The translations under genes were made by a program, and so were the position numbers. A stretch of 40,494 nucleotides of DNA from Parvularia atlantis (taxonomy: Eukaryota > Opisthokonta > Rotosphaerida): NCBI GenBank assembly GCA_943704415.1, contig CALSCO010002234.1:1-40494 (forward strand). Direction: 5' to 3'. The notes beneath the pieces are model-generated. The model saw nothing but the letters and a program-made list of their open reading frames with translations. It was not told where the DNA came from and did no database searches. Shown piece after piece: positions 1 to 40,494 of the stretch; positions within the stretch are counted from its first letter, which is position 1, and each line of letters opens with the position of its first letter.

Positions 1-68
<68 letters not shown>
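1..68. repeat. (TG)n dinucleotide microsatellite at window edge
   Basis: An uninterrupted TG tract of about 34 units opens the window and probably extends beyond it. It lies just past the stop proposed for the BRCT gene at 107, on that gene's downstream side. Similar tracts elsewhere in the window sit inside introns, so this one could also be intronic or 3' flanking sequence. Confidence 0.95.
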
Positions 69-69
<1 letters not shown>

Positions 70-106
70 ACGCGTGCCGCTGTGTGAGTTGCTGCACACG
101 GCCTGC

Positions 107-2453
107 TCAGCAGCAGCGCGCCTTGCCGCTGTTGAGCTCCGCCAGGATCTTGAGGTCGACCCGGAGGCGCTGCGCCGCGTCGTCAGCCACCAGCAAAGCC
201 AGTCGCACAAGCACGCACTCTGGGCGCGGCGAACACCATGCCGGAAAAGAGCATCGTGCCCTTGCCGCCCGCGCCTTGCAGGCCCGTTCGCGCCCGTTTG
301 AGCGACGTCTGCAGCGAGACGCCGTGCTCGGCCTCGAAGCCAGGGTCGCTGAACGGGAACACGTTCACGACTGCGCGGGCCGTCAACCGCACAAGCTGGT
401 CGCGGGCACGCGCACGCACACTCGCTCTTGCAGCCGTTCAGGGCCCAGTCGACCGACAGCAGCACGAGGCCGCGGCTGATCGCCGCGAGAAACTCGGTCG
501 ACAGGTCGCCCTGCGCAGGCGCTCAACCGCGCGACTCGTGGCGCAGCCGGATGCACACCTTCCGGCAAATGACGTGCGTTGAGCTGTAGACCGACTTTGT
601 GCGGATGTCTGACGGCAGCTACACGAGCGCACAGAGGATCAATCCGCGCAACGCGTAGGCAGTACAGCGCACCGCCGTGCGTAGGGTCTGCACGTGCGAG
701 ACTGTGCGCAGGTCAACGCAGCCAAAGACATCGCGCTTGCGAGACGGGTGCCGTCGCTGGCTGCGCGTGTCGTCGACGTCCTGCTCGCGTGCTCGCGTCA
801 GCCGCGCCACCATCACGACTGCGCGCGGCGCACCGCGTGGCCGTCGTGGTCGTTGTCGTTGTCGTCGTCGTTCCTCGCATCGTGGTCGCGGTCGTGATCG
901 CTGGACGTCTGCGCCAAGCGGTCGTGCGGCGCGTCCGCATCGCGCTGGTCATTGTCGTTGTCGTCGCCGTGGTCAAACGTCGACAGGCCGTCGGCCACGT
1001 CGGTCTCTGCCGTGCGTGTGTGAGAAACCCCGGTGTCGCCAGCGCCGACGCACGCTCTCGCGCGAGTTTGCGCTTGCCGCGGCGCGCAGACGTCAGGCGC
1101 TTGTTCTGCCGGTGCAGGTGTAGCAGGCACGACGACAGCGCGGGGATGATTGGGCACAGCGCGGTGCTAAGCGCTTCGCGTCAGCGGCAACCAGCGCAAG
1201 TCGTGCACCAGCAGCACCTGTGCCGCTTGCCCTGCACCGGCACAAACTCGCCGCGCATGACGCTGTCGACCAGCCACAGGTGGTTCACGCGCTCGACGTG
1301 GCTCGCGACCGCCCGCACGTACTTGTCGCCCGAGGCCCTGCGCGACGCATCAGCGCACCAACGCGCCACGGGACAGCGCGCACTCGGCGCAGACGAGGAC
1401 GTGCGCCTTGCGGAGGTCGAGGTCGGACGGCGCCGTCCCGCCGAGGCGCTGTGCGCGGCACGTGAGGCTTTGTGCACCGTCGTCGTCGCGCGCGTGCGGC
1501 CGGCAAGCGCACGTGCACGAGCTGGCGCAGGTCCTTGCGCTCGCGGCCGCGGTAGTTGGTGAAGCAGACGGTCTTTTCGCACGGCTTGACCTGGCGTGGC
1601 GTGCGGGTGAGCCGGGCTGGAAAGCGTTCCCAGGCACGCGCACTTCTTGCGCGCCCACCAGCTGCATGTCGCCCAGGGCCGGCATGTTGTCCACGTCTGC
1701 GCGGCGCGTGAGTAGCGGGAGCGCGGACACGCGCGCGCACCGAGCAGCGGTGGGAGGTACTGCGCGGCCTCCAGCAGCGGCAGACGCTGGTCGTGCCTGA
1801 TGCTGTTGAGCACCCACGACGGCGTCACAAAGTCGACGTGCGCGTCGAGCTTCTGGGCCGGGAAGTGAGCGGGCAAGCGGGCACGGGTAGGGGCGCACGC
1901 GGCACCATGAGCGACGGCGCGACGGCGCGCGTGACGACGTGCGTAAGCGCCTCGTGCCGCGTCGTCTTGTACACGCGCCCACCGTGCTGGCGGATCATGC
2001 GCCGGAGCGAGACGTGCTTGCGGCGGGCGGCGTGAGCGGTCTTGGGCGGGCTGTGATGCGCGAGCGCACCTCGTCGGCAGGCAGGTCGTCCTGCAGGCAG
2101 AAGGCGAGCCCCTGCAGCAGCTGGCTGGTGACGGCCTCGCTGCCGTCGCCGGGCTCGTCCTGCGACTGCGACGACGAGGCCGCGGTGATGCGGCGCACGA
2201 GGTCGGGCGGCGGGCCGATCTCGCCTGTGCGCACGTCGCGCTGCTTCGGGAGGTACTGCGCGCCGCAGCAGTTCAGGCACGCATCGCAGGGCCAGCCCCC
2301 CCGACCTCGCCCTCGGGCAGCAGCCGGCGATCCTGGTACGACTCGCGGACCCAGTCGTGGCTGACGACGTGGATGCGGTCGCGCGAGGCGCGGCGCACGA
2401 TGTCCTCGTACTTGTCCTGGCCGCGCGCGCGCCGTGAGCGACGCCGCACGACC

Positions 2454-2524
<71 letters not shown>

Positions 2525-3159
2525 GCACCGACGTGATCAGCTCGGTCACGATGTGCGAGTAGGACGCGTCGATGGCGGCCGCGTCGTAGCCCACGCGCCC
2601 GCCAAACTCCTCGATTGCGGCGATGATCGCGAGGGCGTCGTGCGCGCGGTCGGGCGACCACTGCGTCGCGCGCGCGCGGTCAGCCCGTCATGCCTCCGCG
2701 CACACGGGAGACGCAGCACACGCGCCTCGGCCATGAACGCGATCACGCCGCTGAAGAGCTGCGCCAGGTCGGGCGAGAAGAGCTCGGGCGGGAGGCGGCG
2801 GCCGCAGCGCAGTGAGCGGCGCACCCACTCGGGCTTGCACATCGGGGCGCTCAGCACGCGTGCACACGGGCCCCGGCTGCTGCTGCTGCGCGCACCGACA
2901 CGGCCGCATCCGACAGCTGCGAGGCCGCGCCGGCGACGACGACCGTCGCGACCGGGTCGAAGAAGAGCGTCACGCGCCCGCCGCCGCGCTCAATCAGGCG
3001 CTCGAGCTGCAGCAACGCGTTGGCGTCCGGCCATCGCGTCGGCCACCCGCGCACCTGCTCGCGCTCGTCGGCGAGCAGGCGGCTGTGGTCGAGGTAGACG
3101 ACGTCGCCAGCAAAGACGCCGGGCGATGGCGCAGGCGCAGGTGCAGGTGCATCGTCCAT
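107..3159 (-). CDS. Multi-BRCT-domain scaffold protein (TopBP1/PTIP/Brc1-like)
   Basis: Likely a nuclear DNA-damage scaffold that binds phosphoproteins. The start at 3159 opens with MDDAPAPAPAPSPG and then the first BRCT. At least five BRCT units are visible by their conserved Trp helix: KPEWVRRSLRCGRRLP (~2830), SHDWVRESYQDRRLLPEGE (~2350), TPSWVLNSIRHDQRLP (~1820), VNHLWLVDSVMRGEF (~1260) and LLSVDWALNGCKSE (~440). A linker around 850-1050 is rich in Asp, Asn and His and follows a basic stretch that may be a nuclear signal. After the fifth BRCT come EHGVSLQTSLKRAR and LFSGMVF, the usual opening of the final BRCT in PTIP/MDC1-type tandems, but the frame stops at 107 soon after. Either that domain is truncated, or a GC-AG intron carries it past the window edge. 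Introns are short (for example 49 nt near 395-440); one holds a (GT)n tract. The exon joins between about 620 and 720 are not resolved. Family assignment is firm, the orthologue is not. Confidence 0.8.
2417..2528 (-). repeat. 112-nt intron filled by a (GT)n/(GC)n tract
   Basis: This intron of the BRCT gene reads on the sense strand GTGCGCGC, then a long GT run (plus strand (CA)n, about 2457-2510), and ends GCGCGGCCAG. It separates the exon ending ...IVTELITS from the exon starting DKYEDIVRR, within the second BRCT. It is about twice the length of its neighbours, apparently because the microsatellite expanded. Confidence 0.85.
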
Positions 3160-3193
3160 CGTCGCGCGCGAGAACAACACAACAACTGAGGCA

Positions 3194-6100
3194 TCACGCG
3201 GAGCGTGGCTGCTCGTCCAGCCCGTCGGCGTCCGCGGGCACATTCACGTTGACGGCGATGCGGCCGCTGTTGATGCGCGCGTTGGCGTCTGCACCGGACG
3301 GCCGTCAGTGCACGGGTGCACAGAAAGGTGCAGGCAGCACGCACCGCGCGAGAGCTCCGCCAGCAGCGAGTCGTCGCTGTCGTCAAACATCTCGTCGTCC
3401 TCGCCCTCCTGGTCTATCGTATCGTCGCCGGTGAGGCTCTCACTCGAGCGCGTCACGACGTCCTGCGCACGGCGCGCGCGGGTGAGGCGCGTGCGCCAAC
3501 GTGCACCCGACGCGCACCTCGAGCGACTTGTGGTGCGTGAGTGCAGTGAGCACGGTCGAGTCCATCGGCAGCACCGACTTGCGCCGGATGCGCGGGTACT
3601 CGGGCGTCTCGGGGTCGAATTGCGGCGTCTGGTGCAGCTCGCCGTCCTGCGCGGCGCGGGGGGCCTCAGCGCGCGGCGGCGTGGCTGCAGTAAGCGCGGC
3701 GGGGGCGCACCTTGTCCAGGAACGCGCCGCGGTCGAGTTCGCCGCTGTCGGCATCGGTGTCCTCCACGCCCGGGCGGAACAGCTGCGTGCCGCGGATGCA
3801 CGGTTGTCGTCAGTACAAACGCCATTGAAGCTGCGGCGAGGACGTGCCTCACGCTCGGGATGGGATAACCGGCCGGTGCGGCGGGCGTTGCTGAGCGCGA
3901 GACGCTCAAGGCGGCGCCAGGCCTCCTCACGGTCTTTCCTTTGCCTCCGCTCCCTGCGCGCGCCGCCGCGCCAGGGTGAGCCCACACCTTTCCCAGCAGT
4001 AGCGGTCGCGTACTGCAATCGCGACGCGCGGTAGTGTCGTGTGCACTCGTCAAAGAGGTGCGGGTTGACCTCGAGGAACATGCGCAGGGCGTTGAACACG
4101 AGGCCGTGGATGGTCCTGCGCGTGTGCACCGTGAGCAGGCGGCGTGCTCGTCCGGGGGCGGCGCGCACGCACCGGTTCCAGTGCGACTTGCTCGTCTGGT
4201 ACAGCGCTGGGAAGACGATCGGCAGGATCACGTCGACGTTCTCGCTGATCATCTGGAAGATGTACGTGTTGTTCCAGAAGTAGAGCGCGCGCTCGGCGAC
4301 CTGCGCGTGCCGTGCACGCCTGAGCCTCGCACGTCGGGCATGCGCGGGCGCGGGTCGCTTACCTGGAAGTGCGGGCTGGCGACGCACTTGGCCACCTGCT
4401 GGAACAGGGGCACCTGGATCCGCTTGAACTCGTTGATCGAGACGATGTCGAGGATCTCTTCCAGCTCGGTCAGGAACATGACCTCCTTGGGGCTGTTGGT
4501 CTTCGGCCAGTACTTGAGCAGGCCGGTGATGACCTGCGCAGCGCTTGAGCCCTCGGTTGCGGGCACGCGGTGCGCGGCCGCGCGGCGCACCTCCTCACTC
4601 AGCGACACGTCCTTCTCGATGAACTGGATCACGCAGTACGCGAGCGAGCCGTGGTAGGTCGACAGCGACTTGCTCTTGTGCAGCGGCACAAGCACGTGCG
4701 TGAGGAACGTGGTGTGCTCCTCCTTGAGCGGGAGGGCAAAGCCGTTGATGATCGAGCCGAGAATCTCGAGCAGCTCGTTGATGCCGTTGTGGCGCTCTGC
4801 GGGCGGCGTGAGCGCGCGGCCAGGGCACGCGGGCCGGGCGACCGCACGCACCCGTCTCGTAGACGTACTGGTAGAAGATCTCATTGATCGCCTTGCGGAT
4901 GAACGGGCGCAGGCTGAGGAACTTGCCGTAGATCCGGTGCAGCGTCGTCTTGAGGTAGTCGCGCTCGCGCGGGTCCTCGACGTCAAACAGCTCCAGCAGC
5001 TGTCGTGCCGCCGTCAGCGGCACCGTCCCTGTGGCATCGCGACGCACGCGCACCGACACGATGAACTTCTGGTCGATGCACTTGATCGCGTTGCGCGCGT
5101 TGAACTCGGGCGACTCGAGGAAGCGGTGGAAGACCTCGTACACGAGCTGCAGGTGCGGCCACGCGGGTTCCTGCACGGGTGTGGTGTGCGCACGGGTCAG
5201 CGAGCCGCGCCACGCGCAGGCCGGCGCATGCGGCGCGCGTGCCAGCACGGGCTCGTCCTCCTCCGGGTCGTACGCGTCGCCGGACGGGTTCACGGGGGGC
5301 GGCAGCGAGCGGAAGAGGTTCTTGGCAAACTGCACACGGACAAGTGAGCCTCCTGCGCGCACCGCGTGGATGCCCGCGCGCTGCACACCATCCGCGTCAC
5401 GGCCGTGTAAATGTCGTCCGTGATCACGCCGCGGTTGGTCGAGATGTACTCGGCCAGCTCCTGCAGGTTCTGCCGCTTGATCTCCTTGCCCTGGCGCGCG
5501 GGCGTCAGGCTGTGCGCGTGGGCAGCGCGGGCGGCCCGCCAGCGCACCCGCAGCGCCGAGAGCGGGTCGGAAAAGTCAAACAGGATGCACGCCTGGTCGA
5601 GCTTCTGCACAAGGAGGTCGTGCCAGTGCTCGCGGCCGACGTCTGCCACACAAACCGAGCATCTCAGCGCCAGGCGCGCACGCACAGCGGCACGCACCCT
5701 TGAACGCGGGCAGCTTCTCGATCTCGGCCGCGTCGGTCACCTGGAAGCGCGACGAGAGCGAGCGCCGCGGCCCCTTGTCAACCGTGGGGATCTTGGTGTC
5801 GAGCTTGAGCCGGAGGATGCTCGAGTTCTTCATCGACTCCTGCGCGGCCGCGCCGTGGTCAGGCCAGCCGCAGGTGGTGCACGGTGCGCGCGGCCGTGCC
5901 TTGCTGCGCAGGCCCCCGCTCGGCGGGCTTGAGAGCTGCGGCGTGCCCGGGCTGCTCCGTAGCGGGCTGTCGGTGGGCTGGGCCGGCGCCGCCTCGGCGT
6001 GCGGCGACGTGGCCGCGAGGGCCGGCTCGGCGGCCGCTGCTGGCCTCGACGTGGTCACTGCAACGGCCGGTGGTGGCGCCGCTGCGGGACGCGCGTGTGA

Positions 6101-6460
6101 GGCGCGTTGCGAAACGGCGCGTGCAGGTGGCGGCACGCACGCGCCGCTGATCGGCCGGCGTCTGCGTCGCGCGCGGGCGACGCCGAGGGCGACGGGCTCG
6201 GCGCGGGCGACGCCGCGCTGCTGCCGCTGTGCGCCGCGTCCTTGCTCGCCTTGTCCTCCTTGGACCGGCCGAGGAACTGCGGGCGCGACGCGTGCGTGCG
6301 GGATTGCGAGACGGCGTGCGTGTTTTTTTTTTTTTTTTTTGCGCGCGCGTGTGTGTGCGTGTGTGGGTGTGCGTGTGTTTGTGGGAGGGAGCGGGCCGGT
6401 GCCGTGTGAGCCGCACGCGCGCGCCTCGCACGCAGGCGGCGTCGCGCGCACCCGCAGCAT
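3194..6460 (-). CDS. PPP2R5: PP2A B56 (B') regulatory subunit
   Basis: Regulatory subunit that directs the PP2A holoenzyme to substrates with LxxIxE-type motifs. The HEAT-like core follows human B56 almost block by block: [12 protein letters not shown] (~5600), [30 protein letters not shown] (~5130), [34 protein letters not shown] (~4930), [20 protein letters not shown] (~4770), [16 protein letters not shown] (~4500), [31 protein letters not shown] (~4270) and [20 protein letters not shown] (~4100). The start at 6460 is inferred: ATG CTG CGG ends a 9-nt first exon, joined over a 175-nt intron to [12 protein letters not shown]. An Ala/Ser/Pro-rich N-terminal arm precedes the core. The C-terminal arm has the usual charged helix ([13 protein letters not shown]), then an acidic tail with [11 protein letters not shown]. 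Introns are numerous and mostly 45-75 nt. The stop lies 34 bp before the BRCT gene start. Confidence 0.95.
6277..6451 (-). repeat. Intron 1 of the B56 gene with an 18-nt homopolymer
   Basis: On the plus strand T18 runs 6323-6340; on the sense strand this is A18 preceded by a CA-rich stretch. The intron borders are GTGCGCGC and CGCCCGCAG. At 175 nt it is among the longest introns in the window, apparently because of the simple-sequence expansion. Confidence 0.7.
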
Positions 6461-6547
6461 GGGGCAGGACGCAAGTTGCGAGCAACAATCAATATGTACG
6501 GCCAACCGTTGGCTCTCAATGGCCAACTGTACAGTATGCAGCGTCGT

Positions 6548-7302
6548 TCACCTCTCGCGTAGGTTGAAGTTGACGCGCCCCTCGCGCCCGCCCAGCGCCA
6601 TCCGCACCGCCGCCGGCGCCGTGCCCGCGTCGATGCCCGGCACGCCGTGCACGATCGAGCGCGCGCGCCCGCCAAAGACGAGTACGTCGCCGCTCGCGAG
6701 GGCCACCGTGCGCAGCGGCGCCTTGCGGCTCCACGACCGCTTGAACGCAAAGTGGCCCGTGTCGCCGAGCGAGATTGACACGACCGCGCCGCTCGCCTCG
6801 GCCTCGTCGTGCATGTCGAGGCGCGCCGCGGGCGGGTAGAAGTTGACCATGCACCTGCCCCGCAGCCGCACGGTGCCGCGGCGTGAGCGGACCGCTGCAC
6901 CGCGTCGAGCGTGCATGCACGCACTGGTCCGGCACAAACGTCGCGCCGACGTCGCTCAGCGCCATCGCGTCCTCGAGCGCGGCGTGGGCCGTGCGCACGA
7001 CGAGCGGCGGGATCGGCGTGGCGACGGCGTGGGCGTGTGCGCGCGCGTCCCACGTCCGCCCCACACACAGCATGTGCACGTTGTGCGCCTGCGTGCGCGT
7101 GCGCGGGGCGCCGTTCGGCCGTCAGCGTCCTCGGTGCGTGGCTCGTGCCCGATGTCGCGTGCACCTTCTCGTTGCGGCACCGCGCCGCGTCCTCGAGCAC
7201 GCCCAGCTCGACCGCGCAGCGCGCCAACTCGACCTGCTGCACCTCGCCCAGGCGCGCCGGGAAGAGCACGATGCCCTTGGCGAGCACGCGAGGCTCAGAC
7301 AT
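6548..7302 (-). CDS. AlkB-family Fe(II)/2-oxoglutarate dioxygenase
   Basis: Oxidative demethylase of alkylated bases (DNA or RNA). There are three exons. The first starts MSEPRVLAKGIVLFP. The second carries the substrate-lid region (HMLCVGRTWDAR, DVGATFVPDQ). The third carries the double-stranded beta-helix core: MVNFYPPAARLDMHDEAEA, VVSISLGDTGHF, LASGDVLVFGGRAR, VHGVPGI and GRVNFNLR. The distal iron-binding His is in VHGV, and the 2-oxoglutarate arginine pair is in the final GRVNFNLR. The proximal motif reads H-D-E where most family members have H-x-D, so the acidic iron ligand may be Glu. Its length and motif order suit bacterial-type AlkB/ALKBH1 rather than ALKBH5/FTO. The start codon faces that of the OB-fold gene across only 12 bp. 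Which ALKBH subfamily it belongs to is unknown. Confidence 0.88.
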
Positions 7303-7314
7303 CGATCAACGAAA
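7303..7314. promoter_or_regulatory. 12-bp gap between two divergent start codons
   Basis: Only CGATCAACGAAA lies between the AlkB ATG (minus, 7300-7302) and the OB-fold gene ATG (plus, 7315-7317). Any shared promoter must overlap the coding regions or the 5' leaders must be almost absent. No TATA-like box is visible. Confidence 0.6.
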
Positions 7315-9614
7315 ATGCTCGCGGCGCTCGGTGGCGCAACGGCCGAGCTCGCGCGGGCCATCGCCGCGGGCGCCACGCCGCCGCAGCGCAGCGCCGCGTG
7401 GGGCTGGACGGCCGCGCGTCTCGTCGACGTCCTGGCCAAGTGCCCCGCGGGCGCGACTGAGGCGATGGCGGCGGCCGAGCTGCAGCTGCTGTGGCTGGCG
7501 CAGGGCCCGGTGCGCCACCTGCCGCCTCTGGCGCGCGCGCACCGGCTGACCCTGCGCGCACGCCCGTGCAGAGCGTCCTGCGCGACGGCGGCTACACGAC
7601 GGTTGACGCGCTGCCTGTGGCGGCGGCGAGCGCGACCGATGCGCGGCTCGAGCTGCGCGTCGTCGGCACACGCACGCTCAACGGGACTACGACGACCGTG
7701 CTTGCCGTGGCCGACGAGTCGAGCGAGCGCCGGCTCGAGATGTACCTGCCGCCGCGCATGGCCTGGCTGCTCGCAGACGAGGGCCGCCCGCGCCTGCTCG
7801 AGACGCCGCAGCTGCGCGTGCGCATCGCCCGCGCGCGCCTGAGCATGCCGACGGCGCCGGGCCAGACGCCGACGCGACTTGTGCGGCCCGCCCGCACTCT
7901 CTCGCGCACGCCCTCCTCACGCACGCACGCACGCATGCGCGTGATGGCTCAGGCACCGACCGAGCTCGCCGTGCTGCTGCTGGACCGCGGCGCGGCGGCG
8001 CACCGCGCGTTCCTCGAGCGCGACTTTGCGCCGTCGACGAGCACGCTCGCGGCGGCGTGGCGCACGGCGTCGGGGCCCGAGGCGGAGGCGGAGACGCAGC
8101 ACGCGCACGTGCGCGCGAAGGTGCTCGCCGTCGAGGCACAGCGGGCCGGGGCGGCGGTTGTGCGCGTGCAGGACGAGGACGACGCGCAGGCCGACCTAGT
8201 GCTGGCGGACGGGCTGGGCGACCTCGCGACGCTGATGGCCGAGGTGGTCTCGTTGCTTGTGGCATGCGTACGCGTTGCTGACGGCGACGCGCCCAGGGCG
8301 ACCTGCTTGCGATCGTCGCGCCGTTCATGCGCTCGCCGCGCGAGCTGCTTGTCGGGTCGCTGACCGTGCTGTTTGTAGTGTCGGGGGCGGCCGTCGAGGT
8401 GCACGCCCGCTTGTGCGTGCCGTCGTGCATGACCGCAGCGACGCAGGAGACGATCCCGCTCAGCCAGCACCCGGCCGCACCCGCTGCTGCGTCGCTGCGC
8501 GCGACCGTGCCGCTCAACGCGAAGGGCGCGCTCGACTGCCGCCAGCTGCAGGCGCCCGTCGGCCTCGTCGACCTGCGCCCCGCCATGGTGAACGTGACGC
8601 TGATGGCCGCCGTGCGCCGCGTCGACGTGGGCGAGGACGAGGGCGGTGCGGCGGTCTTCCGCGTCGAGCTCGAGGACGGCACGGGCGCGGCGACGGTGCT
8701 GCTGCCGCTGGACGGTACGCACGGGCCCGCTCGTGGCGTTGGCGCACAGCTGACACGCTCTCCCGCAGAGCCGCAGCCGGCGGCCGGGACGCTTGCGCAC
8801 GCGCCGCGGCGGTGGCACGCGGGCCACGTCGTGCTGCTGGAGCAGGTCGCCGTCAGCCGCGCGGGCGTCACGCGGGGCCAGGGCCGCGTCGTGAACGTGT
8901 CGATCCTGCAGGGCACGGCGCAGGCGCGCGGCCTTTTCACGGCGATGTCGGTGCTGCCGGTGCGCCCGCCCGTGCGTGGCTTCACCAAGGCTTGCCTGAC
9001 GCACGGCTCAGGATGCGCTGGCCGATCGCCAGTCGGTGCTGTGCGACGTGACGATTGTGGACGTGACGCCGCGTGCGCCCGAGAACGCAGGCGGCTCGCA
9101 GGCGCGCAAGCGGATGCGCGTCGACGCGGGCCTGCAGCGCGTGCACGCGTTGTGCCTGCGGCCGGTGCAGCCTGCGGCTGACGAGACGCTGTTCCGCTGC
9201 GCGCACTGCCGGCACGACGCCGTCGCGAGCAGCGAGACGGCCCTGGCGTTCGACGCGGATGTGCACTTGAGCGACGGCCAGACGGTCGTGCGCGCGGCGT
9301 GCCTCAGTGGGTGCGTTGGTGCGTGCTGCGCCGACGAGTGCGCGCTGCTGACGTGCGGGTGCAGGGCACTGGCGCAGTTGCTCGACATGCTCCCGAGCCA
9401 GTTTGCGCACACGGACGACGGCGCGCAGGAGCGGCTGCTCGCGTCGCTGCGCGGGCGGCGCGCGCGGGTGCTGCTGTGCCGCGCGTCGGCCGCGGCTTGG
9501 CGCGTCGACAGCGCGAGCATGCTCGTGGGCGACGCCGCCCCTGCCGTCACCGCAGCGGACGCCGAGCTCGCCGAGCTGCACGCGCTCGCGGCCGAGATGT
9601 CGCAGGGCGAGTAA
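7315..9614 (+). CDS. Multi-OB-fold single-strand DNA-binding protein, RPA70-C-like
   Basis: Probably binds single-stranded DNA in repair, meiosis or telomere work. An N-terminal helical stretch is followed by several OB-like units: TTTVLAVADESSERRLEMYL (~7690), ADLVLADGLGDLATLMAE then GDLLAIVAPFM (~8200-8330), FRVELEDGTGAATVLLPLD then WHAGHVVLLEQVAVS (~8650-8860), and a C-terminal OB with a zinc ribbon (LFRCAHCRHD, then LSGCVGACC, ~9190-9330). The ribbon is followed by ALAQLLDMLP and RARVLLCRASAAAWRVDSA, the pattern of the RPA70 C-terminal fold. Introns are 40-65 nt and each has a CTGAC, CTCAC or ATGAC element near the acceptor; the last, ending just before DALADRQSV, is only 40 nt. The order of domains does not match canonical RPA70. 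MEIOB, SHLD2, RADX or POT1-like proteins are alternatives I cannot separate by eye. Confidence 0.6.
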
Positions 9615-9666
9615 CAGCGTCTTTGGCACATGGTTGTACAACAAGAAGCGGGCAGCGCGCGCGCGC

Positions 9667-11123
9667 TCACACGCCGTGCACCCGCTGCGTGCGGTGGTGC
9701 CGCGTGAACTTGTGGTCAGTTTGCAGCGACTCGAGGTCCTCGCTCTCCGAGTCCGAGTCGCTGTCGCACAACCACTCGAGGCGCGACGCGGATGCTGTGT
9801 CCGCCGTGAGCGTGCGCGATGCGGGCGCGGGCGTGTGTGTGTGTGTGCACGCACAGTCCGCCGCCGGCTGGATCATCTTGCGGAAGTTGGTCCGGCGCAC
9901 CTTCAGCGCGCACTCGTCGCACACGCGGACCTTCTTGTTGGCGCTCAGGCCCGGGAGCACCTCGGTCTGGCTCGAGCAGCCGCCGCAGACGACGCGACGG
10001 CAGTTGCGGCAGTGGTGCTGTGCGGCGCGGTCTGTGAGCGCGCCATGTTTGTGAGCCGGCCACCTGCGACGCACCCGCCGGTTGAACGTCGTGAACTTGG
10101 TCACCTGGCACAGCGAGCAGTAGTCGGCGCGCTGGTCGGGCGTCCAGATGGGCACCCACTCGATGTTCTTGCCAGTCTTGGCACCTGCACGTGCGCTCAG
10201 CGCTGCGGTGGGCACGCCTGCGCGCGACCGGCGGCGCACCGCGCGCGTCCATGTCCTTGTTGGCGAGGGTGGCGTAGTACTTGATCTTGTCCATCCAGAG
10301 CGTCTTCTCCTCGGGCGTGCTGGCCATGACGATGAACGACTTTTGCGTGCTGAGGATCTCGAACGCGTTGACGAACCCTGCGCCGGCGCGTGAGCCGCGG
10401 TGTGGGCGGGCGAGCAAGCGCCGCACCGGGCTCGTCGGGCATCGACACGAGGCTGATCTGCACCAGCGGCAGCACGCACTGGTTCGACAGCGACTTTTTC
10501 GTGAGGATCGAACCGTAGACGAGGATGTCGTTGAACAGGAAGAAGCGCCGCTGCTTGGGCGCCTTGCGGCTGGGTGGCGCGCGCGCGCGTGCGTGCGGCT
10601 CGCGGCTCAGCGAGGCGGACGGCAGCGACGGGGCGCCGCACCAGATCTTGGTCAGCACGCCGTCCATCACGTACTCGCGCCCGACCGCGACCAGGTCCTG
10701 CCCGTCGCGGAAGTAGCCCGAGATCTCGGCCACCTTCTGCGCGCCTGACAGCGCGGCGAACGAGCCCTTGGCGGCCTCGCTGCGCTCTGCACGAGCGGGG
10801 CCGCCGTGAGCGGAGGGGCGCTGGCGGCCGGCCCGCGCACCGAGCAGCTGCTTGGACGAGACGGGCCGGACGGAGGTGAGCGAGGGTGTGGTGGGCGGGC
10901 GCACGGCGGCGTTGGTCGGCGTGGACGGGCTGGACTGCGACGCGCGACAGGTCCGACGCGCAATGCAACCACAGGCGTGCACGCGCGGCGCACGCACTCC
11001 ACGCCCCTCGACGTCGTCCAGCGTGAGCACGGCCGGCGCGAGCGGGCGCAGCGGCGGCGGCCGGTTGGTGGCGGCAACACGCGTCGTGTCGACCAGCGAC
11101 GTGGCCAGGCGCGCGGCAGCCAT
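9667..11123 (-). CDS. PLEKHF: PH-FYVE protein, Phafin (PLEKHF) type
   Basis: Endosomal phosphoinositide-binding adaptor. Order of parts: a low-complexity N-terminus; the Phafin lead-in DLVAVGREYVMDGVLTKIWC (~10650); a PH domain (RRFFLFNDILVYGSILTKKS ~10520, SFIVMASTPEEKTLWMDKI ~10310); and a FYVE finger with all signature parts. These are WTPD (the WxxD motif), CSLC, the basic RRHHCRNC motif, VVCGGC and VRVCDEC. The RRHHCR motif is assembled across a 57-nt intron (FNRR/HHCR), which supports the splice model. The tail is Ser/Asp/Glu-rich (SDSDSESEDLES) and ends RTQRVHGV. Human Phafin2 has the same PH-FYVE order without a DH domain, so an FGD-type exchange factor is less likely. The start codon is 9 bp from that of the mL46 gene on the other strand, and the stop is 52 bp from the convergent OB-fold gene. 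Confidence 0.9.
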
Positions 11124-11132
11124 GCGTTTGTG
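11124..11132. promoter_or_regulatory. 9-bp gap between two divergent start codons
   Basis: Only GCGTTTGTG separates the Phafin ATG (minus, 11121-11123) from the mL46 ATG (plus, 11133-11135). Both starts are supported: Phafin by its reading frame and mL46 by a typical mitochondrial presequence. No room exists for separate core promoters. Confidence 0.55.
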
Positions 11133-12305
11133 ATGGCCGCGCTACGACCACGCGCGCGTTTGGCCGCCGCGGGCCTGGTCGCTGCGCCGCGCCGGCTGCT
11201 GGCCACGGGCGGCGCGGACGGTGAGGACGAGGACAGCGGCAGCACGCGCGGCGGGACACGAACCGCGCCGGGCTCGTACGTCCCGCGCAACTTTGTCCTG
11301 CCGCAGCCGCCCGCGCCCGGCCGCCGCGAGCCGAGCGTGCGCGACAAGCCGCCGCGGCCCGCGCCGGCCTTCCCGCCCGTGGACGGCAAGCGCAAGGGTG
11401 CGCTGGCGGCGTGGTGTGGCAATGATGTGGTGGCTGACGCGCGTCGCCCAGTCATGCTCGGCATGATGCTCTTTCGCAAGCCGGTCGTCGTGCCCGAGCG
11501 CCACCCGTTCGAGCGCGCGTACAACGAGTGGAAGTGGCAGCTCGAGAAGGAGGAGGCCGAGCCCGTGATCAAGGAGTTCTGGACCAAGACGACTCAGTCC
11601 AAGGAGCTCGACGAGGCCGAGGCCGAGCGGCTCAAGGAGGAGCAGGCACGCGCAACCAACCGGTCACGCGCCGCCGTGCCGCTGACCTGTGCGCGCGCAC
11701 ACGCAGACCGTCAAGGCGTACCCGCGCGTGACCAACGCCGACCGCACGAACGATATGCGCTCGCTCAAGCGGTGCGCCGCCTGCCCGGCCGTCGTCGCGC
11801 GGGGCTGAACGGCTCTCCTTTGGCGCCGCAGCAAACTCGACGACGTGCTTTACTTTGTCGTGCGCACGCAGCCCGACGGCCCGTACGCCTTCCCCGAGTG
11901 GGAGCCGCCGTCGGACCGGCTCGACTTCACCAAGGTAAGCGCGCGAGCACGCTTGCGTGCGCGCTCGTTCTGACGATGCGAAGTACAACGAGGAGAAGGT
12001 CATCCAGCTGTACCGCCCGCCGACGGGCTTCCGCTTCTGGTTCCCGGCGTACCACCCGTCGGCGGTGCGCGTGGAGGCCGAGAAGGAGGTGTGGGGCGCC
12101 TGCTGGACGCTTCGTGGCGCGCTCACAGGCCCCATCCCAGACGTACCTGTACGTGGCGATGCTCATGTCGGGCCACCCGACGGTCGAGCGCGCGCCGGGG
12201 CACGTCGACCACCTGTGGCTCAACAAGCGTGAGCTGTACGACGTCCTGCCGCGCGACTACTTCATGCAGGTGAAGGACATGCTGTTTACGAATCGTGGGC
12301 GATGA
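11133..12305 (+). CDS. MRPL46: Mitochondrial large ribosomal subunit protein mL46
   Basis: Structural protein of the mitochondrial large ribosomal subunit. The N-terminus MAALRPRARLAAAG...RRLLATGG is Arg/Ala-rich without acidic residues, as in a mitochondrial targeting peptide. Matches to the family, recalled from human mL46: RKPVVVPERHPFERA (human LCLQRPPVVSKPLTPL), then NADRTNDMRSLKRKLDDVLY (human [20 protein letters not shown]), then DHLWLNKRELYDVLPRDYF near the end (human HVWVTKDELGDYLKPKY). The short helix that follows the PQAEWQPGE region in human appears reduced here. Four introns of about 45-60 nt are inferred; the third has the only GTAAG donor I noted in this gene. The gene converges with the acidic-protein gene, whose stop is 36 bp away. 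Confidence 0.88.
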   Translation: MAALRPRARLAAAGLVAAPRRLLATGGADGEDEDSGSTRGGTRTAPGSYVPRNFVLPQPPAPGRREPSVRDKPPRPAPAFPPVDGKRKGALAAWCGNDVVADARRPVMLGMMLFRKPVVVPERHPFERAYNEWKWQLEKEEAEPVIKEFWTKTTQSKELDEAEAERLKEEQARATNRSRAAVPLTCARAHADRQGVPARDQRRPHERYALAQAVRRLPGRRRAGLNGSPLAPQQTRRRALLCRAHAARRPVRLPRVGAAVGPARLHQGKRASTLACALVLTMRSTTRRRSSSCTARRRASASGSRRTTRRRCAWRPRRRCGAPAGRFVARSQAPSQTYLYVAMLMSGHPTVERAPGHVDHLWLNKRELYDVLPRDYFMQVKDMLFTNRGR

Positions 12306-12341
12306 ACAGCCGCACTGCTACACATGACCACCCTGAGGGGC

Positions 12342-13058
12342 TCACCTCGCGCCCGGCGGCAGCACCATCGTGCGCAGCAGGTGCCGCATGAACTGCGCCA
12401 CGCGCGGCTCCTGCGGCGGCATGCCCTTGAGCGTCTGCGGGGCGCGAGTGCCCAGGGTCAGCAGTCTGCCACGCCGCAGAGCGCAGCGCCGCACCGCTGC
12501 GATGACCTCGCTCGTCGACGGCACACCCCCGCCCTCGCCGGCGTCGCTGTCGTCGTCGACCGCGGGCGCGCTTTCGAGCCGCCTGTTGCGCAGATCAGCT
12601 CGGCGCGCCGGCACTTGGCCCACGTGCGCGCGCAAGCGCACCGGCCAGACTGCCGTCGCAGCATCGCGGGCGTGCGCGCAAGGTGGTCCGAGCTGCCGCC
12701 GCGCGTCTTGAGCCGCGCCTGCGCGGATGCGGGTGCGAACAGGGGCAAGGGCACGGGCGAGCCGGCCGCGCTGTCGTCGCCGCCGCGGCTGCCGTTGCGC
12801 GAGAGCGACAGCGCGCCCGACCGCCGCCGGTGCTCGCTGCTGCTGCTCTCGTGGGTGCCCGACGCGCGCTCGCCGGCCGCGCGGCTTGCCTCGTCGTCCT
12901 CGTCGTCCTCGTCCTCTTCTTCTTCCTCGTTGTCCTCGTCATCCTCCTCGTCGGCGTCGTCATTATCGCCGTCGTCGTCGTCGTGCTCGTCGCGGTCGCG
13001 GTGCTGCTCCTTGAAGTAGTCCTCGTCGTCCTCGTCCTCGTCCTGCTTGTCGCGCGCG

Positions 13059-13092
<34 letters not shown>

Positions 13093-13558
13093 GGTCGGCA
13101 CGGCGCATCACGCGCCCCACGGCACCGGGCGGCGTGCGCAGCTTGGAGTGGATGAACGCGTCCAGCAGCTCGTCGCTCGTCTCGTCCGCGCCCGCGAGGC
13201 CGAGCGCGAGCAGCCGGCCAACGTCCATCGACCTGTCGGCGTCGGCGGCGTCGGCGGCGTTGCGGTGCATCTGCGCCTGTACAAGCGCGTGCAGCGCGTC
13301 GGGCCCGCCGTCCTCGTCGTCGTCGTCCCCCTCGCGCTCCCCCTGCGCCTCTGCCGCGGGCTGGGCGTCGGGCGACGCCCAGTGGGAGCCAAACGCTGCC
13401 ATCAGCGCCGCGTCAAACTCGCTGTCTTCGTCGTCGCCGCCGTCGTGCTCGCCATGCTCGCCCTCGCTCTCGTCCGACTCGGGCTCCGGGTACGCGCCAA
13501 ACTTGCGCCGCGCGCGTCGCGCCCGCGCCGTAGGGGCCGCCGACGACGCGCCGCTCAT
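12342..13558 (-). CDS. Unknown Asp/Glu-rich acidic protein
   Basis: I do not recognise this protein. From the start at 13558 it opens MSGASSAAPTARARRARRKF, a basic patch, then alternates acidic stretches with short possible helices (EFDAALMAAFGSHW, DVGRLLALGLAGADETSDEL, LLDAFIHSKLRTPPG). A run of ten Asp lies near 13070-13095 and a mixed Asp/Glu tract near 12890-13050. After that comes a Ser/Arg-rich part (RRRSGALSLSRNGSRGG), two short introns (about 60 nt each) and a C-terminal exon with PPQEPRVAQFMRHLLRTMVL. Acidic-basic alternation of this kind is common in nucleolar, chromatin or histone-chaperone proteins, but no domain supports a function. The Asp codons are mainly GAC, giving the GTC-rich plus strand. 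It may share a 43-bp divergent start region with the next gene. Confidence 0.7.
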
Positions 13559-13601
13559 TGACAGCGCGGCGTTCGAACGTGACAGGTCGAGTTTCGCGGT
13601 A
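13559..13601. promoter_or_regulatory. 43-bp divergent start region
   Basis: Space between the start codons of the acidic protein (minus) and the subtilase-propeptide-like protein (plus). No recognisable core promoter motif was seen. Confidence 0.4.
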
Positions 13602-14084
13602 ATGTCACGCCTCTCTGCCGACGCCACCGCCGCGCTCGCCCGCGGGCCGGCCGACGTCTTGGTCAAGTTCCGCCAGGCGGACGTGCACTTTGCCGGTGCG
13701 TGCGTGCATGTGCGGGACGCGCGCAGGGCGGCTGCGGGCGGCTGACGTCAGCGCGCGCATCACCGTCAAACAGACAACGCGAGCGCGGCTGAGCGGCGCC
13801 AGGCCATGGTCGAGCAGAAGCAGGCCGCGGCCCAGGCGGCGCAGCAGGGCGTCATCGCGGTGCGCGCCGTCGCTGCGAGCACGGACAGAGCGGTGGCGGC
13901 TCACACGGCCAACGGCCAAACCGGGCAGATCCTCCGCGCGAACAACGCGGCGTTCGAGCCCTTCTGGATCAGCAACGAGATGTTCGTGTCGGGCATGACG
14001 CAGGCGCTCGCGGCCGAGCTGGCGCAGCGCGAGGAGGTGGTCGCGATCGAGCTCAGCACCGACTCGATGCGCACGCACGAGTGA
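13602..14084 (+). CDS. Stand-alone subtilase propeptide (I9)-like protein
   Basis: The protein resembles the N-terminal prodomain of bacillopeptidase F-like S8 subtilases with no catalytic domain behind it. Exon 1 (13602-13695) ends ADVLVKFRQADVHFA. A 78-nt intron (13696-13773) contains GGCTGACGTCAG. Exon 2 continues DNASAAERRQAMVEQKQAA, AAFEPFWISNEMFVSG and MTQALAAELAQREEVVAIEL, then stops at 14082-14084. The elements V-x-V-K-F, FWI-x-N-x-x-x-V and LA-x-R-x-x-VVAIE are the usual prodomain strand and helix pattern. None of the protease motifs (DTG, HGT, GTS) is visible in the 560 bp downstream. It could be a free inhibitor of a subtilase, as fungal I9 inhibitors are, or a remnant that lost its protease. 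About 135 residues; no signal peptide evident. Confidence 0.72.
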
Positions 14085-14645
14085 TGCCTCTGCGCGCCGG
14101 CGCTGCACAGCTTGCCGGCCCCCCCCCCTGCTTGCCAGTGCTTGGCTGGCTGCCGCAGCGAGCGAGCGCCTGTGTCTGTGCTGCGTTTGTGCGTGCGTGC
14201 TATGCATGTCTGTGCATGTTGGTTGGCGGGACAACAGGTCGCAGGCCGGTCCCTGTACGCGCCTTGCCGCACACGCTGCCCGCCACACACACGCTTACCA
14301 CCACACGCTTGCTGCGGCGTTGCACGCGCCTGGCCACGCTCGGCGCACTTCCGGTGATGCGGAGTGGGCCACACACGCTAATTTGCCGCTAATCAGGTTT
14401 CGCCCGCAGCTTCAGTCGCCTACGCCGCTGCCACTCCCGCCTCTTGCGCGCGCACCGCACGCGTTCGCCCCTCACGCCGCACGCGCGCGCACGCCCAGGA
14501 GCCAGCACGTGCGCGCCCGGACCGCGCGAGGCCGAGGCGTTTCAGAGCCGTTTCGTCGGGCGCGCCCGGCGCGCTCGTCCTGTCGTTTCGCGCTAACGCC
14601 ACCTGCGCACCACCCGCGCCGCACCCACACGCGCAGCCCTCTGCC
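14085..14645. other. 560-bp stretch without a confident gene
   Basis: Holds a C10 run (14119-14128) and CACAC-rich segments. A possible acceptor ends CGCCCGCAG near 14409. It may contain the 5' leader or an unrecognised first exon of the zinc-finger gene that follows. No reading frame here resembles a known protein. Confidence 0.5.
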
Positions 14646-15192
14646 ATGCTCCGGCGTGGCTACCAGCGGCGTGGCGGCGCGGGCGGGCACGGTGGTGGCG
14701 GCGGCGGCGGCGGGACCGCGGCACTGGCGCGCACCAAGGCTCGTGGCGCGCCGCACACCTGTCAACGACTGGCTAAGCGTTGCGCGGCAGCACGCGCAGC
14801 ACGCCGAGCACGCGCAGCACCCGGGCGGCGCGCACGGCTTCAGCAGTGTGAGTGCGCTCATGTTCCGGTGCAGCTGGTCCAGCTGCCAGCGCGCCTTCAG
14901 CAACCTCGTCGACATGCTCGTGCACATCGAGGCCGAGCACGATGCGCCGCAGCGCTGGCAGCACCCCGAGGCCATCCAGGCCGCCGTCGACGCCAAGGGC
15001 TCCGATTTTGACCGCGCCGTGCGCTCGATCCGCACGCGCCGGGAGGAGCGCGCGGTGGCCGGCGACGGTGCGATGAAACGCGGTGCCGCAGCTTTCGGCT
15101 GAGCTCTTGCGCGCGCGCACAGCCCCGCCCGCGGCCCCGCTACCGCCACTGCAGCAGCTTCAGAAGCCACAGCCACCACTGTCGCCACCAAC

Positions 15193-15223
<31 letters not shown>

Positions 15224-15307
15224 AGGCCTCTATTAGCGTCTCCCCTGCAGCCGCTCAGCCCCGCGCCGGCGCTCTTCAGCAGCGCACCATTTTTGACCCC
15301 GCTCCCT

Positions 15308-15339
<32 letters not shown>

Positions 15340-16030
15340 CGCGCCGAACTGGCCGCCCGCCCAGCGCAGCCCGACCGCGAACCCGGCCTTCGCCTGGCCG
15401 CTGCCGCCCTCGCAGACCCACGACCCAGGGACGGCCAACGGCGGCGGTGGCCGCTGGGATCTCAAGCACGGCTGTGCGTGCTGCACGCGCGCACCGTTTG
15501 CGGCTCACGCTGCGGGCGCGTACGGCAACAGGGGCGACGCGCGGCGTGCCGACCGACGTGACCAACGCCGCGCACGGCCTTGCGTCGCTCATGGCCCACG
15601 GCCGCACGTCAAGCGTGCGCCTGTATCCGCTCGCGCCGACCGAGAACAGGGCCGATGCGCCAACCGCCGGCGCCGCGGCTCAGCTGTCGGCCGCCGCCCA
15701 GGCCAAGCGCCGCGCCGAGGCCGCGCTGATGAAGGTCGCCGTGTGCTGCGCGGGCGGCTGCCAGTCGTGGTGCAGCTGACGCGCCCGCGCTCGTGCGTGC
15801 AGGCCAAGCGCATCCGCCGCCCGGCCGAGGCCATCGACCGGCGCTATCCGTGCTCGTTCGCGGGCTGCACCAAGGCGTACGGCACGCTCAGCCACCTCAA
15901 CACGCACATCCGCATCGCCAAGCACTTCCCGCTCAAGTTGCCCGCCGACTTCCCGCGCCGGTCGGGCGGCCGGGCAGCGCAGTGCGCGTCGGGCACCGCG
16001 CCAGGCAAGGGTGACGCGCCCCCTGTGTGA
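14646..16030 (+). CDS. Poly-Gln protein with two C2H2 zinc fingers, second Con7-like
   Basis: Likely a DNA-binding transcription factor. The first finger (~14865-14945) is FRCSWSSCQRAF followed by HIEAEH. A 55-nt intron (start ~15069, acceptor CGCGCGCACAG near 15123) leads into a Pro/Gln-rich region with two Gln tracts of about ten residues. Another intron gives KHGWATRGVPTDV, then KRRAEAALMK. A 68-nt intron follows, then the second finger (~15843-15925): DRRYPCSFAGCTKAYGTLSH and HIRIAKH. The YPC-x4-C-x-KAYGTL-x-HLN-x-H pattern with the basic EAIDRRY lead-in is what I recall from fungal Con7-type factors. The start is not settled: the ATG at 14646 is out of frame with the first finger unless an unseen intron intervenes, and no clear ATG lies in the finger's frame before 14862. 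The stop at 16030 is secure. Confidence 0.75.
15196..15342 (+). repeat. Two CAG runs encoding poly-Gln
   Basis: CAG repeats at about 15193-15223 and 15308-15338 encode two Gln tracts of roughly ten residues each, in the correct frame of the zinc-finger gene and separated by a Pro/Leu/Ser-rich stretch. Nearly pure CAG suggests recent or ongoing length variation. Confidence 0.9.
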
Positions 16031-16179
16031 CGCGCGATGATTGGCTGGCCTTGACGCGCGCGCGAAAATCTATTGGATGCGCGTCGGCATGCTTTCGCGC
16101 GTGCGACACGCAGCGCGCGCGCGTCCCCCTCGCGTCTTTCTCCTTCACGCCTCCGTGCGCACCTGCGGCCCGCTGACGC

Positions 16180-17116
16180 ATGCACGCACAGAGCGGACAC
16201 ACAGAGCACATGCCCCCGCCGGCCCACACGGCGGCCCGTGCGCCGCCGCCGCCGCACGCCGCGTCGTTCCACGACGTCGCGATGGCGGCGGCCGCCGCGG
16301 CCCTCGCGCTGCACGACCGCCCCGGCAGCACCGGCACCGGTGGCGGCGGCAGCGGCGGCAGCTCGGCCCTGGCCGACCTGTGTGTGCCCGTTGCGTGCAA
16401 GGCGCACCCGCTCACACACCACTGCGCAGGCCGCCGCTTGTGCTGCGCTCGTCGCCGCGGGCGATTGCGCAGCCGCACATGCCCGCCGAGGCCGGCGTCG
16501 TCCGCAGCCCGTCCTGGCCCAGCAGCGCGTCGTCGTCCTCGTCCGTCTCGGCCGCCAGCCCGCTCTCAAGCACGGCCTCGCCGCCGCCGCTGCAGCAGCA
16601 CCGCGCGCGCCTCGAGCAGCAGCACCACCCGCTGCACCACCGCACGCGCACGGCCTCGAACGACAAGGACTACGGGGGCCGCGGGCCGCTGCCGCACCGG
16701 CTCAAGCCGTTTGGCCAGCCGTACGACAAGTCGCTGCGCGCGCGCAAGCACGCCTCGGACCCCGTCGTTGTGCCCGACCCGGTCGAGGTCCGCGCGCGCC
16801 TCGTTCTGTGCGCGCGCGCCAGACGCTAACGGCCGCGCACGCGCTCACCAACAGCTGGCCGACCGCGTCAACGACGCCGACCACGAGCCGATGAGCGTGT
16901 TCAGCTGCTCGATCACGGGCTGCGGGCGCATGTTTTCGGTACGTGCCTCGCTGCGTGTGCCCTCGCGCCGCCATTTCTCAACACCCGTCGCCGCGTCCGC
17001 AGGACCTGTTTTCCCTCTCGGCGCACCTGTTTGAGCACGCCAACACGATCCAGCAGTACATCGCGCGCGAGGACGACGCCCTGGCGGCCTCGGACTCGCG
17101 GCGCAAGTCGCTCTGA
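16180..17116 (+). CDS. Small C2H2 zinc-finger protein
   Basis: Probably a nuclear factor. The N-terminus from the proposed start is His/Pro/Ala-rich (MHAQSGHTEHMPPP), then Gly/Ser-rich. A 35-nt intron beginning GTGCAAGG leads into PLVLRSSPRAIAQPHMPAE, a Ser-rich stretch and His/Gln-rich PLQQHRARLEQQHH. After it come the basic segments KDYGGRGPLPHRLKPF and KSLRARKHASDP. The single finger lies near 16895-17040: FSCSITGCGRMFS, an intron, then DLFSLSAHLFEHA (C-x4-C-x12-H-x3-H). It ends SDSRRKSL with the stop at 17114-17116. The finger's spacing resembles the first finger of the preceding gene, so the two could be distant tandem relatives, though the remaining sequences differ. The start could instead be the next Met (about 16210). 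Confidence 0.7.
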
Positions 17117-17247
17117 CGAGGGCGCGGCCGCTAAATTTTCCCATCCTTTGCTTGTCCACCTCGCAGCTCGTAACTGTACTTGTTCTCGCAGCAGCAGCAG
17201 CAGACCGCCCGGCACCCGGCAGCAGCAACACTACAACACTTTTCATT

Positions 17248-18536
17248 TTACAGTCGCGCCGCGCCCGGCAGCAGCGCCTGCACACGGCCCCACTCGGTTA
17301 AAGCCATGAGGCTGTCGAGCGTGTGGATGGTCGGCACGGGCACGCGCGCGCGCTCGGCCTGCGCCACCGTGTAGCCCGTGATCATCGCCGCCTCGGTCTG
17401 CCGCCCGTGCGCTACGTCCTGGTGCATCGAGCTGAAGTTGCGCGCGGTGTTGCGGGCGACCTTTGCGTGCGCGTGCGGTCGCTCTCTCTCAGTGCCGCCA
17501 TGTAGCAACAGCAGCCAAACGCTCGCACCCGCAGCACCTCGCGCTCGAGGTCCGCCGGCAGCGTCGGCAGGCCCTGCGCCGTCATCACCGCGGCCATCTC
17601 GTCGCAAACGCGCCGCACGAGCTGCATGCCTGCCGCAACCTGCATCGACCCGTTGGGCACGCGCGCGAGCGCCGTGGCCGGGTTGATCGCGCAGTTGACC
17701 GCGAGCTTGATCCACAGCCGCCGCGACATCATCGGGTCCCACTGCGCGCCCAGCTTGGCCGCGGCCAGCGCCGCCACCACGTCCGCCCACTCGCTCGGCA
17801 CGGGGCTGTCGTCGGGCGTCCACACCGTCTCGTGCCACGTGCGCGCGTCCGTCTCGCCAGCGTCCTGCGCGAGGCGTTCCTGCGAGGCACTTTGCGCCGC
17901 CACCGTGCTTCCAAAGTACTCCTCCTCGGACACGGTCAGTGCCGCAGGCGCCGGCGGCGGCGGCGACACCGAGTGGTCGAGTAGCTCGAGTGACTCGAAA
18001 AACGAAGCCGAGCCGATAGTTCCGAACCACGTCTGGCCGCGGCCCGTGTGGCGCACGTGCAGCGGGCCGAAGCGGTACGAGCCGTGCGTGGTCGAGCCGA
18101 GCAGGAATGCGACGTCGCCGTGCACCCGCTTGAGCGCGTCGTGCACGGCCAGTGCCCCGTTCGTGAGCAGGACGACGCGCGCGCCCGGGGCCATGCACGC
18201 GCGCGCCTGCGTCAGCGCGCTCTCGGCGTCGTAGCTCTTGGTCGTCAGCAGCACGACGTCGAAGCGGTCGCGCCCGGGCGTCCCGTCGCAAAACTGCGCC
18301 GGCAGCGACGACCACCAGCTGTCGCCCTCGGGCGTCTCGAGCCGCACGTCGACGTGCGCAAACAGCCACGACGGGCTGGGCGAGCTCGCGCCGGGCGACT
18401 TGCGCAGGAGCAGCGTCGGCGTCACGCCCGCGAACCGCTTCAGGTGCGACGCCCACAGGCAACCAACCGCGCCCGCGCCGAGCACGGCCCAGCGCGCTCG
18501 CCCACGCATCGAATGCAAGATGACACGCGCGGCCAT
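17248..18536 (-). CDS. 2-dehydropantoate 2-reductase (ApbA/PanE family)
   Basis: NADPH-dependent reductase that makes pantoate for coenzyme A synthesis. The Rossmann motif GAGAVGCLW (GxGxxG) follows the start, with LLLRKSP in the region of the NADP phosphate site. Next come DVVLLTTKSYDAESAL, VVLLTNGALAVHDAL and LLGSTTHGSYRFGP. The C-terminal helical domain has RRLWIKLAVNCAINPATALA (N-x-x-I-N-P), then after a 68-nt intron (17461-17528) ARNFSSMHQDVAHGRQTEAA, the conserved SSMLQD-type substrate segment (Met and His variants here). The order and spacing match the family. An insertion of about 60 residues around 17800-17960 (Pro and acidic-rich) separates the two domains. The start may be 18536 or the in-frame ATG at 18509, which sits closer to the Rossmann strand. 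Some eukaryotic relatives act on other oxoacids. Confidence 0.88.
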
Positions 18537-18852
18537 ACTGCATATCGAGTGGCGCGCTAGCGCCGAAAGCCGCCGGCCAATCAGCGCGTTTGTTGCGCGG
18601 GATGCGGCTCGTTTCAGCCCGGCGCGCAGACCGTTGCGCACAACCCGCGTGTGCTGGCGTGGCTGACGCCGCGGTCGGTCTGTAACGGTCGATCGTGCTT
18701 CCTCCACCGTTACGCCTCGCGCACCCCTGCCCTTCTGCCAACTAGCCGCGCTAGCTGCGCATGCAATCGCCGCGCGCACACGCTGACCACGCGCCGCACA
18801 AAATGCAGATAGGCAAAAAAACACGCGCCTCCTGCAGCTCCGTTTGCCACAG
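18537..18852. other. Divergent intergenic region, ~316 bp
   Basis: Lies between the reductase start (minus) and the receptor kinase start (plus). It is the longest clean divergent gap in the window and has several A-rich patches (for example the A7 near 18815), unlike the 9-53 bp gaps elsewhere. It could hold an upstream exon of the receptor gene; a CCACAG acceptor-like sequence precedes the proposed ATG. Confidence 0.5.
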
Positions 18853-21800
18853 ATGGGCGCAGGCACAGCGAAACGCGGACGTGCGCCGCATGCCGTGCCG
18901 CACCAGCCGCACACCGCCGCGTCGCCACTGCTCGCGACGATGCTACTGCTGCTGTGCGCCGCGCCGGGCGGGCGTGCAGACGGTGCGCCGACGGGACAGT
19001 GGCGCCACGTCATCAAGGCTGCTCACGCCGCCGCAACCGCTTCCCCTAGGCTTCGTGGTCACGAGCAGCCTGCTCGACTTATCCGTCGGCGGCTTCCCGA
19101 CAACCTACCCGCCCAGCCTGTATTACGACAGCACAAGCAGCGTGCTCAATACAGCAAGCGATGCAGTACAGGAAGCACCAGTATATGGCGCCTTCCGTCA
19201 CAACACCAGCAATATCGCGTCCGTGCAAGGAGCAAAATCTCTGCAGGATACAGCTGTCTGCACAGCCTTTATTGTGCCGACATCTGGCACCACGCCGTTT
19301 GTGATTGGCATCGGTCCGACAATTGCAGAAACATGGGCAGGTGCGCATTGAGAACTTGTGCGCAGACATACCCAAACGAACGACGCCAGGATACAACTAC
19401 CTGCAAGACACCCCGCTTCCGTTCCTGCCCGTACGCTACAGCACTGCACCGACGCGCACAAAGGCCGCGTTTGCGTCGGTGCGCTGCATCGCAGGGTGGC
19501 GCGTCGTGTCTCACCTGCGTCGCAGAGCCGTCTGTTCGTCTGCGGGCTCAACGCCGCCAGCGCCGTCACGTCGCAGGGCACAACGACGTTCACCGCGCTG
19601 TTCTACGCGTCCGCAGTACGTTATGGTGTGCGCAGGTGCTGTGCCGCGTGGCTGAGTGCGTTCGCAGGTGAGCGCGGCCGGTGCGCTGAACACGACCTCG
19701 ATCCTGCTGGGCTCGCAGGCAGGCTCGACGCTCGGTTGCGTGTCGACGCTCGGTGCGATGCGCCGGGCCGTCGCAAGCACGCCCTGACTGCTGTACGCAG
19801 CTTGGGACAGCAGCACGAGCCGTCTGTGGGCCGCGCTGACGGTGCCGACGCCTGCGAGCGGCCCGGCAACGTTCCCGATCGTCTGGGTCAACGCGGCCGC
19901 TGCGAGCGCGTCCTTCGCCTCGGGGAGCTTCCCGTTCAACGGCACGGCAGTATGGGTGGTGCGCAGCGTACTCAAGACGCGTTTGACGGCATGCGGCTCA
20001 CGTGCGCGCGCTAGACGGATGAGTTCTCGGTCATCGCGGCGCACGGCGGCAAGGCGTTCATCACGATGCGCCTCGCCGTGCGCTGAAACCTTTTCCAGGT
20101 TCTCACGTGCTGACCGGCCGTGCGAGCGCAGGGCGGCACGGGCAGCAGCCGCGTAGTCGCGTGGTACAACGTCGCAGCGTTCACAGCAGGCGGTACGCTG
20201 CCCGTGGTCGACACGTTCGCATGGCTCGCGAACACGACGGACTACATGGGCGCGCTATACCTCGACGGCACGTCTGCTTTCGCGCGGTGGCGGTGGAGGT
20301 CGTGCTGAACGCGTGTATGCACAGGTCCGCGCAGCCGGCTGTTTGTGGGCCAGAGCTACGGCATCATTTCGGTGCTGGACGTCTCGCAGTCGTCGTTCCA
20401 GCTCATGCGCACGCTCAACCTGGCCGCAGCGGCGCCCGGAACGCTCAGGTGTGTGCGCTGCTTGTCGTTACCTGTGCACTGACACGTGCGAGCAGCGGTG
20501 ACGTCTACGCGATGACGGGCGACTCGGCGTCGATGCTGCTGTTTGCGCACGTGCGCAACGTCAACTTTGTCGTCGCGGGCAACAACCTCGAATACCTCGC
20601 GCGGTGCGCGGGCTTTGGCCGACGGCAGCCGCGGAGGACTGAGGTGGTGCTCCAGGGTCGGCATGGACGACTGCGCCTCGTACGGCAGCAGCTGCGCCGC
20701 GTGCGCCTCAGCCTCGACGTACTGCGGATACTGTGCATCGACGGCCTCATGCAGCCTCGTGACGTCGTGTTCGCCGGCGCAGCTGCTCTTCCAGGTGCGC
20801 TCGTGAACGTCGCAGCGCATCTGTCACGCTGACAAGCCGATGCGCACAGAGCCCGAGCAACCTGTGCCCGAGCGGAAGCGCGACGGCGAGCGTGTTTGTC
20901 TTTGGCACGTCGGCCTCGACGACCATCACGCTGACGGTCAACAGCTTTCCGCTCGCAGGTGAGACTAGCGCAGGCAGGCTTGCTTTTGCTCACGTGCTCG
21001 CTTGCGCAGGCGACGTCATCGCTGGCGCGTCGTACTCGTGCAGGTTCGCCCCGACGGCCAGCCCGCAGCAGGTCGCGGCGACCGGCAGTGCGACGCGGCT
21101 GTCATCGAGCCAGCTCTCGTGCGCCTTCACGCTCGGCGCCAACACGCTCGGCCTGGGCACGTCGACGCCGGTGCGCATCGCTGCGTCTTATCGCGCACCA
21201 GCCACTGCTGACCGCCCTCCAGGCCACGCTGACGGTGCTGCTCGGCACGGCCTCGTACTACACGATGCCGGCCACGCTGATCGACTGTACGGGCGGTGCG
21301 CCTTCTGCGTTGTGCAACAAAGACGAGCGCTGCTGACCCGCGCACACAGCGACCGGCTGCCTCGACTGCACTGCGCAGGCGTCGTGTGGCTGGTGCTCGA
21401 CCTCGCGCACGTGCCAGGCGACGCAGAACCCGAGCGCGTCGTGCGCCACGGGCTTTACCACGGCTGCGTCCGCCTGTGCCGCGCCGATCATCATGGGCGT
21501 CACGCCGAGCAGCGGGCCGATCGCCGGCGGCACGGTCGTGACCATCACTGGGCAGAATCTGCAGAGTGCGCGCCAAGTGCGACGGTCGCGTTGCCTTCTC
21601 ACACCGCTTTCGCGTAGCTGGCTTCACGAGCGTCTCGCTGGCTGGAACTTCATGCACGACGAGCGCGACGGCAAACAACACCGGTGCGCACGCAGTCCGA
21701 GCCAAGGTGAGCGAACTGAACGCAATGCGTCGTCTAGCGAGCACCATCACGTGCACGTCGGCGTCGCGCGTGTCTGGCAAGTCTGGCGCGGTCTCGGTCA

Positions 21801-24800
21801 CGTACACCGTCTTTGGCGCTGTCAGCGGCGCCAGCTACAAGTACGCGCCCAACCCGGCCGTCACGGGCGTCGCGCCGCAGTCGAGGTGCATGCACACGCG
21901 CTAGTGGCGCTTGCAGGGTTGTACTCACGCGCAGCACAGCGTCACTGCTGGCGGCGTGCTGCTGACCATCACGGGCACGAACCTCGCCTCGTCGACCGCC
22001 ACGCGTTTCCTGCTCGGCGGCGCGCTCCTGTGCGACGTGCAGACGCGCGGCGCCACATCGGCCACGTGTCTCACACGGTGCGGCGAACACGAGTGCACGT
22101 GCGCGGGCTGACACGCGTCACAGTGCGACCGCTGCGGGCACGAGCGGCACCGTCTCGGTCGCGATCGACAGCGCGTCGCAGGCCTCGGCCGTCAGCTTTG
22201 CCTTCGCCGCCAACCCGACCGTCTCGGGCTTCGTGATGCGTGCGGGCGGTGCGGCACGCAGCCCTCGCGCAGGCGGCGTGCCGCTGCAGGTGCTCGGCGC
22301 CAACTTTGCATCGTCGCTCGGTCCGGCCGCGACGATCAACGGCGTCTCGTGCGTGCGCGAGGTGTACGACAGCACGACGGTGCGCACGAAGAGGCCGGCG
22401 CTAGCGTGCCCTGACGGCTTCCTCTCAGCTCAACTGCACCACGGGCGCCACGGGCACGCTCGGCGCCTTCCCGGTGACCGTGACGATGGGCAGCGCTGTC
22501 GCCAGCTCGGTTGCGACCATTGCAGTCGTGGCCGACCCGGTCGTGACGTCCTTCGAGCCGTCAGTGCGTCGCTAGCTTGCGCTGACGAAGCGCGGCTTAC
22601 GCGAGCCGTCCCAGAACGGCAGCGCGGGCGTCACGCTCACGCTGCGTGGCACGGGTTTTGACGCCGGGCCGACGAGCAGCCTCAGCGTCGCCGTCGGAGG
22701 CCTCGCATGCCAGGTCGTGAGCGCCAACGCGACACAAATCGTGTGCCAGCTGCAGGGCGTCGTGTGCACGTCATGCACCGTGCCCGTCGTCCTCACGCTC
22801 TTTGCCGGTGCGCGGCTGTGCGTGCAGTGCGTGTGCTGACCAGTCGCATGCACAGCGACGTCGACCGCGCCAGGCCTGTTCACCTACATCACGCCGGGTG
22901 CGCTGGCTTGTGCACGTGCTGCCTCGCGGCTCATAACTTGCTCACGCGCAGTCACGAGCACCGCCACGTCGACCAACAGCGCCACAGCTTCTGCCACGGC
23001 TTCAGTCACGGCTTCAGCCACGGCCAGCGCGACGAAGACTGCGTCTGCAACGGCTAGTGCGACAGCTAGCGCGACAGCTAGTGCAACCGGCACTGCGACA
23101 GCTAGCGCGAGCGCGACTGCCAGCGCGACGGCTAGCGCAACAGCTAGTGCAACAGCCAGTGCAACAGCGACTGCGACGGACACGGCCAGTGCAACAGCCA
23201 GTGCAACGGCTAGTGCAACAGCCAGCACCACGGCCAGCGCAACGCCAGTGGCAAGCGCAACAGCCAGCGCGACGCCAGTGGCTAGTGCAACAGACGGAGC
23301 CGCAGCAACCAGCCTCGGCCCGACCGCCTCGCAAACCACTGCACCCGTGGCCGAAGCAACGACCGTTGTGGAAACGGCCACAGCTAGCGCGACCGCCAGT
23401 GCAACCGCGACGTCAACAGCGACTGAGACAGCAAGCGCAACCGCCAGTGCGACTAGCTCGGCGACGCAGACGTCAACCGCAAGCGCGACCGCGAGCGCGA
23501 CCCGCTCGGCGACCCGCACGGCGACCCGTTCCGCCACCAGCACCGCGACACGATCGGCTACCAGCAGTTTGACACGCTCTCAGACGGCCAGCGCAACGGC
23601 TAGTGCGACGGCTAGTGCGACGGCTAGTGCGACGAGAAGCGCGACGGCGAGCGCCAGTCGGACGGCAAGCCGGAGCACGACGGCGACTGCGACAGCGACC
23701 GCCACGCCGGCACCAGCCGTTCCGACAGCAGCGAGCATGACCACAACGTCGACGCCGACACCGACGCCAACAGGCCGCCCGGGCGCGGCAGGCGACGCGG
23801 GCGGCGTGAAGTGCGTCCCACATTGCGCGACCCAGCAGCTGCTGACACGATGACCCACTCAGCGCCAGCGAGCTCGCCATCGGTGTGTCTGTCGGCGTGG
23901 TCATCCTGAGCCTGTTTGTCTTCCTCGCCGCGCTCATCGTCTGTCGGCGCGCCTTCCTCGCGCCGCACATGAAGATCTCGTCGTTCATGATGAGCGGTGC
24001 GCTCTGCCTTGCCGTTGCCGGACGGCCCTGACCCGCTGCCCGGGGCGCAGACGTGCTGCACTCGCGCCGGTCGTCAAGCCTCCCCGCAGGCAGCAGCATG
24101 ATGCGGCAGACGACGCAGGCAGCGCTGGTGCCAGTGGACGCGGCATCGCTCGAGAGCGCTGGCGGCGACGCACCGACCATGACGCTGCTCAACACCGTGC
24201 TCGGTACGCCGTCCGTGCAATGCCTCGCCATGCAAAGACTGACACGGCCGCCCGCGCACCGCAGCGATCAGCTTGCCCGGGTACCTGCGCATGGAGCTGT
24301 CGCAGCTGAGCCTGGGCGCGACCGTGGCCTCGGGCGGCTCGGGCAGCATCCGGCGCGCGACCGTGAGCGACCCGGAGTGGCGTGCACGCAACCCGTTTGT
24401 CAGCGCCGTCGCGGTCAAGCTTGTGCGCGGCACGCGCTCGATGTCGGACGAGATCAACCTGGCCAACTTCCGCCAGGAGGTCGCGACAATGAAGTGCGCA
24501 GCCAGGGGTTTCCGCTGCCACGCAAACTCATGGCCCCGGCCGCGCACGCGCAGCGCGCTAGCGTTCCACCCAAACGTCGTGACACTGCTCGGCTACCTCG
24601 ACGAGCCGCGCGGCATCGTCACGGCGCTCTACGACGGCGACCTTTACAGCTACCTGCACGGGCACGGCGCGTTCCAGCAGCGGCCGGCGGCCTGGACCGT
24701 GCGCGCGGCGCTCGAGATCGCGCAGCAAGTCGCTTCGGCCGTCTACGGTGCGTCTGCGGGCTATGTGCGTGCATCAACCCTGACGGCGTCACCGGTGCCA

Positions 24801-25780
24801 GCCATGCACAGCCTCAGCATCGTCCACCGCGACGTCAAGACCAAGAACGTCCTGCTTGAGGCCATTCCGAACACACGCACGGTCTCCGGCTTCCCGTACA
24901 AGGTGCGACAGACTAGTCACGCTAGCGTTTCTTCTCGCATCGCTGACACGCGAGCAGGCCCGCGTATGCGACTTTGGTGCGTGCGAGCTCGCGCACGCCT
25001 GCTGCGGAGCCGCGCGCGACGTGCACTGACGGCTGAGCGTGCGCACGGTGCAGGCATCGCGCGGTTGGCGCAGCAGGAGCTCAGCCAAGACGTGAAGAAG
25101 ATGCAGTTTGTCAACATCTTTGGCCTGTCGGCGCGCTACGCCGCGCCCGAGGTCTTCTCGACCATGCGGGTGCGACACGGGCAACAGGCGCGTACTGCTG
25201 CGGCGTGCGGCTGACGACGACCGTGCATGGCAGCTCGCGAACCCGGTCGCGCTCGAAGCCGAGCTCGAGAAGAAGTGCGACGTGTTTGCGCTGTCTGTCT
25301 GGTGTGGCACAGACATACGGGGCCCGCACGGCAGAGCACGCGCAGCTCACATGCACACACGCACGCGCGCAGCCTGTGGGAAATGCTCACGCAGCAGGTG
25401 CCGTGGAGCCAGCTCTCGTTCGACGACGTCTACCGCAAGGTGCGTCTGTGTGCGACCTCGTCTGCCGCCGCTGACCTGCCGTGCCGCGCACAGGTCACCG
25501 CCGGCGAGCGCCCAACCATCCAAGACATCCGCGTGCTGCACGACGGCACGCTCGACGACGACATCACCAGCACCTTCCTCGAGCTCATCGTCAACGGCTG
25601 GCAGGTGCGGCGCGTCCAGTCGGCTGCAGCGGCCGTGTCTCACCAGCGGCTCGCGCGCCACAGCAAACCGCGGTCGACCGGCCCGACATGCGCGCTGTGC
25701 GCGAGCAGCTCGAGGCGCTCCTGCAGCGCCTGCGCGACGCCGACCCCGACCACACACTAGCCGAGCACGCTAGCGCATAG
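18853..25780 (+). CDS. Receptor TKL kinase with propeller-like, PSI and IPT/TIG ectodomain
   Basis: A single-pass cell-surface receptor kinase. The signal peptide core is SPLLATMLLLLCAAPGGR (~18925-18975). Next come blade-like segments up to ~20610 (RLFVCGLN, STSRLWAALTV, SRLFVGQSYGIISVLDVSQS), possibly a beta-propeller. A PSI domain (~20665-20800: CASYGSSCAACAS, YCGYC) is followed by an IPT-like unit, a second PSI (CLDCTAQASCGWCSTSRTC ~21360) and further IPT/TIG units (VTPSSGPIAGGTVVTITGQN ~21495; AGGVLLTITGTNL ~21950; AGGVPLQVLGANF ~22270; AGVTLTLRGTGF ~22630). A (ASAT)n stalk leads to the membrane helix AIGVSVGVVILSLFVFLAAL (~23878). The kinase has ASGGSGSI, VAVK, HRDVKTKNVLL, DFGIAR (across an intron), APE and a final DRPDMRAV. 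HRDxKxxN marks it as TKL, not a true tyrosine kinase. Introns are many, around 40-80 nt. Ectodomain exon joins are approximate. Confidence 0.85.
22950..23780 (+). repeat. Degenerate Ala-Ser-Ala-Thr coding repeat (receptor stalk)
   Basis: Roughly 270 codons dominated by Ala, Ser and Thr in a degenerate 12-bp unit, with GCTAGT or GCTAGC, GCGACG and GCAACA recurring. It encodes a mucin-like extracellular stalk just before the transmembrane helix and holds little else. The C-terminal part changes to Ser-Ala-Thr-Arg and then Thr-Pro repeats. Confidence 0.9.
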
Positions 25781-25836
25781 TTTGTCATATGCAACGAAGA
25801 ATGCTTGCCTGGCATGCCAGTTTGGACACACTCAGG

Positions 25837-28800
25837 CTACTCGGACACCAGCTCCTCGGCCTGCTGCTCGGCGCTGGCGGTTGGCGGCAGCGGCGGCTCG
25901 TCGCGCGGCTCGGCGATGCGGTGCAGCGCCGTCTCCCACAGGCCAATATCCGCGGCGGCGGCGGTCACCGGCACGTCGACGGCGTACTCGTTGCCCTCGG
26001 GTGTCGTCACCTGCAGTGCGGCTAGCATGAGCCGCGAAGACGCATGCGCGCTTGCACACGCACAAGCAGGTGGTAGTCGCCGGCCTGCGTGCTGCGCAGC
26101 ACGCGCATGATTCGCGCGTCCTTGAGGAACACGACCGTCGCGCTCGAGGTCAGGCGCGACGTGCCCTGCCAAGCCGCAACTGTCAGCGGCTAGCAGCATC
26201 TCTTTCGCGGCGCACCAGCGGGATGAGCACGAGCATGCCGCCGCCGACCGTGTCCGCGCTCTGGCCGTCGAGCAGCTGCCCGAGCGCGTGCTCCCACGCC
26301 GGCTGGAATAGCGGCTGCAGCCACGCGGTCGACGGCACGGCCATCTTGCGCACGAGCAGCTCGCCGGTCAGCAGTGGGCGCTGGTGGCACGTGCGATGTC
26401 AGGCCAACCAAGCGAGCACACGCACGCACCCGCGGCAGGTTTGGGTTGCTGTTGAACACCTTGCCGATGTCGTCGGTCTGGATGACGGTCGTGGTGTCGC
26501 GCAACGAGGCCAGCGCGATCCACACGTCGGCGAGGGCCGTCGACGTCTCGCTCGCGATACGCATCTCAATGCGGCGCATGCCGAGCATCCAGCTTGTGAC
26601 GTTCGAGCCCGTGAGGATCAGGTACAGCGACGCCATGATCGCCACGATCACGCCAAACGATCGCACGACAAACTGGACCTAGCGCCGCAGGTGAGACAAG
26701 CGGGCGAGAGGCGTGCGCACGGCGAGACGCACCACGAGGCTCGACTCGATCGCGTAGATGGTCGGCAGGACGGCGATGCACGCAAAACACACGACCGCGA
26801 GGAAGATGCGGATCGACGACAGCGGCTGGAACTGCCCGGGCATGCCGTACGCCGTCGCTGTCGCGAGCACGAGCAGCGCGCCGTTGAAGGCGTACATGAG
26901 CGCCGTGAAGACGCTCTGCGCGACGGCCGAGCGCGACGAGCACGAGAGGTAGTACGCGCCGGGCCCGCCAAACGTCGTCGCGCTCGGCAGGTCCACGCCG
27001 AGCCAGACGACAGCGATCGTCTGCGCTGGCATTCAGCGACCTGACGTGCTAGCCGCAAACCGTGCGCACCAGCTCAATCAGCGTGATAACGAGCGGCCGC
27101 ACCCACGCGCGCCGCTGCGGCCGCTGCTGCTTCGCGACCTTGATGTTGCGGCCGACCTCGTCCAGGTCGACGAGCTTGGTCCACACGGCACTAGCGCCGT
27201 CGGCCATCCATGTGAGACCAGCGTCGTCACGCAAGACGCAAGCGCGCGTACCTGAGGAGGAGCCCAAAGGCGACGGGCGGCACAATGACCTGCAGTGCGC
27301 ACTGCACCGCGCTGGGCACGCCGATGTAGAGCACGACCGTCGTCAGCCCGAGCATGCACGCCCACAGCGCCGACTTGACGTAGGCGATCGTCGTGAGGTT
27401 GACCAGCAGCTCCTCGCGCTCGGCCATGACCGGGCGCCACCACACGCTCGTGACCATCACCGTCAGGGTCTGCGGCCGCCGCACAGTCAGCGCGCGTGGC
27501 ACGGCTTGGCGGCGGCGCACCAGGAACAGCAGGCCGGCCGTGATCGCGAGCGCGACGATGGACGCGATCGAGTACCACTCGACGACGTAGCGAGGCGCGG
27601 GCACAATCGCGACGGCGGCGAACCACGTGCCGAGCGGGTACGCAGTCAGCAGCGCAGCCTGTGCGGCGGCTGAGCACGCGTTGCCATGGGCCAGCGCACG
27701 GCACCTGCACGGCCTCGAGCTGCTCGACCGTCAGGTACGCCGAGCCGGACGCGGCCTGTGCGACGAACGTATAGATGACCTGCTCTGCGCGCCGGGCACC
27801 GGGCAGCGGCGCGAGCGCCAGGAACACGACGTTGACGTCGAGCGGCGCGAGCACCGCCTGCAGCTGCGCGGTGACGTTGTTGCGAAAGGCGCTCGTTGTT
27901 GCGCCGTCGTCGAACGTCAGCGTGACCTCGTCATACTCGCGCTCGCGCAGCTCGCAGCCCACGCCGACAAAGCCCGCGGCGCACTCGCACGTGTCCTCGC
28001 GCGCGCACACGCCCTGGCCGGCCGCGCAGCCGAGCGGGCACGTCTGCTGCACGCACGGTGCGAGCCCCGACACGCCCGAAAACGGGCATGCGTCCACGAC
28101 GACCGCGATCGACGCCGACGCCAGCGCTGCGCTGCTGCCGCTCGCCACGGCCGCAGGGCCGACCGTGAGGGCAAAGGTGACGTTGTACGTGCCCGGCTCG
28201 GCGAGCACGGCGATCTGCGGCGACGCCTGAGAACTAGACTGGTTGCGCGGCAACGGCACGCACGTTGGTGAAGGCCGCCACGCCGAGCGCAAACACCTGC
28301 GTGAGCGCGCCGCCCTGCAGCACCGCGTTCGAGCCGCCGCTCACGCGTGTGATGGTCACGGCAAGCGCGACCGACGTGCCGTCGTTGAAGGGCTGGTTGA
28401 GCGCGTCGCGCAGCCCGAACGTGACGTCCGGTAGCGTCTGGCCCGACTTGACGCGCACGGGCTGCTGCGGTGTCGCACTGGTGCGCACGACGCGCGCGAG
28501 CGGGCTGAAGATGTCCTGCTGCGCCACGGCCGCACTGGCGACGTTGCGCGCGAACGTGTTGCTCGGCAGCAGCGACGAAGGGTACCCCGCCGCCGACGTG
28601 ACCCAGACGGCGCCGCCGATCTGCGCCGTGTTGTCTGCCGATGCGCGTCCACGGTCAGCGCAGAGCTGTGTGAGAGGCCATGCGCACCGCTGAGCGTGCA
28701 GCCGGTTGCGTCGAGGTTGGTGCCGTTGCGGATGAAGGCGCGCACGGCACCGCCGTTGCCGCCCGCAGTGTTTTGTGCGAGCAGCGAGCCGCTGAGCGTC

Positions 28801-31800
28801 AGCGTCACGCCCTGGTTGAACGACAGCTCAGCCAGGGCGATGGCGCCGCCGCTGCCGCCCGCCGTGTTGCGTTCGAGCGACGCGTCAACGACAGACACCT
28901 GCGCGCGCCCGGTCGCGTAGACCGCGCCGCCGTCGCCCTCGCTTGCGCAGTTGCTGATGCTCGCACCCGACAGCAGCTCGAGCATGCCCTGCCGGTCGAC
29001 GTACACCGCGCCGCCTGCGATCGCCTGAGCATCTTGCACGGTCGTACCGTCGCTGAGCACGAGCCGGCCCGAGTCGGTCACGTAGGCAAAGCCGCCGTAG
29101 CCACCGGCGCTGGCATGGCTGGTAAACTCGACGGTCACGCCCACGAGCTCGACCTCGGCCGTTCGCGCGACGACGAGCACGCCGCCGAAGGTCGTGCCCA
29201 GCGCGTTCACGGCGACGTTGTCGGCGAACAGTGTGCTGTTGAAGACGATGCTGCTGCGAGCCGGCGTCGCCAGCGCGGCAACGGCAGCGCCAGCGGTCGC
29301 ACGGTTGCCGCTGATCTCGCCGCCGACAAAGCTCAGCACGAGATCGCGCGACGACTGGGAAAGGCACTCGCATCAGACGCAGCGATAAGGCACAGCGATA
29401 AGGCACACGCACGTCTGCCTCGACGGCGACGCCGCCGCCGCGCGCCAGGCTGCCCAGCGCGCTATTGTTGGCCAGGAGCACGTTAGTGAAGTAGACCTTG
29501 TGCACGCGCGCACTAGCGTCAGCCTACGCTGTGTCCGCTCGCTGGTTGCACGCACCTGCCCGTCCAGCACGCGCAGTGCCGCGCCGTTGTCGCTGTACGA
29601 CACGCAGTCGGTCACGCTCGAGTCTGTCAGCGACAGCACGCCCGCGTTGACGATGATCGCGCTAGCGCGTGTGACGTCAGCCCAGCGCGCTAGCGTGCAT
29701 CACAAGTGCGCACCCGCTCGAGCCCGTGCAGCCCTGCATCGTCACGCGCGTGCCCGTGACGCTCGCGCCGCTGACCAACAGCGCCGAGGCCGTCGACGCG
29801 AACGTGGACGCAATCGCGCCTGACACCATCACGTCCTCCAACGTCGCCGTCGCGCCGCTCAGCGTCAGCACCGGCTCGCTCAGGCCCACGTTGGCGTCGA
29901 AGACCACGTCGTGTAACGTCACGACCGAGTCGAACCCTGGTGGCGCGCACGTCAACTGCAGCAAGCGCGCGTGCCTGCAGTCGCACACCTTCGCCGCGCA
30001 AGATGCTGTTCATGCCGTTGTTGCCGCTGATCGTGCAGCCGTCCACAACGAGCTCGCCGCCCAGCTCGGCGACCAGCAGCGACGCCGAGCCCAGGTTGCC
30101 TAGCAGCTGCCGTTGTGCGGTATCAGCAGTCGCAGTGACGGCAGGTGACGCGCACCGTGCTCGACGTGAGCGTGATCTGCGCGCCGCCAATCGCGCGCAG
30201 CCCGCCGTTCGAGTTGACGAAAAACTGGTTGCCGGTGAGCTGCAGGCTGTCCACCACCAGCACGCTCGTCGCCTGCTCGGCCAGCAGCAGTGTCTGCCGA
30301 ATCGCGTTGCCACTGATTGTGAGACCGTTGAGCGCGCCGTACGTGTCGACCTGTGCCGCGTGTGAGACATGCGTCGAGCGTGAGCTGTCCACGCACGAGG
30401 TGCATCAGCGTGGGCGCCTGGTTGCCAGAGACGGTCGACGCCGTCATTGCAAGTCTGCGGCGGCAAGTTAGTGCCCACTTCACTGGCAGCGAGCAGCACG
30501 CACTCGACGCCTGACGTGCTGATCAGCACGCCAGTAAGCGCCGCAGCCGCGTTGCCCGTGATCGTCACGCCGCTCAGCGTCGCCTTGGCGTTCGACACGC
30601 TGAAGACCGCGCCGCCGTTGTTGTTCGTGAACGTTGTGTTTGTCACGTCGAGCGACTCAAGCAAGCCCCCGTACGCCTGAACGCCTTGCATCCGCACAAG
30701 TGATTGCACACTAGCGCGAAACGTGCAAATCAGCATCAGCAGCAACTGGCTTTGCGTACGCACTTGTTGTTGCTAAACGTGCAGCTGCTGATCGATACGG
30801 CAGAGTAGCCAGCGTAGATAACTGAGCCAGTGCCGTTGCCGTTGGAAGCAAAGGCCGTGGTTGAACAAGAGACACTTGGCAAGAAGTTTACGAAGTCTCC
30901 GTCCAAATGCAAGGTGCTTGCATCGCTGCTTGTTGCTGCCACGTTATTTGCGAACGTTCCAGCGTCGATCACCATGGAGCATCGCCTAGCCACACATTGT
31001 CTGTTGCCGCATAGGTTTTATCAGCAAGGTCGACACGATTTTGGCGTACCTGTAGATAGCACAGCCCGCTTGCAATGCAAAGTTTTTGACAAACGAAGAC
31101 GACGTTTGTGAGATCGACCATTCGTAAATGGGACCCTGGGAGCTGGTAGACCTTAAGGAAGAGATTGCACCTATACGGCTGTGAGCGGACAGCCGTGCGG
31201 GCTATTGGTGTCGCACCACCGTTGACGGCCGTGTTGCTGTCAAAGCTGCTCGCGGTGAACGACGCTTGCAGCTGTACGGTGCAGACAACGATGCCGTAGC
31301 AGGCCGACTGGCTGTCCAGGAACACCGCACCGCCGTGTCCGCGCGCGTTGTTGCCGATGAAGGTCGTGTTCTGCGCGTCCTGTGAGCCATCACGCCGTGC
31401 AGTTGATCGCCAGCGCACCTCGAACGTGAACGACGTGCTGGTGTAGTAGAGCTTGAGGGCGACGCACACCGCGCCGCCGTAGCCGTTCGGGTCGGTCTGC
31501 GGTGCGCATGAGTTGTGCAACACGAGCGTGCGAAGGTGTACCATCTGGTTATTGGAGAAGGTCGAGTTGCGCACGAGGACGCCCGCGTTGAACGTGTTGC
31601 TGTTGCTGAGCGTGCGCTGCGACAGCGGGAACGAGTCCTGCGCGCGATTGCTGTGAGTGCCGATCGAGCACTGCAAGGGCGCGCCGCAACGCACAAAGTA
31701 GACCGCGCCGCCGCTGCCAAAGTTGAAGTTGGCGTCGAAGGTGCAGGCTTCGATGGCAAAGGCGCCGCCGCCGTAGACCGTGTAGACGTAGAGCGCGCCG

Positions 31801-33545
31801 CCGGGCTGCGGCGTCGTGTTGTCCAGCGCGGCCGAGTTGTTGCGGAAGACGCAGCCGCTGACCGTGACGGGCACTGTGCGCGGCGGCGCGGGCTCTGTCA
31901 GTGGATGACGTGCGCGGCGGGCTGCGTTGCGCGACGCACCGCCGATGAAGAGCAGCGCCATCGCGCCGCCGCTCAGGCCGCTGCGGCTGTTGACGAAGCT
32001 CGAGTCGGTGATGCTCAGTGTGCCTGCGGGTGCGCCGTTTGTCACGCGAGGCAGGAAGCGGTAGGACGGCCCTGCGCGCACCAGCGACGTTGGTGATGTA
32101 GACCGCGCCGCCCGTGCCGCGCGCCTTGCTGCTGTCAAACGTGCAGCGGTCGACGACGATCGCTGAGCGAGTGGGGGGGCCACGTGAGCATGCCGCAAAA
32201 CGGCGACGATGGTCGGACGCACGGCCGGCGATGGCGTAGAGCAGGAGTGCGCCGCCGTTGGCGTCGCCCGCGACCTCATTGCCGACAAAGTACGAGTCTG
32301 TGATCGTCACGGCGCCTGCGAGCGAGGCGGCGTCACCGCGTTGGGCAGTGCGCGACAGGCGGACCGCGAACCGCCGGTAAAGGCCACAGCGATGGCGCCG
32401 CCCCCGTGCGTCTGCATGCCGGGCGCGGGCGCGGCGATCGAGCGGCCATTGCCGGTGAACGTGCAGTCGTCGACGAGCAGCGTGAAGGCGTCGGCGGTGC
32501 TGAGCGGGAGCGCGAGCATGACGGGCGTGGGCGTCGCGCTGGCCACGGTCACATCGGCGGCACGTGCGACCACGCCGCCTGCGCGCTACACACGTTTCTG
32601 TCAGCACACGAGTGTCGCTGAGCCGGCGAGCACGCACCGCGGCGTCGTTCCGCGAAAACGTGCACCCGGTGAACGTGACGCTTGAGCTGCCCGCGCCAAA
32701 GACGACGCCGCCTGCGCGCCGCTCCGTGTCAGCGCATGCCGCGCGTGCAAAAGCGAGCATGCCGTAGTAGGCGCGGTTGCTCTCGAAGACGCTCGCGTGC
32801 GCCGTGAAGGTGGCCGTGCCGTCGAGCTTGGCGACGCTGCCGAACACGTCGACGTCGAGCGCGCCGTTGCCGGTGAAGGTGCAGTCGTCGATGTCGATGG
32901 CGACCGTGTCGGTCGCGACGAAGATCTGCCGGTTGCCCGTGAACGTCGCCGCGTCGGCCTCGATTGTAGCGTTGCCGCTCGCTTCGACCATGAGCCCGTT
33001 GTTTTCAAAGTGCACGTTGCTGCACGTGTGCGCATGCGGTGAGCAAGCGGTAGACGCGCGGGTGCATGACGTGGCGCACATGAAGACGAGGCGCGCGTTG
33101 CCCTCCATCTCGAACACGGGCGCGCCCGACGTGCAGTTCACGAGCACAATGTCCTTGAGTGTCAGCAGGCTGTCGTCCTGCGGCGCGCTCAGCTGAGCAC
33201 GCGGTCGGCGGCTGAAACAGGGGCCTGCGCGCACGATGATGCGGAAGGCGGGCACGGCGGCCGCGGTCGGGTCGCACGACAGGACGGCGCGCCGGCCGAG
33301 CGCCGGGTTCGGAAAGACGATGTACTCCTCGTCGCCGCTGACGAGCAGCGTACCGAACGAGCCGAGAGAGGCGTCGTCGTTCTGCCGTGCGTGTGTGTGT
33401 GTGTGTGTGTGTGTGAGCTGTTGTTGGGCGCGCCCGAGCCGAACGGCGTGCGCACGTCGAGGATGATGTCGACCGAGTTGGCTGCAGCAAGCGTGGCCGT
33501 CACCAGCAGCAGCGCGCACGCTAGCCGCGCCAGCCGCGATGCCAT
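25837..33545 (-). CDS. PMP beta-helix / EGF / class C GPCR chimera
   Basis: A very large cell-surface protein. The signal peptide is MASRLARLACALLLVTATLA (from 33545). About 33350-28600 is a beta-helix of PMP (polymorphic outer membrane protein) repeats with FxxN/GGA(I/V) signatures: CTFTGNGALDV, NNARGHGGAVFLDS, GNGGAVRAF, GDGGAVYATGRAQV, GGSGGAIALAEL. An Ig-like stretch follows (LRDALNQPFNDGTSVAL ~28390), then an EGF-like unit (CPLGCAAGQGVCAREDTC and ECAAGFVGVGCE ~27980). Seven membrane helices occupy ~27600-26600, including YSIASIVALAITAGLLFLV (TM1), AQSVFTALMYAFNGALLVLA (TM5), IRIFLAVVCFACIAVLP (TM6) and VVRSFGVIVAIMASLYLIL (TM7). TM5-6 resemble GABA-B-type 7TM_3 receptors. The cytoplasmic tail continues ~26560-25837 without a domain I recognise. 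There are many short introns; intron 1 holds a (CA)n tract. Confidence 0.82.
33387..33414 (-). repeat. (GT)n/(CA)n tract in intron 1 of the PMP-GPCR gene
   Basis: On the sense strand the intron opens GTGCGCACG after ...VDIILD, runs through a CA tract and ends GCACGGCAG before NDDASLGSFG. The plus strand shows the GT version. Confidence 0.85.
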
Positions 33546-33817
33546 CCTGTGCGCGTGCGCGTGCGTGGCGCCGTTAGCTTGATTAGCGCGGAACGCTAGC
33601 GGGAGCCACGTCTTTGACTGCATTCTCAGACGCGCAGCAAGCATGGTCGGTGGCGTGCGGCGCGCTCGCCAAGTTGCTGACGCCGCCGCACCGCCCGCAC
33701 CGCCGCGCCGCCCTACCGCCCTGCCGGTTGTCGCGTTGCGCTTACGCGTCGCCTGTGCTGCTCGCTGCCCGACACGACCCGGCTGCGCTGCGCGTGTGTC
33801 GCCAGTCCGGGCAACTG
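33546..33817. other. Divergent intergenic region, ~272 bp
   Basis: Lies between the PMP-GPCR start (minus) and elongin B start (plus). No clear motif or exon was identified. It is one of only two divergent gaps here wide enough for conventional promoters. Confidence 0.5.
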
Positions 33818-34317
33818 ATGTACGTGCGCGCCAAGCGCGAGCGCACGACGGTCTTTGTCGAGTGCCGGGTGCGCGGCGTGCGCTGCGGCCCGCGCCTGTG
33901 TGTGGCCAGGCCGGTGACGCGGTGTGCGTGCACAGAGCAAAGACACGGTCGCGTCAGTCAAGGCGACGCTCGCGGGCATCATCGGGCGTGACGTGCACGG
34001 GCTGCGTCTGCTCGGCGCGGCGCAGCAGCCGCTGGGCGAGCAGAGCACACTCGAGGAGGCGCAGGTGCCGAGCACGTCGGTCGTGTACTACGTGCTGCGG
34101 GACAACCGTGGCGGTGCGCTCGGGGCCGACGCCGGCCGTGCGCGGGGCGCTGAGCACGGTGTGGCGCTTAGAATGGGAGAACGTCGACATCCCGGCGGCC
34201 GAGAACGACGCGCCGGACGACGAGGACGACGAGGACGACGAGGATGAGGCGGAGGCCAACAACGACGCGATGGCCGGCGCGGGCGCGGGCGCGGGCGGGC
34301 GCAACAAGGCATCATGA
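33818..34317 (+). CDS. ELOB: Elongin B (ubiquitin-like adaptor)
   Basis: Ubiquitin-like partner of elongin C in cullin-RING ligases and the elongin complex. Exon 1 starts MYVRAKRERTTVFVECR, matching the recalled human MDVFLMIRRHKTTIFTDAK. After an intron of about 67 nt comes SKDTVASVKATLAGIIGRDV, then LRLLGAAQQPLGEQSTLEEA, the KxxVEGI / RL / L-x-D-x-x-TL pattern. A second intron with acceptor GCGCTTAG leads to EWENVDIPAAENDAPDDEDD. The acidic C-terminal tail ends GAGGRNKAS. Length (about 120 residues) is close to human elongin B. Alternative: another divergent ubiquitin-like protein, but the N-terminal match and the lack of a diglycine end favour elongin B. Confidence 0.85.
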
Positions 34318-34367
34318 GAGCGTGACTTCTGTTCTGTTTCTTCGCCGACGCCGGCGACGCCGGCTCA

Positions 34368-35505
34368 TCACGCGGCCTTGGCTGCCTTGGGCGAGCGGTC
34401 CGGGAAGAGCACGCTGACGGCCGTGCTGCCGATGATCGCAGCCCTGCGCGTGCGCATGAGCGGTGGCTGCGAGCGGCTAGCGCGCACACCAGTACAGGTT
34501 CAGCAGCGTCATGACGACGCCGAGCGTGAACTGGACGTGCGCCGCGGTCGAGCCCTCCCACATGCGGTAGTTGATCACGGCGCTCCACAGCTGTGCGCGG
34601 CGGTGAGCAGCGCTGGTGCGACACGCGAGCCCACGGGCACCATCAGCGGGAGGCTCAGCGGCCGGCTGAGCGTGAACGAGGCCACGAAGAGCATGTCGAT
34701 CCAGCGCCGCGGCCGCTGCACCTTCTCGGCGAACCAGCGCAGGTTGAGGAACGGCGTCGAGAGCTCGCCGAGGAGCGCCCACCTTGCGTTAAGTGCGCGC
34801 GTGCGTGCGTGCGTCAGCCATGCACACGCGGCGGAGTGGCGGCCGCAATGCGCACATGTTGTAGAACAGGAACGTCTGCTGGCTCAGGCAGAGCGTGTAG
34901 CTGACGATGACGACGCAGTGGTGCACCAGGTCCGGCGCGACCCACAGCGCCCCGCGCTCGTACACGATCACGATCAGGTCCTGTTCGGCGTGTCATGTGT
35001 ACATGCGCCGTCAACGTCTCTGCGTGCGCGCGCACCTGCAGGAAGTAGCCGAGGCTGCCGGCCACGACGAGCTCCATCGTCGCAGTCGAGCCGTGCACCA
35101 TCGCCGCGCGGTCGGCGTGGTCGAACGCGAGCATGGCGCTGCGCGATGCGCGATGTCAACAGCGCCCGATCACCGGCACGTCGGCGTGACGCACATCACC
35201 GCGCCCACGAACGTCACACCCGCGTGCACGCTCGACACCATGCGCGTGTCCCAGGCGGCCTTCTCGTCGCGCGGCATGCGCTGCGTGCGCGCGTGGGTGC
35301 GTGCGCGACGCGAGGGCGCGTGCCGATGTACCTGGTACACGCGCCCGCCAAGCCACTTGGACAGCATGCGCGAGGTCCAGTACAAGCCCCAGGAAGCGGC
35401 GAAGCTCACGGCGACGGCCTGCAGCCGCGGCCTCAGGTCCCCATCGGGCGCTGTGTGCAGCCTCGCGCGCACCGTGACGAGCGTGCGCGCCGCGAGTACG
35501 GTCAT
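34368..35505 (-). CDS. TLC-domain membrane protein (TLCD4/TMEM56-like)
   Basis: A multi-pass membrane protein with a TRAM-LAG1-CLN8 domain, probably in lipid homeostasis at the ER or plasma membrane. Start at 35505: MTVLAARTLVTVRARL, then RLQAVAVSFAASWGLYWTSR (TM). After introns: RMVSSVHAGVTFVGAVMCV (TM2), GSTATMELVVAGSLGYFLQ, then DLIVIVYERG and VHHCVVIVSYTLCLSQQTFL, which carries the paired-His TLC signature. LGELSTPFLNLRWF and FVASFTLSRPLSLPL complete the core. The last TM contains VQFTLGVVMTLLNLYWC and the final exon ends FPDRSPKAAKAA. ELSTPFLNLRWF is typical of the TLCD4 group rather than of ceramide synthases, which carry a Lag1 motif with HHxxT. Introns are about 50-85 nt. The stop is 50 bp from convergent elongin B; the start is 46 bp downstream of the PSMD8 stop. 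Confidence 0.85.
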
Positions 35506-35551
35506 CGGCGTGGCGGGTGATGCGGAACGGGCAAACTGATCGCCCCGAGTG

Positions 35552-36691
35552 CTACACAATGCGGTCTAGCTCCTGCGCGTAGCGCAGCATGTTGTCGATC
35601 ACGGCCGCCGAGGGGATATCGTCGCGCGTCTTCTTGGTCGTGGCCGTCTGGAACACGATCAGCCCCGCCGCGTGGTCGACCTGCCACTCGCGCTGCGGCG
35701 GCGGCGGCGACGCGTGAGCGACCGAGGGCGAGCACCGCGGCGCCGCCCGCGCACCTCGTCGCAGAAGCTCTGCAGCTCCACGGGGTCGTCAAAGAACATG
35801 AGCTTGGCGGCGTCGGCCAGCGGCAGCGTCTGGTAAGCGCTCTCGCTGCAGCTCGCAATCTCGCCCCTGCGACGCACGCTCAGCTACCCTCGACGGGCGC
35901 GGCACCGCGCACCGCATCGTGTGCACGAGGGTGTCCATGAAGAAGCCGTACTCGGGCGCGGGCACGGCCGTGCGGTGCTTGATGATCTGCGCCGCCGCGC
36001 TCAGGGACAGCGCCGCGCTAGACGCACGCCGCACCTTGTTGTACGCGCCCTCCATCAGCCACCGCTCGACCTCGACCGGGTGCCGCACGTGCACGTTGCC
36101 GTGCAGCGCGTCGGCCGGCAGGAGCTCGAGCTCGGTGTGGAACTCTGCGATGCGATTCTGGCGCACGGCTGCACCGTCAGCGCGACGATCGGCCGCTCGT
36201 GCAGCGCGTGCCTGTGCCAACAGCCGCAACAGGTTCAGGCCCACGAGCATCGACTGGCGCTCGGACGCGGGCAGGGCGAGGGCGCTGCGTCGCGCGCGCG
36301 GGTTCGCGTGTAAGCCTCGCGCTTACCAGCCGCCGCTGCGTCGCTTACTTGTCGTAGTAGAACGTCTTGAGCTGCGCCATGTACCGCTCGAACGCGCCGA
36401 CGTCGCGCGTGCGCAGGCTAAAGAGCGCACCGATCTCGAGGCCCTCGCGCGCCACCAGCAGCAGCTGTGGGTCGTGCGCCGCGCCGCGCGAGAGGAAGCC
36501 GAGCTTGGCGAGCGCAAGCTGCGTTCCCCGCGCCTCAGCAGCGCGGGCAGCAGGGCCGACGGACGCGCCTTGAGGCCCGACAGCAGCTGCGCGCACCGCG
36601 CGTCGTCCGAGCCCGGCCGCGCGTACTCGGCCCGCAGCGCCGCGAGGGCCTGCAGAGCCGCGCTGACGTCCGCCGTCGCACTCGCACTCAT
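35552..36691 (-). CDS. PSMD8: 26S proteasome lid subunit PSMD8/Rpn12
   Basis: Non-ATPase subunit that completes proteasome lid assembly. Family matches recalled from human: LLVAREGLEIGALFSLRTRD (~36440), GAFERYMAQLKTFYYD, MLVGLNLLRLLAQ (~36230), NRIAEFHTELELLPADALHG (~36140), HPVEVERWLMEGAYNKV, APEYGFFMDTLVHTMR, LPLADAAKLMFFDDPVELQS (~35810, the PCI winged-helix part) and the C-terminal YAQELDRIV. The start at 36691 (MSASATADVSAALQALAALR) is in frame. One intron (36158-36211, 54 nt) has a GC donor with a canonical AG acceptor and an internal GCTGAC; its position between LLAQ and NRIAEF matches the continuous human sequence. Divergent with NAF1 across 53 bp. Confidence 0.95.
36158..36211 (-). 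other. GC-AG intron of the PSMD8 gene
   Basis: Sense-strand donor CAG/GCACGCG, acceptor GTGCGCCAG/AAT, length 54 nt, with GCTGAC 20-odd nt before the acceptor. Removing it joins LLAQ to NRIAEFH in phase 0, exactly as in family members. No alternative GT donor in the exon end restores the protein. Confidence 0.8.
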
Positions 36692-36744
36692 GCCGCGGAT
36701 TGTGCGGGCGCGCGTGTGCTCGTGTTTCGGTGCACTTTGGCGCG

Positions 36745-38297
36745 ATGGACGCATCAGGCGCACCGGGCATGCCCGCGGACCCGGCCACGCGGCCCGCACC
36801 GCCGCGCGCGTCGCTCGTGTTTGCGGGCTACGGCAGCGACAGCGACGCGGACGACGAGCGGCGCGGGGACGCCGAGGAGGACGATGAGAGCGACGAAGGC
36901 CAGGGCGCGGCGGTGGTCGTGGACGACGTTGCGTTCGTTGCGGAGCTCGTCGGCGCGCTGCCGGACGTCCAGCGCGACCGCGACAGCGACGACGACGTCG
37001 TGGTCGAGACGGGCGTGGCGAGGGCGCCGGTGCCGCCGCGCGTGCCCGCAACCGACCGCATGCACGTCGACGACGACGACGACGACGATGACGACGACGA
37101 CGAGAGCAGCACAAGCAGCAGCAGCAGCAGCAGCAGCGACGGCGAGGGCGAGGCAGCAGCAGCAGCAGCAGCGGTCGCCGGCCGCACGCCGCGCCGCTCG
37201 GCCGACGCCGCCGACGCCGCCGACGCCGCCGACGACGACGACGAGGGCGGCCGCGAGCTCACGCCGCGCGACATCCGCACCAAGCACGAGCAGGACGAGC
37301 TGCCGCAGGTCGAGGAGTACACCGAGCCGCTGCCGGAGCACGTCGCGATTGTGCCGCTCGGCGTCGTGCACGCGGTTGTTGACGCGGTCGTCGTGGTGCA
37401 AACGACGGCGCCGGGCGTCTCGGCGCTCGACGCGGGCTCGCTGCTGTGCTTCCGCAACCGGCACGTGCTCGGCAAGGTCTGTGCGCGTCCGTGTTCGCGC
37501 TCGTCGTCTGTCACTCACTCGCACGGCGGCAGGTGTACGAGACGTTCGGGCCCGTGCCGCAGCCGCTGTACAGCGTGCTGTTCAACGCGCCGGGCAAGAT
37601 CGACCGCAGCGTCGTCGTGCTCGGCGCGCCCGTGTTCCACGCGCCGTCGTACGCGTCGTACGTGTTCCCCGAGCAGCTGCTGACGGCGCGCGGCTCGGAC
37701 GCGTCCAATCTCTTTGACGAAGAGGTCGACGACGAGGTGCACGCGCCGGGCAAGTGCACAGCGCGCGTGTGCTGACCGGTGCGTGCAGGAGTGCGAGTTT
37801 TCCGACGACGAGAAGGAGATGGAGCACCGGCGGCAGCTCAAACAGGCGCGGCGAGGCGGGCCTGTGCGGCAACCCGGGTGCGCACGGCGCACGGTATGTG
37901 CAGCGACGTTGACAATACCATGGGCAGGGCGGACGTCGAGCAGGCACGGCGGCCGCCCGCGTCTCCGCGTGGCGGGCGCGGCGCGGGGCGGCCACGCGGG
38001 CCAGGCCGGCCCATGCGCCCGCCGCAGGCCATCCCGCAGCTCCCGCCCGTGCCGCAGCTGCCGAGCACCGCCGCATACTACTGGGGCGCGCCCGCGCCGG
38101 CGGCGTCGCACATGCCACCGCCGCTGCTGCCGGCCGCCGCCGCTGCGCACGGCTACGTCTACGGCTACGCCTGGCCCGTGCCGCAGCCCGTGTACGCGAT
38201 GGCCCCGCCGCGGCCGCGGCCCGCCCCGAGCGCCCTGCCGTCGCTGCCGTCGCTTCCGGGCGCGCCCGGCGGGCCACCGGCGGCCGGGCGGCCGTGA
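36745..38297 (+). CDS. NAF1: H/ACA snoRNP assembly factor NAF1
   Basis: Nuclear chaperone that loads dyskerin onto nascent H/ACA RNAs before GAR1 replaces it. The N-terminal half is acidic, with an eleven-Asp run (37069-37101), a Ser run and Ala tracts. The Gar1/Naf1 beta-barrel starts near 37300: DELPQVEEYTEPLPEHVAIV, then SLLCFRNRHVLGK, a 56-nt intron (37477-37532), VYETFGPVPQPLYSVLF, PSYASYVFPEQLL and RGSDASNLFDEEV. A 52-nt intron (37737-37788) leads into ECEFSDDEKEMEHRRQ, the conserved FSDDEKE segment. A 50-nt intron (37878-37927) precedes a Gly/Arg and Pro-rich tail (SPRGGRGAGRPRGPGRP, then YYWGAPAPAAS). Pro-rich tails are usual in NAF1. Convergent with the ELAV-like gene, 75 bp apart. 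Confidence 0.95.
37069..37160 (+). repeat. GAC and AGC codon runs (poly-Asp, poly-Ser)
   Basis: GAC runs near 37069-37101 give eleven Asp in a row; AGC runs at about 37106-37137 give Ser tracts. These are in-frame low-complexity parts of the NAF1 acidic arm. A separate GCC-GAC-GCC repeat near 37203-37233 gives Asp-Ala-Ala units. Confidence 0.9.
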
Positions 38298-38372
38298 GGA
38301 CCGTGCTGTGTGTCCTGCTGCCGTGCGGATGCTCATCCTCACTTTTTTTCGGTGCTTACGGGGGCACAGAGT

Positions 38373-40026
38373 CTACGCGCCCTTGCTTTGCTTGAACGAG
38401 ACCTGGAGCGTCTTGCTGCCGATCTGCGCGCCGTTGAGCGCCGCAATGGCCAGGTCCGCGTCCTCAAGCTTGGCCATGTTGACGAATCCGTAGCCCTTGC
38501 ACAGCGCCGTGGCCAGGTCGCGCATGACCTGCCGCACAGCGTGAGTTCAGACGGGCTCAGCGGCCCGCGCACAGACACGCCCGCACCTTCACGTTGACGA
38601 CGGGCCCAAACTGGCTGAACAGCTGAAACATGTAGTTCTCGTCCGTCTGCGGCGGCAGGTTGTAGACAAACAAGCACACCGTGTGGGACAGGTCGCGCGT
38701 GAGACGCCCGGGCGCGACGTGGCTCCCAGGCGCGTCGAACAGCGCAGGTGGTGGCGTGGGCGGCGCGGCGGCGTACACGCTCGGCGGGTGTGCGTAGCTT
38801 GCGACGTACGGCGCGGGGTGCGGTGCGCACGGCGACGCTACACGCACGCGTCAGGGGGCTGCTGCACGGAGCACGCGAGGTGGTGCCACGCACGCGCAAA
38901 CGGGTGGTGATACGACGGCACACCGCCGCCGCCGCCGTACAGCCCAACCGGCCCGTAGCGCACGGCGCCGGCCCGCGCGGCCATGAGCGCCGGGTGCGTC
39001 TGCATGGCGGCGCGGCGCTCGCGTTGCTGCGGCGCGCGCGAGCGGCTGTGAGACGCAGAGCGGCGCAAGCACAGTGAGTGCACTGACGCACGTCCTCGGC
39101 CACGCGCACGACGAGCGGCTTGGACGCGCCCGTGAGAGACACGCCGTGCAGCGCGGCGACGGCGGCGTCGGCGCCCTCCTGTGTGTCGAAGCGCACAAAG
39201 CCGACGCAGCGGCTGAGCCGCGTGGACGGGTCTGACATGGGCACGGCCATCTCAGCGCGGGGTGTGGCGTTCGCCTGCACGACGACGCGCACCGTAGAGC
39301 ACTTTGGCCTCGGTCACGGGCCCGTATGGCTGGAAGAGCGCGCGCAGGTCGTCCGCGTTCATGTGCTGCTCGAGGCCCGCGACGTACAGGTTCGTGTGGC
39401 GCATCGCGCTGCCCTGCGGCCGCGCGACGGCGACCTGGCGCGGGCGCCCCGTGGTCAGTGCCGGCGCGGGGCCGATGCGCGCCGCACCTTGAGCGCCTTG
39501 TTCTCGACCTTGTACCCCGTCAGGCCCACGACGGCGCGCTGTGCGTCCGCGGCTGGTCGCGGGTTTCAGCGCGCGCATGCGTGCACATGCGAGCGCGCCG
39601 CCACCGCTCCTAAACTTGACGAAGCCGTAGCCCATGCTCTTGAGCGTGCCGCGCTCCTTCACGACCTTGACGCTCTCGAGCGGCCCGTACGGCTGGAACA
39701 GCTGCGAGCGCGCACGCGCGCGCGCACGTGTAAGTGCGACACAGCGCAGCGCGAGGAGCCACGCGCGAAACCTGCAGCAGCGAGCTCTCGTCGAAGCTGT
39801 TGGGCAGGTAGTTGACGATCAGGTTGGCCTCGGGCTCGTCGCTGCTGTCGACCTCGCGCTCGCCACCCTCGCCGCCGCCGCCGCCGCCGGTGCCGCTGGC
39901 CTCGTGCTCGCCGCCGCGCCCGCTCCCAGGCCCGCTGGCGGTGCCACCGTCGCGCTCGCGCTCATCGCCGTGCCGGCCGTTGAGGCTCACGCCGGCGAGC
40001 TCGGCCGTGGGCGGCAGCAGGGCCAT
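38373..40026 (-). CDS. ELAV/Hu-type RNA-binding protein with three RRMs
   Basis: Probably binds U- or AU-rich elements in mRNA. From the start at 40026 (MALLPPTAELAGVSLNGR), a Gly/Glu-rich arm leads to RRM1: RNP2 LIVNYLP and, after an intron, RNP1 MGYGFVKF (~39620). RRM2 has RNP2 LYVAGLEQHM (~39390) and RNP1 CVGFVRF (~39200). A linker with Tyr/Gly/Pro-rich sequence (RYGPVGLYGGGGG, YVASYAHPPSVYAAAPP) leads to RRM3: RNP2 CLFVYNLPPQTDENYMFQLF (~38650) and RNP1 GYGFVNM (~38480), ending KTLQVSFKQSKGA. The two-RRM / linker / RRM3 plan, LIVNYLP and the LFVYNLPP...CKG(Y/F)GFV third RRM are the ELAV signature; CELF proteins are the main alternative. Several introns of about 60-110 nt interrupt the RRMs. 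An upstream in-frame Met at 40071 is possible but less likely. Confidence 0.9.
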
Positions 40027-40494
40027 CGCCGGGCGCTGTGCAGGTGCGGGTCGCTCGCGGGCGCGGATCACGCGCGGTGTAGCCCTGCGCGTGCCGTACG
40101 CGCGAGCACGCGGGCCATATCAAAACACACCAACTCCTGTCACGCAGGCCGAAACCGCGGTGAACCCCACTGCGCGCGCCCGCGCCGCCGCAGCACAGGC
40201 GGCGCAGCACGACCACGAGCGCGCGCACCCCCGCGGCCCCCAGCAAGCCACACGTGCGCAGCGCCAGCCACGGCCGCGGTCCGCTCACGCCACACCCGCG
40301 CCGCCCCGTCGCAAATCTTCGCGTGCCCCTCGAGACCGATATGGCGTGCTCCAGCTTTGAGAACGCTCGAGCGTCAGTGTGACGACGCTGAGGGCTGCAT
40401 GGACACACCGGCGGCGCGGCGCCAGGGCCCGGCGGGGCGGGCGGCGGCGGCGGCGGCGGGGCGGGCGCCTCGGACAGTGAGGCGCCAGTGTCAG
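40027..40494. other. Terminal ~470 bp, mostly intergenic; possible start of a plus-strand gene
   Basis: No recognisable domain in either strand. On the plus strand ATG at 40400 opens MDTPAARRQGPAG and continues to the window end in a Gly/Ala/Arg-rich frame, while another frame reads GASDSEAPVS. Either could be the low-complexity N-terminus of a gene beyond the window. The long minus-strand reading frame over this region looks like chance in GC-rich DNA. Confidence 0.3.

Follow-up and report, generated by a model that had tools for sequence, protein, structure and literature searches.

A predicted gene on the minus strand of a Parvularia atlantis contig probably encodes a class C G-protein-coupled receptor (GPCR) that senses polymers or surfaces, its extracellular half being a long beta-helix rod, with repeats like those of polymorphic membrane proteins (PMPs), on an EGF-bearing stalk. 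The stretch of DNA analyzed (the window) comprises 40,494 nucleotides with a GC content of ~70%. At the sequence level, a beta-helix and a class C seven-transmembrane (7TM) domain lie together in one spliced gene model in which no Venus flytrap was matched, the combination that the preliminary description had proposed. The model is intron rich (31 to 33 exons and 1,872 to 1,913 aa across the splice models), and its parts follow one another in the order putative signal peptide, PMP-like beta-helix, Ig-like stretch, EGF-like unit, juxtamembrane segment, class C 7TM domain, and tail.

Features of the predicted receptor gene, in positions of the window
Feature	Position	Strand	Basis
Complete gene model, from start codon through stop codon	25837..33545	(-)	Both splice models
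Putative signal peptide, hydrophobic N-terminus of ~22 aa	33480..33545	(-)	By eye from model and hydropathy
PMP-like right-handed beta-helix ectodomain, ~1,070 aa, ~22 exons	28506..33192	(-)	Pfam, motif counts, structure model
Stretch within beta-helix, GC ~0.52, beta-helix-like pieces in differing frames	30822..31216	(-)	Splice models, GC bins
Putative Ig-like stretch, with intron 28263-28215 inside	28096..28505	(-)	By eye
EGF-like unit, six cysteines	27950..28091	(-)	Cysteine positions, sub-threshold matches
Juxtamembrane segment ahead of TM1, possibly ferredoxin/SEA-like	27577..27949	(-)	Low-confidence model
Class C seven-transmembrane domain	26613..27576	(-)	Pfam 7tm_3, hydropathy, mGlu3 alignment
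C-terminal tail, ~200 aa, no recognized domain	25837..26612	(-)	Pfam, PDB sequence search

Motif counts and profile matches both support a PMP-like beta-helix. The GGA(I/V) and FxxN repeats described earlier were recovered well above chance: the GG[AVF]-hydrophobic motif occurs 19 times in 1,158 residues (mean of 1.44 and maximum of 6 in 2,000 shuffles), and FxxN likewise occurs 19 times in 1,158 residues (mean of 3.48 and maximum of 10 in 2,000 shuffles). On the spliced full protein, Pfam Beta_helix matched with an E value of 4.7e-24 and 85.3 bits (cut-off, 25.9); when the ectodomain was searched in three pieces, two scored above that cut-off (48.1 and 45.4) and one below it (22.7). Of the two families whose match to the spliced protein had been proposed as a check, 7tm_3 was found, while Chlam_PMP (PF02415) did not reach its cut-off when the full protein was searched (17.6 versus 20.6 bits) and exceeded it in three pieces (20.8, 29.8, and 23.7 bits), a search that left out exons 20 to 22 and in whose first piece no single stretch passes alone. 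A single-sequence AlphaFold model covering 28688-29354 consists of strands and loops (pLDDT 59.7, pTM 0.68), and Foldseek returned nothing for this piece at an E value of 0.001 or better. Searched against NCBIfam, the ectodomain gave one match, to creatininase (E value of 0.071). No relatives were confirmed among 5 pattern matches in viral_contigs or 21 in genome_contigs, which holds prokaryotes only.

The stalk is less sharply defined. The Ig-like stretch named in the preliminary description found no match in Pfam and is not confirmed. For the EGF-like unit, the six cysteines stand in EGF-like order, and every EGF model in Pfam fell under its cut-off in searches of both the full protein and the TM part; the sub-threshold matches are EGF_TEN (E value of 0.0024) and WIF-1 EGF (E value of 0.027). 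Between this unit and TM1, the juxtamembrane segment matched no Pfam family above cut-off; the exon 26 model shows a helix-strand-strand-helix arrangement at low confidence (pLDDT 42.9).

We propose that the receptor would work in an adhesion-type mode on a class C core. The beta-helix rod would stand on the cell surface and bind a polymeric or surface-bound ligand, for which a glycan or a surface protein of prey, bacteria, or neighboring cells would be candidates. Binding or pull would then alter the arrangement of the stalk and the 7TM domain, and the changed 7TM domain would activate a heterotrimeric G protein. Contact or polymer (glycan) sensing is our preferred reading, in which both the ligand and the signaling are inferred. 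A possible but clearly less probable reading is that the beta-helix serves only as an adhesive or spacer rod, and that sensing of a small ligand falls to the juxtamembrane segment or takes place inside the 7TM bundle, in the manner of mGlyR, whose sensing goes through a Cache domain on an EGF-like unit. The helix-strand-strand-helix segment lies directly ahead of TM1, and according to PMC12716839, mGlyR and GPR179 have no flytrap but carry a Cache domain that sits on top of an EGF-like one; against this, no Cache or other ligand domain rose above cut-off in Pfam at E values up to 10, and the segment was modeled at the low confidence given above.

The assignment of the seven-helix domain to class C was borne out. 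The 7tm_3 family matched the spliced full protein with an E value of 1.7e-15 and 57.8 bits and the TM part with an E value of 3.3e-17 and 63.4 bits over profile positions 2-247 of 251 (cut-off for both, 33.5). Hydropathy gave peaks for all seven helices, TM2 as a split peak. Two more hydrophobic peaks upstream of TM1 (residues 1353-1371 and 1410-1428) were read as ectodomain; the mean of the latter (1.70) exceeds the TM2 value (1.56), which leaves some doubt about the topology. The five Pfam families returned for the full protein at E values up to 1 included no Venus flytrap, no 7tm_2, and no GAIN/GPS of adhesion (class B2) GPCRs, and the nine-cysteine domain NCD3G was likewise unmatched on the full protein. 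The missing flytrap, which agrees with the earlier reading, does not exclude class C membership, since mGlyR and GPRC5 (PMC11187071) also lack one. The nine-cysteine domain is missing, too, from GABA-B according to PMC12716839 and from the non-metazoan class C members of PMC3251606.

A resemblance of TM5-6 to GABA-B receptors, suggested earlier, was not confirmed: the only match of the 7TM part among PDB sequences at E values up to 10 was mGlu3, a weak one (E value of 0.054) aligned from TM2 on. PMC11187071 names Lys3.50-Glu6.35 as the class C ionic lock. In the mGlu3 alignment, the TM3 cysteine and the TM3 lysine align (the latter at Lys3.50 as we placed it), the ECL2 cysteine is present three columns off, and no acidic residue stands at the start of TM6, where we placed Glu6.35. 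FxPKxY, the class C motif of TM7, was absent by eye. The partial absence of lock and TM7 residues would fit a degenerate or non-signaling copy, either a pseudogene or a 7TM surface adhesin no longer coupled to G proteins, as would the stretch at 31216-30822, in which neither splice model nor inspection of GC and frame found a continuous reading frame. We consider such a copy unlikely, however: elsewhere the locus has long open exons and regular short introns, and part of the motif set of mGlu is missing from GABA-B receptors as well. In the tail, the single sub-threshold Pfam match (T7SS_EccA1_N, E value of 0.0088) is probably due to chance, and there was no PDB sequence match at E values up to 10; a PH-like fold considered by eye was supported by neither search.

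That the receptor is encoded by one gene was evaluated with two splice models. The first was run on 25830-33560, so that the gene borders were nearly given beforehand, and a run on the whole window fused all genes on one strand into one. The second, trained on five other stretches of the window and run on 25600-33800, is the better test of the borders. It returned 33545-25837 in three of five settings, left the border between the PMP and TM regions unbroken in all five, and shared 26 of 32 exon rows with the first model. When introns were limited to at most 140 bases and the region lacked the last stop-codon base, the first model ended at 26007 and gave 1,808 aa. Both models exclude in-frame stops by construction, and the open frame along the whole model is thus weak evidence by itself. 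Exon 25 of the first model contains both the final PMP coil and the beginning of the Ig-like stretch, exon 26 spans the Ig-like, EGF, and juxtamembrane parts, and exon 27 joins the juxtamembrane segment to TM1. An unrelated PMP surface protein beside a class C 7TM gene, or an assembly join, is very improbable: freeing the gene starts did yield four genes under a harsh intron penalty (one of the breaks falling within the 7TM region, at 27227/27207) and one break near 32.5 kb under a normal penalty, and there is a GC dip with doubtful frame at 31.2-30.8 kb, but the PMP/TM border held throughout, exons 25 to 27 as we read them cross the domain borders, and GC stays at 0.66 to 0.74 in 250-base bins from 27001 to 28750. 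Bacterial contamination, previously judged unlikely, was rejected because short introns are closely spaced across both halves and the neighbors are eukaryotic. Intron 29039-28989 of the first model was rejected because the second model retains exon there and a GGAVY motif is encoded in it. Retention of intron 27520-27470 is less likely than its removal (7tm_3 at 56.3 bits over profile positions 47-247 versus 63.4 bits over 2-247 when spliced). Scanning the window for Rfam families and tRNAs gave no matches.

With the class C receptors of metazoans (mGlu, CaS, T1R, and GABA-B), the predicted protein shares 7tm_3 and the TM3 and ECL2 cysteines, whereas neither their flytrap nor their nine-cysteine domain was matched here. 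Its likeness to mGlyR/GPR158 and GPR179 lies in the class C 7TM domain, the EGF-like unit, and an ectodomain other than a flytrap; those receptors have a Cache domain in place of the beta-helix. In adhesion GPCRs, too, the ectodomain is modular and very long and includes an EGF-like unit, and contact sensing is proposed, but the domain here is 7tm_3 rather than 7tm_2, and GAIN/GPS was unmatched in Pfam. The GGA(I/V) and FxxN repeats are common to chlamydial PMPs; those are bacterial autotransporters, in contrast to a eukaryotic gene with introns, a 7TM domain, and a mixed Pfam score.

The architecture called unusual in the preliminary description stands, and its novelty does not, since the beta-helix class C design is already known from gut fungi (PMC5168858). 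In Neocallimastix, Anaeromyces, and Piromyces, class C GPCRs have ectodomains of pectin-lyase fold or parallel beta-helix with EGF-like parts and were termed putative carbohydrate-binding receptors by the authors (Seppala et al., PMC5168858). Like the gene described here, they join a class C 7TM domain to a right-handed beta-helix type of ectodomain and have neither ANF nor a nine-cysteine domain; some of their N-termini exceed 1,000 aa, and a few include an EGF-like unit (PMC5168858). PMP-like repeats such as those seen here go unmentioned in the main text on the gut-fungal receptors (PMC5168858), a comparison by description rather than by sequence. If our reading is correct, beta-helix class C receptors extend beyond gut fungi and are linked to repeats of PMP-like type, which are most familiar from bacterial adhesins; this is consistent with published accounts in which the ectodomains of class C receptors outside metazoans are highly varied. 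More speculatively, a contact-sensing receptor in which the beta-helix, as an adhesin for the surfaces of prey or neighbors, transmits binding or pull by way of the EGF stalk to the 7TM domain could mean that adhesion-type signaling arose on a glutamate-receptor core separately from adhesion GPCRs, in lineages beyond gut fungi. The gene offers a case in which the sensing of contact or glycans by a class C receptor can be tested. What appears new here is the presence of PMP-like repeats and the ~70% GC genome, whereas gut-fungal genomes are AT-rich.

The predicted transmembrane (TM) part of the receptor, taken alone, matched the class C profile 7tm_3 at 63.4 bits (cut-off, 33.5; E = 3.3e-17) over positions 2 to 247 of 251, which on sequence grounds upholds the class C seven-helix domain of the preliminary description. 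The multi-pass TLC protein of the window had no 7tm_3 match in the same search, which argues against a mere hydrophobicity effect. Retention of a 51-base intron lowered the score to 56.3 bits and cost the first 45 profile positions. The proposed GABA-B likeness of TM5-6 found no support in a database search (as distinct from direct alignment to GABA-B): the only PDB sequence match of the TM part at E up to 10 was mGlu3, a weak match (E = 0.054, from TM2 on) that aligned a cysteine and a lysine of TM3. Neither a flytrap nor a Cache or nine-cysteine family came up in Pfam searches of the receptor protein. Outside the beta-helix, every part of the ectodomain is shorter than an ANF domain, for which PMC5168858 gives >400 residues. 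The receptor appears, as described, to lack a Venus flytrap.

A hydrophobic N terminus precedes a PMP-motif region of ∼1,070 residues. GG[AVF]-hydrophobic and FxxN motifs each occurred 19 times, against means of 1.44 (maximum, 6) and 3.48 (maximum, 10), respectively, in 2,000 shuffles, and Pfam Beta_helix matched five stretches of the spliced protein (E = 4.7e-24). These results support a PMP-like beta-helix ectodomain. Chlam_PMP itself gave a mixed result: the full protein, at 17.6 bits, fell short of the cut-off (20.6), and three ectodomain pieces that omit exons 20 to 22 reached 20.8, 29.8, and 23.7 bits, no single stretch of the first piece passing alone. Beta_helix exceeded its cut-off in two of these pieces (third, 22.7 versus 25.9). 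A single-sequence AlphaFold model of part of the ectodomain consisted of strands and loops, with no helix of at least four residues, at low confidence (pLDDT, 59.7; pTM, 0.68). Foldseek returned 177 PDB matches for the beta-helix piece with an E cut-off of 10, but no match had an E of 0.001 or lower. Among the 50 matches listed, many were beta-helix proteins, such as AlgG, antigen 43, pectate lyases, and P22 tailspike; others, such as SV2A and an ABC transporter, were not. Query-normalized TM-scores were low throughout (0.12 to 0.45). The predictions are weakly consistent with a beta-helix fold. Three successive beta-helix exons of 93, 81, and 84 nt, in phase 1 at both ends and encoding 27 to 31 residues each, show the pattern expected if exon duplication added coils.

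Coordinates of features in and around the receptor gene
Feature	Position	Strand
Receptor gene, both splice models	33545-25837	-
Possible GC-AG intron	32762-32712	-
Three phase-1 beta-helix exons	32315-31940	-
Irregular stretch	31216-30822	
Low-GC interval	30751-31250	
Stop-free codons	29354 to 26430	
AlphaFold segment	28688-29354	
51-base intron	27520-27470	
TIG/kinase gene model	19333-25780	+
Tandem repeats	23046-23654	
TLC-domain protein, upstream of receptor		-
CSN8/PSMD8/EIF3K protein, upstream of receptor		-
Protein with three RRM stretches, upstream of receptor		-

Seppala et al. (2016; PMC5168858) report 51, 24, and 32 class C GPCRs, respectively, from three species of gut fungi. In ∼30% of these receptors a pectin-lyase fold takes the place of ANF; some of them also carry parallel beta-helix repeats, and a few an EGF-like domain. 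Such ectodomains resemble the one described here, although the words "polymorphic" and "PMP" are absent from that main text; the beta-helix class C design is already known from gut fungi. A 2025 choanoflagellate survey (PMC12716839) describes diverse ectodomains in non-metazoan receptors, and its main text contains neither "beta-helix" or "beta helix" nor "Venus flytrap." Parallel beta-helix repeats appear in the abbreviation list of a social-amoeba survey (PMC10445921), whose relevant passages do not name the carrier GPCR family, and passages of a rumen fungus paper (PMC6712302) concern cellulose-binding beta-helix proteins, not receptors. A search of mostly open-access literature found no paper on a class C GPCR with a polymorphic outer membrane protein or on a Chlamydia polymorphic membrane protein with 7tm_3; this result is not taken to mean that PMP-type receptors of class C are absent more widely.

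From the last coil to TM1 run a putative Ig-like stretch, an EGF-like unit, and a segment of ∼100 residues. The Ig-like stretch, read by eye, has no Pfam match. The EGF-like unit has six cysteines in EGF-like order, with sub-threshold Pfam matches and a match to the EGF part of WIF-1 at E = 0.027. The juxtamembrane segment was modeled as helix-strand-strand-helix (exon 26 model, low confidence; pLDDT, 42.9) and may be ferredoxin- or SEA-like. A hydropathy peak at residues 1410 to 1428, before TM1, exceeds that of TM2 and is read as ectodomain. The architecture and class C core are evident from sequence; taking the reading as a whole, we somewhat favor a rod that would bind a polymer or surface ligand, a stalk that would transmit binding or pull, and a 7TM bundle that would activate a G protein. 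A sensor nearer the membrane than the beta-helix is rather unlikely. These appraisals and those below are separate judgments that overlap slightly.

It is improbable that the receptor is a degenerate copy. GC content is 0.52 in one interval, versus 0.61 to 0.74 in the gene's other 250-base bins, and an irregular stretch, mostly skipped by both splice models, contains beta-helix-coil-like pieces in different frames. This irregularity may reflect assembly error, unusual exons, or damage, and it does not reach the junction between the beta-helix ectodomain and the TM part.

The analysis of the locus rests on the 40,494-base window alone. The first splice model was seeded with open stretches of the receptor locus itself and refined by repeated training on the window. 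Applied to the whole window, it fused the genes of each strand and is uninformative on borders; applied to 25830-33560, it gave a single gene (1,872 aa; 34 exon rows, one zero-length). For the second model, codon usage and splice weights were derived from five other stretches of the window (1,882 codons, 42 introns), with exon positions from the first model and whole-window background counts. On 25600-33800, three of its five settings gave a single gene that starts and stops where the first model's does (1,913 aa; 32 exon rows, one zero-length, 26 identical to the first model). In-frame stops are forbidden by construction in both models. It treated a possible GC-AG intron of the first model as exon. 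In the first model, exon 25 runs from the last PMP coil into the Ig-like part, exon 26 completes that part and adds the EGF and juxtamembrane parts, and exon 27 carries the juxtamembrane end and TM1. Across eight exons, 852 codons are read without a stop. A split at the ectodomain/TM junction would, as read here, cut one of these units. None of the five settings broke the gene there, and one gene probably spans both halves. Two genes, or an assembly join, are very improbable, although the second model broke once near 32.5 kb without a gene penalty and, with a harsh intron penalty added, gave four genes, with one break inside the 7TM region.

The neighboring genes fit a eukaryotic origin. The TIG/kinase model ends convergently beside the receptor gene. 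Four of its stretches match IPT/TIG (E = 4.9e-32), and its kinase domain matches PK_Tyr_Ser-Thr (E = 1.2e-24); the model also contains a hydrophobic segment and visible HRD and DFG motifs. Tandem repeats lie between its TIG and kinase parts, their units measuring 12 bases or a multiple or relative of that length.
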